Assembly (NCBI GenBank): GCA_001899315.1
Contig: MOYA01000006.1
Span: 1 to 64,000, forward strand
Reading direction: 5' to 3'
Source: Candidatus Obscuribacter phosphatis
GTDB taxonomy: Bacteria; Cyanobacteriota; Vampirovibrionia; Obscuribacterales; Obscuribacteraceae
Length of the DNA: 64,000 bases
Of this stretch, positions 1-64,000 are shown in pieces; position 1 is the first letter of the stretch; each line of letters begins with the position of its first letter. A program made the position numbers and the translations under genes. Under the pieces are notes generated by a model, which had not been told where the DNA came from, did no database searches, and worked only from the letters and a program-made list of their open reading frames with translations.

Positions 1-25
1 GGCAAGATAGCTTGGCAAATGACAA

Positions 26-919
26 CTAGATTGAAAGAGCCATGCCAATTGTCTGAGCGTGCAGCCTAGCGGTCAAGCTTTTGTCTTTGTTGTAGCCGCC
101 GCCAAGCACTATTGCAAAGGGTAAGCCCCGCCCTTTGGCAGTCTCCAGAACAAGCTTGTCTCTTACCAGCATTTCTTCGGTGCTCAAATTCATCTGGCCA
201 AAACGATCATCTTTGTGCACATCAGCTCCGGCAAGATAAACAAGCAGGTCAGGCTCGAAGCTCCTCAAGCTTTTCTCTAAGCCATCTTTCAGCTTGGCCA
301 AATAGTCTTGTCCTGAACAATTGCGCTCTAGAGCAATATCGAGACTGGAAGGAAACTTGTCTCGGGGATAGTTGCTGCCCACATGCATAGACAACGTGTA
401 AACCCGTTCATCGCTTGCAAAAATGGCACTGGTACCGTTTCCCTGATGGGCATCTAGATCGACTATTTGCACTTTCAGTTGCCGATTACTTCTATGCAGG
501 CATCTTATGGCTATTGCCACATCGTTGAAGAGGCAATAACCCGAGCCATGATCGGCAAAAGCGTGATGGGTGCCACCGGCTAAATTTGCGGCGCCACCAG
601 TTTTGAGTGCGGCTTTCGCTGCTTCAATCGAGCCGGCGGCGGCAGCCAGACTTCTTTCCACTAGCTTCTCAGACCAGGGAAAACCAATTTTGCGTATTTC
701 GCCTGCGCTGAGACTGCCGGTCATGATTTTTTCGACATAGCCCGCAGTGTGTACCAAGAGTAAGTCTTCCAAGCTGGCAAGACCCGGGTCTAAGAGCTGC
801 TCTTTGCCGAGTAGTCCTTGCTGTACCAAATAGTCGGCACATTGTTGATACTTATAAATTGGAAAGGGATGGTCGGCCGGTAGCTCGAAAGTGTATCTGC
901 TACTGAAGAAGACTTGCAT
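26..919 (-). CDS. Histone deacetylase-family zinc amidohydrolase
   Basis: Predicted Zn-dependent deacetylase of the HDAC/AcuC/acetylpolyamine amidohydrolase superfamily, removing acyl groups from an amine substrate that the sequence does not reveal. From the ATG at 919 it is 297 residues, a usual length for bacterial members. Visible are the His-His pair in GGTHHAF (H118, H119), GYCLFNDVA, the zinc ligands in DLDAHQGNG (D156, H158) and the third ligand in GADVHKDD (D233), followed by a GGGY loop. All catalytic positions look intact. A GTG one codon upstream is also possible and no strong SD decides between them. It lies just downstream of mqnC on the same strand with a 37-bp gap, so co-transcription is plausible. 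There is no signal peptide, so it is cytoplasmic. Family confident, substrate unknown. Confidence 0.9.
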   Translation of the reverse strand: MQVFFSSRYTFELPADHPFPIYKYQQCADYLVQQGLLGKEQLLDPGLASLEDLLLVHTAGYVEKIMTGSLSAGEIRKIGFPWSEKLVERSLAAAAGSIEAAKAALKTGGAANLAGGTHHAFADHGSGYCLFNDVAIAIRCLHRSNRQLKVQIVDLDAHQGNGTSAIFASDERVYTLSMHVGSNYPRDKFPSSLDIALERNCSGQDYLAKLKDGLEKSLRSFEPDLLVYLAGADVHKDDRFGQMNLSTEEMLVRDKLVLETAKGRGLPFAIVLGGGYNKDKSLTARLHAQTIGMALSI

Positions 920-956
920 CACTGTTTTCTTTAGGCTTTATTTACTCAGATCTGAA

Positions 957-2039
957 TTACTTAGGTTGACTGAGCGGAGCCAAGTTGACTGGGCGCAGTC
1001 TTGTCTTGAAGCCTGCTTCTTGGGCATAACCTAAGATTCGGTCTACGTCCTTTTCGATAACTGCGCCGGCAAGCTGGGTCACTTCGTCTTCCCAGGGGAT
1101 GTCGAAGTCGTTGGCGCCATAGTTTAGACCTTCTAGTGCAGCCTGGTTTTGGGTGAGCACAGAGGTGCGCAAAAACTTGATGTTGTCTAGATAAATGCGG
1201 CTCAGAGCCAGGTGTCTGAGATATTCCTGTGAGCTTATTTCCTGGCCTCCCAACTCGTTGTTGTAAGGCTTGTAAGTCCAGCAAAGAAAGCTAAACAGCC
1301 CCTCTTTGCCCGCTTGCAATCTAGCATCTTGAAAGTTGCGCACAGTTTCGAGGTGATCCAGTCTTTCTTGAAGCGTTTCGTCAAAGCCGATAACCATTGT
1401 GCCGGTTGTCTTTAGCCCGGCGTCAAGAATATCGGCTTGCGTGTCCATGTATTCTTTCACTGTATATTTGAGTGGGCTGTGTCTCAGCCTAAAGCTGTCT
1501 GCCAGTATCTCGGCGCCGCCGCCGGTTATCCAGTTCACTCCGGCTTCTTTGAACATTGCTAGAGCTTCTTGATTGCTCAATTTGCAGAGTCTAGCTATAT
1601 AAAGAAATTCCACTACGGTGAGGGCATAAAATTCAATCTTATCGCCATAACGTTTTCTAATTGAAGAAAACAAATCGAGATAGTAATCGATGCGCAGTTT
1701 TGGATTGAAGCCGCCGTTGAAGCCGAAAAAATTGCCGCCTACGTTGACTAGCTCATCGATTTTGCTGAAAACATACTCTTTGTCTCTGACATAACCGTCT
1801 TTGTCGCCCGGCAGTCTATAGAAAGAGCAGTAATCGCATTTTGCTACGCATACATTGGTATAGTTGATGATACGCATCAATAAATAAGTGGCTTCGTCTG
1901 CTTTGTGAAAGCGTGCTCTCACTATCTTTGAGAGGCTGGAAAGGTCTTGGTCTGAAGCATTGTTCCACAGCCACTCGGCTTGCTGCCTATCAATTCTTTC
2001 GCCCTTTTCAAGCTGCTCTCTGATTTCTTCTATCTTCAT
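957..2039 (-). CDS. mqnC: Cyclic dehypoxanthinyl futalosine synthase (menaquinone, futalosine pathway)
   Basis: Radical-SAM enzyme that cyclises dehypoxanthine futalosine in the futalosine route to menaquinone. The 360-residue protein carries the radical-SAM CxxxCxxC cluster motif as CVAKCDYC (C64, C68, C71). It also has FGFNGGFNP, a GGGAEIL segment typical of MqnC, and TGTMVIGFDET, in the family order. Length matches the family (about 350-380). The paralogue MqnE is an alternative, but the GGGAEIL and TMVIGF context fits MqnC better. No other menaquinone gene is visible nearby, so the pathway is dispersed. It implies a menaquinone-based respiratory chain. Confidence 0.9.
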   Translation of the reverse strand: MKIEEIREQLEKGERIDRQQAEWLWNNASDQDLSSLSKIVRARFHKADEATYLLMRIINYTNVCVAKCDYCSFYRLPGDKDGYVRDKEYVFSKIDELVNVGGNFFGFNGGFNPKLRIDYYLDLFSSIRKRYGDKIEFYALTVVEFLYIARLCKLSNQEALAMFKEAGVNWITGGGAEILADSFRLRHSPLKYTVKEYMDTQADILDAGLKTTGTMVIGFDETLQERLDHLETVRNFQDARLQAGKEGLFSFLCWTYKPYNNELGGQEISSQEYLRHLALSRIYLDNIKFLRTSVLTQNQAALEGLNYGANDFDIPWEDEVTQLAGAVIEKDVDRILGYAQEAGFKTRLRPVNLAPLSQPK

Positions 2040-2141
2040 CCTAATTGTTCCTAAGTGAGCCTGGTGTTAGCCTGGCGACTTTCCAAAGCTCCAAGTTCAC
2101 TTCCAACCTTTCAAATTGTCGCAGATTGCACGATATTTAAT

Positions 2142-2202
2142 CACATATGTGGGAGAACCACGTAGTGAGAAGCGTTCCCTCGATCGAAATTTTCACATAT
2201 GA
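2142..2202. promoter_or_regulatory. Two copies of a TCACATATG operator-like element in a divergent promoter region
   Basis: The 214-bp region between the divergent mqnC and the 2254 gene contains the perfect palindrome CACATATGTG at 2142-2151. A second copy, TCACATATGA, lies at 2193-2202, 51 bp (about five helical turns) away. Paired sites at this spacing could bind a dimeric regulator acting on either gene. The regulator is unknown and the elements are short, so this is only suggestive. Confidence 0.3.
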
Positions 2203-2253
2203 TGTCTTCTACCCCCCAAAGTACAATTTCTTCTCCACAGGAGCCTTGTCCCC

Positions 2254-4092
2254 ATGGCAAAAGGCGATCTTAGCGGTGCAGCTGTGAATGCCGGCGATAC
2301 AGCCGTCAGTCAATCTTCCCACGAAGGCAGCGCCCTGGCGCATCAAGGCGGAGCCCTTCTGGCAGACAGTTCAGTCGGGCAATTTCGCTCGATGGCAGTG
2401 GCTGACTCATTGCCTGCTGTACGCTTTAGCGATGCCGTGGTGGCTAGTGGACCTGCGATTGTCAGCGGTGGTAATGAAGTGACCCTCGACCGCAACAAAA
2501 AGGTTTCTGAATTGATTCAGACCGGTGTTATGCGTCGAATTGAGTCTCAGGCTGGCGCCAATTCTAGTGAAATCATCAAGCCGGGTGAAAAGCCCGAAGT
2601 ACTGATCACATACAGTGATACTGCCGACCGATCTAAAACCCCAGACTTTATTGTACGCAAAGATGGTCGTATCGAAGCGCAAGGCGATCTTGATGCTGCC
2701 GCCCGCAAGCAAATTGTTATTCAAGTTGAGCGTGAGCCTGGGCAGATGAGTGATCCTGCTCAAGCGCAACAAAAAAGCATCGATGAACTGGTGCAATATG
2801 TGAATGCGCGGGTGGGGCAAAATCCCCAGATGGCTGGACGTGGTTTAGAAATTAACGACGAATATGGTCTGATGTCGCAAGAGCTCACCCGCAAAATTGC
2901 CGGTGGTGGTCTAGAGCAGAGTGATGCTGCGGCGGCTAACTCGGCTAGATCGGGCTATAGTGCTGAGTCGCAGCGCATGATGTCGGGCATGAACCGCTTC
3001 AGCCCCGGCTCAAGCGGCTCAATGACTGCGCGTGAGATGGGAGACTACTTCCCCCGTCGCGATGTCGGCCAGCAGAAAGATGAGACCAATCCGGTTGTTC
3101 ATGCTAAGAACGCCATAGCCGGTATGTTCAATCCCGACCGCGCCAACCCCTACGAGACCGTGCGTAAGACCCAAAGCGAAGGTCTGGCAGTCGGTCGTTA
3201 CGGCCTTACCTATCGCAACTTCATGAGCTGGTTCTCTTTTGAAGGTGAAGACGAGTTTTCGGTTGATAACATCGCCGGAATTATGTCTAAGCTAGCTAAG
3301 AAAGGCAAAGTCTCTAAAGAGTTTGCCGCTAAGTTTCAGGACAAAGCTTTTGCCGCCAAGTTTGTCGGCGCTATGAAGCGTATGCAGGAAGGCAAGCAGC
3401 TTTCAGGCGAAGAGATGCGCACTCTCTTCCCCAAAGAATTGCAAGAGCGCGTAGCCACCGATGTTGTCGACAAAACTTTGAAAGATGCCGGCGGTGACGT
3501 TGGTAAAGCCGCTCTCGCTCTGCACTTGGGCAAAGAACCAGCCCAGCTCACCGGCGAAGATCTGAACAACAAAGCCAATAAAGACTATATGCAAGGTGCA
3601 GTGAAGCTGGCTCAGTTGTCTGAGTTGAGACGCGATCTTGGCCAGGGCGACAAAATTGACTGGCAGGTGAGCCCGGAAGGCAATCTCATGAAGGCTCAGA
3701 TTGTCAAAGCCGGTTTGGCTGTGGCACGCAATATGAATACCGAAGGTCGCTGCGCCGAGGGTGTGCAGGTGGCTCTTTCCAAGGTCGGCATGGGCGAGTT
3801 TCTCGGTTCAGGCGATGGTTGGGCCATGCGTCATGCCTTCCTTAAGTCTGATGAATGGCGGGTTACGAACGATCCCACCAAAGCCACTGCTTTCGTGCGT
3901 TCTTGGAGCCAAGGTGTAATCGCTGAAAATGGCGGCAAGAACTATGGTCACGTTGGTCTTCTCCATGTCGAAAACGGCAGACTAGTTGAGACTTCAGATC
4001 ACAAAACCGAGCACCAGATAAACAATCCGCGCTATGGCAAGACAATCTATTTTGAATATGTAGGCAAGCAGCCGAAAACCCTGCAGGCTTAG
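2254..4092 (+). CDS. Orphan protein with C-terminal NlpC/P60- or CHAP-like cysteine peptidase domain
   Basis: A 612-residue protein with a long Ala/Gly/Ser/Gln-rich N-terminal half and no signal peptide or membrane segment. The last ~115 residues resemble a papain-like amidase: a Cys at the start of a helix (GRCAEGVQVALSKVG, C500) and a His in a strand (NYGHVGLLHVENG, H566). This is the arrangement of NlpC/P60 and CHAP peptidoglycan amidases. The middle (about 340-470) is helical and mentions no known family. The start ATG at 2254 is supported by AGGAG at 2239-2243. The layout of disordered head and C-terminal hydrolase is compatible with a cell-wall hydrolase or exported effector, but without a leader the secretion route is unknown. 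The domain call rests on motif reading only. Confidence 0.6.
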   Translation: MAKGDLSGAAVNAGDTAVSQSSHEGSALAHQGGALLADSSVGQFRSMAVADSLPAVRFSDAVVASGPAIVSGGNEVTLDRNKKVSELIQTGVMRRIESQAGANSSEIIKPGEKPEVLITYSDTADRSKTPDFIVRKDGRIEAQGDLDAAARKQIVIQVEREPGQMSDPAQAQQKSIDELVQYVNARVGQNPQMAGRGLEINDEYGLMSQELTRKIAGGGLEQSDAAAANSARSGYSAESQRMMSGMNRFSPGSSGSMTAREMGDYFPRRDVGQQKDETNPVVHAKNAIAGMFNPDRANPYETVRKTQSEGLAVGRYGLTYRNFMSWFSFEGEDEFSVDNIAGIMSKLAKKGKVSKEFAAKFQDKAFAAKFVGAMKRMQEGKQLSGEEMRTLFPKELQERVATDVVDKTLKDAGGDVGKAALALHLGKEPAQLTGEDLNNKANKDYMQGAVKLAQLSELRRDLGQGDKIDWQVSPEGNLMKAQIVKAGLAVARNMNTEGRCAEGVQVALSKVGMGEFLGSGDGWAMRHAFLKSDEWRVTNDPTKATAFVRSWSQGVIAENGGKNYGHVGLLHVENGRLVETSDHKTEHQINNPRYGKTIYFEYVGKQPKTLQA

Positions 4093-4119
4093 GGCAAATG
4101 CTCTAACCTGTCTTAAACT

Positions 4120-5445
4120 CTAAATTGTCTTGATCTCTAGATTATTTAGGTCGCCCTTAAATAGACAAAGCTTGCTGACAGCCTGCGCAGGCAGCTGGTC
4201 AATCTGCTTTTTCATGTCTTTCTTTTTGCCTTGCACAAGCACGTTATAGCCCTGACTGCGCAGATTGGCTGCGGCTTTCATCACATCGGCCAGCTTGTCG
4301 CGATTTTCATCAAAAATCAAGGCTAGTTTTTCTCTGCTGCCCTGAGGCTCAAAGTTTTCATCCATCAAGATGCCGATGATGCGCTCAAAGCCGATAGAAA
4401 AACCACATGCCGGTACATCTCTGCCCGACATTTTGCCGACCATGCGGTCATAGCGTCCGCCTCCGGCAATTGAATAGTTATAGCCTGGATACTTGATTTC
4501 AAATATGGGGCCTGTGTAATAGCCCATGCCTCGTACCAAAGAAGGCTCGAACTGAACATTGAACTTACCGCCCGAGGCTTCTTTGACTATGCTTATTACT
4601 CGCATCAGGGCTTGTACTGTCTCCGTGTCAGCCGCTGTTTTTCCTGCCAGTACTTCCAGTTGTTTTTCGCTTGGTCCAGTCACTTCCGCAAGCTCGACCA
4701 ACAACTTCTTCAAGTTTTCTATGGAAGCTTCGCTGTGGCCCTGTCCGGCTAATTCGCGGCTCACCCCATCGAGACCGATTTTGTCCAGCTTGTCTAGTGC
4801 GATGAAAACGCTCTCGAAGCGGTCTTCGGCAAAGCCGCAATAGCCTGCCAGACTTGAAAGCAGCCTTCTATCGTTGATGCAGATAGTGAAATTTTCAAAG
4901 CCTAGTTTAAGCAAAGCCTCTGAAGTGGCTTGCAATAGTTCGACTTCTGCAAGCTCGCTCTTTACCCCGAAAATATCGATGTCGCATTGGGTGAACTGGC
5001 GATATCTGCCTTGCTGTGCGCTCTCTGCCCGCCAGACCGAACCAATTTGAATCGACTTAAAGGGGTTGGGTAAATTTTGCTGGTTGTGGCTATAAAAGCG
5101 CACCAAGGGCACAGTCAAGTCAAAACGCAAGCCCATGTCGGCTAGTTCGCCCTTGAGTTTCTTGCTGGCTTCTTCGCTGCTCTCATTGCCACTGCTTTTC
5201 AGCACCCGTTCCAGTTTGTCGCCACGCTTCAATACTTCAAAAATTAGCTGTAGGTTTTCGCCGCCGTCGCCGCGCTTCAAGAGGGCGATATTCTCAAGAC
5301 AGGGGGTTTCAATCTTGGTGAAGCCGAATTGTTCATAGACGCTGGTAATAACTTGGGCTGCCCAGTCTCTCAGTCTGACTTCCCGGGGAAGGAAATCGCG
5401 CATGCCGCTTTGAGGGGCTGAGCTAATTTGAGTATCTATAGACAT
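4120..5445 (-). CDS. hisS: Histidyl-tRNA synthetase
   Basis: Class II aminoacyl-tRNA synthetase charging tRNA-His. From the ATG at 5445 it is 441 residues, normal for HisRS. Visible are GMRDFLPRE near the N-terminus, FDLTVPLVRF, motif 2 as RAESAQQGRYRQFTQCD, the HisRS motif LVRGMGYYTGP, motif 3 region GGGRYDRMVG with GFSIGFERI, and a C-terminal anticodon-binding domain. An upstream start at 5487 would add 14 residues, but GGGAAGG just upstream of 5445 makes that ATG the better choice. It converges with the 2254 gene with a 27-bp gap. A promoter probably lies within 5446-5625. Confidence 0.96.
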   Translation of the reverse strand: MSIDTQISSAPQSGMRDFLPREVRLRDWAAQVITSVYEQFGFTKIETPCLENIALLKRGDGGENLQLIFEVLKRGDKLERVLKSSGNESSEEASKKLKGELADMGLRFDLTVPLVRFYSHNQQNLPNPFKSIQIGSVWRAESAQQGRYRQFTQCDIDIFGVKSELAEVELLQATSEALLKLGFENFTICINDRRLLSSLAGYCGFAEDRFESVFIALDKLDKIGLDGVSRELAGQGHSEASIENLKKLLVELAEVTGPSEKQLEVLAGKTAADTETVQALMRVISIVKEASGGKFNVQFEPSLVRGMGYYTGPIFEIKYPGYNYSIAGGGRYDRMVGKMSGRDVPACGFSIGFERIIGILMDENFEPQGSREKLALIFDENRDKLADVMKAAANLRSQGYNVLVQGKKKDMKKQIDQLPAQAVSKLCLFKGDLNNLEIKTI

Positions 5446-5573
5446 GGTGACCTTCCCTGCGCTGTATAGGCAAATAGAATAAAGCATTTTCTGCCGTCTC
5501 TGCTTTTCTTGGCAGCATTAGTTTGGCGTCTTTTACAAAAGCGGCGGTGGTCTTGGCTGGAATTTTTCTTTCA

Positions 5574-5589
5574 AATACTAAAAGATATA
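5574..5589. repeat. 16-bp repeat AATACTAAAAGATATA (copy 1)
   Basis: The same 16 bases recur at 13974-13989. Both copies lie in the T-rich sequence downstream of a hairpin that ends a GC-rich minus-strand gene. Read on the minus strand the element contains TTTAGTAT, which could serve as a -10 box for hisS in this copy. The other copy has no gene downstream. Confidence 0.5.
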
Positions 5590-5631
5590 GCAGGAAAAGC
5601 GAGAAAAATTAGGGCGATAAAAGAGGAAAAT

Positions 5632-5673
5632 GCGTGGTTTCGTCCTTTCTGTCGATTGGAAGCGAAACCACGC
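5632..5673 (-). terminator. Hairpin terminator after the zinc-ribbon gene, 11-bp stem and 20-nt loop
   Basis: Perfect inverted repeat with arms at 5632-5642 and 5663-5673 (GCGTGGTTTCG and its complement). On the minus strand it is followed by a T-rich run (ATTTTCCTCTTTT), as expected for intrinsic termination downstream of the 5725-5931 gene. The 20-nt loop is unusually long. The same architecture recurs at 6038, 14966 and 44598. Confidence 0.65.
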
Positions 5674-5724
5674 AGGATATCCGTCTTGTTTTTCTTAGTG
5701 TCGACCTACCGGTTCAGTGGTCAA

Positions 5725-5931
5725 TCATTCCCAGGTGTGCGGACGGATGCACATGCAGTCCCAAAGGAGCCGCTGGCAGCCTCCGCAACGGGAGTTGAAC
5801 TGGGGTTGGCAGGTGGTGCAGATGTTCTCGTACTTCAGTCCGCTTTTCAGGGCGGAGCCGCATTCGGAACAATTGCAGCTCTTGGTGGATGCAGCCGGCG
5901 CTGCCTTTGTTGCTTGATTGGGGGTGGACAT
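5725..5931 (-). CDS. Small cysteine-rich zinc-ribbon protein
   Basis: A 68-residue protein with nine cysteines arranged as CxCxxC (19-24), CTTC (38-41), CGGC (49-52) and CMC (59-61). Two zinc-ribbon knuckles are the natural reading, probably a structural or nucleic-acid/protein-binding module. The ATG at 5931 has GAGG about ten bases upstream; an in-frame TTG at 5952 is less likely. Base composition is much richer in GC than hisS, as for its two neighbours downstream in coordinate, and a strong hairpin follows the stop. Function unknown. Confidence 0.7.
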   Translation of the reverse strand: MSTPNQATKAAPAASTKSCNCSECGSALKSGLKYENICTTCQPQFNSRCGGCQRLLWDCMCIRPHTWE

Positions 5932-6037
5932 GATGTCTATACCTCTTTCCAAAGTTTTTTTTGCTTTTACAAGCAGCCGGAATGAAATTGCTACCGCTAC
6001 CGCTCGGCGAATTGGTGCCGCCGGCGGTGCAGCGTGC

Positions 6038-6072
6038 TGCGGCGGGTCGAGACAAGTCCGTGTCCCGCCGCA
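6038..6072 (-). terminator. Hairpin after the 55-codon gene, 9-bp GC stem and 17-nt loop
   Basis: Perfect inverted repeat, arms 6038-6046 and 6064-6072 (TGCGGCGGG/CCCGCCGCA). It lies 16 bp beyond the stop of the 6089-6256 gene on the minus strand. There is no clear U-run, so it may stabilise the 3' end or terminate by another mechanism. Confidence 0.45.
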
Positions 6073-6088
6073 GCTTTAGAGGCTGTCC

Positions 6089-6256
6089 TTACTTCTTCTT
6101 GGCCGGCTGAGCCTCGGGCTTGTCGGCGCCGCCGTTACCGGTCGGCTTCTCCTGCCCCTTCTTCTTCATGGCATCGATCGCTTCCTGATCGCGCTTGCGA
6201 GCCCAGGCATCTTCCTGAGCCTTGCCGCGGTCGCCGAGGGGGTTCTGGTTGGACAT
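6089..6256 (-). CDS. Small charged protein, 55 residues
   Basis: Short ORF read directly from the sequence: ATG at 6256, TAA at 6089-6091, with AGAGGAA six bases upstream of the start. It begins MSNQNPLGDRGKAQEDAWAR, continues with a charged helix (KRDQEAIDAMKKKG) and ends in a Pro/Lys/Ala-rich tail. The DRGKAxE...(R/K)xQE pattern distantly recalls short helical ATPase-inhibitor-like proteins; that is a weak impression only. GC-rich codon use and the flanking hairpin match its neighbours 5725-5931 and 6284-6931, which supports it being a real gene. Confidence 0.65.
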   Translation of the reverse strand: MSNQNPLGDRGKAQEDAWARKRDQEAIDAMKKKGQEKPTGNGGADKPEAQPAKKK

Positions 6257-6283
6257 GTTCTGTTCCTCTTCTCTTGCTGTTGT

Positions 6284-6931
6284 TCAGTAAAGCTGGCAGC
6301 TGCCGCCGTCTTCGGAGTGGCAGAGACGCGCCCGGGTTTCGCCCAGTTCACGTTCCGCTTCTGCGATGGCTGCGTCGGCGAGCTTGAGCAGCTCTTGCAC
6401 TGAGTCGTTGCGGTTGTTGAAGTCGATGTTGAGCACGACGGTGACGCTGGGCAGTGCACAGTCGGAGCTGCAGTCAGCGGCTCCCTGCTTGCTGTCCTTG
6501 CGAAACCAGGATTCCGGATCCGGAGCGATACAGCCGAAGCGTTCCTTGCCGCCGAGGATGACCTCGGTCTCGCGCGGAGCTTCGGCATTGCTCTTGATGC
6601 GATTTTGCAGCGAGGCGAGGGCGCGAACGTCCTGGAAGGACGCTTTCACGATCTCGATTTCCACACTGCTGCCACCAAGCAAAAGGTCAACTGCCCGGCG
6701 GTTCAAGAGCGAATCGGCGGCTTCGGTCAGTCCTTTGGCGGTGAGCCAATTGGAGTAGGCCAGGTCAGCCACCTCTCGCGCAGCCTGATCCTCGCACTTG
6801 CTCATGGTGGGGGTCAGTCTGTGGAGCTGCTTGCCGATGCTCTCGACTCGCTTCTTCAAGCGTGTCACATGAGCATGCGGATTGGCCGGATCGGCAAAAG
6901 ACGGCGCAAGTTTTGCGTCGAGTGGGATCAT
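6284..6931 (-). CDS. Uncharacterised GC-rich protein, 215 residues
   Basis: Not recognised. Cytoplasmic by appearance: no signal peptide or membrane segment. The N-terminal half is predicted helical (residues 22-95, possible coiled coil), followed by a segment with scattered cysteines (GCIAPDPESWFRKD, CSSDCALP), a hydrophobic beta-like stretch (VTVVLNIDF) and a final helix (ELLKLADAAIAEAERELGE). The ATG at 6931 has AAGG nearby. It may share a transcript with the 6089 gene (27-bp gap). Codon use is clearly GC-richer than in hisS or the operon beginning at 7522. Confidence 0.7.
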   Translation of the reverse strand: MIPLDAKLAPSFADPANPHAHVTRLKKRVESIGKQLHRLTPTMSKCEDQAAREVADLAYSNWLTAKGLTEAADSLLNRRAVDLLLGGSSVEIEIVKASFQDVRALASLQNRIKSNAEAPRETEVILGGKERFGCIAPDPESWFRKDSKQGAADCSSDCALPSVTVVLNIDFNNRNDSVQELLKLADAAIAEAERELGETRARLCHSEDGGSCQLY

Positions 6932-7521
6932 TTTGCTTACCTTTATATCAGGCGTTTCAATCAGGCGTGCCTATCTGTAGAACCAGAATTGGTCGGCTGA
7001 TTGCTCGTTGATAGTGATTTGGGTTGACTTAGGTGGGTTGGTGAAAGAAAGGTATTTGCAAGAAAGACAGTAGAACTCTATTGTTTGCAGTCGGGCTAAG
7101 CAAATTTTGTAAGGCAAGATGAAGTTCATTGGTGTCTATGCAACGCATGTATCTTTGGCCCCGCAGGCTTTTGGTTTAGCCGCGGTGACTTTGCCATAGA
7201 TCAGAAGTCTGCGCTGGAGAGTCTTGATGGGTAATGCTTCGCAGTCTTGGTCGCTCTCTTTACAATTCCCATGTTTTTACTTTGGGCAAAATAAAGCCCT
7301 GTTGCCCTTAGAGAGGCTTAAGGCGGCTGACTGGCTTGGTGGCATGGCGCAGCTTGCGCGAAAGGTCTGTTTTTGATGGCGATGTCAAGCGGTTAATTGT
7401 GTTCTCCATCTTCCTGTTTTGCCGGTTTCGGGTTTTTTGCCTCGCCCAATTTTGGTCTGAATTTTAGAGCTGGGGGTATATATCTATTTGTGCTTGTGCG
7501 ATTTCTGATTGAGGTGCTAGC
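6932..7521. other. Intergenic region between divergent genes
   Basis: 590 bp with no convincing gene. It must hold promoters for the minus-strand 6931 gene and the plus-strand operon starting at 7522. The best plus-strand candidate is TTGGTC (7452-7457) and TATATA (7477-7482), with a rather long 19-bp spacer, about 40 bp before the TTG start. No repeat or RNA structure stands out. Confidence 0.5.
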
Positions 7522-9327
7522 TTGGCTGGTCCTGAACCATTACAAACCAATCGCTCTCAAACAGATAGGGCGACGCCTCAACCCGCGGGTTCTGATGCTA
7601 ATGCACAGGGTCGGCAAGACTTGGCTCGTGAAGCCTTTAGAGCTGACGACAGACAGAAAGAGGCGAATGCAGTACCGATAAGTGAAGTCTCGGCTGAGAA
7701 GCTCAAGCTCCTTAATGCCTGGCAGGGCATTTCAGAGCAGATTGTTTCTTATAACGCGCGACAGGGCGGTGGTCGCTTGCAAAATGGTGTCTATGAGCTC
7801 ACCCGGCAGACAGTTAATAACCTTGGGCTAGAGCGGGCTGGTTGGCAAGTTTTGCCGGTTCAGACCGGCAGCGCTCTAGATATGATCGGCGGCGATATTC
7901 TTTTGGTAAATAGACGCACCGGTCGCTTCGAATTGCTCGATGCCAGCAGTCGCAGGCTAGATCCCTCAACCGGTGAATTTTTATCAAGCGCAGAGAGCCA
8001 AAAAACAAATGTACCGGCAATTCGAGAAAAGGGCGTGATCGATGCTCTACCTCGCTGGTTTGATGTGGGCGGTCGCTTAGAGGTCGATCAAGCAACACCT
8101 GAGCATTCTCAGCGAGTGAAAGAGTTCGCCCAAGACTTTAGGCTGCGTATCCAAGAATTGACTGCACCAAACGCCGACTCGCCCTTCAATCTCAAAGATT
8201 TTCCCCTGCCCTCTCCTACAGTCACTAAAGACGCTGAAGCTCGTTCGCGTGAATTACAAGCCGTGGTCGAGTGGTCTAAGAAAAATGCCGATGAGAGCTT
8301 TCGCAGTGGTGATAGGCGCATGGCATCAGACTATAAAGAGTTTGGGCGTTCAATTGAAAGTGGGGCTTTAGCCTTTAGCGTTAGGGTAAATAGCAGCGGT
8401 CTCAACGATGCCGTCAATAAAATGGTAGAGAGAATCATCTTGGAGGATGCCGCCAAGGCGCTCTATCCGCAACCAAAAGGGGCGGCAGGCGGTCAAGGCT
8501 CTCAGCCGGTAGATAACATTTCTCACCGCCAAACAGGCAAGAATGGCACGGCCGTGCAAGTAAAGCCCGACGGAGCCCTGGTGGTTTCCTTCGCGCGCCT
8601 TGCCGGGCAAGGCGGCAATGGCAACAGTCCTGAAATTTACAGCGTGCCCAATGTATTGGGACATTTCGAGAGAGCCTCGCAAAAGCTCGCCCTGGCTTTG
8701 AACAAACCCGAGACCCATGCTGAATTAGCCCATGAGTTGCCGGGTCATTACCGCAAGATGTACGAGCAGGGTCAGCTCGATATGGGTAAAGTGCTCACCA
8801 TTGTTTCGCGTTTTCGCAATCAGTTTGCCGCCGCCGGCGTTGGCACCGAAAGAGCTTTGCTCGGCCATCTGGTGCATCGACTGGCCGATCGAGAACCAGA
8901 GCAGATAAGAAAACTGGCGAATCCAGATGCTGCTGCTGCTAAAGAGAGCAGTGAAAAAGCCCCGCGCCTGGCAGATTTTGGTAGAGAGCAAGGGGGCGAG
9001 CAAGGGCGCTATACCGATAGGCTAAGCCCGCAAGAATTGCAGCGACTGGCACAGTTAACCACCCAGCTTGAGGGTAAAGGCAATTTGTCGCCACAAGAAA
9101 GAATGACTCTTGAATCGCTCAAACGAGCTTCAGATGAACTTGCCAAACCAGGCGGCGGTGGTGCGCAGAATACTCGTTTAGTGGCGGTGCGGCGCGTTCT
9201 GTCCGGTGAGACACTCAACAAAGCCGCTGGTCCGGCTATGATCGCAGCGGTGGTTTTAAACCTATACCGATATAACAGTCCAGGCTTTGAAGACGAAGTA
9301 CAGCCATCTTTTGGCAGAGGCTGGTGA
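7522..9327 (+). CDS. Large orphan protein, first gene of a three-gene operon
   Basis: A 601-residue protein starting at TTG 7522, supported by GAGGTG at 7511-7516. The N-terminal ~50 residues are polar and Gln/Ala-rich. Residues ~85-150 form a compact-looking domain (QNGVYELTRQTVNNLG...SALDMIGGDILLVNRR...RFELLDAS). Its LD...LLDA pattern is reminiscent of the PD-(D/E)XK nuclease core but lacks the Lys, so the resemblance is weak. The rest is helical and charged, with a possible hydrophobic segment near the C-terminus (AAGPAMIAAVVLNLY). There is no signal peptide. The stop is 10 bp before the next start, so the genes are translationally linked. Function unknown. Confidence 0.75.
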   Translation: MAGPEPLQTNRSQTDRATPQPAGSDANAQGRQDLAREAFRADDRQKEANAVPISEVSAEKLKLLNAWQGISEQIVSYNARQGGGRLQNGVYELTRQTVNNLGLERAGWQVLPVQTGSALDMIGGDILLVNRRTGRFELLDASSRRLDPSTGEFLSSAESQKTNVPAIREKGVIDALPRWFDVGGRLEVDQATPEHSQRVKEFAQDFRLRIQELTAPNADSPFNLKDFPLPSPTVTKDAEARSRELQAVVEWSKKNADESFRSGDRRMASDYKEFGRSIESGALAFSVRVNSSGLNDAVNKMVERIILEDAAKALYPQPKGAAGGQGSQPVDNISHRQTGKNGTAVQVKPDGALVVSFARLAGQGGNGNSPEIYSVPNVLGHFERASQKLALALNKPETHAELAHELPGHYRKMYEQGQLDMGKVLTIVSRFRNQFAAAGVGTERALLGHLVHRLADREPEQIRKLANPDAAAAKESSEKAPRLADFGREQGGEQGRYTDRLSPQELQRLAQLTTQLEGKGNLSPQERMTLESLKRASDELAKPGGGGAQNTRLVAVRRVLSGETLNKAAGPAMIAAVVLNLYRYNSPGFEDEVQPSFGRGW

Positions 9328-9337
9328 GGTCTTCGCC

Positions 9338-11224
9338 ATGGCTGAAGAAAAAGAGAAAAGAGTGGAAGCGGCGAGCGAATCACAGCAAGAAGTGATCGTT
9401 CCCGATTTGACTCACCTCTTTGAAGAGGTTTACGCCACGGGCAAAGGCGCTGAGCGCGAACCGGCAAAACTAAACAAGGCTGATTTGAACTATTTGCAAG
9501 AAAGTCTGGTCAATCTTTTGCCGGCAATGCAGAAAGACGGAAGCACTGCGGCTCTTGAAAAACAGCATGGAGGGCTGGATCTCTCAGCCATGATGCAGTC
9601 GGAGCGAGAATCTGGGGCAATGGGACCTATTACTAAAGGGCTCTATCAAAGCTATGTTGATTGGCTTGAGAAGAAAGCATTGCCGCAAGAATTGGAAAGA
9701 CGCCGCGCCTATGGTTTTGAACTCTATGAGTCGCCTGCATTTGAAAGCAGCGGCGGCAAAGTTAGTTTGAAAGTAGAGCATGGCGATGCACCGAGCAGTG
9801 GCGATATATCTCAATTGAAAGTGGCTGCACGCTGGCTTTCTGCATCTATCGAAGACACTGATGTGAAAGAAAGAGTCTTGATTGACCATACCGTCAAAGA
9901 GTTGGGTGGTTCCATCAAAGAGTTAGGCCTGCCCAAAGGATGGCTACAGGGCGCTGACCAGCTTGCCGATCAAGACAAGATGGAGTGGTTGAAGAACACC
10001 ATGGGCTTGATGCAATTAGCCACCGACTCACGCCGCTATATCACACTTATGGACGATCTCAGTAAGGCATCAAAAGGCTTACTGCCTTTTGCTTTGCCTC
10101 CAGGTGCCACTGTAGATCGAGACGGCGGTGGTCGTATTACCGCATTGAACCTTAATCTGCCTCAGTCATGGCGTCTTGATAGCCCTCAAGATAAAGAAAG
10201 ACTGCTTGAGCTTGAGAAATGGTTAGTAGATAAGAAACAAGAATTGGACCCGGTCAGATCGCAGTTGGAAGTCTTGAAAAAGACACCAGAGTTGATGCCG
10301 GCAAATTCTGACTTAGAGCTTAAGGACAAGTCTGTGCTGTTGTCGGCAGATGGGCAGGTGCAGCAATTGCTAAACCGTCAAGCCTCTGACGGCAAAGGCA
10401 AAGATGTAAATTTGTTGGAGAGTCGTTTGCAGGTCGAGAACAAAGACGGCAAGGTGATTCTGCACCAGTCTCTACAGTTTAAACATGTGCCGGTCTGGGG
10501 TTACCTCAATCTCGTCGGGGTGGAAGATGTCGGCAAGCCGGTTGAATTGACACGTACTTACAATGCAGATGACTTGGTGGTTTTGAGGCATGGTCACGAA
10601 TACTCTGTTGTGAAGGCCTCGCAGTTGCGTAGTGATGGTGTTGTCGATGGTGTCAAGCGCTTGGGCGAGAAAGCTTTGCCTGCGGCTATGGATGCCGGTT
10701 TGGTCTTGATGGGTGCTGCCGAGACTGCTGCTTCGCTGCGCCGCCCCGGCAGTGGCACAATTGGTCTGGTAAATGGCTGGCAGTTGGCTCGGGGCTTGAC
10801 TCATACCACTGTCGGCGCCACCGGTGTATTCAATAGTGCCGGAGCGAGAGAGACCGCCTGGGGTGAGAACTTGGGTACGGCAAGATCGGCATATTTTCTA
10901 GCGATGGCAGGCTATATGACGACCAGCGGCCTGGCGCGAAGCTTTGTGCCACTTGTGCCTCGGCTTAAGCCTCTATTGGCCAAGCCTCTCGCCGGTGGTG
11001 CGGCAGAGGGATCAGAAGCAGTGGCTGCCACAATGCTCAAGTCCTTTCATGGACCAGAAGGAAAGTTATTGCGCCCACTTTATCAAGGTGGCGCCCTCAC
11101 TACTTATGCTTCCGGCCTGATGTTCAGTCCCTATATAGCTGGTGATTTACTCCTTCAGGCTTCTCGCCTCAAGCTGGAAAATGATCCAACCCGCTTGATA
11201 GAAAGGCAAGCGCGGCATGAATAA
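9338..11224 (+). CDS. Large orphan protein, second gene of the operon
   Basis: 628 residues from the ATG at 9338, which has TGAGGT eight bases upstream overlapping the previous stop. An earlier in-frame TTG at 9287 would overlap the preceding gene and is less likely. The first ~450 residues are charged and helical. The C-terminal ~200 contain Ala/Gly-rich hydrophobic stretches (GLVLMGAAETAASL, SAYFLAMAGYMTTSGLA, LTTYASGLMFSPYIAGDLLL) suggesting membrane association. No family recognised. It overlaps the following lipoprotein gene by 8 bp, so the three products are probably made together. Confidence 0.75.
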   Translation: MAEEKEKRVEAASESQQEVIVPDLTHLFEEVYATGKGAEREPAKLNKADLNYLQESLVNLLPAMQKDGSTAALEKQHGGLDLSAMMQSERESGAMGPITKGLYQSYVDWLEKKALPQELERRRAYGFELYESPAFESSGGKVSLKVEHGDAPSSGDISQLKVAARWLSASIEDTDVKERVLIDHTVKELGGSIKELGLPKGWLQGADQLADQDKMEWLKNTMGLMQLATDSRRYITLMDDLSKASKGLLPFALPPGATVDRDGGGRITALNLNLPQSWRLDSPQDKERLLELEKWLVDKKQELDPVRSQLEVLKKTPELMPANSDLELKDKSVLLSADGQVQQLLNRQASDGKGKDVNLLESRLQVENKDGKVILHQSLQFKHVPVWGYLNLVGVEDVGKPVELTRTYNADDLVVLRHGHEYSVVKASQLRSDGVVDGVKRLGEKALPAAMDAGLVLMGAAETAASLRRPGSGTIGLVNGWQLARGLTHTTVGATGVFNSAGARETAWGENLGTARSAYFLAMAGYMTTSGLARSFVPLVPRLKPLLAKPLAGGAAEGSEAVAATMLKSFHGPEGKLLRPLYQGGALTTYASGLMFSPYIAGDLLLQASRLKLENDPTRLIERQARHE

Positions 11225-12299
11225 CCGCCAAGAAGCAGGGCGCGGACAAAAACAAAATAGAATATTCCTTTCGTTTATCACTTTCGCTTTATTGGCGGCT
11301 GTCAGCGCCTGCATATCAGAACCAAAGCAAGAACTGGGGCAAATGAACCAAGGTTCTGAGCAAGAGACTGAGAGCCTTGAGAGGGTCGAGCAAAACAACG
11401 ATCCCTTTGCTGAATGGCAATATCAGCTCAAAGACCAGCGACAAGCTCTAAACGCCAGCGCCTATTTCAAGAGCGTCAAGTATGGCTCGGCTATTTACTT
11501 TAGACAGGGTGAAACCGATATTTATAAACTACCAGTATCAGAATCGGCAAGACCAGAGCTTTCTTTTGAAGAGGCTGAGCTGGGCGGTTTTCAGTCTATT
11601 GTCATAGACTCATGCCTTGGTGCGCTGCACACAGCTAACGTCATGGCTGTCTCTATAGATGAGAAAGGTAATGCCTCTGTTTTGCACTGCGGCGCTCTTT
11701 CGGAAGGGGTAAGCAAGCCTCGCTTTGGTTTGCATAAAGGGCAGAATGTTTTGATTTTTGAGCAGGCTGTGGGTGGACTATCAGGGGCGCAGAATGCCAC
11801 CGTACCGTTGCATTGCACTTTACGCCAATCTTTGCATGGCAATGGCAAGTATCAACCTGCTTTATACTTGCAGATGTCTTCCCAGGACGCCGAGCCGCCT
11901 CACCTCGATTGGGCTAGCCTGCCGGTCTCATCTGAAGGAAACTTGGATTCAACTGCCATTTCTTCTGATGGGGAGGCGGAGCCGCCCAGAAAAGATTCGG
12001 GGCGGCTTTCGGAGGGTTTTGCCGGGTCTAGAGAAGCTGAAGAGTCGACAGAATCTAGAGGCTCTATAGGTTCTTTAGGTTCTTTAGGCTTGCAGGCGGC
12101 GCCGGTTGAGTTGACCGAGTATTTGGCCAGGCTAGTTTTCAATGGCCACGGCAATAAAGTACCTGAACGTTTGAGAAAGCTTTGGCCTAGGTCAAGACCT
12201 GGTCTTTTGTTCTATGAAAAGGCTCTGTATGAAGCTTTGACCAAAATGAGTTTTTTTGAACAAGTTAAGCCTTCGCTTGGGGGTTGGCGACCAAATTGA
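11217..12299 (+). CDS. Predicted lipoprotein, third gene of the operon
   Basis: 360 residues beginning with a basic n-region, a hydrophobic core (IFLSFITFALLAAVSA) and a lipobox ending AVSAC, so lipid attachment at Cys ~32 is predicted. The mature part is not recognised. A low-complexity Ser/Glu/Gly stretch near residues 240-290 includes three 9-bp DNA repeats at 12061-12087. The start overlaps the 9338 gene by 8 bp. The operon thus encodes a soluble orphan, a membrane-associated orphan and an envelope lipoprotein, which would fit an envelope complex. Confidence 0.75.
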   Translation: MNNRQEAGRGQKQNRIFLSFITFALLAAVSACISEPKQELGQMNQGSEQETESLERVEQNNDPFAEWQYQLKDQRQALNASAYFKSVKYGSAIYFRQGETDIYKLPVSESARPELSFEEAELGGFQSIVIDSCLGALHTANVMAVSIDEKGNASVLHCGALSEGVSKPRFGLHKGQNVLIFEQAVGGLSGAQNATVPLHCTLRQSLHGNGKYQPALYLQMSSQDAEPPHLDWASLPVSSEGNLDSTAISSDGEAEPPRKDSGRLSEGFAGSREAEESTESRGSIGSLGSLGLQAAPVELTEYLARLVFNGHGNKVPERLRKLWPRSRPGLLFYEKALYEALTKMSFFEQVKPSLGGWRPN

Positions 12300-12319
12300 T
12301 TCGGTACTTGACTAAAGTC

Positions 12320-12337
12320 AGACGACCGGTCTAGTCT
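12320..12337. promoter_or_regulatory. Inverted-repeat operator candidate upstream of the TetR gene
   Basis: AGACGACCGGTCTAGTCT contains AGAC-N5-GTCT and the palindrome GACCGGTC. The half-site GGTCTA resembles operators known for NemR-like TetR regulators, which is the subfamily suggested for the downstream protein. It lies about 120 bp before that start. Confidence 0.35.
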
Positions 12338-12370
12338 AGGTATGTCGACAGTTTATTACCTTCTAGTGCT

Positions 12371-12405
12371 ACGATTGCATTGCTATTTTCTATAAATGCA
12401 ATCGT
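12371..12405. promoter_or_regulatory. Perfect 11-bp inverted repeat (ACGATTGCATT / AATGCAATCGT)
   Basis: Arms at 12371-12381 and 12395-12405 are perfectly complementary around a 13-nt centre, GCTATTTTCTATA. It lies 53 bp before the TetR ATG and overlaps a TATAAA that could be its -10 box, which fits an autoregulatory operator. Alternatively it could terminate the lipoprotein operon, but no T-run follows. The centre shares CTATTTTCTATA with elements near 44530 and 53305. Confidence 0.5.
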
Positions 12406-12457
12406 TCGCTAAAAACCACCGGATCACTTATCTAGCAACTTCAAAGATTGAAAAGGT

Positions 12458-13075
12458 ATGTCAAGTATGCCAAAGACAGTGTCTTCAAAAGCGGCGCCAA
12501 AGCAAGATACCAAGTTGGTTCTTATCGAAGCCGGCATCAATATCATGATGGAAAAGGGCTACAGCAATACAGGCATACAAGAAGTCCTCTCTTCGGTGGG
12601 CGTGCCAAAAGGCAGCTTTTATCACTATTTTGATAGTAAAGAAGATTTCGCTTGCAAGATCATCGAACATTTTGACCAAAGCTATAGCAGTCGCATTCTC
12701 GCCAGCTTGAGAGATAGCAGTCTTACACCGCTAGACCGGTTGAAAAATTATTGCCGCACCAGCAAAGAACATTTGCTGGCGCAAGAATGTCGCAAAGGCT
12801 GTTTGATTGGCAATTTGAGCCAAGAGATGGCTGATCAGAGCGAAACGCTCAGGCTCTGTCTCTCGCAAGTGATGGGTAAATGGCGGGATATTTTTGCCGG
12901 TTGCATAGAAGAAGCACAAAAGAACGGTCAGATAAGCAAGACTCATGCGCCCAGCGCTATGGCTGAACTCTTCCTTTCAGGATGGGAAGGCGCTGTCATG
13001 CGAGCCAAAACTACAAAGAGTGTTGAGCCGCTTGATGTATTCTCAGAAGTGTTCTTTGCCCAAATATTGAAGTAG
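12458..13075 (+). CDS. TetR/AcrR-family transcriptional regulator
   Basis: 205-residue repressor-type regulator. The N-terminal helix-turn-helix (residues ~18-65) reads GINIMMEKGYSNTGIQEVLS followed by GVPKGSFYHYFDSKEDF, the classic TetR signature. The C-terminal ligand domain includes CRKGCLIGNLSQEMADQSETLR, typical of the NemR/AcuR-like subgroup that senses small electrophiles, where the cysteines may matter. ATG 12458 sits very close to AAAAGG; an in-frame ATG at 12467 has better spacing. The metallophosphoesterase follows two bases after the stop and is probably co-regulated. Confidence 0.9.
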   Translation: MSSMPKTVSSKAAPKQDTKLVLIEAGINIMMEKGYSNTGIQEVLSSVGVPKGSFYHYFDSKEDFACKIIEHFDQSYSSRILASLRDSSLTPLDRLKNYCRTSKEHLLAQECRKGCLIGNLSQEMADQSETLRLCLSQVMGKWRDIFAGCIEEAQKNGQISKTHAPSAMAELFLSGWEGAVMRAKTTKSVEPLDVFSEVFFAQILK

Positions 13076-13077
13076 AG

Positions 13078-13929
13078 TTGTTTCGATTCGCTCTTGTAAC
13101 CGATGTGCATATTTGCAATGAAGAAGCGCCTTATGAGGGTGTGGTGCGTAAGCTTTGCCATCAAGCGCTTCCTCTGCTTGGTGATTTTGTAGAATTTTGC
13201 AATCAGCAAGAACTGACTTTTGCTGCACAGCTTGGCGACTTTATCGAAGACATTCCTGGCTCGGTTGAAAGTGACAGAACCCATTTTCAGAGCGGCATGA
13301 GAGTCTTGAGCGGCTTGCGGGCACCGCTTCTTTCTGTGATTGGTAATCACGAGCAAGTCAATCTTTCGGTCGATGAGATTTGCTCTCTAGCTGGCTTAGA
13401 AACGCCATATTACCGCCGGACTTTTAAAGGTGTTAAAGGTGTTAGAGGTCTTAGAGGTGTTCGAAGTCTTCAAGATGACAGCGCTCTAGATGTTTTGGTG
13501 TTATTTAGTAGTTCAATTGAACATACCGATATTCATATATCAGCCCAGCAGATGCATTGGCTAGAGGCTGAATTGCGCGACTGCAGCGACTCTACGATTG
13601 TTTTGGTGCATCATCCGCTCGATGAACAAAGTCTTTTAGGCAATGTCTGGTTTGAAAAGTATCCGCATTATTGCTTTGTGGAAGAGCGAGTCGCTCTGCG
13701 CAAGATACTGAAAGAAAGCGGCAAGGTGAAGGCTGTTTTTGGTGGGCATGTCCACCAGACTAGTGTTTCGCGCATTGATGGAATTTATTATGTCACTATT
13801 CAGAGTTTGGTAGAGCGCACCGAGGCTGGTGCAGCGTCGTCGGCTTGGGCTTTGGTTGAGCTAGATAAAGACCGGCTTTTGATGCGTCTTTACGGGGCTG
13901 GGCCGGGGGAGTTTGAGCTTTGCCTTTAG
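13078..13929 (+). CDS. Calcineurin-like metallophosphoesterase
   Basis: 283-residue dinuclear-metal phosphoesterase. The family motifs appear in order: DVH (D9, H11), GDF near residue 52, GNHE near 94, VHHPLDEQ and GGHVHQT near 225. A TTG at 13078, two bases after the TetR stop, must be the start because the next ATG would remove the first metal motif; translation is presumably coupled. Around residue 116-130 a run of 3-residue units (KGV, RGL, RGV) is encoded by five 9-bp repeats at 13424-13468. That run sits in a loop and looks like a recent expansion. Substrate unknown. Confidence 0.88.
   Translation: MFRFALVTDVHICNEEAPYEGVVRKLCHQALPLLGDFVEFCNQQELTFAAQLGDFIEDIPGSVESDRTHFQSGMRVLSGLRAPLLSVIGNHEQVNLSVDEICSLAGLETPYYRRTFKGVKGVRGLRGVRSLQDDSALDVLVLFSSSIEHTDIHISAQQMHWLEAELRDCSDSTIVLVHHPLDEQSLLGNVWFEKYPHYCFVEERVALRKILKESGKVKAVFGGHVHQTSVSRIDGIYYVTIQSLVERTEAGAASSAWALVELDKDRLLMRLYGAGPGEFELCL
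13424..13468 (+). repeat. Five 9-bp coding repeats (TTAAAGGTG/TTAGAGGTC type)
   Basis: In-frame 9-bp units within the metallophosphoesterase: TTAAAGGTG twice, TTAGAGGTC, TTAGAGGTG, TTCGAAGTC. They encode the tripeptides KGV/RGL/RGV/RSL, consistent with slippage. Confidence 0.8.
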
Positions 13930-13973
13930 CTGTGTTTTATGTGATGCCGAAAGCTGATTTGTTGTTCTGATTG

Positions 13974-13989
13974 AATACTAAAAGATATA
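13974..13989. repeat. 16-bp repeat AATACTAAAAGATATA (copy 2)
   Basis: Identical to 5574-5589. It lies 17 bp beyond the terminator hairpin of the methyltransferase gene, between two convergent genes, where a promoter would serve no visible gene. Confidence 0.5.
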
Positions 13990-14000
13990 AGAGAGTTTTG

Positions 14001-14033
14001 AAAAAAGAGAAAGAGGCGCAGAGCCTCTTTCTC
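14001..14033 (-). terminator. Intrinsic terminator of the methyltransferase gene
   Basis: Perfect 11-bp stem GAGAAAGAGGC (14007-14017) and its complement (14023-14033) with a 5-nt loop. On the minus strand it is followed immediately by six T residues (14001-14006). It is a textbook rho-independent terminator. Confidence 0.85.
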
Positions 14034-14051
14034 AGGGGTGGTGGGGAACCA

Positions 14052-14921
14052 TCAGGAGCGACGGGCGATGAGAATATAGGCTTGCTTGACTGCCTCCACT
14101 CTCGTCTTGGTTTCCTCGATGTGCTGCTGCGCTTCGCCGCTTTCAATCTTGCTGTGCAAAGACCTGAGGCGCTTCTGCAAGACCTTTTCGCCTTGCGCAC
14201 CGCGGTAGAAGGCAAAGAGCGAATCACCGTCTCGCCACTCTTGCTTGAATGGTCCTTCAAGGTCAAGGCTGGCTGCGGTCCAGTAGGTCTTATCGACCTT
14301 GCGACTGGCCTCCACGGCAAAGCTCTGCTCGCTCAAGATCTGCTTCAGTTTGCTCAGCGGCAGAAATTTGCGCATCAGGGCTTTGGCTGCGTCTTGGAAG
14401 TAGCGGTAGTACCAGAGCGAACCACGTCGGGGATGCAACTGCTCCTTGGACGTGGAAATGATCACGATGTGACCGCCCGGCTTCAGCACCCTTCCGGCTT
14501 CGGCAATGAGCCCCGCCGTTGCCTCGACCAGTTCGCTTTCGCTTTGGTGCGGTAGGTGGTGAATCATGAAGCTGAACAAGACTACGTCGACCGAAGCATC
14601 TTCGAGCGGCATCTTGCGACAGTCGCCGACCATGAGCTTGACGCTCCGGGGCAGTTTCTGTGCCGCTTTCTCGATGCCCAAAGATGATGCATCCAGCCCT
14701 GTGAGTAGGCAGTTGGGGGCTTGCCTGTGGAAAAATTCCAAGTGCATGCCTGTACCGCAGCCGGCATCAAGTAGCTGAAACGGGGAGTTTCCGTAGCCAA
14801 GTTCGGCGAGCATCGCCAAAACTTGCTCTGCACCAACCGGAAGCCTTGTCAGATCGTAGTTCTCGTGACTCTTGTTGTAGTTCTCGTAGGCGCTGCCGCC
14901 TTTGTTTGCTTGTTCGGTCAT
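14052..14921 (-). CDS. Class I SAM-dependent methyltransferase
   Basis: 289 residues from the ATG at 14921, chosen over an upstream in-frame start at 14966 because AAGGGAG lies six bases before it and the upstream start falls in the pepA terminator stem. SAM-binding motif I is LLDAGCGTGMHLEFF (about residues 50-64). An acidic residue after it (TGLDASS), a motif around GDCRKMPLEDASVDVVLFSFMIHHLP and GRVLKPGGHIVI follow, as in UbiE/Methyltransf_11 enzymes. The C-terminal ~90 residues are charged and helical. Acceptor unknown. Codon use is GC-rich like pepA next to it. Confidence 0.88.
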   Translation of the reverse strand: MTEQANKGGSAYENYNKSHENYDLTRLPVGAEQVLAMLAELGYGNSPFQLLDAGCGTGMHLEFFHRQAPNCLLTGLDASSLGIEKAAQKLPRSVKLMVGDCRKMPLEDASVDVVLFSFMIHHLPHQSESELVEATAGLIAEAGRVLKPGGHIVIISTSKEQLHPRRGSLWYYRYFQDAAKALMRKFLPLSKLKQILSEQSFAVEASRKVDKTYWTAASLDLEGPFKQEWRDGDSLFAFYRGAQGEKVLQKRLRSLHSKIESGEAQQHIEETKTRVEAVKQAYILIARRS

Positions 14922-14965
14922 AAAGGCTCCCTTTTGATTGAGCTGGGTTGGCAGGCTTTGCGACA

Positions 14966-15009
14966 AAAGCGGTACAGGTAAGACTGCAAAGCACTTCCTG
15001 TACCGCTTT
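14966..15009 (-). terminator. Hairpin after pepA, perfect 13-bp stem and 18-nt loop
   Basis: Arms 14966-14978 (AAAGCGGTACAGG) and 14997-15009 are perfectly complementary. It sits between the pepA stop (15021) and the methyltransferase start. On the minus strand only a short T-run follows, so termination is likely but may be partial. Confidence 0.6.
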
Positions 15010-15020
15010 GCCGCCGCCTT

Positions 15021-16571
15021 TTAGACTTCGGAATACTGACGCAGCATCTCGCCGAGTGTCCGCACCGCCACGCCGGTCGCACCGTGCGAGTTGATGCCCT
15101 CGCCGTAGCGGTGGAAGCTAGTGCCGGCGATGTCCATGTGCACCCAGGTATTGCCTTCTTCCACGAACTCGCGCAGGAACCAGGCCGCCACGATGGAGCC
15201 CGGACCGCTGCCGTCGTTGGTCAGGTCGGCCATTTCGCTGTCGTTGCCCTGGCGATAGCCTTCGTACATGGGCAGCTCGTGCATCGGCTCACCGACCGAG
15301 TCGGCGCACTTGAGCACTTCGCGAGTGAAGCGGGAGTTGTTGCCGAAGATGCCGGTGATCTTGTCACCGAGGGCTTCTTCCACCGAGCCGGTGAGAGTGG
15401 CCACATCGATGAGCTGGTTGGCGCCCAGCTTCTTCTGCACATAGGTGAGCGCATCGGCCAGGGTGAGTCGTCCTTCCGCGTCGGTGTGTCCCACCTCGAC
15501 GGTCAGTCCGCTCATGGTCTTGATCACCATGCCCTGCCGCATCGAGCGGGCATCGGTGAGGTTCTCGCAGGCGGCGACCACTGCCCGCACCGAGATCTGG
15601 GGCTTGAGCGCGCTGACAAGCGACATGGCCTGCAGCACTGCCGCCGCACCTCCCATGTCGTTCTTCATGTCGCGCATGCCGTCGTCGTCCTTGAGGTTGA
15701 GACCGCCGGAGTCGAAGGTGATGCCCTTGCCGACCAGACCGAGCACTTCCTGGGTGCCGCCGCCCGGCGGGTCGTAGCGCATCTCGATGAAAGCCGGGGG
15801 GTTCTGGCAGCCGCTGCTGACCGCCAGTACACCGCCCATTTTCATAGCCTTGATTTCGGACTGTCCGAAGACGCGCACCTTGACCAGTCCACCAGAGTCT
15901 TTGCCGATCTTTCGCGCGATGGCGGCGATGCGGGTCGGGGTCATGGTGTCGCTGGGCTCGTTCACCATATCGCGGGCGCGGTTGGTGGCTTCGCCAAGCA
16001 ACTTGCCCACCTTCAGACCGCGATTGACCGAGCTGAGGTGCTCATCGCTGGTGAGCAGAGTGAGAGTCTCGAAGTGCGTGCGTCCTTGGTCGCGGGTCTT
16101 CTTGTGGTTGGGTTCGTAGTCGACCAGGGTGGCAAATTCGGCCACGGTCTGGGCGAGCTGCTCGACCGTGAAGCCGGGCAGTTCGACATCGACGAGAGGC
16201 ATGACCAGATGCTCACCGCCGGCGGTGTCGCGGGCGGCCAGGAAGGCTTCGGTCAAAGCCTCACGCAGCTTATTGAGGGTGAGCTTGGAGCGGGCGCCAA
16301 GACCGACCAGAATGATGCGGTCGAGCCCGACCGTTTCGAGGTTGGTGTCGAGCACCGAGACCTGCTTGTGCTCCGGTTCGAAGCCGTCGGACTTGACGCG
16401 ACGAGCGATCAGTCCACCGGTGATTTCGTTCACCTCGTGCGCGAAGCCCTTCAGCTTGCGCTCGCCGGAGAACCTGAGCAAAATGACGTTGGCACGGGAG
16501 CTCTTGCCCACGCGCTGGAGAGCGGACGTCAGACCAGCCGACGTCGCCTTGAAAGAGATTGAGGTAGCCAT
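15021..16571 (-). CDS. pepA: Leucyl aminopeptidase (M17 family)
   Basis: 516-residue M17 metallo-aminopeptidase releasing N-terminal residues from peptides. The catalytic domain shows GKGITFDSGGLNLK, DMKNDMGGAAAV and VGHTDAEGRLTLADAL, holding the Lys, Asp, Glu and Arg of the two-metal site. The Asn usual just before TDAEGR is His here. The N-terminal domain is also of PepA type. ATG 16571 is fixed by GGAGGAA four to five bases upstream. Strong GC3 bias creates a 492-codon antisense ORF, which is not a gene. The hairpin at 14966 closes the transcript. Confidence 0.94.
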   Translation of the reverse strand: MATSISFKATSAGLTSALQRVGKSSRANVILLRFSGERKLKGFAHEVNEITGGLIARRVKSDGFEPEHKQVSVLDTNLETVGLDRIILVGLGARSKLTLNKLREALTEAFLAARDTAGGEHLVMPLVDVELPGFTVEQLAQTVAEFATLVDYEPNHKKTRDQGRTHFETLTLLTSDEHLSSVNRGLKVGKLLGEATNRARDMVNEPSDTMTPTRIAAIARKIGKDSGGLVKVRVFGQSEIKAMKMGGVLAVSSGCQNPPAFIEMRYDPPGGGTQEVLGLVGKGITFDSGGLNLKDDDGMRDMKNDMGGAAAVLQAMSLVSALKPQISVRAVVAACENLTDARSMRQGMVIKTMSGLTVEVGHTDAEGRLTLADALTYVQKKLGANQLIDVATLTGSVEEALGDKITGIFGNNSRFTREVLKCADSVGEPMHELPMYEGYRQGNDSEMADLTNDGSGPGSIVAAWFLREFVEEGNTWVHMDIAGTSFHRYGEGINSHGATGVAVRTLGEMLRQYSEV

Positions 16572-16652
16572 AGTTTCCTCCACGGCTTTTTGAGCCGCTT
16601 CGACAGATTTTGGTTTGATAAAAGACTGCCTGGAGACGGTTATTGCCTGGGG

Positions 16653-17108
16653 TCAGATGACGCCGGCAGTCTGAGACTGCTGGGTCAGGCTGTCATAACC
16701 GCTTTCGGAGTCGCCTGTGTAACTCGGGTTGGTGGAGCCGTCCAGCGCCGTGGACTGAAGCAGCGCTTCGACCTTGCCGTATGAGGCGATTTCGCCCTCA
16801 AGGAAGGTCTGGATTTGCGCAGTCAGTCCGACAGCCTGAGAAAGCGGCGCCGAAATTGAAAGTGAGAGCGGGGTGCCGACCAGAAGGTCGAAGTCGTTGG
16901 TGTGAGCCCAGACGTGTTCGCTGTCGCCGCTGGTATCACCGGCGGGGCTTGGAATGCGACTGATGATCAACCAGACGAACTTACCGGCATTCTGCTCGGA
17001 GGTCAGGCGCAGCCGCACCTCCTTGCTGGTGGCAGAGATAGCGCTGAGCATATCGGCCAGCGCGCGGGATGCGAAGACCTTCGCGTTGTCGTACTTGCTG
17101 TTAGCCAT
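16653..17108 (-). CDS. Uncharacterised GC-rich protein, 151 residues
   Basis: Not recognised. Starts MANSKYDNAKVFASRALADM with AGGAC six bases upstream. The first 60 residues look alpha/beta (VRLRLTSEQNAGKFVWLIISR), the centre resembles a ligand-binding fold, and the last 40 residues are Ser/Thr/Gly-rich and probably disordered. No membrane segment. It lies 81 bp upstream of pepA on the same strand with the same GC-rich codon use, so it may be co-transcribed. Confidence 0.65.
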   Translation of the reverse strand: MANSKYDNAKVFASRALADMLSAISATSKEVRLRLTSEQNAGKFVWLIISRIPSPAGDTSGDSEHVWAHTNDFDLLVGTPLSLSISAPLSQAVGLTAQIQTFLEGEIASYGKVEALLQSTALDGSTNPSYTGDSESGYDSLTQQSQTAGVI

Positions 17109-17806
17109 GATGTGTCCTAGTTCAGTTCAGCTGAGCTGTATTACTTTCTGATCGCAATCAAAAGCTTTCTCGACCGTCCCTTACTGCTCATCCCGGATGG
17201 AATGACTGTGTCGGCTCTAAGGGTCGTGGGGTGTGTCTTAGACTTGATCGAGTGTACTTTTGGATTGAGAAAGAAAATAAAACGCGAGCTAAACCTACGA
17301 AGTCACCTAGGCTATTATCAAGAGATCTTAGATTTAAATATAGAGTAATAACTGTACAAGCTAACGCAAGACGACTTAGCCGTAGGCTTTCTGGCTTGTT
17401 ATGCTGGGTGGGTGGATGTCAAGAAAGCCAAAGATTTCCAATGGTGGGGTTTGGGGTTTGTTGTCAAGAGTGGTGTCGTATTTGGTAGCGCGAGCTGCGC
17501 CAATTCTTGGCTGGGGCGAGCCGGTTACCCTTTCTAGTTTCTAACTTTATCTTTCGTCCGAAATCTTGATTAGAGCTTAGTTTCAGCCTTAGGTTCAGGT
17601 TCCTTTTCGCCTTCACAAATTCTAGAGAGACTTACTACAAGCCCTTCAATAAACAGACCCGCATTACTGCTTTCTGGCTCAGGTTGAGTCCTGAATGGGC
17701 CTGCTCAATTTATGTGGGTGAAAAGTGTGGTCCGGTGGTCGGCATTTTCTCAGCAAGGTGCTGGGTCAGCCAAACATCCGGTTTTGAAACAATTCAGGAG
17801 CACTAT
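17109..17806. other. Long AT-richer intergenic region between divergent genes
   Basis: 698 bp containing no ORF with plausible start and composition. It separates the GC-rich 17108 gene from the permease and must carry both promoters. The section 17300-17350 is strongly AT-rich (TTTAAATATAGAGTAATA). No clear hairpin, tRNA or riboswitch was seen. Confidence 0.5.
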
Positions 17807-19429
17807 ATGAAACAAAGTATTTGGGGCGAGATGTTTCGTCGCAAGTCGGTTGAAGTCATCAAGGCTCAAAGCGAAGAGGAGAAGGGACCCCGCCTCAAGC
17901 GAGTGCTGACGGCGCGAGATGTCTTCAATCACGGTGTTGCAGCAATCATCGGTACCGGCATTTTTGTCCTTACCGGAGTCGCTGCAGCAAACACAGCTGG
18001 TCCAGGAATCTTGCTCTCTTTCGTGCTCGCCGGTCTGGCTTGCGCGTTCGTCAGCTTTGCATATGCAGAGCAGGCATCTATGATTCCGGTTTCTGGCAGT
18101 GCATACACCTATGCTTATGCAACGATGGGCGAGTTTCTGGCTTGGCTTATCGGTTGGGATTTGCTTTTGGAGTATGCCGTAGGCGCCAGTGCAGTTGCCT
18201 CAGGATGGAGCGCATATCTGCAGAACATTTTGCAGGGTTTGGGCTACCACCTGCCTGCTTATCTCACTGTGGCGCCTCCCACTCTACCTCTTGGTCATGT
18301 CGGTATTACCTTGGCTTTTCTTTTGGGCGGCATCTTTGTAACTGCGCGCAGTTTCGGCAAAGTTGCTGAAGCCAAGGACAAAGCTGAGGCCAAGGCTAAG
18401 TCTTCTTCAAATAAGGCAAACTGGCTGAGCCGCTTGCTTGGTTTCGGTCTTATCGGTGTCGCTGTCGCTTTCGGACTCGACACCTATAGGCACCTGACCA
18501 GTGTGGACCTGCCGGCTGTCCTCATTGTCGCCTTCATCAACTTTTGGTTGATAAAGGGGGTTTCGCATACCGCCAAAATGACATCTATCTTTGTGGTTGT
18601 GAAGCTGGCTGTGGTAATTTTCTTTATCGCTGTCGGTGCCTTCCATATTGATACCGCCAACTATAGCCCTTTCCTGCCCTTCGGTTGGTCGGGTGTGCTG
18701 GCTGGGGCTGGTGTGGTCTTCTTTGCTTTCATCGGCTTCGATGCTGTTACCACTCTTTCGGAAGAATGCAAAGACCCGCAGAAAGACGTGCCCAAAGGGG
18801 TGATCGGGTCTTTGGTGGTATGCACCTTGTTGTATGTATTGGTGGCGGCTATCATGACCGGCGCGGTTTCTTACACCCTGCTTGGCGGGGCCGGTGAGGG
18901 TGCGCCAATGGCGAAAGTCTTGGACCATATCGGACTCAACTGGGCTTCGCCCTTGGTTTCGGTTGGTGCTATCGCTGGTATCACTTCGGTTTTGATTGTC
19001 CTGCTTTTTGGGCAGTCTCGCATCATGATGCGAATGGCTAAAGACGGCTTGGTTTCGCCGGTCTTTGGTAGGGTGTCGCCCCGTTTTCACACTCCTGTCT
19101 GGTCGATTGCCATCTGGGGTGTGATTGTTGCACTCTCTGCCGGTTTGGTGCCTATCGGCGAATTGGCGGAGTTGACCAGCATTGGTACTCTCTTCGCCTT
19201 TGTCATAGTCTCTTTGGGGGTGATCGTTTTGCGACGTACCGAACCTGAGCGTCATCGCGGCTTCAAGTGTCCAGGTTATCCATATGTGCCAATTCTTGGC
19301 GCCCTGCTCAGCTTCATTTTGATGCTCAGCTTGCCGGGTATCACTTGGTTGCGATTCGTTGGTTGGATGGCTATCGGCATAGTCGTCTATTTCACCTATT
19401 CGCGCAGTCATAGCCGTTTGACGCGCTAG
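17807..19429 (+). CDS. APC-family amino acid permease (cationic amino acid transporter-like)
   Basis: 540-residue transporter with about twelve or more hydrophobic segments. The first helix carries GIIGTGIF-type residues (AAIIGTGIFVLTGVAA), the substrate-binding hallmark of the APC superfamily. PVSGSAYTYAY, GFDAVTTLSEECKDPQKDVP and GQSRIMMRMAKDGL match the CAT/YfnA subgroup. A Lys/Ala-rich cytoplasmic loop at about residues 185-205 is longer than usual. ATG 17807 has CAGGAG six bases upstream; in-frame codons further upstream are not needed. It probably imports basic or neutral amino acids. Confidence 0.92.
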   Translation: MKQSIWGEMFRRKSVEVIKAQSEEEKGPRLKRVLTARDVFNHGVAAIIGTGIFVLTGVAAANTAGPGILLSFVLAGLACAFVSFAYAEQASMIPVSGSAYTYAYATMGEFLAWLIGWDLLLEYAVGASAVASGWSAYLQNILQGLGYHLPAYLTVAPPTLPLGHVGITLAFLLGGIFVTARSFGKVAEAKDKAEAKAKSSSNKANWLSRLLGFGLIGVAVAFGLDTYRHLTSVDLPAVLIVAFINFWLIKGVSHTAKMTSIFVVVKLAVVIFFIAVGAFHIDTANYSPFLPFGWSGVLAGAGVVFFAFIGFDAVTTLSEECKDPQKDVPKGVIGSLVVCTLLYVLVAAIMTGAVSYTLLGGAGEGAPMAKVLDHIGLNWASPLVSVGAIAGITSVLIVLLFGQSRIMMRMAKDGLVSPVFGRVSPRFHTPVWSIAIWGVIVALSAGLVPIGELAELTSIGTLFAFVIVSLGVIVLRRTEPERHRGFKCPGYPYVPILGALLSFILMLSLPGITWLRFVGWMAIGIVVYFTYSRSHSRLTR

Positions 19430-19442
19430 TCTGCCAAGAGTG

Positions 19443-19494
19443 GAGCGGCTTTCTGTACTTGTTACAGGAGGCCGCTCTGCTCGCTTTTCTTTTG
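19443..19494 (+). terminator. Intrinsic terminator of the permease gene
   Basis: Stem arms 19443-19457 and 19463-19477 pair over 15 bp with G-U wobbles, then GCTCGCTTTTCTTTT. It lies 13 bp after the permease stop. Confidence 0.8.
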
Positions 19495-19523
19495 CTTCTT
19501 TATTACTAACGCCGGTAGTATAA

Positions 19524-20021
19524 TTACCATCTCGGCATATTTTGTCTCGGGGTGGCGGTTTGGCATGGTTTGACATAGGGCTCCACCGCGTTCCATAGAC
19601 TGGCACCGGCGCAACCGACTGTGGCTAAAACTCCTAGTCCGAGTAATTCCGGTGCTGCCCCCACCGCTAGACCAGTGCCTACTGCAAAGCCTACTGCCCC
19701 CGCGCCGAAGCCGACTGTCCTGCCCGAATGTTCAGGGAATTGCTTGGTGTGCTTGTCTATTGCTTCGACTGTTTGGCTCAAACCCTTTGATTCTTTCTCC
19801 AGCTCTTTGCTGGCTTGATCAAGAAAGCTGGTGTATTGGCGCTTTAGTTCTCTTTGCTTTTCTTCTTTGGGTAAGAGCTGTTGCTGTGGCAAGTTCTTGC
19901 TCAGGTGCTCTAACTCTTGCAGGGCCTTTTGAATGTCTTTCTGTAGAAAGTCAGGCAAAAGGTTGGTGGTTTTTTCGCACTCTTGCTGCTTCGATGAAGC
20001 TGTGTTCTCGGCTGGTTTCAT
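19524..20021 (-). CDS. Coiled-coil protein with C-terminal membrane hairpin
   Basis: 165 residues. Residues ~10-100 are charged and helical (LPKEEKQRELKRQY), probably a coiled coil. Residues ~103-145 form a Gly/Ala-rich hydrophobic hairpin (GFGAGAVGFAVGTGLAVGAA), then a short polar tail. This resembles small membrane-shaping or toxin-like helical hairpins, but no family was identified. ATG 20021 has GGAGGA seven bases upstream. Single-gene unit converging with the permease. Confidence 0.72.
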   Translation of the reverse strand: MKPAENTASSKQQECEKTTNLLPDFLQKDIQKALQELEHLSKNLPQQQLLPKEEKQRELKRQYTSFLDQASKELEKESKGLSQTVEAIDKHTKQFPEHSGRTVGFGAGAVGFAVGTGLAVGAAPELLGLGVLATVGCAGASLWNAVEPYVKPCQTATPRQNMPRW

Positions 20022-20150
20022 GTCATTTCCTCCGGGGTGGTAGTTTCCTCAGATTACTGACAAGTCTGGTTGCTTTCACTGTGTAATTGAACAGTGGTTG
20101 CGCGAGTTGAGCGAGTGCGAACTTAGTGGAGGTTCATTTTGGGTGAGTGA

Positions 20151-20175
20151 GAGAAATTTTGCTGTTTTTCTCTCA
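20151..20175 (-). repeat. 25-bp hairpin element, inverted copy left of the NUDIX gene
   Basis: This 25-mer is the exact reverse complement of 21016-21040. It has self-complementary ends (GAGAAA...TTTCTCTC) around GCTGTT, so it can fold. It lies 247 bp before the NUDIX start in a 400-bp gene-free stretch (20022-20421) that otherwise shows only a short CACTGT-N8-ACAGTG repeat at 20077-20096. Confidence 0.8.
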
Positions 20176-20421
20176 AGCCCAACCAGTATTCCTTTACGCG
20201 GTTTTCTTCGGCTATGAGTTGCACGGTCGGCAACTAGCTTAGGGCTCTCTCTCCTTCAAATAAAGACTGAGATTGGGTTAGGTTTGGTCATATCTTTCTT
20301 TTCCGACTCCAAACCTAGTTCTTCGACTTCAACCATTTAGTTTTCAGACCATCAGCGAGACATAGCTGTCTTGGTTAGTCGTTCGCGCTGAAAACTACCA
20401 AAATTTACCGAAAGGTGAGCT

Positions 20422-20952
20422 ATGCAACACGGTTATCAATATTGCCCCAAGTGCAGCTCGGGGTTGGTTCTCAAGAGTTTTGAGGGCAAGCAGAAATCTG
20501 CTTGTTCCAGGTGTGACTATGTCCATTGGGACAATCCTCTTCCTGTCGTGGCCGTCATTGTTCCTCATGTCAGCGGCGGTCTGGTTTTGATCAAGCGGGG
20601 CATGCCCCCTCGAGTTGGCTATTGGGCGCTGCCTGCCGGCTTCATCGACCATGGCGAACATCCTGAGTTTGCCGCTGTTCGAGAGTGTAAGGAAGAGAGC
20701 GGATTGGACATCAAGCTGGCGCGCTTGCTGTCGATTCATGCACCGGAGGGCCGGAATCAGATTCTCATGATTTATTTGGCTGAGCCGGTTTCTGCTTTGC
20801 CTAGCCCTGGCAGTGATGCCTTGGAGGCAAAAGTCTTTGCTTTCGACCAACTGCCAGCCGAGATTGCCTTCCCCTTGCACAAGACTGCTATCGAGAACTA
20901 CATCAAGCGAGAGAAGCGCAATCGTCGCCGTCGCAAACAGCCTCAAGGCTGA
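20422..20952 (+). CDS. NUDIX hydrolase with N-terminal zinc ribbon
   Basis: 176-residue pyrophosphohydrolase of nucleoside-diphosphate derivatives. Residues 8-33 form a zinc ribbon (CPKC...CSRC). The NUDIX box GX5EX7REUXEEXGU is complete at about residues 73-95: GFIDHGEHPEFAAVREC, then KEESGL. The arrangement matches NudC-like and ADP-ribose pyrophosphatase-like proteins; the substrate cannot be fixed. The C-terminus is very basic (KREKRNRRRRKQ), which may bind nucleic acid. RBS AAAGGTG lies close to the ATG. The gene is bracketed by inverted copies of a 25-bp element. Confidence 0.92.
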   Translation: MQHGYQYCPKCSSGLVLKSFEGKQKSACSRCDYVHWDNPLPVVAVIVPHVSGGLVLIKRGMPPRVGYWALPAGFIDHGEHPEFAAVRECKEESGLDIKLARLLSIHAPEGRNQILMIYLAEPVSALPSPGSDALEAKVFAFDQLPAEIAFPLHKTAIENYIKREKRNRRRRKQPQG

Positions 20953-20975
20953 GTGTTTCGGCAGTGAGCGTTCTA

Positions 20976-21000
20976 GGGTTGCGAGAATCTCTCGCAACCC
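20976..21000 (+). terminator. Perfect 11-bp hairpin after the NUDIX gene
   Basis: GGGTTGCGAGA and TCTCGCAACCC separated by three bases, 24 bp after the stop. There is no T-run, but the stem is strong. Its right arm is also the beginning of the 47-bp tandem repeat, so terminator and repeat are one structure. Confidence 0.6.
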
Positions 21001-21142
21001 TGGGCTCAGCTAGATTGAGAGAAAAACAGCAAAATTTCTCGCAACCCTAGGCTTTTCTAGATTGAGAGAAAAACTGCAGAATTTCTCGCAACCCTGGGCT
21101 CTTCTAGATTGAGAGAAAAACAGCAGAATTTCTCTCAACCCC
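20986..21142 (+). repeat. 3.3 tandem copies of a 47-bp repeat
   Basis: Copies at 20986-21032, 21033-21079 and 21080-21126 plus a partial at 21127-21142, differing at a few bases. Each contains TGAGAGAAAAAC(A/T)GCA(A/G)AATTTCTC, which folds back on itself. The element in the first two units spans 21016-21040 and matches the inverted copy at 20151. The copies are contiguous with no spacers, so it is not a CRISPR. The rest of the gap to 21375 holds a TATATAGGA stretch near 21228 that could be a -10 region for the next gene. Confidence 0.9.
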
Positions 21143-21375
21143 AACTCCTTTCAATCACTTTACTACTGCCCCAAAAGTCCGACGTATCTGTCTCGCACGC
21201 TTCTTCTTTGACCCGTTCTATACTACGCTATATAGGACGCAAAAACCCCTTACTGCCGCACCTTTGCCCAATTATTTATGTCAAGAGAGTTTCAAGCGAG
21301 TCGCAGCCGTGTAAGTTGTAGGGGAGCAATACTTATCGACAGATTAAAAACTGAGCCTCGGTCCAGAGAATTCAA

Positions 21376-22509
21376 ATGAGCTACGACTTCAATATCTATC
21401 TTCTGAACGAACCCAAGCTTAATGAAATCATTTCAACTCTAGCCCAGCTGAAGATGGCGGTAGAGCACAGCCCCACCGCTCTACCCTGGGAATTCAAATG
21501 CTTTATGGGACAAGACGGCGCCGAACTCTCAGAGCGCGAGAGTTTCAAGGTCATTGGTCCGGTAAGTATCTTCCCCGACGATTTGCCTTCTTTTTCTTCC
21601 AGCAATGATCTAGACCGCGCCAAGTGGCTCATAACAGTTTCTTGCCAAGTTGACTCAGAAGTGGCCGAGCAGGCCGTTAAGTTTGGTTCTGCCTTGGTCA
21701 AGAACCATAAGGGAGCAATTTACGACCCCCAAGAAGACCAGTTGATTTATCCCAAAAAAGTTGCCAGAAAGGCTGAGTCAAGAGAGATAAAGCTTCTCTC
21801 TATGCAGTTTTCCACCACCGAAGACGAATTTTTGCCTGCAAAGGCAAAGGTTTTGTTGGATATTTTGGAAGAGTATTGCCCGGAAGCTTTGCCAATGAGG
21901 TTTGGCAGAGGGCTGCCCTTAAGTGATCGTTATCTCAATCAAGGTGCCTCGGGTTTTCTCAATGCTTGCAAAAGAGAAGGAACCCTTTTCTTTAGGGGGC
22001 GCTATCCCTTTCTGGGCGGAGGTGTCTGGCGTCCGTCCGAGTTTACCCGTCTCAAAGCTACTGAGGCTCCCTGTGTCACCATAAGTCTTGATTTCGACTG
22101 CTCTTGGGCTTTAGGTTCTTCTGAAAATTCCGAGCATTTAGTGGCGCTGTTTTGCGCCTTGGCAGAAGGTATTGGTTGTTTCTACGCCGGAGCCGCCGTG
22201 CGCCGTCGGGTTAATATGGTTGACGGCGAGATTCTTCATGGTCCCGAAGCCGAGAACTGGTCCTTTGGCAGGGCTGCTTGTTGGGATGGTATTCCGATGG
22301 TCAAGACTTGGCTGACTTGGTTTGGCGAAGATTTGAAAGTAGAGGTTGCGCCTTGTCTCGACCAGCGCTATGTCACCATGGAAGGCAGCTTTATGAGGCT
22401 CTCCGAGAAACCTGCCGACGCCGATGAGTTGACCTATCTCTTTCCGAAGTTTCCTGACAAGGTTCTCAACGTAGAAACCGCTTCAGGTCATTTCAAAACA
22501 AGCAACTAG
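21376..22509 (+). CDS. Uncharacterised protein, 377 residues (possibly immunity-like)
   Basis: No family recognised with confidence. Starts MSYDFNIYLLNEPKLNEIIS; an opening of the MSYDxxxY kind is seen in several bacterial contact-toxin immunity proteins, a weak hint only. The protein is soluble, rich in Trp/Phe in the second half (GGGVWRPSEFTR, FDCSWALGS, WLTWFGEDLKVEV), and looks like two alpha/beta domains joined near residue 135. No signal peptide. It stands alone between the repeat array and the M15 peptidase gene. Confidence 0.7.
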   Translation: MSYDFNIYLLNEPKLNEIISTLAQLKMAVEHSPTALPWEFKCFMGQDGAELSERESFKVIGPVSIFPDDLPSFSSSNDLDRAKWLITVSCQVDSEVAEQAVKFGSALVKNHKGAIYDPQEDQLIYPKKVARKAESREIKLLSMQFSTTEDEFLPAKAKVLLDILEEYCPEALPMRFGRGLPLSDRYLNQGASGFLNACKREGTLFFRGRYPFLGGGVWRPSEFTRLKATEAPCVTISLDFDCSWALGSSENSEHLVALFCALAEGIGCFYAGAAVRRRVNMVDGEILHGPEAENWSFGRAACWDGIPMVKTWLTWFGEDLKVEVAPCLDQRYVTMEGSFMRLSEKPADADELTYLFPKFPDKVLNVETASGHFKTSN

Positions 22510-22613
22510 TTGACACTACTTTTAGTGGCACTGATTGCCTCTCTGACCTCTTTGGATTTCTGGCAAATTTGCCACAGGGCATAGCTGAATGTAAACTTAG
22601 GTGGGGGTGAACC

Positions 22614-24104
22614 TTGCCAAGTAAGTCTTCGCACAAATCGCATCCTGAAATCATCGTCTTGATTGTCTCAATGGCGGCTTTTGCAGCCTTTGTATTTTGC
22701 GGCGAATTTGCTGTGCGACAGCAAAAGACACCCCCCAAGTCGATTGCAGACGATGCTGCGAAAGCTCCTACTTCCACTCTATCTTCTTCTTCAGTTGCTT
22801 CTCTGTCCAATAGCCCAGCACAGCATTCTTCTCAAGACGGTCAGTCAGGCGCCGATAAAGATTCCAGCTTGCTTGGGCATGTCACTAAATCTCAGTCTTT
22901 AAAGCCGGGACATTTACTAAATCACGACAAGACTAAAGCTGATTCAAATTTGGACTCTTTGTCTACTGCAGCGCCCAATGCATTTCCCAGTTCACTGCCC
23001 AATTCATCGCAAAATACTGTGCCTGAAGCGCTAAACCAAAAAGATGAAGCAGAAGCCGAAACGGCAATGTTGAATTCGCTTCCCTCAGCTGTCCCAGGTA
23101 CCTCTGAAAGTGCCGAGGGTCCCGGTCCGGGTATGCTTGAGTCGAGTGAAAATCAATCATTCGTTCAGCCCAAGTTGATTGCAGTTGTGGCTAAGTCTCG
23201 CTTCGCTCAGAAAGCGCAGCAGAATCATGCTGTTCTGCCCGCCGGTGAAGATGCCGCCCATGCCACGGTAATGCGCCTTTATGGCGCTACTTTCATTGCC
23301 AAGCCAGGTTTGAAGCTGCCTCCCTATGCTGTTTTTGAAGCCCCTGCCCAGGTAAGAAGCTATCAAAAGACCTTGCCCCTCAAGCGCCTGAAAGTCGGCC
23401 GCTATAACGTAGTTCTGCAGACCGAAGCCCTCAATGCCTTCAGCGAAGCTGAAAAAGAGGCTGCTCAATACAAACTGAGAATATCGCCAGTGGGTGATAT
23501 TGCTAGCTTGAGGAGTTATGAGGACACTGCTTATATTTGGCATAAGTATCTAGAAAAAGGGCTCAATTATTGGGTGGCCAATCACAAGGTGAAGCCACAG
23601 GAAGCTCGTCGCATACTGGCTTTGCCTCCTAGAGCTCAGCTCAACGCTGTACTTGCTCTAGAAGAAAAGGGTCTTTATTTGCATGCCAACCATATTCATT
23701 CCATTATGAATCTCGCCGCACCGCCCGGGGGTTCGCAGCATATTTCAGGCTTGGCTATGGATATAGAGGAACATCAAAATCCCAGGGTGCGCGAGATACT
23801 CAATCGCCACGGCTTCTTTCAGACAGTCTTACATGATAGTCCGCACTTTATTTTTCTTGGACGCAAGACCGAAGAGCTAGCCGATCTTGGTCTTGTGTCT
23901 GTGCTCAGTAACGGCAGGCAGTATTGGATTCCCGATATTCCCCCCGTGGTTGCCGCCGCTGCGCCGGTGCAATTGCCTTTCAAGCCTCGCTCTGCAAAGT
24001 CGAGATTGGCTTCTCTGGCAGCTCGCAAGAAATCAAGCAAGGCTGTGGCGCCGGCCAAGCCTGTGGCTGCCAGTAAAGAGCCAGAGCCACCGCAGTCATT
24101 CTGA
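22614..24104 (+). CDS. Membrane-anchored M15 (VanY-like) D,D-carboxypeptidase domain protein
   Basis: 496 residues. TTG start at 22614 is supported by GGTGGGGGTG just upstream. A single hydrophobic segment (IIVLIVSMAAFAAFVFC, residues ~13-30) anchors it. Residues ~35-190 are Ser/Pro/Asn-rich and disordered. The C-terminal domain has the M15 zinc motif SQHISGLAMD (H376, D383) and a downstream HF (H411 in SPHFIF), matching SxHxxGxAxD...HxH-type D-Ala-D-Ala carboxypeptidases such as VanY. The predicted role is trimming peptidoglycan stem peptides on the outer face of the inner membrane. A Lys/Ala/Pro tail ends the protein. Confidence 0.8.
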   Translation: MPSKSSHKSHPEIIVLIVSMAAFAAFVFCGEFAVRQQKTPPKSIADDAAKAPTSTLSSSSVASLSNSPAQHSSQDGQSGADKDSSLLGHVTKSQSLKPGHLLNHDKTKADSNLDSLSTAAPNAFPSSLPNSSQNTVPEALNQKDEAEAETAMLNSLPSAVPGTSESAEGPGPGMLESSENQSFVQPKLIAVVAKSRFAQKAQQNHAVLPAGEDAAHATVMRLYGATFIAKPGLKLPPYAVFEAPAQVRSYQKTLPLKRLKVGRYNVVLQTEALNAFSEAEKEAAQYKLRISPVGDIASLRSYEDTAYIWHKYLEKGLNYWVANHKVKPQEARRILALPPRAQLNAVLALEEKGLYLHANHIHSIMNLAAPPGGSQHISGLAMDIEEHQNPRVREILNRHGFFQTVLHDSPHFIFLGRKTEELADLGLVSVLSNGRQYWIPDIPPVVAAAAPVQLPFKPRSAKSRLASLAARKKSSKAVAPAKPVAASKEPEPPQSF

Positions 24105-24208
24105 CAAAAATCATCTTTTCTTAAGACCGGTTTAACCTTGCCTTTAACTGTCAAGGGGTAAGTTGATATTGAGAAAACAAGAAAGAGAAAAAATGAGAGA
24201 AAAGAAAA

Positions 24209-25144
24209 ATGACATTGAATCCATTCGAATTACAAGGCCCAGCTTATCTGGGATTTTATCTGATAGCTTGCACCCTGACGGGAATAGTCGCATATTTTTT
24301 GAGACTGCACATCTTAGGCAAGCATTACGCTAGCATTTATCAGACCACAAATGAGTCTGAGTCTATTGCTAGAGAACTGGACCCCTATGAGGCAGCCTAT
24401 CTGCAAGGTGGGGCTGACCGAGTGCTTCTAACTGCCTGCGCTAACTTGGCGAGACACGGCATAGTGCAGATAGATACCGGTTCGAGCAAACTTTATGACA
24501 CTCTAGGAAGTTCACCGGACGCCGACAAGATTAAGGCCTCGCTGCATAAGGTTGAGGAAGAGATCTTTAGCCTATGCCGGGTGAAAGGCTTGGCTGTTGA
24601 GCAAGCCAAGTCGGCATTGAGACCTTATATAACAAACATCGAATCATCGCTTAGAGAGAAAGGTCTTTTAGCCACCGAAGATGAGCTATCGAGAGCTCGC
24701 ATACTGCCCTTCCTGCTCATGTTCTCAGTGGCGGCTCTGCTGGCTCTGCCCAAGTTTATGGTTGGTATGGAATTGCATAAGCCTATCCTCCTGCTCCTAG
24801 TGTTCTCCTCATTCATGTGCTTTGCTTCCACCTTGTTCCTAAAGATGAACCGGGTGACCAACGGCAAAGGTGAGTTGGTGGCTGAAACAATGAAAGAGAC
24901 GGGTTCTGCCTTGAAGCTCACCTTCACCAGCAGACCATCCAGCTTATCGATTACCGATACCGCCTTTGCCTATGCCTTGTTTGGCACGGTGCTTATGGCA
25001 AGCGACCCCTATTCCCTAGCTAGTAAGCTCTTTGTCAAACCCACAAGCGGCTGTGGTAGCGGTTGTGGCAGCAGCGGCAGCGGTTGCGGCAGTGGTTGCG
25101 GCGGCGGTGGCTGCGGCGGAGGCTGTGGTGGTTGCGGTGGCTAG
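24209..25144 (+). CDS. TIGR04222-type membrane protein with Gly/Cys-rich tail
   Basis: 311 residues: a membrane segment at ~12-32, a cytoplasmic-looking helical domain with ELDPYEAAYLQGGADR and ACANLARHGIVQ, two adjacent membrane segments at ~167-210, and a possible fourth near 245-262. The last ~30 residues are only Gly, Ser and Cys with seven cysteines spaced by 3-6 residues. This matches the TIGR04222 family, known to carry such tails. The stop overlaps the DUF692 start by 8 bp. Known MNIO enzymes of the DUF692 family modify cysteines in small peptides, so the tail may be the partner's substrate; that is inference. Function of the family is not established. Confidence 0.8.
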   Translation: MTLNPFELQGPAYLGFYLIACTLTGIVAYFLRLHILGKHYASIYQTTNESESIARELDPYEAAYLQGGADRVLLTACANLARHGIVQIDTGSSKLYDTLGSSPDADKIKASLHKVEEEIFSLCRVKGLAVEQAKSALRPYITNIESSLREKGLLATEDELSRARILPFLLMFSVAALLALPKFMVGMELHKPILLLLVFSSFMCFASTLFLKMNRVTNGKGELVAETMKETGSALKLTFTSRPSSLSITDTAFAYALFGTVLMASDPYSLASKLFVKPTSGCGSGCGSSGSGCGSGCGGGGCGGGCGGCGG

Positions 25145-26387
25145 TTTTGAAACGAAATTGGGGCTGGGCTACAGAAGCGAACTGGCTCTATTTGTTGAAC
25201 GTCGCCAAGATTTGGGTTTTGTAGAGATACTTGCTGAAGATTTCCCCCAGCCATCTCATATTCCTGCCGCGCTGAAGCGTCTGTGTCGACAGGGCTTGAT
25301 GGTGATTCCTCACAGCACCACCCTGTCTCTCGGTTCGGTGCAGCCGCCTAATGCGGCCCAGTTGAAACATCTAGACGCCCTGGCGCGTTATTTTGATGCC
25401 CCCTTTGTCAGTGACCACATTGCCTTTGTGCGCGGTGGCGGGCTAGAGACAGGTCATTTACTGCCTGTTCAGCGTAACCATAAAATGCTGGCCTTGCTCA
25501 AGAGAAATATTGAACATGCTAGAAACGGGCTTTCGGTGCCTCTTGTGCTCGAGAATATTGCCACGACTTTTGATTGGTCTGAGAGGCAGAATACAATGAC
25601 CGAGCCTGAGTTTTTGAGGCAGGTACTTGAATCTACTGATAGTGGACTGCTCTTGGATGTTAGTAATTTATTTGCTAATTCTTTCAATCATCATTTTTCA
25701 GAAGATGACTATCTGCGGGCTTTGCCGCTAGATAGGCTGCGTTATGTGCATGTGGCCGGCGGTACTTTCAAGCAAGGTCTCTATCACGACACTCACTGTC
25801 ATCCGCTCAAGGAAGAGTCTTTACGGGTGCTAAAGAAGCTGGCGGCGCTCGTCCCCATACCTATGGTAATGCTCGAACGTGATGATAATTTTGCCTCAGA
25901 TATAGAGTTGTCCCTCGAACTAGACCAATTGCGCCAGTCTTGTAGAGTTCCCGCTAGCTTTGCTGCAGCAGATGCCAGGCAAATAGAAATTGGCCTTGAA
26001 CCGATAGCAATTGCTAAGCCAGATCTTTCTGCCCTTGCCCAAGAGCAAGATGCTCTTGTACGAGCGCTGCTTGCCGATTGCAGCCACTTGCCCAGCTCAC
26101 TCGGTCTTGATCAAGAAAGAATCGGCCAGGCGTTTAAGGCTTTGCGCCGCAAACGTATTCGTACAATCAAGAGAGCTTATCCTGATATTCTTACTATCTT
26201 TCCAGAGGAAGAGAAGCTAAATCAACTGCTGGAGCGTTATTTTGATAATTGTCCTTCAGTATCAGAGCTTGGTCCCTATGACGATGCTATGAAGTTCATG
26301 AAGTATCTCAAAAAATCGGGCGAATTGCCCGCGCCGAAGCTGGCCGGTGCTCTCTCTCAGGCATTGAAGTCTTTCTTGTCGAAGTGA
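25137..26387 (+). CDS. DUF692 multinuclear non-heme iron oxidative (MNIO) enzyme with C-terminal extension
   Basis: 416 residues from GTG 25137; the track to the left is the Gly/Cys coding sequence read in another frame and is not part of it. A TIM-barrel DUF692 protein: candidate metal ligands are H59 (IPHS), D93/H94 (SDHIAF), E139 (LENI), D174/N177 (LLLDVSNL), H205 (YVHVAGG), H217-D218-H220 (YHDTHCH) and E247 (MLERD). All are in the order seen in MbnB, TglH and bufferin enzymes. After residue ~290 there is a ~120-residue helical extension (ALRRKRIRTIKRAYPDI...) not needed for the barrel. Translational overlap with the Cys-tail protein implies a joint function. Confidence 0.88.
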   Translation: MASFETKLGLGYRSELALFVERRQDLGFVEILAEDFPQPSHIPAALKRLCRQGLMVIPHSTTLSLGSVQPPNAAQLKHLDALARYFDAPFVSDHIAFVRGGGLETGHLLPVQRNHKMLALLKRNIEHARNGLSVPLVLENIATTFDWSERQNTMTEPEFLRQVLESTDSGLLLDVSNLFANSFNHHFSEDDYLRALPLDRLRYVHVAGGTFKQGLYHDTHCHPLKEESLRVLKKLAALVPIPMVMLERDDNFASDIELSLELDQLRQSCRVPASFAAADARQIEIGLEPIAIAKPDLSALAQEQDALVRALLADCSHLPSSLGLDQERIGQAFKALRRKRIRTIKRAYPDILTIFPEEEKLNQLLERYFDNCPSVSELGPYDDAMKFMKYLKKSGELPAPKLAGALSQALKSFLSK

Positions 26388-26452
26388 GCTTTGGATAATC
26401 TGCGCTAGAATAGCGTCACCCCTAAGATTTCAATATTGGTTAAGTAGTATCA

Positions 26453-27658
26453 GTGGTGACCCAGACTCGGCAGAACTTGCATACGCCCCACCTAGCAGTT
26501 AAAGCTGCCATTTACTTGTTTATGGTTCCGTTTCTTGCCGGTGCTTTATTTCTTGACGATGTCTGCCAGCCGGCTCAGGCAAGAAAGATTAGAGAGCGTG
26601 GCAAAAAGCGCAGAAAAGCAGAAAATAACAAAGAAGAAACAAAAGTAGTCTTGAGAACGATTCAGTTTCCCGACAAATATTCGGTGGGTAAGCTTTTCAA
26701 GATTGAAACTTCGGCGCTGGGTATTTATAGTCGTGGCGCTGCCTTGGGCGAAGCTAAAGGCAAAGTAAGCGTGAAGGCAGAAGACAAAGTTTTGCTGGAT
26801 GTCGAGTACGAAGGCTTCAAGAATCTCAAGTTTTTGCAAGGTCTTAAGGCTGACGATCTCTACGGTCTTTCTCTGGCTAACGATGGCCGGGGTTTTCCAG
26901 TAGACGACGGAGAGCTTGTTCTCATCAAGCATTTGTCTGGATTGCGTGTGCTTGAGTTGGAGGACAATGATATCACTGATGATGGCGTCAATAATCTGTC
27001 CTCTTTCGGTAATCTAGAAGTTCTCAATCTCGGTCACACTATGATCAGCTCAGCCAGTCTGCCGGTGATTGCGCGTTTGACCAAACTGACTCAGCTGGAA
27101 TTGGATGGCATTTCACTTGGTGAGAATGCCATTAAAGATTTGAGTAAGCTCACCGGTCTGAAAGCGCTCTATATGAGAAGTTGCAATTTGAAGTCGACCT
27201 CAACTAAACATCTAGCGGCTATGAAAAGCTTGGCTGTTTTGCGTTTGGCCGGTAACAAAATTGGTGATGAAGGTGTCAAAAATATGCCGGTTTTGGCAGA
27301 GTTGAAAGAGCTCAATCTCAATGAAACCGGCGTTACTGATCAGTCTCTTGAAAAAATTGCTTCCTATCAGTCTTTGGCTATTCTCACTTTGCGCGGCAAT
27401 TCATTTTCGTTTTCGTCTGCTTCTAGCATCAAGAGCCTGAGCCGTCACAAGAAGCTCTTTTATCTAGATATTAGTGGTCCTAAATTGACCGACGATAAAA
27501 TAGCTTTCGGCAAAGAGATGCCGGCTCTCAAGACTCTGCGTCTATCTGCCGAGCCGTCCAGTCGGGCGGCAATTAGTCGCGCATTGCCCGGCGTCAAGCT
27601 GGTTTTTGATGAGCCAAAGTTGCCGCTTGATCTTTTTGACCCATTGAAAGGTCGCTAG
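26453..27658 (+). CDS. Exported leucine-rich-repeat protein
   Basis: 401 residues with a signal peptide (AIYLFMVPFLAGALFLDDV, cleavage near CQPAQA). Residues ~150-370 form about nine leucine-rich repeats of the LxxLxLxxNxI type (LRVLELEDNDITDDGVNNL, LEVLNLGHTMI, LKALYMRSCNL, LAVLRLAGNKIGDEGVKNM, LKELNLNETGVTD). These repeats make a curved protein-binding surface in the envelope. GTG 26453 is chosen because it keeps a full signal peptide; GTG 26456 is equally possible and no SD is obvious. It lies 66 bp after the MNIO gene and 21 bp before the metal exporter, so it may belong to one operon. Confidence 0.82.
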   Translation: MVTQTRQNLHTPHLAVKAAIYLFMVPFLAGALFLDDVCQPAQARKIRERGKKRRKAENNKEETKVVLRTIQFPDKYSVGKLFKIETSALGIYSRGAALGEAKGKVSVKAEDKVLLDVEYEGFKNLKFLQGLKADDLYGLSLANDGRGFPVDDGELVLIKHLSGLRVLELEDNDITDDGVNNLSSFGNLEVLNLGHTMISSASLPVIARLTKLTQLELDGISLGENAIKDLSKLTGLKALYMRSCNLKSTSTKHLAAMKSLAVLRLAGNKIGDEGVKNMPVLAELKELNLNETGVTDQSLEKIASYQSLAILTLRGNSFSFSSASSIKSLSRHKKLFYLDISGPKLTDDKIAFGKEMPALKTLRLSAEPSSRAAISRALPGVKLVFDEPKLPLDLFDPLKGR

Positions 27659-27678
27659 TTGAGAGGCATTCAAAAAGA

Positions 27679-28683
27679 ATGGAAGGTCCAAATAGCGTGA
27701 AGAGTTGTCACAGTCATAGTTTTGATAGCGGTAATGAAAGCGGTGAAAAGGCTACTGGTCTTGCTGTTCTCATTACTGCCGCCATGATGGTGGTTGAAAT
27801 TGTCTGTGGTTGGCTCTTCAATTCGATGGCTCTTTTGGCTGACGGTTGGCATATGAGTTCTCATGCCTTGGCTCTTGGGCTTTCGCTTTTGGCTTACCAG
27901 GTTGCAAGAAAGCTCTCTCGCGATGAGCGGTTTACTTTTGGAACTTGGAAAATTGAAGTTTTGGGCGGCTATTCCAGCGCTCTAATGCTTGTCGGCGTCG
28001 CTTTGCTGATGCTGTATCAATCGGTGGAGCATTTATTTAGACCCAGTCCGATTCAGTTTGACCAAGCGATTATAGTGGCTGCAATCGGACTGGCAGTTAA
28101 TCTGGTCTGCGCCTTTCTTTTGCAGGGTGGGCATTCTCATGACGGTCATTCACACTCTCATGAGAGCCATTCACATTCACATGACAGCCACGCGCACTCT
28201 CATGAAACCCATTCGCGCCCTCATGGTCACGACCATCATCGCGATATCAATCTGCATTCAGCTTATTTGCATGTTTTAGCCGATGCTGCTACTTCTTTGT
28301 TGGCGATAGTGGCGCTTTTGGGTGGTAAGTTTTTTGCCCTCAACTGCTTAGACCCGATCATGGGCATAGTGGGCGCCTTTCTTGTGCTTGGTTGGGCTAG
28401 GGGGCTTATCAAAGAAAGCGCACTGGTGCTGCTTGATGCCCAAATGAATGCACCGGTGGTCAGTGAAGTGCGGGAAGTTATTGCCTGCTTGCCCAGTGGC
28501 GCTGAGCTAACCGATCTGCATGTTTGGCGGGTCGGGCGCGGTAAGTTTGCTTGTATTGTTTCGATTTCGGTGCAAGAAGATTTGAGTCCTGAACTGGTCA
28601 AAGAAAAGTTGGCAATTCATGAAGAGCTTGTGCACATTACTGTGGAAGTGAACCGTACTGTATCGCAACCGTCTTTAGTCTGA
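27679..28683 (+). CDS. Cation diffusion facilitator, DmeF-like Co/Ni/Zn exporter
   Basis: 334-residue CDF transporter with six membrane helices. Helix 2 carries LADGWHMSSHALALG and helix 5 HVLADAATS, the His/Asp transport site in the form typical of DmeF. WKIEVLGGYSSALML is also family-typical. Between helices 4 and 5 is a long His-rich loop (residues ~150-190) for metal binding. The C-terminal domain (AELTDLHVWRVG) is the cytoplasmic dimer domain. It exports divalent cations using the proton gradient. Position after the MNIO/LRR genes may link metal handling with the iron-dependent enzyme. The 3' end overlaps the convergent vWA gene by 9 bp. Confidence 0.93.
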   Translation: MEGPNSVKSCHSHSFDSGNESGEKATGLAVLITAAMMVVEIVCGWLFNSMALLADGWHMSSHALALGLSLLAYQVARKLSRDERFTFGTWKIEVLGGYSSALMLVGVALLMLYQSVEHLFRPSPIQFDQAIIVAAIGLAVNLVCAFLLQGGHSHDGHSHSHESHSHSHDSHAHSHETHSRPHGHDHHRDINLHSAYLHVLADAATSLLAIVALLGGKFFALNCLDPIMGIVGAFLVLGWARGLIKESALVLLDAQMNAPVVSEVREVIACLPSGAELTDLHVWRVGRGKFACIVSISVQEDLSPELVKEKLAIHEELVHITVEVNRTVSQPSLV

Positions 28684-29577
28684 TGCCAGGCTGTTAGAAA
28701 GAGCCGAGGCAAGGCCTGTCTGCATCAGTTCTTCGAAGCTGACAGTGGAAACAAGGTCGAAACTAGCACCGTTGGCGACCAGTTGATTGTCGAGAAAATT
28801 GAGGAATTTGCGTCCTTTATTGCTGTTTGCCCCCACTTGCAGAAATACTAGCTTGATTTCGCCACCGTTCTTGAGTCGCTTTGATGTTTTGATTAGCAAG
28901 TCCGAAACAAGATATGGTTCTATTTTTGGCGCAGGGGCGCCATCGGTTATCACTGCCAAAAGAAGCGGCTCTTGTGGTTTGGCGCTTGTTTTTGTCTTGG
29001 CGAGATACTCTTCGATGCGGTTGCGCAAAGGCAGCGACAGTCGCGTGCCCAGACTGAGATTGGTACCGGCAAAAATTGCGGCGATGTCTTTGCCTGTGAC
29101 ATCTTTGTGCACTTCGAAATTGCCGGCGAAGGTAGAGATTGTTATGCCGCCTGGTCTAAGTCTGGCAATCTCATCACCGAGGTTCTCTGCCTGCTTTAGG
29201 CACCATTGCCAGCGGCTTTGGCCGTCCGGACAATCTTTGTGCCGCATCGACATTGACTTATCTATGATTACTTCTAGTCTGTAGTTCTTGAGTTTGGCGA
29301 TTTCGTTCACTTGTCCGGTCAGCGATGATGACTGAGTGCCTGAACTGAGGCTGTTTTGAGTTGTATCAAACTCAGCCCCTGCCTTTCGCTTTAGTCTAAA
29401 TTTCGCTCCTGACTGTCGATGCACATTTTGTTCTATACCAACTTGGTAGGGTTTTTGGCTTGAAAGTGTTTCTGGTTGAGCTTGCCCCAAAGGCGCAGAC
29501 AAACAGAAGAGAGCAGCGGTGAGATGCATGAGTCTGCCGCTGCTTTGCTTTTTTGTAGGGGTGTTTCTGCTATTCAA
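28675..29577 (-). CDS. Exported von Willebrand factor A-domain protein
   Basis: 300 residues. After a basic n-region, the hydrophobic stretch LTAALFCLSAPLGQAQ is a signal peptide. The vWA domain (about 95-290) has MIDAS motifs: DKSMSM (DxSxS), a threonine in the middle and VITDGAP. It is probably a metal-dependent adhesion or scaffold module in the periplasm. The TTG at 29577 retains positive charges before the signal; ATG 29529 is a shorter alternative without a good SD. The 5' end of this gene faces the TPR gene, so a divergent promoter near 29580-29770 is expected. Confidence 0.82.
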   Translation of the reverse strand: MNSRNTPTKKQSSGRLMHLTAALFCLSAPLGQAQPETLSSQKPYQVGIEQNVHRQSGAKFRLKRKAGAEFDTTQNSLSSGTQSSSLTGQVNEIAKLKNYRLEVIIDKSMSMRHKDCPDGQSRWQWCLKQAENLGDEIARLRPGGITISTFAGNFEVHKDVTGKDIAAIFAGTNLSLGTRLSLPLRNRIEEYLAKTKTSAKPQEPLLLAVITDGAPAPKIEPYLVSDLLIKTSKRLKNGGEIKLVFLQVGANSNKGRKFLNFLDNQLVANGASFDLVSTVSFEELMQTGLASALSNSLASD

Positions 29578-29778
29578 CTTACTTTCTTACTTTTTACTTT
29601 CTACTTTTACTTTGCTCTTTGGGTCATAAGTTTAATACGTAGTAAGTCGGCAAAAAGTTCAATCAAAATCGACAAATTTAGATTAATTGTGCCAGCGATT
29701 TCGTATTCTACTTTCTTGACACAAAGGCTTTTCGGGTGTCTACTCAGTAGATCACCGCGCCACTCGATGGTTTTGTCC

Positions 29779-31062
29779 ATGTCAAAGCCCTTCAACAGAT
29801 CTACAATCGCGACTGCCATCGGCGGGCTCATTTCTTTGACTGTTTTTTCAAATCAAGCTGTTCTTGCTTTTGCGGCTGAAAATGTTGAAGCACAAGATAA
29901 TTGCCAAGCCGCCAACCTCATTAACCCAATAAACTCCAGCAAACTCGGGCAGAGCGTTCTTCAGCCGAGCTTGCTTTCGCAGGACAGCTCCCAGCAAATA
30001 TCAGCTATAGAGCAGAAACTTTATGCCCGTGACTACAACTGTGATGGACTAGATAAGCGCCTTTCGCGACTTGAGATATCTGTTTTTGGTGAGCTTCCCG
30101 CAAAACTTCCTGAGCAAGAAAGGCTTGCCCGCCTGTTGCCTGCATTTGCTAGAAAGGAAGAGGCGGAATCTAAGCAAGCTTTGGCGGCGCGGCGTATTGC
30201 CGGTGCTAATCTAGAGGCTAAGAAAAAGCGAGAGAAAGAAACATATTTGACTTGGTATGAAAAGGCCGGTAAAGACATCAGGCTAAGGCGCTACAAAGCT
30301 GCGGCTTCCGAACTTCTCGAGTCTATCAAGCTCAATCCCCGCTTCCCGCGGTCTTATGCCTACATGGGCGACGTTTTGATCAAGCTGAACGATCGCGAGG
30401 GTGCGCGTGAAGCTTACAAAGCTTGTTTCGAGGTCGACCCTTTCGGTACTTATGGTCGCTACGGCAAGGCTAAATTATTGCAGATGGTTCGGCAAGATGC
30501 TTACTACAAGCCAGGTGCGCAAGATTCTGACAAAGTTGTCTCTCATACAATCAAAACGATAAACCGCCAGGTCGGTGATATGACCCAGCGCATTCAGAAA
30601 GACAGCGATAATGTCTCAAGCTGGAAGTCGGCTCTAGCTACAATCGCGCAAAGACGCATGTTGCAGTCTATGCAAGAGGCGCGAATGCAGGGCGGTGGTC
30701 GTCGAGGCACGATTACCACTTATTATCCGGGTGGAGGCGAGCGCCACGAGATGAGCGACCTTTCCATCATGAACAATTATTATATGCAGACCGATTGGGT
30801 GCGCCAAAATTATTTGGCTCGGGCTGAAGCGGCTCGCAAAGCGGCTTTTGTCAATGAGAGTGCGGCTAATTTGAAAGCCCAGATGTTGCAGCCTTTAAGC
30901 CCTGGCGGCAGTCGTTTGCGGGCCCTGGGTACAAACCTATACGTAAGATATTATGGCGATGATAATCCAAGTATTGTCGACCCGCCTGTGCCCGAAGATC
31001 CCGAGATCGAGCTGACTGCCAAGTCGCTTGCAGTCAAAGGTTTTCATAAGAAAAGCAAGTAG
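29779..31062 (+). CDS. Exported TPR-containing protein
   Basis: 427 residues from ATG 29779 (ATG 29767 is an alternative). Signal peptide: IATAIGGLISLTVFSNQAVLAFA. Residues ~75-120 hold the segment AIEQKLYARDYNCDGLDKRL followed by RLEISVFG, which looks like a short envelope-associated motif. Residues ~155-230 form two tetratricopeptide-like helical pairs (YKAAASELLESIKLNPRFPR, AREAYKACFEVDPFG). The C-terminal part is unrecognised. ORF extension upstream to 29476 would overlap the divergent vWA gene and is rejected. Followed after 39 bp by another exported protein. Confidence 0.75.
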   Translation: MSKPFNRSTIATAIGGLISLTVFSNQAVLAFAAENVEAQDNCQAANLINPINSSKLGQSVLQPSLLSQDSSQQISAIEQKLYARDYNCDGLDKRLSRLEISVFGELPAKLPEQERLARLLPAFARKEEAESKQALAARRIAGANLEAKKKREKETYLTWYEKAGKDIRLRRYKAAASELLESIKLNPRFPRSYAYMGDVLIKLNDREGAREAYKACFEVDPFGTYGRYGKAKLLQMVRQDAYYKPGAQDSDKVVSHTIKTINRQVGDMTQRIQKDSDNVSSWKSALATIAQRRMLQSMQEARMQGGGRRGTITTYYPGGGERHEMSDLSIMNNYYMQTDWVRQNYLARAEAARKAAFVNESAANLKAQMLQPLSPGGSRLRALGTNLYVRYYGDDNPSIVDPPVPEDPEIELTAKSLAVKGFHKKSK

Positions 31063-31101
31063 ATAACCGAAAAGAGAAGCAATCTAAAGGGAGCATTTTT
31101 T

Positions 31102-31926
31102 TTGCCTAAACGTCTTGGTTGTTTACTATTCTCAGTGGGCTTATTGGCTTGGTCGCAAGGGCTCATCACTAATTTTGCTTGCGCTGCCGAGCATGATGTG
31201 TGTCAAAGCGCAAGTCGCATAGAGTCGGCTAGAGAGCTTTTGGCTGAAGGTAAAGATTTTCGTCTCAATGCCAGTCAGTCTTCAGTAAATATGCAAGATG
31301 CCATCAGAAAGGCTCGCGGTCTCAATGAGCAAGCCCGCAAACTGCAGGCATCGCAAGCCGATCTAGACCAGTACAATCGTGATTTGAAGGCCTTTAAAGC
31401 CCATGTCGATGCTTATCGTGCCCATATGCAGCAAGTGGGGCGCGATCTTGGTCATTGCCGCGCCAGCGAGAAAGCCTATGCCGAGCATGTGCGCAAGTAC
31501 AGCTTACACACAGACCAGTTTCATATGCCCAATGTGCCGCCGCCTCATATTTGCGAAGAGCTGCAGCTATCTGAAGAAGAGAATGCCAAAATGGCTAATC
31601 AGCTGCGCAATGACCGCGACCGCTTAGCCCGGGCTGAAGCCGAGCTAGCCCAAAGTGAGGCTCGCTTGAATGATAAGGTGGCTGAAAATGACCACGCCGA
31701 TAGGGCTTTATTGAACCGCAGCCGTCTGGCCGAAGAAGAGAAGAAACTTTCATCTGAATTTGCCGCGCTCAAGACCGAACTGGAATTATTGAATACCCAA
31801 CACGGTGTTTTGCGGGGTAAAACGCCCACCGCTTCTGGGGGCATCGGTCAGGTAAAAGGACAGGTAAAGGGTTCGGTAAAAGGCCCGGCAAAAGACCCGG
31901 CACAAAATAATGTACAGGGCAAGTAA
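31102..31926 (+). CDS. Exported coiled-coil protein
   Basis: 274 residues, TTG start at 31102 with AGGGAG nine bases upstream. Signal peptide LGCLLFSVGLLAWSQGLITN ends near ACAAE. Almost the entire mature part is heptad-like helix (LNEQARKLQASQADLDQYNR; NDRDRLARAEAELAQSEARL), interrupted by a His/Pro segment at ~140-155 with MPNVPPPHIC. The tail is Gly/Lys/Val repeats (GQVKGQVKGSVKGPAKDPA). Cysteines in the mature region may form disulfides. Function unknown; probably a periplasmic spacer or scaffold. Confidence 0.75.
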   Translation: MPKRLGCLLFSVGLLAWSQGLITNFACAAEHDVCQSASRIESARELLAEGKDFRLNASQSSVNMQDAIRKARGLNEQARKLQASQADLDQYNRDLKAFKAHVDAYRAHMQQVGRDLGHCRASEKAYAEHVRKYSLHTDQFHMPNVPPPHICEELQLSEEENAKMANQLRNDRDRLARAEAELAQSEARLNDKVAENDHADRALLNRSRLAEEEKKLSSEFAALKTELELLNTQHGVLRGKTPTASGGIGQVKGQVKGSVKGPAKDPAQNNVQGK

Positions 31927-32089
31927 GCTTCTTGCATAAGCCGCTTACCACTTACATAAGATTAGCTAGTTTTTCCTCTTGACCGCAAGAATTCCAGGCT
32001 TACTACGTATTTTCACCGGTGACAAAGCATATATAGGGTGCGAGTATGTAGCCGTTGGATTTTACTGTTCTATTTGTGGAGCCTGCACT

Positions 32090-32650
32090 ATGTCACATCG
32101 CGGCGATCCTGTTGAAAGAGAAGCTAGATATGTAGCTGAAACGCTTGATTATGGCGATGCGCGTCAGGCGGCCAATAGACTGCGCCAAGATGCTACCCAA
32201 ATGGACCCTTACGAGTTTAGGCAGTTGATCAACCGCACTAGACAGCTAGAAGAGAGAAACTATGGATCCGACCTGGAAATAACCAGCCAGCAAGTGCGTG
32301 ATCAGTGCGGAAGAATCCGCACCGAAACAACTGTAGGCGTCTCTGGTTATGACCAGAGAACCGGTCGCTATCAGTTTCATCCAGTGACGAGCTGGTCGGA
32401 CGCTCCACAGGGGCGCTGCGACGGCGGTCAGTATTATCCGGGCAGGGGCCATGACCCTAGATATGACCCCAGATATGACCCTAGATATGACCCTAGATTT
32501 GACCCACGCTTTCCGCGCGGTGGATGGGGCGGACCAGGCGTAGTTGTGCCCTTGCCTGGCGATCACGGACGCCCCAACGGTGGCATTGTGATCAATCCCA
32601 ATGGCGGAGTTGGAATTATTCTCAATATTCCAGGCAACAGACGCTGGTAA
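32090..32650 (+). CDS. Small repeat protein with DPRYDPR-type tandem units
   Basis: 186 residues from ATG 32090, chosen for GTGGAG seven bases upstream; the longer frame from 31979 lacks an SD and has an unlikely composition. Residues 1-65 are helical (AARQAANRLRQD-like; EFRQLINRTRQLEE). Residues ~120-136 are four HDPRY/YDPR units encoded by 12-bp repeats (32451-32498). The C-terminus is Gly/Pro/Asn-rich with a short hydrophobic strand (GGVGIILNIPGNRRW). No signal peptide with this start. Function unknown. Confidence 0.7.
   Translation: MSHRGDPVEREARYVAETLDYGDARQAANRLRQDATQMDPYEFRQLINRTRQLEERNYGSDLEITSQQVRDQCGRIRTETTVGVSGYDQRTGRYQFHPVTSWSDAPQGRCDGGQYYPGRGHDPRYDPRYDPRYDPRFDPRFPRGGWGGPGVVVPLPGDHGRPNGGIVINPNGGVGIILNIPGNRRW
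32451..32498 (+). repeat. Four 12-bp coding repeats (ATGACCCTAGAT)
   Basis: Near-identical 12-bp units encoding tetrapeptide YDPR-type steps, with a degenerate fifth unit after. Only one base differs between units, suggesting recent slippage. Confidence 0.9.
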
Positions 32651-32686
32651 GGTCGGCTGCTAAATCTCCAAAAGGAAAAGGCAAAA

Positions 32687-33148
32687 CTAGTTATGCTTCA
32701 GGCTCTTGAAAAATTCTTTCAAGAGCCTTGAACTTTCTGCTTCCATGATGCCGCCGATCACTTGCGGAGGGTTGTAGATTCTTCCCTTTATATAGAGATT
32801 GAATTTTGAGCCGAGTGCACCCGATAGTTCGTCGTAGGCTGCGAAAACTACTTTGTCGATTCGGGCTTGTAAAATCGCTTCGGCGCACATCGGGCAAGGC
32901 TCTAAAGTCGTATAGATAGTGCAGCCACTCAGACGCCAGTCGCCCAAAATCTGGCAAGCCTGCCTAATCGCGACTATTTCAGCATGAGCTGTCGGGTCGC
33001 CATGTTTTTCTTTTTCATTGGCGGCGCCGGCGATGATTTCGCTGCCTTTCACTATAACCGCTCCCACCGGTATGTCTTTACCGGCTTCTTTTGCCAGTTC
33101 TAGAGCCGCTTCCATGAATCGACAATCGCTTTCAAAATCTTTTGTCAT
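32687..33148 (-). CDS. tadA: tRNA-specific adenosine deaminase
   Basis: 153-residue zinc deaminase converting A34 to inosine in tRNA. Catalytic motifs HAEIVAI (H55, E57) and PCPMCAEA (C85, C88) are intact. AYDELSGALGSKFNLY and the C-terminal helix ending in basic residues favour TadA over cytosine or guanine deaminases. Length is normal for bacterial TadA. Single gene, start ATG 33148; converges with the 32090 gene. Confidence 0.9.
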   Translation of the reverse strand: MTKDFESDCRFMEAALELAKEAGKDIPVGAVIVKGSEIIAGAANEKEKHGDPTAHAEIVAIRQACQILGDWRLSGCTIYTTLEPCPMCAEAILQARIDKVVFAAYDELSGALGSKFNLYIKGRIYNPPQVIGGIMEAESSRLLKEFFKSLKHN

Positions 33149-33437
33149 TTAATCAAAAATTTTTTTGTTTCTTTGTCCAGAAAAAGTTTGCCCAGTATAT
33201 ATCCATTCACAAGCAAGGGAAAGCCCAATCGGTTGGAAGAAGCAGGGGTGTATTCAACCAATCGAAAGCTAAAGACCCAAGGTCTCCTTGCCAAAGTGAA
33301 TCTGTCAGGGGTGTCCGATTCACTTGATTTAGAGAGAAGTTTAGTCAGGTATCTTCAAAAAGGAGAAAGCAAGCGAAAAAACATTACCAATTTTCTTTTC
33401 AAAAATTCTTTTCTTTATTTGCAAGATAAACAGGTTT

Positions 33438-33469
33438 CAGAGAGAGAGTCGGGAGTGGCTCTCTCTCTG
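33438..33469 (-). terminator. Hairpin after the DHH gene, 11-bp GA/TC stem
   Basis: Arms CAGAGAGAGAG (33438-33448) and its complement (33459-33469) with a 10-nt loop, four bases beyond the stop at 33474. On the minus strand AAACCTGTTTATC follows, a weak U-tract. Confidence 0.55.
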
Positions 33470-33473
33470 TACT

Positions 33474-34442
33474 TTAACCGTCTGATGTGATCTTTGCCAC
33501 CAGTTCATGCATTACTTCGTCGGCTGCAGCATTGTCCACCTGGCAGGTGCCGGCATTGTCGTGGCCGCCGCCGCCGTACTTTAGACAGAGCTCGCCGATC
33601 TTTGTTTTTGACGAACGATTGACTATAGACTTGCCGATGGCAAAGACTGTGTTCTGTTGCTTTAGTCCCCACAGCACGTGCATCGAGATATTGGTATCCG
33701 GATAGAGCGCATAAATCATAAAGCGGTTGCCGGCAAAGATAGTCTCTTCGTTTTTGAGGTTGAGAATGATCAGATTTTTTTCGACTGTGGCGCAACGTTT
33801 GATTTGTGCCTTAAACAGCTCAGCTTGCTCGTTGTACAGCTCCACTCTTTCCATGACGTCGGGCATTTTCATAATGTCGTCTATGTCATGGTCTTTGCAA
33901 TAATCGATGAGATCCATCATCAAGTTATAGTTTGAAATTCTGAAATTGCGAAAACGACCAAGCCCGGTTCTTGGGTCCATCAGATAGTTCAAGAGCACCC
34001 AGCCCTGCGGTTCTAGAATTTCTTCTATGCTGAATTGCGCGGCATCCGCCTTGTCTACTTCTTCCATCATTTGGTTCCAGCGCGCCGGAAAGGTCTCGGC
34101 ACCGCCGAAATAGTCATAGACTACGCGGGCTGCTGACTTAGCATTGGGGTCGATGATGTGATTGTCTATTTTGTCTTTGTTTCTTATGGTTTCGCTTAAG
34201 TGGTGGTCAAAAGCTAGATGCACGCCCGGCACATAGGGCAAGTTGGTGGTGATGTCTCGGTCTGTCACCGCTACTTTGCCGTCTTGCATGTCTTTTGGGT
34301 GCACAAACAAAATGTTGTCAATCATGTTAAGGTGCTTGAGCAGAACGGCACAGACAAGTCCGTCAAAGTCGCTTCGAGTAACCAGCCGACACTTTGTGGC
34401 AACTGTTTCCTGGGAAGGAGAAGGATTCTGTGTGCTTGTCAT
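33474..34442 (-). CDS. DHH-superfamily phosphoesterase (exopolyphosphatase/nanoRNase-like)
   Basis: 322-residue Mn-dependent phosphoesterase. DHH-domain motifs: RSDFDGL (D25, D27), the namesake FDHH near residue 85, and a conserved Asp in DKADAAQ. The C-terminal DHHA1 domain ends in GGGGHDNAGTCQ. It resembles exopolyphosphatase-related proteins rather than RecJ (too short). Start ATG 34442 has GGAGA six bases upstream. Substrate (polyphosphate, short oligonucleotide or cyclic dinucleotide product) undetermined. Confidence 0.88.
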   Translation of the reverse strand: MTSTQNPSPSQETVATKCRLVTRSDFDGLVCAVLLKHLNMIDNILFVHPKDMQDGKVAVTDRDITTNLPYVPGVHLAFDHHLSETIRNKDKIDNHIIDPNAKSAARVVYDYFGGAETFPARWNQMMEEVDKADAAQFSIEEILEPQGWVLLNYLMDPRTGLGRFRNFRISNYNLMMDLIDYCKDHDIDDIMKMPDVMERVELYNEQAELFKAQIKRCATVEKNLIILNLKNEETIFAGNRFMIYALYPDTNISMHVLWGLKQQNTVFAIGKSIVNRSSKTKIGELCLKYGGGGHDNAGTCQVDNAAADEVMHELVAKITSDG

Positions 34443-34595
34443 GTGTATCTCCGCGTAAGCAATCTTGATTTCAACGGCAGGATGAAATTGGGTTAAATTA
34501 TAACTTCCATCCCCATGGGAATTAGATACCCAGTTTTATGCAATTGCAAATAAGGACCAGCCAAAATTAGAAAATTGACCCTTAAAACCTTCAAG

Positions 34596-35333
34596 ATGTG
34601 CCAAGGGGCTATGTTTCTGCTTTGCGGCTGTTTGGCGCTTTTGCTTGCGGCAAATTCTGTTGCCCATGCTGGGCCCTCGCCGAGCATGGTTTCTTGTTTC
34701 AGATTAACTCAAAGCAGCAAGCTCTACGGCGAGCCTATTTCGTTCACCTATTGCCAAGAAGGATTTTTGTGGGAAAGTCCCTCGGTGGGTCTGAATATTG
34801 TGGCGGCTGCCCCAGACTGGACGGTTCATACCTGCAATTTAAAGACAAAAACCTATTTTGACCTTCCATTAGACGCCCATGAAGGCTATATGCATAAAAC
34901 AGCGGTGGTCTTTTGGGGCCTTTCATTGCCGCGTATCCCTTTTGTAAAAGCGCAAGATAAAGACCTGCTTGGTTTAAGATGTCATGTTTATCGTATGAAA
35001 AGTGGTCTGAGCAAGGCTGAGCTTTTAGCCTTGGGCATTGCTTCAGTTGCTCAGGCTGAATTACTTACTGCTGATTCTCTCTCTTCGCGTGATTCTCTTG
35101 CTCATTACAAACCAGTATTGACCTTTTTGAGACGGCAATATGATTTGCCCGATTGGCAATCGGGCTTGCCGAACAAAAATGAAGTACCGCTTTCAATGTC
35201 GATCACGACCAAGGGTAAGAGCCAGATTGTGCTGGCCACAAGCAAAATAGAGAAAGTAAGGCTGCCGCTTTCTGTCTTTAGGTTGCCGCCGGGTTTTAAG
35301 AAAGTCAAGTCAAACAAGATTTTGGCGCCTTAA
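34596..35333 (+). CDS. Exported protein of unknown function
   Basis: About 245 residues from ATG 34596; a TTG at 34575 and an ATG at 34611 are alternatives with no decisive SD, although AAGGGG lies just before 34611. Signal peptide MFLLCGCLALLLAANSVAHA. The mature part is beta-rich (SKLYGEPISFTYC, NIVAAAPDWTVHTCNLKTKT, LLGLRCHVYRM), with four cysteines that could pair. Ends basic. No family recognised. Separate from the fatty-acid-type genes that begin 70 bp downstream. Confidence 0.7.
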   Translation: MCQGAMFLLCGCLALLLAANSVAHAGPSPSMVSCFRLTQSSKLYGEPISFTYCQEGFLWESPSVGLNIVAAAPDWTVHTCNLKTKTYFDLPLDAHEGYMHKTAVVFWGLSLPRIPFVKAQDKDLLGLRCHVYRMKSGLSKAELLALGIASVAQAELLTADSLSSRDSLAHYKPVLTFLRRQYDLPDWQSGLPNKNEVPLSMSITTKGKSQIVLATSKIEKVRLPLSVFRLPPGFKKVKSNKILAP

Positions 35334-35403
35334 TTAATCACTGCCAACGGTCTTAGCCAGGCCATGCTGCTATAACTAGCGAGGCAGTTTTTATGGGTTT
35401 GTC

Positions 35404-36249
35404 ATGAGTCTCAAGAATAAGGTTCTTTTTGTCACCGGCGCTTCGCGTGGTATTGGTTTGGCTATTGCTTTGCGCGCCGCCCGAGACGGAGCCCGCATAG
35501 CGGTGTGCGCCAAGACTGTCAGCGAAGATAGTCGCCTACCGGGCACCATTTATACTGCCGCTAAAGAAATAGAAGAAGCGGGCGGCCAAGCTCTAGCCAT
35601 TCAACTTGATGTGCGCGATGAAGAGCAGGTTAGGCATGCCATGCAAAGAACAGTAGAGGCTTTTGGCGGTATCGATATTGTCGTCAATAATGCCGGTGCT
35701 ATTCAACTTTCAAACACTGAAAATACAGAAATGAAGCGCTATGACTTGATGCACAGCATCAATGCCCGGGCTGTTTTTATGGTGACCAAGTATGCTCTGC
35801 CCCATCTAAAGCAAAGCAGCAACGCCCATGTTCTCAATCTCTCGCCGCCTATAAATCTTGACCCCGGTTGGTTTGCAGAAAACGTTGCCTATACTGTTTC
35901 AAAGTACGGTATGAGTCTTTATACCTTAGGCATGGCTCGTGAATTTAAAAAATATCGCATTGCCGTAAATTCTCTTTGGCCCGAAACAGCAATCGATACA
36001 AGCGCTGTGCGCAATCTTTTAGGCGGTGAAGCGAGTGTGAAACGTTCGCGCAAAGCCGACATTATGGCTGACGCCGCCCACTATATTTTTGAACAAGATG
36101 CCGGTACGTTCACTGGGCAATTTTTGCTCGACGGCGAGGTTCTAAAGCAATCTGGCGTTAATGATCTAAGCCAGTATTCCTGCGTGCCGGGCAACGATCT
36201 AATACCTGATTTCTTCATCGGCGCCGCCCCCGACAAAGTGAAATTCTGA
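35404..36249 (+). CDS. Short-chain dehydrogenase/reductase, HSDL2-like
   Basis: 281-residue NAD(P)-dependent oxidoreductase. Rossmann motif TGASRGIG (11-18), NNAG near 98, catalytic YTVSKYGMS (Tyr/Lys near 165-169). LNLSPPINLDPGWF and the following helix closely resemble the HSDL2 subgroup linked to fatty-acid metabolism. Its stop overlaps the start of the enoyl-CoA hydratase gene (TGATG), so the two proteins probably act in one acyl-CoA pathway. Confidence 0.92.
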   Translation: MSLKNKVLFVTGASRGIGLAIALRAARDGARIAVCAKTVSEDSRLPGTIYTAAKEIEEAGGQALAIQLDVRDEEQVRHAMQRTVEAFGGIDIVVNNAGAIQLSNTENTEMKRYDLMHSINARAVFMVTKYALPHLKQSSNAHVLNLSPPINLDPGWFAENVAYTVSKYGMSLYTLGMAREFKKYRIAVNSLWPETAIDTSAVRNLLGGEASVKRSRKADIMADAAHYIFEQDAGTFTGQFLLDGEVLKQSGVNDLSQYSCVPGNDLIPDFFIGAAPDKVKF

Positions 36250-37046
36250 TGCTTGAATTTAAGCAGTTTGCTCTATCTATAGACGAACGAGGCGAAAGCA
36301 AGGTCGCCAGACTCTTGCTCAATAAGCCCGAAAAATTAAACAGCATGCCGCTGGCTTTCTTTGATGAATTTAGAGAAGCTATAGATAAACTGGCTGAACT
36401 AGGGGCGAGAGCTTTAGTTATCTCGGCTCAGGGTAAGCACTTTAGCGCCGGCATAGATTTGGCGGTGCTTTCCCAGGCTGATCTTTTAGCCAATCAAAGC
36501 GAGCAAGAAAAAGAAAGATTGAAAGAGCTAATTGCTCGTTTGCAGGCTGGTTTTGCTCTTTTGCCCAGCGCCCCTTTTGTCTCTATAGTTGCAGTAGATG
36601 GACTGTGTTTGGGGGCTGGTCTAGATCTGGTCAGCGCTTGCGACATTTGTTTGGCAACCGAGACGGCTCGATTTAGCATAGAAGAAATCAATGTTGGTTT
36701 GATGGCAGACCTGGGTTCTTTGCAAAGACTGCCCAGACGCATGCATCAAGGGCTGGTTAGAAAGATGGCTCTGAGCGGCGAGCGAGTCTCAGCCCGCGCT
36801 CTATTTAGCGCCGGTCTGGTGGTGGAAGTCTTTGAGAATGCTGCCGCCATGGAAGAAGCCGCTCTCAAATTGGCGGCAGTGATAGCAGCCAAAGAACCTT
36901 CAGCTATTAGGGCAAGCAAATTAGCATTAGCTTTTAATGAGGGAAAAACAGAGGCAGAGTCGCTAAGCTATTGTGCAGAGTTGCAAGCTGAATACCTCAA
37001 TGTTGCGGCTGTTCAAGAAAGAGTAAGAGCTATTCTCAAGCGTTAG
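36249..37046 (+). CDS. Enoyl-CoA hydratase/isomerase (dienoyl-CoA isomerase-like)
   Basis: 265-residue crotonase-fold enzyme. GKHFSAGIDL forms the oxyanion hole/CoA site, DGLCLGAGLDLVSACDI the second glycine of the hole. IEEINVGLMADLGSLQRLP has the Asp position characteristic of delta3,5-delta2,4-dienoyl-CoA isomerases (ECH1 type) rather than the hydratase Glu. That suggests a role in oxidation of unsaturated fatty acids. Coupled to the preceding SDR by a one-base overlap. Confidence 0.9.
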   Translation: MLEFKQFALSIDERGESKVARLLLNKPEKLNSMPLAFFDEFREAIDKLAELGARALVISAQGKHFSAGIDLAVLSQADLLANQSEQEKERLKELIARLQAGFALLPSAPFVSIVAVDGLCLGAGLDLVSACDICLATETARFSIEEINVGLMADLGSLQRLPRRMHQGLVRKMALSGERVSARALFSAGLVVEVFENAAAMEEAALKLAAVIAAKEPSAIRASKLALAFNEGKTEAESLSYCAELQAEYLNVAAVQERVRAILKR

Positions 37047-37055
37047 ATTGACCTT

Positions 37056-37841
37056 ATGAGCTTGATTTACCATAAATTCGCCTCCACCCTGCAAGACCAC
37101 AGCCACAGACCATTTCCGCTGTCTGAACAGCCTTGGGTGATGAATCAGCGTTGGTCTAATCTGCTATTTGCCCACTGGCCTTTTCAGGCAGAAATGGTGA
37201 GAAAGCTTGTGCCGGATTGCTTTGAGCTAGATCTTTATGATGGGCAAGCCTATATCGGCGTCGTGCCATTTTATATGTCCGAAGTTAGTCCGCGCTTTCT
37301 GCCCAGTCTGCCCTGGCTCTCCTATTTTCCAGAGTTGAATGTGCGCACCTATGTTAGGTACAAAGGGCAAGCGGGGGTATATTTCTTTAGTCTCGACGCG
37401 GCCAATTTTGTCGCTGTTTATCTGGCTCGCACCCTCTATAAATTGCCTTACTATAATGCAGTCATGTCTATAACTGAAAAGCAAGGACAGTTTGAATACA
37501 CAAGCAGACGCAAGGGCAGGCAAAGATCTCTTGCCCCAGATCAAGCCCTTGTCGGTGAGGCCGATCTGGTGGTCAGCTATAGCGGCAAGGGCAGTGTCTT
37601 TAAAAGCGAGACCGGCACTCTTGAGCATTTCTTGACCGAGCGCTACTGCCTATTTACTGAGTTTGCCGGCAAGGTCTATCGTGGTGAAATTCACCACCGG
37701 CAGTGGCCTTTGCAGCGAGCCGAAGCGCGCTTTCAGGTCAATACTATGCTCAAGCCGCTTGGTCTAGAGCCTCAGGGTGAGCCGCACTTGCTCTTTACTG
37801 CCGGTGTCGATACGGTAGAATGGGCGATCGCTTTGGTCTAG
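37056..37841 (+). CDS. DUF2071 (YqjF-like) protein
   Basis: 261 residues. QRWSNLLFAHWPFQAEMVRK, DGQAYIGVVPFYM, LPWLSYFPELNVRTYV and GVYFFSLDAAN are the DUF2071/YqjF hallmarks. The fold is related to acetoacetate decarboxylase, but no reaction is established. It starts 9 bp after the isomerase stop, so SDR, isomerase and DUF2071 form one operon. ATG 37056 is used; ATG 37140 within MNQRW would give a shorter form. Confidence 0.88.
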   Translation: MSLIYHKFASTLQDHSHRPFPLSEQPWVMNQRWSNLLFAHWPFQAEMVRKLVPDCFELDLYDGQAYIGVVPFYMSEVSPRFLPSLPWLSYFPELNVRTYVRYKGQAGVYFFSLDAANFVAVYLARTLYKLPYYNAVMSITEKQGQFEYTSRRKGRQRSLAPDQALVGEADLVVSYSGKGSVFKSETGTLEHFLTERYCLFTEFAGKVYRGEIHHRQWPLQRAEARFQVNTMLKPLGLEPQGEPHLLFTAGVDTVEWAIALV

Positions 37842-37858
37842 TGTTTTTGCTTTGGCTG

Positions 37859-39016
37859 TCAGGGCTTAGCCAAGATTTCTGAGAGTGTTTGCAGTGTCTC
37901 TGAGCCTTTGGCATTTCTCACTGGCAAGAAAAGTTTTTCACCTTTTAGCACCGCCAGTAGTTGCGCACTAATTTGTCCTGAGCTTTGATCAAAATGTCGA
38001 AAATTTAGTGTCAGTTCGGAAGATTTGGTCGGCTTGATAGCCGCAGTCGTCGCCGGCTGTCGCAAGTATGATAAGGCTTGCAGCTGGGTTGAAACCGGCT
38101 TGCTTGAATCGGGTAGGGCTGCTTCTCTGCTTAACTTGAAAAAGGAAGGACGCCCAGCGCCGCCATAAATACTGCTGACGATTTCGGTGCGGGTGCCGGC
38201 TTCGCTGACGCCGATGCCGACATAGTTGCGAGAATAGATTGTGCCGCTGCGAAAAGCAGCCAGACGAGCCTGTTTAGACATTGTGGACAGTTCTTTAGCC
38301 GGGACGAATACCGACGAAAAAGTGAGACCCGAGTCTAGATTAATAGACCTGGTCGCTTTAGTCTGTACATCGATGCCGTCTATCTTTCCTTGCCAGATAC
38401 GTTCAGATTGTTGCCCAATTTGAACGGTCTTGCCTTTCCAGGTATCGGCCCTAAGCTCGGTGCCTTCTTTGACAAGACTAGCCTTTTTTGGCAAGAGCAA
38501 TTGCCAATCGCCGTCGGTCATTTTTAAGACGGCGTCGTCGTTCATCTTGAGGGCTAACTTGCCGTCATGACTTTCAGTTATAGCCTTTATAGAACCTCTA
38601 GTTAGACTTTGCGGGAAAACCAGGGAAGCACCTTGAGGATGAGCAAATGCGATAGCCGGTTCTTCGCCGACCTTTAGAAACTTGGCGGCACTGACGGGAC
38701 CAAGGCGGCTTTCGGCAAATTTTAGAGAGCTGGGTAGACTAGCGAAAGACTTTGAGATTAGGGCTTGGCTCGACATGCCCTCCATCGCTGAAAGTTCGGT
38801 AGCCGGTAGAAATTCTGCCGCTCTCTTAAGGCTTTCGCCGAAGATTTTGCCTCGACAAGCCAGCAAGCCGGCACCAGCAGCTATAGATAGAGCGGCGATA
38901 GCGGCGGCGCTTTTGACATTCTCTTCCAGTAATAATTTCTCAGCTGCGCTTGCCTCAGCCCGGTCAACCGGCTCAGTCGCTTGTTTCGTAGATGGTGACT
39001 GGTTTTGATCGAACAT
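37859..39016 (-). CDS. Uncharacterised protein with one hydrophobic segment
   Basis: 385 residues from ATG 39016 (TGGAAG nearby); a TTG at 39076 would extend it by 20 residues. A Gln/Thr/Ala-rich head precedes a hydrophobic stretch at ~37-52 (SAAAIAALSIAAGAGLLAC). The rest is beta-rich with repeats of short strands (DGKLALKMNDDAVLKMTDGD), and no family is recognised. It converges with the DUF2071 gene (17-bp gap) and diverges from the LysM/EF-hand gene. Confidence 0.7.
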   Translation of the reverse strand: MFDQNQSPSTKQATEPVDRAEASAAEKLLLEENVKSAAAIAALSIAAGAGLLACRGKIFGESLKRAAEFLPATELSAMEGMSSQALISKSFASLPSSLKFAESRLGPVSAAKFLKVGEEPAIAFAHPQGASLVFPQSLTRGSIKAITESHDGKLALKMNDDAVLKMTDGDWQLLLPKKASLVKEGTELRADTWKGKTVQIGQQSERIWQGKIDGIDVQTKATRSINLDSGLTFSSVFVPAKELSTMSKQARLAAFRSGTIYSRNYVGIGVSEAGTRTEIVSSIYGGAGRPSFFKLSREAALPDSSKPVSTQLQALSYLRQPATTAAIKPTKSSELTLNFRHFDQSSGQISAQLLAVLKGEKLFLPVRNAKGSETLQTLSEILAKP

Positions 39017-39221
39017 AGCTTCCACAATACTAAGTAGCGATTGTGGCAAATTACTGTCAAATCGGTGTTGCTTCAAAAATTTTATTTGCCAAAGTGGTGG
39101 CTTTTGTTATGATGTCAAGACGGTAACTTTCGTCCATTCTGCATTATGCAGCAGGCACAGTCGTCTCCATCAGGCATTTTTTAGTCAGCTCCCTCTTTAC
39201 CAATTATTCAGGTGCTTTTCT

Positions 39222-40289
39222 ATGAGCATAGAGCGTTTCGAACAGAGCCGCGGCTCTGACACGCCGCCGTCGGCGCTTAGTCTCGGCAGTCTCACTGAAG
39301 GTGCAGATCGTTCTTTGCGATTTTCTGCTCTTCCGCAGGCAGATCAAAACACTGCTGCCGGTGGATATTTGGATATGACCGACCCTTATAAAGCAGCCGG
39401 TGTAACTGCCGGCGCTGATGCGGGCAAAGCTGCTGCACCAGCAGATAAGCCGGTTGATGCTGCGGCTGCTGCACCAGTCGAGAAGCAAGCCGACGATCCT
39501 GCTGCCGCACCAGTTGCAGTGCCGACTGAGAAGCAAGGTGACGATCCTACTGCGGCACCAGTTGCAGTACCAGCCGAGAAGCAAGCCGACGATCCTGCTG
39601 CCGCACCAGCCGCGGTGCCAACTGAAAAGCAAGCTGACGCTCCTGCTGCTGCACCCGCGGAAAAGCCTGTCAGCTGGGCCGATGCTGCCCGCGAGCAGGC
39701 ACAGAAACCGGTCAATGCCGACCAGGCTGGAGAATATGAAATTACCAGGGGTGATACTTTAAGCGGCATAGCTGCCCGTATGCTCAAGCAGAATAATCAG
39801 GAAGTTTCGAGAGCATCTGTGCAAGAAGAGATGAAGCGACTTTTGGAGTTGAATCCCGAGTTGAAGGCTAATCCAGATTTGATTAGAGCTGGTGATAAGC
39901 TTAAGGTCTCGGCTTCACCTGATGATAAGCCGCAGCAGGCAGCAGCCGCTGATGCCAAGGCAGACCCTCGAAGAGTGGAAAATACTGAAGTACCTGCAGT
40001 CGCTGCCAACCCAGAGCAGAATCCGATGTATGCCAGATTGAGTCCCGAACAGAAAGCCATGGCTCGCCAAGGCTGGGAGAAGTTTCTTGGCTCGACCGAT
40101 AAGGATGGTTCAGGTACTATCAGCCAAGATGAACTGATTGCCAATGCTAGAAAGTCGCTTGGACCGGCTGATGCTGAGAGAGAAGCGAAATGGCGTTTCA
40201 GATCGATAGACAGAGATCGAAACGGACAAATTGATTTTGATGAGATGCTGCCTGTGATACTGGGTAAAATGACACAGGGTCGCAAATAG
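39222..40289 (+). CDS. LysM domain plus paired EF-hands with Ala/Pro repeat linker
   Basis: 355 residues, ATG with AGGTG seven bases upstream. Residues ~75-148 are about four imperfect EKQADDPAAAPVAVPT-type repeats. A LysM domain (171-229) begins YEITRGDTLSGIAARML and ends IRAGDKLKVS; it contains an insertion of ~12 residues. Two canonical EF-hand loops follow: D293-E304 (DKDGSGTISQDE) and D330-E341 (DRDRNGQIDFDE), with calcium ligands at positions 1, 3, 5, 9 and 12. No signal peptide is present, unusual for a peptidoglycan-binding module. It may be a Ca-responsive wall-associated or exported protein. Confidence 0.82.
   Translation: MSIERFEQSRGSDTPPSALSLGSLTEGADRSLRFSALPQADQNTAAGGYLDMTDPYKAAGVTAGADAGKAAAPADKPVDAAAAAPVEKQADDPAAAPVAVPTEKQGDDPTAAPVAVPAEKQADDPAAAPAAVPTEKQADAPAAAPAEKPVSWADAAREQAQKPVNADQAGEYEITRGDTLSGIAARMLKQNNQEVSRASVQEEMKRLLELNPELKANPDLIRAGDKLKVSASPDDKPQQAAAADAKADPRRVENTEVPAVAANPEQNPMYARLSPEQKAMARQGWEKFLGSTDKDGSGTISQDELIANARKSLGPADAEREAKWRFRSIDRDRNGQIDFDEMLPVILGKMTQGRK
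39480..39660 (+). repeat. Imperfect tandem repeats coding for the Ala/Pro linker
   Basis: About three 57-60-bp degenerate units, each containing GAGAAGCAAG-type (EKQ) and GACGATCCT (DDP) steps, within the LysM/EF-hand gene. The units differ at several third positions, so the expansion is older than that in 32451-32498. Confidence 0.75.
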
Positions 40290-40776
40290 AGTACGTTTTG
40301 AAGTTATGTTGGTTGTATGCATGTGCGCGAACAGCTTTGTGCGGTTGTTGCCCAATCGTCTAGTGTAGTAGCGAATTCTTTCCGTGAATTCGTTCAATAT
40401 CGCAGACCTAGCCTTTATCAAAAGCGAAGAGACCGATTGGGCGGCGATATGGATGTGATTCGACGGGTGGTGTAGTGAAGCTACGGTTTCTACAAGATGC
40501 AGCGAAATCCAATCAAAAGCATCACTTATTGGAATTTGGGTTTGTGTGTGTTTGTTGTGTCACCAGTAGCTAAGGCTGTGGTCTTAAGCCAAAATGTCTG
40601 CTTTTGCACACATCTTGAGAGAACCGGAATTTTAGTTTGTGTAGAGTTTTCGATCGATGGGCATGAACTATTTTGTAGGACTTTCATTCGGAAAGTTTGT
40701 TTGATAAATAGGAGCATTGGCTGCGGCTATTTAGATAAGTTTCAATGAAAGCTATCAGAGGAAGACTTATTTAGAG
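40290..40776. other. Intergenic region, no gene seen
   Basis: 487 bp. Short ORFs here lack SD and plausible composition. A short inverted repeat GAATTC-N7-GAATTC near 40373-40391 is the only structure, possibly the end of the LysM transcript. Confidence 0.5.
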
Positions 40777-41409
40777 ATGACGAATATCATTATCAATTTG
40801 CGAGACTGCAAGGTGTCGGCAAATGTCTCGGGGCTTGCATATACTCACTTGAGTTCTTTTCGGCAGTGGCTTGAGAGTTATCTCGAGCAAAGAAGAGAGG
40901 CTCTGAGAGAGGACGAGATCATTCCGTACGGCTGGTGCCCAATTCGCCTGAGAAAGTGCGCGGGAGTGCTTCACTTGCAGGAGCCTGATTTTGATAAAGA
41001 TCCCTTAAATCATTGGCGCTCTGAATTGAGTACTAGTTTGATTGTTAGAGAGCAGCAGGCGGAAGTGTTTAGGAAGATCGATTTGTTCGATGACCTAAGG
41101 GAAGTGCCGTCAATGTTTAATCAGAAAGTCACTGCCGTAAACGGTGTCTTTGGTTCAAAGAGAATATTTTTGAGCCGAACTGCAGTGGACGATCCGTTGG
41201 ACTCAGGCTGGCACTGCGGAAATCTTGACGATGATAGTGAGGATGATCAACTCGAAGCAATATATGCCTATCAGCTTTTGAAAATTAGACCATCTCTATT
41301 ACAGGCTATGAGCCTTCCTCAGAACTTTCTGATTGTGTTTGAAGGTGATCAGATTCAAGATGTTGTGAACGATGAAGATCAGTCTGTGTGGAAGATAACT
41401 AGCAAATGA
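40777..41409 (+). CDS. Imm33/DUF2185-like protein
   Basis: 210 residues. The C-terminal ~100 match the pattern of the DUF2185/Imm33 fold: KRIFLSRTAVDDPLDSGWHC, a Glu-rich segment, then an amphipathic helix (LEAIYAYQLLKIRPSLLQAM) and FLIVFEGDQI. Proteins of this kind occur as immunity partners of polymorphic toxins and also alone. The N-terminal half is unrecognised. No adjacent toxin gene is visible. It is followed after 12 bp by the 41422 gene. Confidence 0.6.
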   Translation: MTNIIINLRDCKVSANVSGLAYTHLSSFRQWLESYLEQRREALREDEIIPYGWCPIRLRKCAGVLHLQEPDFDKDPLNHWRSELSTSLIVREQQAEVFRKIDLFDDLREVPSMFNQKVTAVNGVFGSKRIFLSRTAVDDPLDSGWHCGNLDDDSEDDQLEAIYAYQLLKIRPSLLQAMSLPQNFLIVFEGDQIQDVVNDEDQSVWKITSK

Positions 41410-41421
41410 AGAGGACGTAAC

Positions 41422-41979
41422 ATGGGCGTGACTATTCACTATCAGGGAAGACTGCGCTCTCCAGAGAGTTTGGAGACATTGATGCAGAGTTGCCGCGACT
41501 TTGCATCTGCTTCAAATGATTGGAAGTTTAAAGAAGTGGCTGAATCGAAGACCTTGATGAGAGTGGTGAACGGACAGAACCAAGATTACCAGGGTTTTGT
41601 CATAGGCGTAATCGTCCAACCACCAGGCTTATGCGATCCGCTTGGTTTCGAGTTCGATAACTCTTTTTTCCTTCAAGATTACTGCAAGACCCAGTTTTCC
41701 GGAGCCTCTGTTCATATTCAGGTGATCTCCTTATTGAAACTGATAGAACCTTTTTTCGAAGAACTAAAAGTCATAGACGAGGGCGAATATTGGGGAGCAA
41801 GCAACGAAGAAACCTTGCATAGGTTGATGCAAGAATGTAATCAATGGATGTTGGAAACAAAACGAGGTAACCCTGATTATATCGGGCCTATTGTTCAAGA
41901 GAATGGACGAATCGCTGACTTGGTCCGGGTTGAGAGAAGTTCAAAAGACAGCTGGCTCTCAAAACTGTTTAAGAAATAA
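41422..41979 (+). CDS. Uncharacterised protein paired with the Imm33-like gene
   Basis: 185 residues, ATG with AGAGGA six bases upstream. Starts MGVTIHYQGRLRSPESLETL, followed by FVIGVIVQPPGLCDPLGFEFD and a helix ending NQWMLETKRGN; C-terminus basic (WLSKLFKK). The opening MGVxIHYxGR is seen in a recurrent orphan family of bacteria, function unknown. No membrane segment. The 12-bp spacing suggests co-translation with the preceding gene. Confidence 0.65.
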   Translation: MGVTIHYQGRLRSPESLETLMQSCRDFASASNDWKFKEVAESKTLMRVVNGQNQDYQGFVIGVIVQPPGLCDPLGFEFDNSFFLQDYCKTQFSGASVHIQVISLLKLIEPFFEELKVIDEGEYWGASNEETLHRLMQECNQWMLETKRGNPDYIGPIVQENGRIADLVRVERSSKDSWLSKLFKK

Positions 41980-42617
41980 CTGCGCCCAGGGCAACCCAGA
42001 TCCATCAGCGCAAGATTCTCCGCCAGGTTTGAAGAGCTAAAGCTTTTGCAGCAGTAGTAGAAGGCAAAGCAGCGGCAACTAATTATTCAAATGAAGATGA
42101 GGTGCCTACTTTCTTGCCCCTTTGGGAGTCAGGCACCTAGGTATTCGTAGTTGATTTTGTGCAAGAAAAGTTTTTTGTTTTTTAGGGAAGTTTTGAGGGA
42201 GTCGCCATACTTTGAGTAGAGTAGCATCACGGGACTAATTGCCTTACTTGTGGTCAATTTGATTGAATTGGAATTTGGTCATTTAGAAGCCAAAGACAGC
42301 AACCTTTTGAAGCGCAGCCGGAAGACAGCTAGGTCAATTTGATTTTCAGCTAATTCCAGAGCTTGCCGCTTGGGTTTCCCTTTTCTAAGGGAAATGGGCT
42401 GCTGAGTCTTCTGTTTCTATTCACTGCGAGCTGATGGAATTTTTAGAGAGTATGCAATCTAGATAACATACAAATCAGTGTTTCAATTCCCGTCAAGACT
42501 CTCCGGCTTTGAAAAGCGGCTTCGACTAACCTGGTAGTCAAGTGTTTTATTGTCCTGAATCGTAAGGGTATATAGAACTAGGTTCTACTACCGGGAGGCT
42601 CTTTAGTTGCAAGTCTG
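41980..42617. other. Intergenic region with two hairpins
   Basis: 638 bp without a gene. It holds AGGTGCCT (42100-42107) pairing with AGGCACCT (42131-42138), and TTTCCCTT-TTCT-AAGGGAAA near 42376-42395. Neither has a T-run. GGTATATAGAA near 42567 may be a -10 region for the next gene. Confidence 0.5.
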
Positions 42618-44438
42618 ATGGATTCCAGCCGTTCACCCATAGAAAGAACCTTTGTTTCACCGGGCTCCAACTTGGATGCCGGTGACTATCTTTTGCCCAA
42701 TATCAAGTCGGCAAAGAAAGACCAGTTGGCTCCTCCTCAGTCTTATCTAGACCGCACCGTCGAGGACCTCACATCGACAGCTGCTAAATTGGCTCTCGGC
42801 GAAGACGATAAGACATCGAGAAGCCACGATGAAGTGGAAAAATACAGCAAGATGTTTATCAAGGCTGTACCGCTCTTTCTAGGGCGACGGGTAGGTCTGG
42901 CTTCAACTGTCGGAGTTTGGGGGGCGGACGAAGCTAAGCCGCAAGATTCTCTTGGCTTACAGGTTCAGGATTTCACCTTGGGTGCTGCCAAAGGTGCTGC
43001 CTTGAAAGGCACGATGCACCTCATGGGTAGTATCAACTCTTCGCCTGCCACCAAGGGCATGGCCATGGGCATTACAGACCGCACCAGTCAGACGGCCTTG
43101 ACCAGAGAAAATTGGCTTGATGGTAATGGCGACGCTTCAATGGCGGCTGGAGTGAATGCTACTTTGCGAACCGCTTTTGACCCCAGGGCTATGGCTATGG
43201 ATGCCGCCTTGTTCGGCGCTTCTGAATTTACTATCGGCAAACTAAATTACGTCACTAAAGGTGCTCTCTACCGCCATCCTGCTTTGCCGATGATGGCCAC
43301 CGGCGGTGTATTCGGGCTTGGTAGCGGCGCTTCGGAAGAGCTCTTTAGACAGAGACGCGACGGCGAAGACTTTGATATGAGCAAGATTATGTACCGAGCC
43401 TCTATGGCTGCCTCGGTCAATGCTTTGGCTGCCGGTGTTGGTGGTCTCGATCGGGTTGCCCGCATGCGTATTGATCCTGAAGCTCAGGCAAATGCATTGA
43501 AAATTGGAGCGGAGAAGCCTTCAGGACCCGTGCCCGGGAGAGTGGCGCGCTTCAACGAACTAGATGCCCGTCAGCTGGAGCTTAAGAACTCGCCTCTGAC
43601 AATAAAAGAACCACTCAATGAAGTAGCTTATCGTGCCGAGATAGTAAGCAATGGTCAAGTCAAGCCGGTGCTCTTTAGATTAGCTGAAACGCCTGAGATG
43701 AAAGCTCGTTTGAACAACGAACTCTTTGACTATCAACTGCATCGCAGTCTGGCGCCAGGCACCGAGTCGAGAGCGGTGGCGCCGGTAGAAGTGGTAATCA
43801 ATGGTCAGAAGCGGCAAGGCTATCTGCAAGAGCTTTCCGGGCGCTCATTTGAAGAAGGGCTGCGGGCTGAGGCCAATATCGCCTTTGGTTTGAGCAGTGA
43901 CCGCGCCGCAGCTAGGGTTTTGCGCAACGATCCTTTCTTGCGCAGCCAATATGAAAAGGTCTGGATTGAGCGCATGCTCATGGCTGAATGGGACAATCAC
44001 AGCCACAATCTGCTTTTGGGGCGCGGTAATCGCATGAGCAACATCGACTTTGCCGACGCCTTGCCTAGCGCTCGTTATACCTCCGACTACACGCCCTATT
44101 GGGGTAAGACCGCCAGTCGGGTTTCGCTTTTGAACGACCGATTGATCTCGCAGTTCTCAGGCAAGCCTATTTCTGCCGAATCGCATGATATGGTCAAAAG
44201 TTTTGTGCGTGACTTTGATACCCCGGCTGGTCGACTGGCTCTTACCGGTGCTGGTCATTCAGGCAGCCAAATCGATGGACTTTTAGGGCGGGCCCGTTGG
44301 TTTTCAGAGAAGGGCGCAATGCCCGAGCGCGATATGCCCAATGTCTTTGTGCAAGCCTCACTGAGAGCTCTTTATTTATTGCGCAAAGGGCAGTCATTGC
44401 GGTTTGAGAGCGGTGTCAACGAAAAGCCGGCTCATTAG
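42618..44438 (+). CDS. Protein with kinase-like (PI kinase/HipA/FAM20-type) C-terminal domain
   Basis: 606 residues. N-terminal ~300 residues are Ala/Gly-rich, partly hydrophobic (MAASVNALAAGVGGLDRVAR), of unknown fold. From ~330 a domain resembles an atypical kinase: an upstream strand pair (KPVLFRLAET), helix with conserved Glu (LNNELFDYQLHR), a hinge (RQGYLQELSG), the catalytic-loop pattern DNHSHN (D459, N464) and a metal-site DFAD in SNIDFADALPS (D477). No Lys or Gly-loop is obvious, as is usual in these divergent families. No signal peptide. The ATG is 20 bases from GGGAGG, a poor spacing. The kinase call is motif-based and needs structure prediction. Confidence 0.6.
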   Translation: MDSSRSPIERTFVSPGSNLDAGDYLLPNIKSAKKDQLAPPQSYLDRTVEDLTSTAAKLALGEDDKTSRSHDEVEKYSKMFIKAVPLFLGRRVGLASTVGVWGADEAKPQDSLGLQVQDFTLGAAKGAALKGTMHLMGSINSSPATKGMAMGITDRTSQTALTRENWLDGNGDASMAAGVNATLRTAFDPRAMAMDAALFGASEFTIGKLNYVTKGALYRHPALPMMATGGVFGLGSGASEELFRQRRDGEDFDMSKIMYRASMAASVNALAAGVGGLDRVARMRIDPEAQANALKIGAEKPSGPVPGRVARFNELDARQLELKNSPLTIKEPLNEVAYRAEIVSNGQVKPVLFRLAETPEMKARLNNELFDYQLHRSLAPGTESRAVAPVEVVINGQKRQGYLQELSGRSFEEGLRAEANIAFGLSSDRAAARVLRNDPFLRSQYEKVWIERMLMAEWDNHSHNLLLGRGNRMSNIDFADALPSARYTSDYTPYWGKTASRVSLLNDRLISQFSGKPISAESHDMVKSFVRDFDTPAGRLALTGAGHSGSQIDGLLGRARWFSEKGAMPERDMPNVFVQASLRALYLLRKGQSLRFESGVNEKPAH

Positions 44439-44529
44439 GATTATGCCCTCGGTTTGAGATGGGTAAGTAAGTATTCGGACAGGGGAGTCATTGATCAAGG
44501 GACAGCCTGAATTGCAAAAAAAAGAAAAC

Positions 44530-44543
44530 TATAGAAAATAGTA
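44530..44543. repeat. TATAGAAAATAGTA element (copy 1)
   Basis: Identical 14 bases at 53305-53318. Both lie 20-60 bp downstream (minus strand) of a hairpin ending a GC-rich gene. On the minus strand both contain CTATTTTCTATA, also found at 12383-12394. Confidence 0.5.
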
Positions 44544-44597
44544 GACGCGCGAACGAAAAAATAGAAGCAGGAAAAGCAAAGCCAATGCAAGAAAAGG

Positions 44598-44641
44598 GCT
44601 TCGTACCGGTCAATGCTGGAAGCAGTTAACCGGTACGAAGC
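44598..44641 (-). terminator. Hairpin after the 44687 gene, perfect 13-bp stem and 18-nt loop
   Basis: Arms 44598-44610 (GCTTCGTACCGGT) and 44629-44641, then CCTTTTCTTGC on the minus strand. Same size and loop as the hairpin after pepA, with a different sequence. Confidence 0.7.
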
Positions 44642-44686
44642 TAGGTCGATGTTTCTAGTTATTCAGCAAGTTTTCAGAGCAAATGC

Positions 44687-44932
44687 TCACTTGCGCATCC
44701 ACTTGCGGAAGTTGGGGCCGCGAGTGTTGAGGCGGTGCTTGCCGTCCTTGGGGAAGTCCCAGACGTTGCTGACCTCGCGCAGAAGGGGCAGGATGAGCGC
44801 CTCAAAGTCGTCGCAGGTGCGCAGAGCCTGGCGCACATGGGTGCGCAGGGTGCGGTTGGCGTTGACCTTGCCGGGCTTGTCGCTGTGCGAGCAGTTGCCG
44901 ATGAAGGGGTTCTTGCGATAGGAATTGGACAT
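44687..44932 (-). CDS. Small basic GC-rich protein, 81 residues
   Basis: ATG 44932 with AAAGGAG nine bases upstream. Starts MSNSYRKNPFIGNCSHSDKP; then ANRTLRTHVRQALRTC, LREVSNVWDFPKDGKHR and a basic end (RKWMRK). The sequence recalls a recurrent small bacterial/phage orphan family beginning MSRSxRKxPxxG and containing REVSNVWxxxKDGK; function unknown, possibly nucleic-acid binding. The perfect hairpin at 44598 follows. A 14-codon ORF precedes it by 112 bp. Confidence 0.7.
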   Translation of the reverse strand: MSNSYRKNPFIGNCSHSDKPGKVNANRTLRTHVRQALRTCDDFEALILPLLREVSNVWDFPKDGKHRLNTRGPNFRKWMRK

Positions 44933-45044
44933 GGTGCAGTGCTCCTTTGAGAGGCACCGCTCCGGCTTTGTCCGGCAGTCTCACAGTGTCCGCTGTGACC
45001 GCTTTTCATGGCGGTGAGTAACTGCCGGGGGCGCGGTACGGTAC

Positions 45045-45089
45045 CTAGAAGACGGCACCGAAACGCATCTTGGCGATGTTCAGAAACAT
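45045..45089 (-). CDS. Possible 14-codon leader ORF
   Basis: ATG at 45089 with GGAGGAAATCT directly upstream encodes MFLNIAKMRFGAVF and a TAG at 45045. It precedes the 44687 gene on the same strand. The intervening 112 bp contains CACAG-TGTCCG-CTGTG and CCGG(A)CAAAGCCGG folds, which would fit leader-peptide control. The SD is excellent, but a 14-codon frame can occur by chance. Confidence 0.35.
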   Translation of the reverse strand: MFLNIAKMRFGAVF

Positions 45090-45361
45090 AGATTTCCTCC
45101 GTTATGTCTCAGGTTTATTGGCGAAATTGCCGAAACTCAGTTTCGAAAGCGGCACCATCCAAATTCAGCAAGAGCTGAACTGGCTTGTTTGCGATTGGCG
45201 ATTGACTCTGCTTTTGGTTGGTTTTGGCTTTCTGAAAACTGATTGAGGAATAATTCCACCCTAGCCTTTTCGTCTCTCAATCCCAAGCAGTGCAAAGCTC
45301 AAATTCTTATATGTTGATTTAAATCAAGCTAATTTAGGGGCTACTTTCAAACAGCTTATCA

Positions 45362-45395
45362 GAAAAAAGAACCTAGCCCAGTTGGGCCAGGTTCT
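45362..45395 (-). terminator. Intrinsic terminator of the 45424 gene
   Basis: 13-bp stem, arms 45368-45380 and 45383-45395 with one wobble and a 2-nt gap, followed on the minus strand by TTTTTTCTG. It lies 29 bp after the stop. The remainder of 45090-45361 shows no gene and should hold the promoter for the minus-strand small genes. Confidence 0.85.
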
Positions 45396-45423
45396 CTCGA
45401 TAGAGTCAGATCTTTAGGTCAAT

Positions 45424-46410
45424 TCAGATTTGCTTGATGCCGTTTACAGCCATGGCTAGCTCTAATAAGAGGCGCTTCATTTTGCCCACCTCGCCGTCCA
45501 ATTGTTCGAGCATGACTATGCGCGTGTTGAGACTGTCAATTGAAAGCCCCTTTTTTCTGGCCTCGCTGGCTGTCAAAATGTCCAGCTGTTTCTTGGCTTT
45601 CGAGTCGGTAAAGCTAGGAATGTTCTTGTCTGAAACCCAGCGCTCGATAAGCTCTTCTTTTCTGGTTTTGCCTCCGCCCTCGGCTGGTACGCTGGTGAGA
45701 AATTTCCAAACCGAGGCCGGGTATTCAATCTCACTATTGGTTGGATAATCGAACAATTTGGCGAGCATATTAGGCTCTTTCTCAGATGTACGCTTTTTGC
45801 CGCTGTAAGCCTTGAGGGCGTACATCGATGCCAGCGACGGCACCATACCGGCGATGACACCAGTGACGCCTGACTGTACAGAATAACCAGGATATTTATA
45901 AGTGGGAATAGCTAGACCGCAAGAAACGGCCCACAATAAACCGTTCGTGATGAAGCTGACCGCGTTCACTCCGGCCACCATTTTGTCGCGACTGGCTTGA
46001 TACGATGCCAGCACTTCGGCGTAGACGTTCTGTTCTGCCTGCACCTCGGCGCTGACAAAATCAGCTTCCATAGCCGTCTGAAAAATTATTGCCCTGGCTT
46101 GGTCGAGAGTTTCTTGCAAGGCTACTCGATTAGATAGAGATTCGAGGGTGTTCTGCCCTCTTTGTTGTGCTGTCAGGGCGCGCAATTCTTGAATGCGAGT
46201 CAGTAGAGGGGTGAGATTGAGCTGGTCGGCCAGTTGCTGGCTGTTGGGGCAAAGGGTGCTTGTCGATAAATTGATACCGCTTTTGAGAATCTGCTGTGGC
46301 ACCTCTACAGTGTTGGCCGTCGAAGCCAGGGCAACAGCTGAACTGCTTGCGCCCATGAGACTGAGGCTAAGCGAGAACGCCACCAGGCCTCTTAGAATAC
46401 TGACCGACAT
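45424..46410 (-). CDS. Exported/membrane protein of unknown function
   Basis: 328 residues; ATG 46410 has AAGGGAG six bases upstream. Signal peptide LVAFSLSLSLMGASSSAVALA. Residues ~60-140 are helical with Gln/Glu. Two hydrophobic segments at ~152-200 (AVSFITNGLLWAVSCGLAIP and GVTGVIAGMVPSLASMYAL) probably span the membrane. The C-terminal ~120 residues are charged and helical with a heptad-like end (IVMLEQLDGEVGKMKRLLLE). No family recognised. It follows the 46632 small membrane gene by 3 bp. Confidence 0.75.
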   Translation of the reverse strand: MSVSILRGLVAFSLSLSLMGASSSAVALASTANTVEVPQQILKSGINLSTSTLCPNSQQLADQLNLTPLLTRIQELRALTAQQRGQNTLESLSNRVALQETLDQARAIIFQTAMEADFVSAEVQAEQNVYAEVLASYQASRDKMVAGVNAVSFITNGLLWAVSCGLAIPTYKYPGYSVQSGVTGVIAGMVPSLASMYALKAYSGKKRTSEKEPNMLAKLFDYPTNSEIEYPASVWKFLTSVPAEGGGKTRKEELIERWVSDKNIPSFTDSKAKKQLDILTASEARKKGLSIDSLNTRIVMLEQLDGEVGKMKRLLLELAMAVNGIKQI

Positions 46411-46413
46411 CTA

Positions 46414-46632
46414 TTACTCCCTTAAATGATCTATCTGCGCCAAAATACCGTTATTTACGGACTTCCAGGTGATCGGCAAGATTATAACCCTAGAATCCAG
46501 TTGATAGATTCCAGGTTCTTCATCCTCTTTTTTGCCATTGAAAATTGCTTCGATTCTGCTAAATAAAGCATCGAGCAATCTGCCGCCGACCCAAGAGAGG
46601 GCAATCAAACCGATAATCAACCAGATACCCAT
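46414..46632 (-). CDS. Small membrane protein, 72 residues
   Basis: ATG 46632, with GGAGGTG seven bases upstream, gives a protein with one N-terminal membrane helix (MGIWLIIGLIALSWVGGRLL) and a polar C-terminal half (FNGKKEDEEPGIYQLDSRV). A GTG at 46641 overlaps the SD and is unlikely. It ends 3 bp before the 45424 gene, so both probably form one transcript and may interact in the membrane. Confidence 0.72.
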   Translation of the reverse strand: MGIWLIIGLIALSWVGGRLLDALFSRIEAIFNGKKEDEEPGIYQLDSRVIILPITWKSVNNGILAQIDHLRE

Positions 46633-46675
46633 GGCTTGCACCTCCGTCTTGCCATGTCAATTACACGACAGACAG

Positions 46676-46801
46676 CGTCAAGAATGCATCAAAGATAGGC
46701 GTCTTGATATCAAAATTACATCAATTTGTCTGGGTTCTTACTTGCCTTGGTCTTGATACCATTTTGATACCGCCTATTTGATTCTTGATGCAACTTTGAC
46801 G
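46676..46801. repeat. Large imperfect inverted repeat, ~41-bp arms
   Basis: Arms 46676-46716 and 46761-46801 share, in inverted order, CGTCAA, TGCATCAA, ATAGGCG and TATCAAAAT, with two 6-bp indels. The centre is 44 bp. It lies upstream of the 46632 gene and downstream of the ureohydrolase-like gene. It could be a small transposon-like relic, a multi-site operator (TTGATA/TATCAA recurs), or a structured RNA. Confidence 0.7.
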
Positions 46802-46958
46802 GCGTCGGTTTTGCTTTCTCTATAGAAAAGCAGGTGGTCGTTCGAAAGTGGCGCCTATCTGCAGGCTGTTCAGTTTCTTTGGATCTCGATTAGAGAAGAA
46901 ATTGCCGCATAAACGTGCACCACTGATGGTGCTCGTCTGCTTGTCGCTTGCGCAGCAG

Positions 46959-47870
46959 TTAGAGATATTTTTTGCTGACACCAAGCTCGAGGGCGAAGCG
47001 ATAGCCGATTAGTTTGTAGAGCAGGTGAGCGGCGATGTGGTTGGGCGCGTTGAGCCCTTTCAAGGGGGCAAGCCCAGTCAGGTCGGCGGCGACCACATGT
47101 TTGCGCACAAAGAGCAGCTTGAGCAATTGCAAAAGCGGATACCAGCTGAGACCGCCCGGCTCGGGCTGCTGCACGGCAGGCATGATGGACGGGTCGAAAA
47201 CGCTCATGTCGATTGATAGATAAACATTCTCGCCGAGGCTGTTTAAGACATCCATCCAGTCTAGCTTGTGTTGATTTCTTGCCCAAAAGATGTCTAGTTT
47301 AGGCTGCTCTTTTTCCAGCCAGGCTACTTCTTCCCAGCTGATATTGCGCACGCCTACTTCGGCCATGAGCGGCTTTTTCAGGCTCGTATAAATCTGATAA
47401 GAAGACGCTGCCGCATCATAAGGGTTACCCTCTACTTCACTTCTCAGATCTGCTTGTCCACCTAGGCGCAACACTGACAAGTCTGGGTATTTGTCTAGGC
47501 AGGCGAGCACGCCCCCCAGGCTGATAGCGCGATCTGAGCCCACCAGTATGCCAAAACGGTCCATGTCTAAAAGTGGCTTGACTGCCTCAATAACTTCGGC
47601 ATAGGGAGTTTCGCTCTCTGCTCCGGGACATTCCACTTTCAAGGCTGGGGCTGAGTGAATGCCAATTTTATAGGGTTCGACCCAAAGTTCGTCATCAAAT
47701 AATTCCAGGTTGCGGCTGGCTTCCAGTATGGCTTTGGCGCCTTCGCGTGTTTCTTTGTTCTTGTTTTCGCAACTGACTGGAATGACCACGGCTCTGGCAT
47801 TTTCCTTTTCGGCCTGTTGTGCCGTCAGTCCAAAAAAGTTGTTCACTTTGGCGGTGGTTGAGGTTGGCAT
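46959..47870 (-). CDS. Degenerate ureohydrolase (agmatinase/arginase fold), probable pseudoenzyme
   Basis: 303 residues from ATG 47870 (GGAGC upstream); the longer frame to 48017 overlaps the divergent gene's leader and is rejected. The fold signatures remain: GSDRAISLGG (111-120, where GGDHS is usual), LGGQADLR (136-143, DAHxDLR usual) and SIDMSVFDP (219-227, SxDxDxxDP usual), followed by PEPGGLSW. Four of the six Mn ligands are replaced: His to Arg114, Asp to Gly137, His to Gln139, Asp to Ser223. D141 and D221 remain. It is thus unlikely to hydrolyse agmatine or arginine in the classical way; regulatory or altered chemistry is possible. The frame is intact and conserved-looking, so it is not a pseudogene. 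Confidence 0.85.
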   Translation of the reverse strand: MPTSTTAKVNNFFGLTAQQAEKENARAVVIPVSCENKNKETREGAKAILEASRNLELFDDELWVEPYKIGIHSAPALKVECPGAESETPYAEVIEAVKPLLDMDRFGILVGSDRAISLGGVLACLDKYPDLSVLRLGGQADLRSEVEGNPYDAAASSYQIYTSLKKPLMAEVGVRNISWEEVAWLEKEQPKLDIFWARNQHKLDWMDVLNSLGENVYLSIDMSVFDPSIMPAVQQPEPGGLSWYPLLQLLKLLFVRKHVVAADLTGLAPLKGLNAPNHIAAHLLYKLIGYRFALELGVSKKYL

Positions 47871-48100
47871 AGATGCTCCAGTCAGGCTTGAGTGAAAAAT
47901 GGCTATCACCCTAGTCTGAACCATAGTGACAGATTTGTTAATACTTGGCAGGCTTAGGGCCAAAGAGAAAGGCCTCTTAAGAATTGCCCCGGTGTCAGAT
48001 GCAGATAACAGTGGCACGACTTAAGCCTTTACTATTTGGTAAACTCCTAGCTTACTGTAACTTCTTTATTCAATCTAGAAACCAATTCGGGAGAGCGGTA

Positions 48101-49096
48101 TTGAGATTCGCAGCTTTCAAACAAAAGTATTTAACTGTATTTGGCTCAATAGCTTTATCAATCGGACTGGCTTTGAGTGCACCGAGCTCTGCCTGGGCAA
48201 TGTTTTACGGCTTCAACCAGCAAGCCCAAGCCTATGAACATGAAGGTGACAATCTCATGGATACCGGCTATTACGAGCAGGCCATCAGTGCTTATTCGCA
48301 GGCGATCAACCTTTTGCCCTATGATGCCGTCCAGGGGCGTGCCGATGCCCTTTATGCTCGCGCTGTCGCCAATGATGTGGCCGGGCATTTCGACCAGGCT
48401 TCGCAAGACTATAGCTGGGCTCGTGATTATTATCTCAAGGCGGCTCAATATGCCAATTATGGCGGCTCGCAGGCTGCCGAAGAAGGACTGACCGGCGGCT
48501 ATGATGCTAATTTTGGGCAGCAGCTGGCTAATTTGGTGCGCTGGCGGGCCACGGTCAATCCCAATAGCCCAGACTATTTTGTCGACGGCGGACCGATGAA
48601 AGCCTGGAGTTTGCGCAAAATGCCTTTGAAAGTCTATATAGACGACAGCCAAGGCACCGGTTGGTCGCAAGACCTGCGTGACCTGATTTGGCGGGCAATC
48701 AGCAGCTGGACCAATGTTTCAGGCTCTCCAATCAGATTTACACAGTGGTATAGAGCAGATGATGCTGATTACATTATCACCAGACCTTCTAGTTCCGGGC
48801 AGATAGCGGTTGGTTCGGGCGGCTTTACAAGCGGTGTAGACGAAGCCCAGTCTGAAAACGGCAAAGTCATGCTCAAACAGTCAAAGAGTTTGCTTTCTTG
48901 CCCAGGCTATGACGGCAGCGGCTATAGTCAAATCGACCGCAATCGCCTTTACAATCTAGCTTTGCATGAATGTGGACATGCCCTCGGCATCGGCGGGCAC
49001 TCACCATCCGGGATGGATGTCATGTATTGGAAGGCGCCTATTTTGAAACTGAGTGATCGTGACGGTGCCACCCTCAGACGAATGTATTCTCAATAA
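48101..49096 (+). CDS. Secreted matrixin-type metalloprotease with TPR-like N-terminus
   Basis: 331 residues. TTG 48101 is fixed by GGGAG eight bases upstream and by the signal peptide that follows (YLTVFGSIALSIGLALSAP, ending SAWA). Residues ~40-110 form TPR-like helices (YYEQAISAYSQAINLLPYDA). The zinc-binding motif HECGHALGIGGHS (HExxHxxGxxH-S) near residue 291 and a Met-turn (SGMDVMYW) identify a metzincin of the matrixin (M10) kind. The Glu is present, so activity is expected, in the periplasm or outside. The next gene begins 42 bp later and also joins TPRs to a second domain. Confidence 0.86.
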   Translation: MRFAAFKQKYLTVFGSIALSIGLALSAPSSAWAMFYGFNQQAQAYEHEGDNLMDTGYYEQAISAYSQAINLLPYDAVQGRADALYARAVANDVAGHFDQASQDYSWARDYYLKAAQYANYGGSQAAEEGLTGGYDANFGQQLANLVRWRATVNPNSPDYFVDGGPMKAWSLRKMPLKVYIDDSQGTGWSQDLRDLIWRAISSWTNVSGSPIRFTQWYRADDADYIITRPSSSGQIAVGSGGFTSGVDEAQSENGKVMLKQSKSLLSCPGYDGSGYSQIDRNRLYNLALHECGHALGIGGHSPSGMDVMYWKAPILKLSDRDGATLRRMYSQ

Positions 49097-49138
49097 AGTT
49101 TGTAAGATATAGATGTTGGCGAAACCGAGGAGTTTTAG

Positions 49139-49888
49139 ATGCGTCGAATCAAATGGTTGCTTTCCTCCGCCCTCGTGCTCACCGGCATTGTGGTCGGTCA
49201 GAATGTGCTGGCTGCCGATATGCAATCGGGAATCAAGAAATACAATGCCAAAGACTATCAAGGGGCGCTCAACGACTTCAAAGATGTTTTGAAAGCTAAG
49301 CCCAACGATGGTTTGTGCCACTATTACATGGCTATGTGCAACCAATGTTTAGCTCGCATCGGTGAAGCAAAACTGCATTATCAAAAGGTGATCGATGTAG
49401 GTCCAGCTTCGCTCAAGGCGAATGCGCAAGCAGGGCTTAGTCAACTAGACAAAGTTACTGTGCGCTACGGCGGCGGATCATCTGCAAGCGCCGGCTCTGG
49501 TACAGCTTCTGCGCCTTTGGTAGTGGCATCGGCTGCCGGTGCTAAAGATGGCAAAGACGGCAAAGCCGATGCCAAAGCCGAAGCTAAGCCGGAAGGAAAG
49601 AAACCAAACGTCAAGCGCATTATTATGTTCTATTCTGATTCGAGCCCAGGCTCTATGTCTATGGAATCTACCTGGGATGATGCCAAGCAAAAATACAAAG
49701 ACATCGAATTTACTCGCCTCAACGTTGCCGATCCATCTAATGCAGAGATGATCAGTCAATATGGCGTTAGCTCTTATCCCACCACCGTTGTCATCGACCA
49801 AGGCGGCAAGGTTTTGCATAACCAGGCCGGTGCCATTTTAGGCGATGCCTTTTCAACGATGGTGGACGGCTATCTCAAGAAGAAATAA
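49139..49888 (+). CDS. Exported TPR plus thioredoxin-fold protein lacking CxxC
   Basis: 249 residues; ATG with GAGGAG seven bases upstream. Signal peptide WLLSSALVLTGIVVGQNVLA. Two TPRs at ~27-95 (YNAKDYQGALNDFKDVLKAK). An Ala/Lys/Gly-rich linker (~115-150) leads to a thioredoxin-like domain: KRIIMFYSDSSPGSMSM where CxxC would be expected, then YGVSSYPTTVVIDQGGKV with the cis-Pro. The missing cysteines exclude redox catalysis; a binding or chaperone role is more likely. Probably co-transcribed with the matrixin gene. Confidence 0.84.
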   Translation: MRRIKWLLSSALVLTGIVVGQNVLAADMQSGIKKYNAKDYQGALNDFKDVLKAKPNDGLCHYYMAMCNQCLARIGEAKLHYQKVIDVGPASLKANAQAGLSQLDKVTVRYGGGSSASAGSGTASAPLVVASAAGAKDGKDGKADAKAEAKPEGKKPNVKRIIMFYSDSSPGSMSMESTWDDAKQKYKDIEFTRLNVADPSNAEMISQYGVSSYPTTVVIDQGGKVLHNQAGAILGDAFSTMVDGYLKKK

Positions 49889-49928
49889 GGGCTCAATCTA
49901 AAGATTCAGTCTAAAGGCTCAGAGTCGC

Positions 49929-52247
49929 TCAAACTCTTTGCTTTAAGCTGGCAAGAGTTTTCTGTGCTTGGCTTGAAACATAGATGTTCTCGTCTTCGCA
50001 GAGCACTTCTAGAAGATTGGCCGGCAGCTTGTGATTAGAAGCCAGTCCCAGTCTGACATCTTCGCTGTTGTCCCGAGCCAGAGTCTCCAGTACTTCTTCG
50101 GGGGTATTGATGTTCTCTGAGACCGATAGTCTTACTTCGGGGCTGGGGTCTTCGGAAAGCTTCATGAGCACGCCGGAGGGGGTGCGAGGGTTTTCAGCCA
50201 CGCGAGCCCGTACCCTTTCACTGGGATCTTCCGACAGTCTGGTCAGGGCAATTGGGGCGGTATGTTCATTACCGGCCAGTACCAGCCTAATTCTTTGTTC
50301 CTCCAGATTTTGCGAATTTTCGCCGCCGGTTTCAGAATGCAATTGATGAATTGCTTTCAGCAAAGCTGCCAGTTTGCTTGCTGATACAGGTTTGGCGATG
50401 TAGTAGTTCATCTTGAGGCGTAGGGCTTCCATAACGTCATCGTCATTTTCAGAGACCGTCAGAAGCACTACCGGAATCGCTCTGAATACGGGGTCATTCT
50501 TGATCTCAGCCAAGACTTCATGTCCGTTCTTGCGCGGCATATTCAAGTCGAGCAAGATCACATCGGGCATGTTTTGATGGGTCTCCTTCAGCTTGTTTAG
50601 ATACTCCATGGCTTCGACACCGTCGTTCAGAACGTTCATGTTGTATCTAAGATCTGAGCGCTTGAGCGCTTCTTGAGTCAATCTGACATCGGAAGGGGTG
50701 TCTTCCACCAGAAGGATTTCTATTTCGTGTTTCATTGACTTTCTCCTTGTCTTTTCCACCGCCGGCAGTGTGAAGAAAAATATGGCACCGTCGCCCGGTG
50801 TGGACTCTACCCAGATATTGCCTCCATGTGATGTGACAATGCGCTTGCATATGGCAAGACCCATGCCGGTTCCTTGATATTTCGCCTTGCCATGTAGGCG
50901 GGCGAACATGTCGAAAATTTTGCTGGCATATTTAGGATCTATGCCGATGCCATTGTCTCTTACCGAAAATAGCCACTGGGTGGCGTTTTCTTCGGCTGTG
51001 ATTGCTATTTGAGGGGCTCGGTCGCCTCTATATTTGATGGCATTGCTAATTAAGTTCTGAAAGAGTTGGATAAGATGCAGCCTTTGCACCGCCACCTTGG
51101 GTAGACGGTCTATCTCAAAAGAAGTATCGCTTTCTTTGATGGACGTGCTGAGATTGCTCAAGACTTCGCTCAGAACCGAATTGCAGTCGGTGGCATGTTT
51201 GCCTTCTTCGATGATGCCTGATTCGGAATGAACGAGAATGGCTCTAATTAGATTTTGCATGCGATTGGTGCCATCAAGAATATAGCCCATGAATTCTTCT
51301 TGATCTTTGTCCAGCTTGCCTTCTAGGCTGTCGGCCAAGAGATTGACAAAGCCTTGCACCGCCCGCAGTGGCTCTTGCAGATCGTGCGAGGCGATTTTAG
51401 CAAACTGCTTGAGCAGCTCGTTTTTGCGCGTCAAAGTCTCGGTGCGCTCTTGCACCTGCCTTTCCAACTCTTCGTTAAAGCGCTGTCTTTCGGTGATGTC
51501 TTTTAGAAAGGCGCAGAAAGTATAGTCTGAATTTTCCCTGACTCTGAAGAAGCCTATCTCGACTGGAAATTCACGACCATCTTTGTGGGCGGCAGTGATT
51601 TCGGTACTCATTTTGACGATGGTGGCATCGCTTTGGCTAAAGGCTCTTTCGGTTTCTCTGAGATATTGGCGGCGCAGATGATGCGGAATGATTATGGCCA
51701 GGCTGCGTCCTAATACTTCGGCCTTGGTTCTGCCGAAAGTAGCTTCTGCTTGCAAGTTCCAGTCGGTAATGCGCAGTTTTGAGTCGAGTGAAATGAAGGC
51801 ATCGAAAGAGTTGTCCAGGATGATTTGTAAGCGCTCCTCTTCTCGGTGCAGTGCCGTCTCTACTTTGTTGCGCTCTATGGCATAGCGCAGACAGCGCACC
51901 ACCGAAGACTCGGGCACTACGCCTTTGACAAGATAGTCTTGCGCGCCTTGTTTGATTACTTTCAGGGCGCGATGCGGCTCAGGCAGCTGTGTATATACGA
52001 CTATCGGAATGCCTCTTGCCGATTCCCTCATCTCGATGAGAGTACTCATGCCCTTGCTGTCCGGCAATTCTAGGTCCAAGAGAATGCCGTCGTATTCGTG
52101 TTCTTGTACTTTCTCTCTTGCTTCCGCCAAACTGGAGGCTGTGGCTACCTGCAAGCCCATGCGGGTTAGTGTTTCAATTCTCTTTCTGTGATCAAGAGAG
52201 CAGATACTCTCCGCATCTTCCACAAGTAAGATGTTCAAGTTGTTCAT
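49929..52247 (-). CDS. Hybrid sensor: REC-PAS-histidine kinase-REC-LRV
   Basis: 772 residues, ATG with GGGAGCG upstream. Order: receiver (5-125, phospho-Asp D58), PAS (136-255), coiled coil, HisKA with ASHDLQEPLR (H288), HATPase with NAIKYRG, DNGIGID and GTGMGLAI (to ~497). A second receiver of the Rcp1 type follows (508-635, D567 in LLDLNMP), then about four leucine-rich-variant/HEAT-like repeats (~655-772; LTRLSEDPSERVRARVAENP). The LRV tail is unusual for a two-component protein and may bind a partner. M505 is preceded by a strong internal SD (see 50735). No membrane segment, so it is a cytoplasmic sensor. No DNA-binding output domain and no adjacent regulator gene. Confidence 0.9.
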   Translation of the reverse strand: MNNLNILLVEDAESICSLDHRKRIETLTRMGLQVATASSLAEAREKVQEHEYDGILLDLELPDSKGMSTLIEMRESARGIPIVVYTQLPEPHRALKVIKQGAQDYLVKGVVPESSVVRCLRYAIERNKVETALHREEERLQIILDNSFDAFISLDSKLRITDWNLQAEATFGRTKAEVLGRSLAIIIPHHLRRQYLRETERAFSQSDATIVKMSTEITAAHKDGREFPVEIGFFRVRENSDYTFCAFLKDITERQRFNEELERQVQERTETLTRKNELLKQFAKIASHDLQEPLRAVQGFVNLLADSLEGKLDKDQEEFMGYILDGTNRMQNLIRAILVHSESGIIEEGKHATDCNSVLSEVLSNLSTSIKESDTSFEIDRLPKVAVQRLHLIQLFQNLISNAIKYRGDRAPQIAITAEENATQWLFSVRDNGIGIDPKYASKIFDMFARLHGKAKYQGTGMGLAICKRIVTSHGGNIWVESTPGDGAIFFFTLPAVEKTRRKSMKHEIEILLVEDTPSDVRLTQEALKRSDLRYNMNVLNDGVEAMEYLNKLKETHQNMPDVILLDLNMPRKNGHEVLAEIKNDPVFRAIPVVLLTVSENDDDVMEALRLKMNYYIAKPVSASKLAALLKAIHQLHSETGGENSQNLEEQRIRLVLAGNEHTAPIALTRLSEDPSERVRARVAENPRTPSGVLMKLSEDPSPEVRLSVSENINTPEEVLETLARDNSEDVRLGLASNHKLPANLLEVLCEDENIYVSSQAQKTLASLKQRV
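50735..50748 (-). promoter_or_regulatory. Internal SD and ATG that could start a separate REC-LRV protein
   Basis: AAGGAG at 50748-50743 and ATG at 50735, seven bases apart, in frame at residue 505 of the hybrid kinase and exactly at the start of the second receiver domain (MKHEIEILLVEDT). An internal product of ~268 residues (receiver plus LRV) would act as a free response regulator. The site may also be a relic of a gene fusion. Confidence 0.5.
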
Positions 52248-52883
52248 GCTGGTTGCGCTCCCTGAATGTGACTAGGGCAGCCGATTTGAGTCGCTTATCC
52301 CATTATGCCACTGCCAAGATATGCCCTCGCTTTTCGGGGTTAGTATCATGTTCCGCTTTTGTAAATTTGCTTGAGTCCTTAGTTAAGAGTGGCGCACGGT
52401 CTTGGTTTTGTTGCTGTCCCTAGGTAATTTCGGTGTGAAGAGACTTGAACGAATCTTTCTTTCTGTTTAGAAGTGCTTAGTTTTGTTGCACAGCAAGAAA
52501 GTGAATTGGGCACTTCGGGCATGGTGCCGCCAGATCTATTAAGTGCGTTTTCCTTTCAATTGCTACTTAGCTTTCTGGCAAGATTAGCTCAGTTTTCTAT
52601 AGAAAATTTCTTTGCAGATAGGGCTCTTCTATAGCTTAGTCTAGGTTGTATTTCCAATATCTAAACCAGAGGCATTGTAAGAGAAACCACCAGTTTGACA
52701 GACCAGCCTGTGAATTGCAGTTAGAGACAGATTTGTTCTGTGTTTCTCAAGGTCGCTCTCTCTTGCTTCAGTCGGTAGGCAGCGCCAGCCTCGTCCTCGA
52801 AAGCCTCTAGGTTAGGCTTTTGCGGCACGATCGGCTTTGTTGCCTCAAGCTTCAACGCCAAACCAGTAAATCGGGAGTTCTCT
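52248..52883. other. Intergenic region with a TTTTCTATAGAAAA palindrome
   Basis: 636 bp between divergent genes. The perfect 14-bp palindrome lies at 52593-52606, about 280 bp before the small membrane gene; CTTCTATAG recurs at 52625-52634. No gene or RNA was recognised. Confidence 0.5.
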
Positions 52884-53126
52884 TTGGCATTTTTCATCGC
52901 CTTCATCCTCAGCATCGTTCTCATGGTCGGTGGTCTCGTCGCCCTCATCTTTACGAGTTTTCTGCGCACCATCAAGCTCGGCCTCTTCGGCTCCTTCCTT
53001 CTGGGAACGGTTTGTCTCTGCGTCGTCTTCGCCATTTTCCTCGGTCTGCCCGGGGCGTTTGGCTCTCTCTGCGGCTGCCTGACCTTTCTGGCACTGATCT
53101 TCCTGAAGGAGCGCATCAAGTTCTGA
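52884..53126 (+). CDS. Small hydrophobic membrane protein, 80 residues
   Basis: TTG start at 52884 with GGGAG seven bases upstream. Nearly the whole protein is hydrophobic: two to three membrane helices (FFIAFILSIVLMVGGLVALIF, split by FLRTIKLG; FLLGTVCLCVVFAIFLGL; LTFLALIFL) ending in a basic tail KERIKF. GC-rich codons. A strong terminator follows, so it is probably a real single-gene unit. Function unknown. Confidence 0.65.
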   Translation: MAFFIAFILSIVLMVGGLVALIFTSFLRTIKLGLFGSFLLGTVCLCVVFAIFLGLPGAFGSLCGCLTFLALIFLKERIKF

Positions 53127-53180
53127 CTTTGCCGATACTGATGACTAGGCAGGCTCCTTGAACTACAGGACTGCTTTGGG

Positions 53181-53225
53181 AAGGTCTGATCTGGCTTGGA
53201 AAAGCTAGTCAGACCTTTTTTCTTT
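53181..53225 (+). terminator. Intrinsic terminator after the small membrane gene
   Basis: AAGGTCTGA...TCAGACCTT stem (53181-53217, with a bulge) followed by TTTTTTCTTTT. Located 55 bp after the stop. Confidence 0.85.
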
Positions 53226-53304
53226 TCTGTTTTTCTTTTCTGTTTTTTTACGGGTCTTTCTTACGGGTCTTTTTTCTTTTCTCTTTTACTTGTCTTTGCA
53301 GTAT

Positions 53305-53318
53305 TATAGAAAATAGTA
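53305..53318. repeat. TATAGAAAATAGTA element (copy 2)
   Basis: Identical to 44530-44543; on the minus strand the neighbouring bases read CTATAAT, a perfect -10 box, but no minus-strand gene follows closely. The region 53226-53335 is otherwise T-rich low complexity. Confidence 0.5.
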
Positions 53319-53335
53319 AAAGCGGGCAAAAAGAG

Positions 53336-53369
53336 AATGACGGAGAGCAGTAGTTTGCTCCCCGTCATT
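53336..53369 (-). terminator. Hairpin after the 53446 gene
   Basis: 14-bp stem (53336-53349 and 53356-53369) with one G-U pair and 6-nt loop, followed on the minus strand by CTCTTTTTG. Closes the GC-rich 53446 gene. Confidence 0.75.
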
Positions 53370-53445
53370 TTTAGCCTCCTTGCCGAGCTTCTGTTAGTTC
53401 AGAGCCGGATTAAATCGGCTCAGACCAACTTAGATCAACTCAGGC

Positions 53446-54675
53446 TCAGTAAGGCCCGTGGCTCACTTCCCCGTCGACGTTGACGCGATCGGCTTCCACC
53501 ACCGGCCGCGCTTCGACCTTGTACCATTCGCGCTTGATGGCGAATTCCACGGTCTCTTCCGGCTTCTCGACGGTGCGCACCACCCGATTCTCGCTGTTGA
53601 ACTCGGTGCGCTTCACCAGCACACCTTTGTCGAAGCGATAGTCGGTGCGGGTCTTGCGGGTCGCCGACTTGTGCAGCTCGACATCGACGAGCTGCCCTTT
53701 GTCGTCGAATTCGTACCGGCTGAGCTTGACGCCCTCCTGGTCGTATTCTTCGACGAAGCGGATGACGAAGCGCTCGCTCTCTTTGCCGTCGGCGGTCTTG
53801 GTGACCACCCGGGCAAAGTAGCGCTTGAAGGCCAGCTTGCCCTTCTCGGAGTAGTCGGTCCAGGCATAGCCGAGAGTCTTGTACTCGTCGAAGACCCGGG
53901 CTTGCGTGCCGTCGGCTCGGAAGAGCTGCAGGACGCGGTTGCCCGGAGTCACCGCCGAGACTTCCTTCTTGGTGTCGGTGCCCGGCCAGAAGCGGGTGAC
54001 CGAGTAGCTGCCGAAGCTGCGGTCTTCCTGGTAGTCGACCGTCTTGCCGTCGGCAAGGAAGTAGCGGGTCTGCCAGTAGGACTCGTTGTTCGGCGCCGTG
54101 AAGCGCTTGGACGATTCGGTGGTGCCGTCGGGGCGCATGCGGTCCTGTTGCACGACAAAGCCGTCGGTGTGATGCATCTGGTTTTCGACCAGCATGCCGT
54201 TCTGGTAGAGCTTGACGGCGAAGTACCAGCGATTGCTGTTGCCGGTCGGCTTGACCAGTTCACCGCTGCGGATGAGATTGCCATTCTCGTCCCAGACCTG
54301 TTCCGAGCTGGTGCCGATGCCGGCGGCGGCAAAGTAGCGCACCGACTTTTTGGCAGCTTGGCTTTCGCCGGGCTTGAGCGGAAACCAGGTGGTTTCCTTG
54401 AGGCGGCGGTTGTCGGAGAAGCTGGCGTAGACGATTTCTTGAGTGAAGCCGTCCTTGCGCAGTACCTGGTCGGTACCACCGCCATTGCCGTCGAAAGTGC
54501 GCAGACGACGCACTTCTCCCTTGCTCTCGTCGGGCAAGATGAGCTGGGCGCCGGCCGGTCTCGTTTCGGCGTTGAAGGGGATTTCGACAGAGTTGAAGAA
54601 TCCTGCCGCGGCGACGCAGATGCCGACGGTCAGGACTGCTGCTGTGGCAGCGATGATCATGTGCAGTTTGCGCAT
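53446..54675 (-). CDS. Exported GC-rich protein with MORN/YwqK-like repeats
   Basis: 409 residues from ATG 54675 (AAAAGGAC upstream; the in-frame start at 54693 is poorer). Signal anchor MIIAATAAVLTVGICVAAAGFF. The mature part consists of repeating short beta hairpins of the form (W)YxxG.L...(FAVKLYQNGMLVENQ, EQVWDENGNLIRSGE, RYEFDDKGQLVDVE, DYRFDKGVLVKRTEF), like the MORN-variant repeats of YwqK-type proteins. It is probably an extracytoplasmic beta-rich protein. GC3 bias is extreme and produces a 418-codon antisense ORF that is not a gene. Confidence 0.75.
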   Translation of the reverse strand: MRKLHMIIAATAAVLTVGICVAAAGFFNSVEIPFNAETRPAGAQLILPDESKGEVRRLRTFDGNGGGTDQVLRKDGFTQEIVYASFSDNRRLKETTWFPLKPGESQAAKKSVRYFAAAGIGTSSEQVWDENGNLIRSGELVKPTGNSNRWYFAVKLYQNGMLVENQMHHTDGFVVQQDRMRPDGTTESSKRFTAPNNESYWQTRYFLADGKTVDYQEDRSFGSYSVTRFWPGTDTKKEVSAVTPGNRVLQLFRADGTQARVFDEYKTLGYAWTDYSEKGKLAFKRYFARVVTKTADGKESERFVIRFVEEYDQEGVKLSRYEFDDKGQLVDVELHKSATRKTRTDYRFDKGVLVKRTEFNSENRVVRTVEKPEETVEFAIKREWYKVEARPVVEADRVNVDGEVSHGPY

Positions 54676-54773
54676 GGTCTGTCCTTTTCTCAAATTGTTG
54701 ACATAAGGGGTTGAATGCCACCATTTGCGCCTACGCCAAGTTCAAGCTCTTTCAAGGCCGGTTTCCGCATCAT

Positions 54774-54789
54774 TCACCCGTGCGGGTGA
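54774..54789. promoter_or_regulatory. Palindrome TCACCCG-TG-CGGGTGA
   Basis: Perfect 7-bp arms, 99 bp upstream of the 54675 gene. The rest of 54676-54946 shows no gene. It is operator-like; the regulator is unknown. Confidence 0.4.
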
Positions 54790-54946
54790 TAGTTGGGGAT
54801 AACGGTCTAGCGGCTTACTTGGTTTCTGTATTTACTCGGGCGTTTTTGACAAAAGGTGCATATTAAAAGAGTTATCAAGAGCGCTTTCTAGATGACAACA
54901 AAAGTATTGTTAAGCAGGCGCTTTACAATCGGTAACACAATTTTCG

Positions 54947-57043
54947 TCATTGCTTTCTCAGCTCCGCTACCAAGTCGTCCATAGAACCATAACGGTCTTC
55001 AGGGGCTTTCTGCAGACAACGGAAGAGCACCCCTTCAATGGTCTCCGGTCTCTCCAGATCGGGCTTTAGCTTGAGGGGGCGCTGGGGCATCTCGTTGAGA
55101 TGTTTGAAGATTACCTGCACTGAGTTTTCAGCCTTAAAAGGCGCCTGTCCACACAAAGCTTCGTACATGACGCAACCTAGCGAATATATATCTGAGCGGG
55201 CATCGAGATCTTTGCCGAGGCACTGTTCGGGACTCATGTAGAGAGGGCTGCCCACCACATCACCGGTGGCGGTCAAGCGCATCTCTTCGGTGTCTTCGCC
55301 GACAATTTTGGCGATTCCAAAGTCCACTAATTTTGCTTGTTCCTGCCCCTTGTCGTCGAGGCTGACGATTATATTGCTGGGCTTGATATCGCGGTGCACA
55401 ATGCCCTTGCGGTGAGCATGTGAAAGAGCGTCAGCCACCTGGGCAAAGATATTCTTCACCCTCTCGGTTCCTAGAGTCTTTTCGCTCTTCAGTACTTTCT
55501 CCAGACCCGGACCTTCCAGCCACTCCATCACCAAATAAGCCACTTTGCGTTCGGTCATGCCAAAGTCATAGACCGTCACTATGCTGGGGTGCTTGAGTGT
55601 GCTTGCTGCTCGCGCTTCCTGTTCGAAACGCTGCATATAGCTCTTGTTTTTAGCCAGATGGGGGTGCAGCACTTTTATTGCTAGCGGGGCTCCCGTGAGC
55701 TTATGACGAGCCCTAAAAATAATGCCCATGCCCCCTTCGCCCACCTGCTCCAAGATTTCATAACGTTCAGGCAGGTCGATAAGGTCTTTTAAGGGGCGGC
55801 TATCAAAGGGCGAAATACCATCAAATTGACCCAGCCCAGAGCCTGTGCCGACTCGGTTGGCGGTCAATTCGCCCAGCTTATCGGGGGCAACAATAATCGA
55901 TTTTTCCAGGTCGGGCATAGTGATGCGCACACCGGCTTTGTCGATGCTGCCCGAAACGGTAATGTTGACCGGTTCTACGGCTAAGTAACGGTTAACCAGT
56001 CGTTTGGCTAAAATTGCCACGGTCAAAGCCAGGCTCGGTGGCGCCGCCCCTCTTTCATATTGGTCATAGCGAAAATAGGCGAAGGCTAGTCGGCGCAAAT
56101 CCAGCAGAGAATCCCAAAAACCAGCTAGGGTCTCTTTTCTGTCTTTTCTATTTTTCAAGTTGATCTTAAATTCGCGAGCATCGGGCAGGCTTTTGAACAT
56201 GACAAAAAGGTCAGAGACCAGTGTGGCGCCAAGCACCAAGGCAAAAAGCACGAAAGTGGGATAGCCGCTTGCTGCTAAGGTTTCAACCAGTGATTTGCCA
56301 AAGAACATAGTGTTTTGCAGGGGTGCCCAGTTGAGGGCAAGATGGTCGATGGCGGCGGTTGATAGACCAAGCAAGGCGATTAACCAGGCGAAACGGAAAC
56401 GGTCTTTCCAGAGCCAGGCAAGACCGAGGCTGCCGGCTGAGAGGCTGGACCAGATGGCATGACCGGCAATAAGTCTGCCGCCCACCATTTCGGCTGTAGG
56501 CAAAAGCACGGTCAAGTTATTCATGCTTTTAGAGAGGCTATGACTGAAGGCGTCTTCCACGATGGCAAAACCGGCAGCACTGGCTGCACCCATCAAGAGT
56601 ATGTCGGTGGCGCTGAGAGTATGACTGGAAAAGCGGCGTCCTAAGTAAAGCAAAATAGCCAGAGGCAAAAGTTTGGCGATTTCCTCCATCGGCACAGTGA
56701 GGAAGAGTCGCAATGGCGAGTCCGGCAGGGCTTTCACCAGGGGCGCGGCGAGGGCCAGATTGAGACCCATAAACAGTCCGCCGGCAAAAAAGCAGATGGC
56801 CAGCTTGTGCAAAGAAACTGTTCTGACAGGCAGAGTAAGCAAAAGCAAAATAGCCAAGAAGGCTAAGTTGAAAGAGAGCCAGACAATGGAATGCACACCG
56901 GTCATGAAGAGCACCGGCAAGAGCCAGAGCGCTAAGCCCAAGACCATCACCAAATGGCGCACGGCGATGCGACTGGTGCCTATGGGCAAGCTGCCCCAAC
57001 TGGCTACTTGCTCTACCGGCTGAAAGTCTTTTGCATCAGACAA
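54947..57043 (-). CDS. Fusion of PrsW-type intramembrane protease and Ser/Thr protein kinase
   Basis: 698 residues. Residues ~28-285 are eight or so membrane helices with PrsW motifs: PMEEIAK (E120, E121), AAGFAIVEDAF (E163, D164) and AGHAIWSSLSAG (H195), the presumed glutamyl/metal active site. After a linker (~290-430) comes a Hanks-type kinase: YEILEQVGEGGMGIIFRA, AIKVL lysine, HRDIKPSNI, VDFGIAK, GSPLYMSPEQ. All catalytic residues are present. The two activities in one chain suggest regulated proteolysis controlled by phosphorylation, or the reverse. It is the last gene of the dap operon, two bases after the 57046 gene. Confidence 0.88.
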   Translation of the reverse strand: MSDAKDFQPVEQVASWGSLPIGTSRIAVRHLVMVLGLALWLLPVLFMTGVHSIVWLSFNLAFLAILLLLTLPVRTVSLHKLAICFFAGGLFMGLNLALAAPLVKALPDSPLRLFLTVPMEEIAKLLPLAILLYLGRRFSSHTLSATDILLMGAASAAGFAIVEDAFSHSLSKSMNNLTVLLPTAEMVGGRLIAGHAIWSSLSAGSLGLAWLWKDRFRFAWLIALLGLSTAAIDHLALNWAPLQNTMFFGKSLVETLAASGYPTFVLFALVLGATLVSDLFVMFKSLPDAREFKINLKNRKDRKETLAGFWDSLLDLRRLAFAYFRYDQYERGAAPPSLALTVAILAKRLVNRYLAVEPVNITVSGSIDKAGVRITMPDLEKSIIVAPDKLGELTANRVGTGSGLGQFDGISPFDSRPLKDLIDLPERYEILEQVGEGGMGIIFRARHKLTGAPLAIKVLHPHLAKNKSYMQRFEQEARAASTLKHPSIVTVYDFGMTERKVAYLVMEWLEGPGLEKVLKSEKTLGTERVKNIFAQVADALSHAHRKGIVHRDIKPSNIIVSLDDKGQEQAKLVDFGIAKIVGEDTEEMRLTATGDVVGSPLYMSPEQCLGKDLDARSDIYSLGCVMYEALCGQAPFKAENSVQVIFKHLNEMPQRPLKLKPDLERPETIEGVLFRCLQKAPEDRYGSMDDLVAELRKQ

Positions 57044-57045
57044 GT

Positions 57046-57528
57046 TTATTTACCCGGCTTTTGGTTGGGAGGGGCAATCTTAGGCAATTTTTTCAAGGCT
57101 GCCGGACCCTTGCCGTCATTGCCGTCACTTTTAATAACCTGAGTTTTGTCGCTGCCGTGTTTGTTTGCCTGGTTTTCGTCTTCGCCAGCGCCAGATAGGG
57201 CTGCCTGACCCTCGGCAGAGTCGAGAAACTCTTGAAAGGCGCTCAGACCAAGGCGTGCGGCTGGTTGCCCCCGCAAACCCTCCAGCAAGGTCTTAATACC
57301 ATTTGGGCTGTCTTTGCGGGCTTCGAGCAGTTGGCTATAGGCTAGAGTGTATTTGCTTTTGCGCGCTTCGGCGTCGGCCGGAAAGCCGCTTTGCTTGACC
57401 TTGAGACGGCTGCAACCGGCCATGAGGGCGAAGGCGGAAAGCCCCGCTGCCAATGCGCTGACAATGCAAATAGCTGTGGAATTGGCAAGATTTACGGCTA
57501 CTTCAAACAAGTGTGGATTTAAGGGCAC
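57046..57528 (-). CDS. Small membrane protein between dapE and the kinase
   Basis: 160 residues from GTG 57528, three bases after the dapE stop, with coupled translation. One hydrophobic segment (ICIVSALAAGLSAFALMAGC, residues ~21-40), then a charged region (KYTLAYSQLLEARKDSPNGIK) and a Lys/Pro/Asn-rich tail. The Cys at the end of the hydrophobic stretch could be a lipobox (ALMAGC) although the preceding segment is longer than usual. Tightly packed between dapE and the PrsW-kinase; it may be a partner or substrate of the latter. Confidence 0.75.
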   Translation of the reverse strand: MPLNPHLFEVAVNLANSTAICIVSALAAGLSAFALMAGCSRLKVKQSGFPADAEARKSKYTLAYSQLLEARKDSPNGIKTLLEGLRGQPAARLGLSAFQEFLDSAEGQAALSGAGEDENQANKHGSDKTQVIKSDGNDGKGPAALKKLPKIAPPNQKPGK

Positions 57529-57530
57529 GC

Positions 57531-59515
<1,985 letters not shown>

Positions 59516-59533
59516 GTTTCCCCCTATTTTCTC

Positions 59534-60784
59534 TTAGTAAAAGTCGACGATTCTTTTCATAGCTTCGGCGCATTCTTCCGGTTTTGCCACCAGGGCGATG
59601 CGCACATAATCGGCGCCCGGATTACATTCTGCTTTTGTTGCTTGCTTGCTCTCTTTGGCTTGCTCTGTTTCTATTGCCTGTATGCGCCCTAAATAACTGC
59701 CCGGCAAGACGGTAATATTCTTCTCTCTAAATAGCTCTCTGGCAAAGACTTCGTCATTTTCCGCCCGACTTGCCGATGTGTCCAGCCAAAGATAGAAAGC
59801 GCCATCAGGGATGGTGGCATCAATGTTTTTGTTCTGCTTAAGAATAGCGGTGCATTGCTCAAACTTTAGTCTGTAGAGGTCGCGATTCTCTTTCACATGC
59901 ACTTCGTCGCTCCAGGCCGCTGCGCTGGCAGCCTGTATCGGAGGCGGCATGGCACCGCCCTGATAAGTGCGATAAAGTCTAAAGGTTTCAATCAGAGCGC
60001 TGTCGCCTGCTACAAAACCAGAGCGCATGCCTGGTAGTGATGAGCGTTTAGAAAGGCTATGAAAGGCCAGGCAGTTTTTAAAGCTGTCGTTGCCCATTGC
60101 CTTTGCTGCTTGCAAAATGCCACAGGGAGGGTTCTTTTCATCAAAGTAGAGCTCGGAATAGCATTCATCTGAAGCAAGGACAAAGTTGTACTTGAGCGCT
60201 TTCTCAATCAATGCGACCAGCATCTCTTCTTTCATGACCGCGCCGGTCGGGTTGCCCGGTGTGCAGATATACATGAAAGAAGCTGCTTTCCAGGCGGCTT
60301 CCTCCACTTGATCAAAGTCGGGCAGCATCGTTTCTTTCTTGACTGGAATATAGTGTGGACGGCTTCCCGCCAGGATTGCCGCCCCTTCGTAAATCTGATA
60401 GAAAGGGTTGGGCATGAGCACAAGCGACTCTAGACCTGGTTGAACAAAGCATTGGGCTGCGGCAAAGAGAGCTTCTCTGGTGCCGTTCACCGGCAAGATA
60501 TGCTTTGCCGCACTGATGCTGTCGCCAAGCTTGAAGCGCATTGAAAGCCAGGCGGCAATGCTTTCTCTCAGCTCGTCGCTGCCGGCTGTGAGGGGGTAGA
60601 TCGACAGCCCCGCCAAGCTCTGCTTTAGTTTTTCCAAAACAAAAGCAGGCGCCTCGTGTTTGGGCTCACCAATAGAAATATTGATCGGGCTGTCCTTATA
60701 GACGGCAACCGGCTCAACCCCGGCTTTTAGCAAAGCGAGCTTTTCGAAGGGATACTTTTGCAGATCTTTTAAACCAGGGTTCAT
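59534..60784 (-). CDS. dapC: Succinyl-DAP aminotransferase (class I/II PLP enzyme)
   Basis: 416-residue aminotransferase. INISIGEPKH near the N-terminus, YPLTAGSDELRESIAAWL, NPFYQIYEGAA, TPGNPTG, and the PLP lysine in SLSKRSSLPGMRSGF. The DapC assignment rests on the subfamily feel and the operon with dapD and dapE. It overlaps the preceding M20 gene by 4 bp (ATGA). A short insertion with a Lys/Glu/Ala-rich segment (TEQAKESKQATKAE) near residue 375 is unusual. Confidence 0.9.
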   Translation of the reverse strand: MNPGLKDLQKYPFEKLALLKAGVEPVAVYKDSPINISIGEPKHEAPAFVLEKLKQSLAGLSIYPLTAGSDELRESIAAWLSMRFKLGDSISAAKHILPVNGTREALFAAAQCFVQPGLESLVLMPNPFYQIYEGAAILAGSRPHYIPVKKETMLPDFDQVEEAAWKAASFMYICTPGNPTGAVMKEEMLVALIEKALKYNFVLASDECYSELYFDEKNPPCGILQAAKAMGNDSFKNCLAFHSLSKRSSLPGMRSGFVAGDSALIETFRLYRTYQGGAMPPPIQAASAAAWSDEVHVKENRDLYRLKFEQCTAILKQNKNIDATIPDGAFYLWLDTSASRAENDEVFARELFREKNITVLPGSYLGRIQAIETEQAKESKQATKAECNPGADYVRIALVAKPEECAEAMKRIVDFY

Positions 60785-61977
60785 GCTTTGTTTTTGAAAT
60801 GGGTCATGAGGCGGCGAGCGGTTTCGGCTAGTATGGCTGAACCGACATAAAGTCCGCTTTCGTTGAGATCGAATTGTGGGCTATGGTGACTTCTGGTATC
60901 GCCATCGATTTCCGCCCCTAAGAACATAAAGGCTCCGGGCACTTTCTCGGCAAACATCGAAAAGTCTTCAGACCAAGTTTTGGGCTGCACGGCAATGACA
61001 TTCTCAGCGCCGATGAGGTCAATGGCGGCTTGCCGCATTACTTCGGTGATTTCGGGGTTGTTGACCGTGCAGGGATAGCCCAACTCGTATTCAATCTTGT
61101 AATCGCCGCCCATGATGCGGGCAATCGAGCAAGCTCGGTCAATCTCGGCAATGATGTGCTCGCGCACCTTCTGGCTGAAGCTGCGGAAGCTGCCTTCGAG
61201 GGTGACATAGTCGGAGATGATATTACCCCTGGTGCTGGACGATTGAAAAGAGCCGATGGTGATAATGGCCGGTTCGAGTGCCGAGATGCGGCGCGAGATG
61301 ATTTGTTGTATCGCCTGCACCACTTGGGCGCCTACCACCACGGGGTCGACCGTGGTCTCGGGATAGGCGCCGTGACCGCCTTTTCCTTGTATGGTTACCT
61401 TAAACCCGTCGCAGGCAGCCATGGCCGGTCCGGGAATAATGCCCACTTGCCCAGCTTTGAGGCTGGCGTCGGCATGTAAGCCGATTATGGCTGATGCTCC
61501 ATCTAGAGCATCATCTTCCAGCATGCGCCAGGCCCCTGACTTGCCATCACTGTCGGTGGCTTCTTCGGCCGGTTGCATGACCATGCGCACCGAGCCTTCT
61601 AGTTCGGCTTCAGCCAACATGCGCGCCGTGGTCAAGCCGCAAGCCATATGGCCGTCGTGCCCGCAGGCATGCATAACGCCCTGATTTTTCGAAATATACT
61701 TATTGGGATTGTCTTCATCGATAGGCAGCCCGTCCATATCAGCGCGTATGGCAATGATGGGACCGTCTACCCCTTTGCGGGTCAGCTCGCCCAACACGCC
61801 GGTCTTGCCCACCTGAGCCTTGGTCTTATAGCCGTAAGCTTCCAGCTTGTCTTTCATCAGACCGGCGGTTTGAAATTCATGAAAGCTCAGCTCCGGATTT
61901 TCATGCAAATGACGACGCATTTCGATGAGTTCGGATTCTAGAGCTTTGGCTCTTGTTAGAAAGTTATCTGTGGGCAT
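60781..61977 (-). CDS. M20 family amidohydrolase (hippurate/N-acyl-amino-acid hydrolase type)
   Basis: 398 residues with RRHLHENPELSFHE, RADMDGLPI, HACGHDGHMA, QPAEEA, GLHAD and GKGGHGAYPE, the zinc-site motifs of the M20D group (HipO, IAA-amidohydrolase, N-acetyl-DAP deacetylase). First gene of the dap operon, overlapping dapC by 4 bp. Because DapE is also present, it may recycle acylated DAP or other N-acyl amino acids rather than replace DapE. Start ATG 61977. Confidence 0.9.
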   Translation of the reverse strand: MPTDNFLTRAKALESELIEMRRHLHENPELSFHEFQTAGLMKDKLEAYGYKTKAQVGKTGVLGELTRKGVDGPIIAIRADMDGLPIDEDNPNKYISKNQGVMHACGHDGHMACGLTTARMLAEAELEGSVRMVMQPAEEATDSDGKSGAWRMLEDDALDGASAIIGLHADASLKAGQVGIIPGPAMAACDGFKVTIQGKGGHGAYPETTVDPVVVGAQVVQAIQQIISRRISALEPAIITIGSFQSSSTRGNIISDYVTLEGSFRSFSQKVREHIIAEIDRACSIARIMGGDYKIEYELGYPCTVNNPEITEVMRQAAIDLIGAENVIAVQPKTWSEDFSMFAEKVPGAFMFLGAEIDGDTRSHHSPQFDLNESGLYVGSAILAETARRLMTHFKNKA

Positions 61978-62033
61978 TTTGACATCCAGAAAGTTTATTC
62001 GAAGTGTTATGAGAGAGTGCCGGCTCTGGCTAT

Positions 62034-62147
62034 GGCTATGAATTTAGCCTGGGCAAGACGCGAGCCTCTGGCTATAAATTTAACCCGGGCAAGACGCGAG
62101 CCTCTGGCTATAAATTTAACCCGGGCAAGACGCGAGCCTCTGGTTTA
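62034..62147. repeat. 3.2 copies of a 36-bp tandem repeat
   Basis: Two identical 36-bp units at 62067-62102 and 62103-62138, a diverged one before (62034-62066), and a 9-bp partial at 62139-62147. The array fills the gap between the dap operon start and the 62145 small gene, whose stop codon lies in the final partial unit. It contains CCCGGG and may affect transcription of the dap operon. Confidence 0.9.
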
Positions 62148-62330
62148 GGCGAAGAACTGAGGTCTGCCGCCGCCCGAACTGGGTCTCCACTGTGCGAAGG
62201 CTTCTTCCACAACAGTGCCGGCAATCTTCAAGCAGATCTGGCTCAGAGCTTGGATTTGCTCTTCGGTAAACTTGGCATCGGTTTCTTCCAGAGCTTTTCT
62301 AACAACTCTTTCGGCTTCGGATTTGAGCAT
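62145..62330 (-). CDS. Small helical protein, 61 residues
   Basis: ATG 62330 with GGGAG seven bases upstream. Sequence begins MLKSEAERVVRKALEETDAK, continues as a second helix (EEQIQALSQICLKIAGTVVEEA) and ends in a Ser/Gly/Arg/Pro tail with aromatic residues (RPQFFA). The two amphipathic helices suggest a helical hairpin dimer. The stop falls in the 36-bp repeat array. Function unknown. Confidence 0.72.
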   Translation of the reverse strand: MLKSEAERVVRKALEETDAKFTEEQIQALSQICLKIAGTVVEEAFAQWRPSSGGGRPQFFA

Positions 62331-62413
62331 GACGATTCTCCCGGCACTAAAACAAAAGTTTGTACAGGACTAGAGTTTAGCGCGAATGATGCGCTTTTGG
62401 AATTCTTTAGAAG

Positions 62414-62631
62414 CTCTTTGGAAGCTCTGGGCAAGCTCTCAGAAAGCTTTGGGGAAGCTCTCGGCAAGCTTTGGGAGCGCTTTGGACGAGCTCTGGGAAA
62501 ACTCTCGGAGAGCTCTGGGCAAGCTCTCGGGAGGCTTTGGACAAGCTCTCGGGAGGCTTTGGGAGCGCTTTGGACGAGCTCCGGGGAAACGCTCAGGAAG
62601 CGCTGAAGGCTTTCGGGGAACTCTAGCAAAG
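62414..62631. repeat. Array of 11-bp repeats, ~20 units, in step with the DNA helix
   Basis: Seventeen consecutive units of exactly 11 bp from 62414 to 62600, then units of 9, 11 and 11 bp. Alternating sequences are CTCTGGGCAAG, CTCTCGGGAGG, CTTTGGACAAG and CTTTGGGAGCG. Unit length is preserved while the sequence drifts. Since 11 is not a multiple of 3 the array opens spurious ORFs in several frames; it is not coding. It fills the gap between the 62330 and 62644 genes. Confidence 0.95.
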
Positions 62632-62643
62632 CTCTGGAATAAT

Positions 62644-63291
62644 TTAGGAAAGTGCCAATTTATCTAGCATGCGGCTGGCTTGACGCTTTACTTTCTTGAC
62701 TAGTTGCGAAAAAACTCTCTTGAGAACGCTTGGATTTTGCAGAGCTTGCAGGTCGAAGCTGGTCTTTTTGCAAAGGCTTTCGCTTGGTCTGCCTGTGCTT
62801 GTTTGGATGCGCTTTTCAAGTTCTTTCTGTTTGCGTTCCTGCGTGCCTTCGATGATTTCGAGCAGGGCGCTGGCATCGCTGAATCCTAAGATGCGTGTGC
62901 GCGGAGGCGCCAATAGAGAGCGTCTTTTGGGTGCTTCTTCGCCTTCGCCTCTGCCGACGGTGAGGCGCAGTGGCGCCGTAATCAAGGGCAGGCGGTCCGA
63001 TGTGACATGGTTGCCTTCTTCGTCTTCGCCCGGAATATTGCTTTGCATAGCTAGGGCGCGGGCTGTTTTCTTGAGTTCTTCAATGGTGTCTTCTTTGTAG
63101 AGGTCGAAGGAGCCTGAGGTGCCCTGTCCTGAAGGGTTTAGCTCAACATGGAAGCCCCTGCCTTGGGTGCTCTTTTGGAAATCGACCTTAATAAGGTTAT
63201 TGGAATTCTTTCTTGTCTTGAAATAGCCAATCGGCGGGCGGGCAGTCTGTTCGGCTTCGGAAGGGGCGGCAAAAATCGGCAGTGAGCTCAT
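62644..63291 (-). CDS. Uncharacterised protein, 215 residues
   Basis: ATG 63291 with GAGGT eight bases upstream. Polar N-terminus; GYFKTRKNSNNLIKVDF and GRGFHVELN form a beta-rich part, a Pro/Arg-rich middle (APKRRSLLAPPRTRILG) and a long basic helix at the C-terminus (VLKRVFSQLVKKVKRQASRM). The basic end may bind nucleic acid or membranes. No family recognised. A TATAGA near 63316 could be its -10 box. The 11-bp array lies immediately downstream. Confidence 0.7.
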   Translation of the reverse strand: MSSLPIFAAPSEAEQTARPPIGYFKTRKNSNNLIKVDFQKSTQGRGFHVELNPSGQGTSGSFDLYKEDTIEELKKTARALAMQSNIPGEDEEGNHVTSDRLPLITAPLRLTVGRGEGEEAPKRRSLLAPPRTRILGFSDASALLEIIEGTQERKQKELEKRIQTSTGRPSESLCKKTSFDLQALQNPSVLKRVFSQLVKKVKRQASRMLDKLALS

Positions 63292-63693
63292 CGAACTAAC
63301 CTCAAACAGTTTTCTATAGACGGGATGCCCTGGTGATAATTATTTGCCATCTTGGCAATGGGGCTTAAAACATGTCAGTAGCGCTTGAGAACAAGGAATT
63401 TTTTGATTGCTTGGGTGGTGATTTTTCAATTTAATGAGAATCAGTTGCACAAAACCTACCGATATCGGTTTGTTTTATTACCAAAGAATCAAAATTTATC
63501 AGGTTTAGATAGGGCTGCCCCTTGTCGCCTAGATTTTAATATAGTAGTCTTTTGACATGGATGATAACAATTCTCAATAAGATGCTGTTTGATTGAAGGG
63601 GGTAATGCTTTTGTACCTTCCTCTTTTGGTTGTAATGACTGGCTGGAGCAGCATTTGTTTGCACTATCGATTTGCCTCTGGGGTTAGACTATC
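63292..63693. other. Intergenic region with palindrome ACCGATATCGGT
   Basis: 402 bp. The 12-bp perfect palindrome lies at 63458-63469, flanked by AAACC and GTTT, which extends the symmetry. It is the best operator candidate for the partial gene downstream. ATGAGAATCA (63434) and GATAACAATTCTCA (63563) vaguely resemble Fur boxes. Confidence 0.45.
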
Positions 63694-64000
63694 TTGGGAA
63701 ATAATATAAATAACCAATTCAGTCGAAATGCTCTGAACGTCTATTTAAAGAGCGAAAAGTCTTTGTACGCTTGGATGTCCGGCTTTTCAAGCGAAACGCT
63801 GGAGCGGCTTAGGCGAATCAATCAGGCTTCGAGTACTTCGCGGCATATTGTTGCTGCTATTTCGTATGGCTTTGTTGATAGGGACCTCTATAGGGTCAAT
63901 CGTTTGATCATCGGTTTGATGCTGCGCCGTCATAAGGCTGAAAGACAGGGCGACGTCGCCACTATCGAGAAAATAGAGCTGAGGCTCAAGGAATTGCATC
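63694..64000 (+). CDS. Partial ORF running off the window end
   Basis: Reading frame open from TTG 63694 (in-frame stop TAG at 63685) to the window edge, at least 102 codons; ATG 63775 is an alternative start. It encodes a charged helical protein: LNVYLKSEKSLYAWMSGFSS, SRHIVAAISYGFVDRDLYRV, LMLRRHKAERQGDVATIEKI. The 3' end is missing. The length without a stop and the composition support a real gene; SD is weak. Function not recognisable. Confidence 0.55.
   Translation, partial: MGNNINNQFSRNALNVYLKSEKSLYAWMSGFSSETLERLRRINQASSTSRHIVAAISYGFVDRDLYRVNRLIIGLMLRRHKAERQGDVATIEKIELRLKELH

Follow-up and report, generated by a model that had tools for sequence, protein, structure and literature searches.

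A two-gene cassette in Candidatus Obscuribacter phosphatis joins a TIGR04222 membrane protein, which ends in a Gly/Ser/Cys tail, to an MNIO (DUF692) enzyme that has merged with its otherwise separate partner protein. On balance, we think it probable that this MNIO-partner polypeptide oxidizes the cysteines of the tail on the inner side of the membrane. What the sequences of the cassette show directly is its gene order, the overlap of its two genes, conservation of the tail, fusion of the partner, and intact MNIO residues. Its features and the two genes that follow are listed here by position in the window, which is the whole 64,000-nucleotide stretch of DNA analyzed.

24209..25144, + strand: TIGR04222 membrane protein, 311 aa, ATG start (NCBIfam TIGR04222, AlphaFold2, hydropathy)
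25046..25141, + strand: Gly/Ser/Cys tail of 32 residues, 7 of them Cys, with CGGCGG at its end; the substrate that we propose (sequence)
25137..25144, + strand: 8-bp overlap; the GTG start of the MNIO falls within the final codons of the tail gene (sequence)
25137..25937, + strand: MNIO (DUF692, PF05114) catalytic barrel (Pfam; alignment of 30; solved relatives 3bww, TglH 8hci, and MbnB 7dz9)
25971..26387, + strand: fused partner domain (PME-type 2/DUF2063-like) that most relatives encode as a gene of its own (homology to downstream ORFs)
26453-27658, same direction as the cassette: LRR protein, exported-looking
27679-28683, same direction as the cassette: DmeF Co/Ni exporter (NF033827, 365 bits; cut-off 250)

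The tail protein and the overlapping MNIO gene

The product of 24209-25144 belongs to the TIGR04222 family (92.9 bits against a cut-off of 43), and no further Pfam or NCBIfam family was above cut-off. In the AlphaFold2 model, read together with hydropathy, a transmembrane (TM) helix at residues 11-35 is followed by a winged-helix-like domain (about 40-156), two further TM helices (157-189 and 194-211), a short helix (248-258), and a disordered tail; mean pLDDT is 77 overall and about 35 in the tail. Foldseek gave no significant match for the model. A tail made only of Gly, Ser, and Cys is unique to this protein among the 222 window ORFs of at least 60 aa, and such tails occur in 43 of 1315 ORFs of at least 90 aa at homologous loci, all 43 of them TIGR04222 proteins. 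Compared with the nearest relative (86% identity), nine of the last 34 codons differ, seven synonymously and two non-synonymously, and every Cys is kept; Cys is also present in the tails of all 17 members from the window's family, each of which ends in CGG. The tail is therefore not an accident of composition because synonymous positions vary around retained Cys codons, and Cys recurs in every member.

The MNIO gene runs on the + strand from a GTG at 25137, eight bases before the end of the tail gene is reached, to 26387, with GGAGG located 14 bases upstream of the start. Residues 8-267 match PF05114 (223 bits, cut-off 25), and approximately 149 C-terminal residues lie beyond the match. The preliminary description of this DNA had reported a TIGR04222-like membrane protein with a Gly/Ser/Cys tail of seven Cys, an 8-bp overlap with a DUF692 gene, and an extra C-terminal domain of approximately 120 residues in the enzyme, and all of these features were borne out. 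Ten residues (H59, H94, E139, N140, D174, N177, H205, D218, H220, and E247) are identical in the alignment of 30 of 30 MNIO homologues, and the His, Asp, and Glu residues among them fall in motifs that line up with solved MNIOs (MbnB and 3bww); the ten invariant columns are likely to represent the iron-site residues. Against the BufB-like equivalog, the enzyme scores 162 bits, below the cut-off of 310. Two further MNIO genes are present in the window genome (G000:C1:697876 and G000:C3:158916); one adjoins a DUF2063-type gene in a bufferin-like order, and one is divergent and was matched by the profile only at residues 38-238.

The extra C-terminal domain of the MNIO

When the window enzyme was used as a query, the matches comprised MNIOs plus small ORFs that, in relatives, stand alone immediately after short MNIOs, and these ORFs align to residues about 284-404 of the window enzyme. 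A profile of the partner domain found it at all 17 family loci, fused to the MNIO in five (the window, L060, L063, L066, and L068) and encoded by a separate downstream gene in the other 12. The sequence comparison thus gives good support to the view that the extra domain is the otherwise separate partner fused to the MNIO, as the preliminary description had suggested when it proposed that this domain could replace the usual partner. Across all MNIO loci, 26 of 30 have the domain, including those of Singulisphaera, cyanobacteria, and several planctomycetes. In planctomycetes such as Singulisphaera, a partner gene sits beside MNIO-TIGR04222 (L153:1486-1992, L095:6585-7133, and L097:6735-7238), so the three-part cassette spans phyla. 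One 9-row group of the MNIO tree contains all five fused enzymes, which need two changes of state, and a single fusion event possibly lies behind all five. The reading of the long MNIO frame of L058 as a reverse-order fusion was rejected because the extension at its N terminus is repetitive and the partner is encoded separately downstream.

Matches to DUF2063 (PF09836) were weak and were found in 4 of 11 members of the partner family (best E 0.008), and the window domain alone had no Pfam match. Profile comparison with hhalign aligned the partner over 73 columns with a divergent DUF2063-type group that follows the bufferin-type MNIOs of relatives (90% probability, E 1.6e-6; unrelated profiles gave 0.04-0.15%), and a smaller classical DUF2063 group of relatives gave a short, weak match over 31 columns. 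The AlphaFold2 model of the partner domain is all-helical with a confident core. Foldseek with this model gave no significant match, the MNIO partner MbnC (7dz9_C) being at rank 4 with an E of 5.8, and a PDB sequence search with the partner profile returned repeat artefacts only. In one cyanobacterial partner (L104:7365-7910), the N terminus resembles an NHLP-type RiPP leader (NF038399, E 2e-5, below cut-off).

Conservation of the pairing and relation to known systems

Among 50 genomes of the window's family, its own genome included, TIGR04222 was above cut-off in 17, and an MNIO gene is next on the same strand in every one. We tabulated 47 TIGR04222 proteins from the family, other Vampirovibrionia, cyanobacteria, and planctomycetes. 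MNIO adjoins 30 of them (the 17 family loci and 13 from cyanobacteria and planctomycetes), with tight gene overlap at many loci, and all 30 have at least two Cys within their last 45 residues. The planctomycete G484 has one TIGR04222 copy with a Cys tail beside an MNIO and a second copy with neither MNIO nor tail. A wider contig search with an alignment of closer sequences gave 10 loci, and plasmids gave one TIGR04222 match. The family is most common in Actinomycetota.

The preliminary description held the pairing to be a plausible undescribed system, but TIGR04222 Cys tails beside MNIO genes were already predicted in 2025 (Antoine et al. 2025, PMC12452194). In that study, TIGR04222 accounts for 40% of the Cys-containing, signal-peptide-less proteins encoded before MNIO genes, the Ser/Gly tails carry Cys and are predicted to be periplasmic, and the MNIOs of these clusters come with short PME-type 2 partners. 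MNIO is also absent beside some TIGR04222 genes and from a third of TIGR04222-bearing genomes (PMC12452194). The window shares with these clusters the TIGR04222 protein, the Ser/Gly/Cys tail, the adjacent MNIO, the PME-type 2 partner, and the lack of a signal peptide; their partner is separate and short, whereas that of the window is fused to the MNIO. Neither a fused MNIO and partner nor a GRDP-like domain appears in the main text of PMC12452194. New here are the fusion of the partner to the MNIO, the alternation of MNIO and GRDP-like domains on one kind of tail, and the evidence for a cytosolic tail.

Resemblance to other characterized systems is partial. The bufferins, oxazolins, and captophorins (Buf/Hvf/Fon) have in common with the window an enzyme of the MNIO superfamily, a Cys-rich substrate, and a DUF2063-like partner. 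Their partner is of the DUF2063-RRE type, whereas no recognizable RRE was found in the window partner domain, and the substrate candidate of the window differs from theirs in being a multi-pass membrane protein; at 311 aa, it is not a small precursor, and it has neither a Sec signal peptide nor the Buf signature. MbnB-MbnC and TglH-TglI are alike in pairing an MNIO with a helper that acts on a Cys peptide, but their substrate is a free peptide, the two proteins are separate polypeptides, and sequence similarity is low.

Proposed action of the MNIO-partner polypeptide

In the mechanism that we propose, the TIGR04222 protein would insert so that its winged-helix domain and its C-terminal tail are both on the cytosolic side, and the translationally coupled MNIO would bind the nascent or finished Gly/Cys tail, with the fused DUF2063-like domain helping tail binding as a docking aid. 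The MNIO would oxidize the tail cysteines, probably to thiooxazole-type or related groups, and this would give a modified thiol arm, anchored in the membrane, for metal binding or sensing. The cytosolic position of the tail, its role as substrate, the chemistry, and the part played by a metal are what we infer, and the type of product and binding of copper or another metal by the tail are suggested by analogy with characterized MNIOs. Most known MNIO substrates are small peptides, and the MNIO field is active; a one-polypeptide MNIO-partner with a membrane-anchored tail would be a compact two-gene system for asking whether proteins, and not peptides alone, can be MNIO substrates. Cys is modified by published MNIOs, which form, for example, copper-binding 5-thiooxazoles (PMC12668002). 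The papers examined report no modification of a TIGR04222 protein.

Cys tails without an MNIO and the GRDP-like domain

The preliminary description had also expected tail cysteines and the DUF692 gene to co-occur. This held for the 17 family genomes and the 30 MNIO-linked loci and failed in at least 13 genomes (cyanobacteria, G066, G377, and two planctomycetes) that have a Cys-tailed TIGR04222 protein and no detectable MNIO. One of the cyanobacteria, G106, is a single contig with an estimated completeness of 100% and gave no MNIO match. Retention of Cys tails in these genomes indicates that the tail can have a role without an MNIO.

Fourteen TIGR04222 proteins without an adjacent MNIO carry a GRDP-like domain of approximately 140 residues, either as an N-terminal fusion or in a neighboring gene (L071 and L146). 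Among the genomes of these 14, G582 (L144) has an MNIO elsewhere and G464 (L145) has a distant MNIO only. Because Cys tails also occur where no MNIO is detectable, usually with the GRDP-like domain in its place, the tail cysteines are not MNIO-dependent across the family. The domain is a distant relative of PF07173 (GRDP-like/DUF1399; one member matches with an E of 5e-4), has the invariant residues D66, W69, H70, H72, C84, H93, H94, and E103 (D..WHxH..C..HH..E), and gave one weak match in a PDB sequence search with its profile (E 0.007). None of the 47 tabulated TIGR04222 proteins has both an MNIO and a GRDP-like domain at its locus, and three have neither: L110 and L148, which are tailed, and L152, which has no Cys tail and whose same-genome paralogue L151 has both tail and MNIO. 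In the TIGR04222 tree, the MNIO and GRDP-like states need five changes, of which well-supported branches force only one. Mutual exclusion of the two per genome was rejected; several relatives, including G002, G013, G036, and G042, have both, at different loci.

PF07173 was too insensitive as a whole-genome probe, and our own GRDP-like profile was used instead to search 292 genomes of the phylum. The GRDP-like domain was also linked to Gly/Cys tails on proteins other than TIGR04222, in the same protein or a neighboring one (L163, L166, L169-L173, L186, L189, and L193-L211). Proteins at L163 and L169-L172 combine a GRDP-like domain with two TM helices and carry a Gly/Cys tail at their own C terminus; that at L166 has the domain, two TM helices, and a short Cys-containing end. 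A Rhizobium gallicum plasmid protein with a GRDP-like domain has the same two-TM-plus-tail layout. Two tail-less GRDP-like copies in cyanobacteria lie 1-20 bp downstream of Ser/Thr protein kinase genes whose products end in CGGGC (L173:3-1466 and L186:1-1470). In the window's family, standalone GRDP-like genes are often downstream of genes for signal-peptide, one-TM, Ser/Gly/Cys-tail proteins, such as those at L193:2010-3143, L196:1979-3085, L198:2035-3045, and L201:2068-2982; Pfam found no family above cut-off in these four. In the regions fetched, a Ser/Gly/Cys tail is encoded in a gene adjoining 14 of 32 GRDP-like copies, and the rest are without a tail; three of the 32 are duplicates, and some are cut by contig ends. 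The link of the domain to Gly/Cys tails is frequent, not universal.

In plants, AtGRDP2 has a C-terminal Gly-rich domain with interspersed Cys (PMC4299439). Plant GRDP (DUF1399) proteins thus resemble the tail proteins in their C terminus and have a distantly similar GRDP-like domain, but they have no MNIO and bear on the tail proteins that lack an MNIO rather than on the window pair. As a tentative idea, which we hold to be possible rather than probable, the Gly/Cys tail may be a portable cytosolic module set on at least four unrelated scaffolds and served by either an MNIO with its DUF2063-like partner or a GRDP/DUF1399-like domain. The latter would possibly be a second tail-modifying or tail-loading metalloprotein, with plant GRDPs as its eukaryotic relatives. 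Two unrelated factors alternating on the same kind of tail is the more novel part of this work and a lead on what the widespread GRDP/DUF1399 domain may act on.

Another reading of the window pair, which we consider rather unlikely, is that the Gly/Cys tail stays unmodified and serves as a metal- or redox-binding arm, and that the MNIO acts on another substrate or tunes the tail conditionally. The MNIO-free genomes agree with it, as do the Cys tails of unrelated scaffolds, among them kinases and membrane proteins with a signal peptide, but C-terminal Cys are found in 30 of 30 MNIO-linked TIGR04222 proteins, the genes overlap tightly in many, and, in a non-exhaustive look at the family loci, we noticed no further small Cys-rich ORF that adjoins the genes or separates them.

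Topology of the tail

The N terminus of the window protein is without K/R, and the domain after the first TM helix begins with K/R, which is a positive-inside pattern. Its model has three TM helices and then only an 11-residue fourth helix before the tail. By hydropathy, roughly half of the homologues have a fourth segment above a weak TM threshold; a fourth TM helix called from hydropathy alone was left as a possibility, with the AlphaFold2 model showing only those 11 helical residues. In the proteins with a GRDP-like domain and two TM helices, the loop between the helices is mostly K/R-free and K/R follow the second helix in some, a pattern that would make domain and tail cytosolic. In most of the signal-peptide scaffolds, K/R-rich sequence follows the single TM helix, which likewise would put their tails in the cytosol. 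Taken together, the positive-inside pattern, a fourth helix too short to span the membrane, and the tails of the signal-peptide scaffolds favor a cytosolic TIGR04222 tail within reach of the cytosolic MNIO. This differs from the periplasmic prediction of Antoine et al. 2025.

That published prediction, and the homologues with a fourth segment above threshold, would suit a bufferin-like course in which the MNIO modifies the tail before insertion and the tail is then exposed outside and buffers copper. We judge this improbable; the short fourth helix and the charge pattern of the window protein count against it, and comparable tails carried by type I membrane proteins and a kinase would lie in the cytosol.

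Neighboring genes

The LRR and DmeF genes have the same direction as the cassette, with short gaps, and DmeF is a true equivalog, but the suggestion that the tail/MNIO pair is part of a metal-export operon with them is hardly credible because they adjoin the cassette only in the window genome and its closest relative, G002. Neither the other same-genus genome nor any further relative examined has them next to the cassette; the link to the pair made in the preliminary description is thus not upheld, and the two genes are not part of the module and carry no weight for its function. In the other relatives, their place is taken by sensor-kinase-like, transporter-like, or unrelated genes, named from sequence appearance only. 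In several relatives (L062, L063, L064, L065, and L067), a gene for a sensor-kinase-like membrane protein is found downstream of the cassette, and most of these loci also have a response-regulator-like gene close by; the sensor-kinase-like gene is possibly a regulator.
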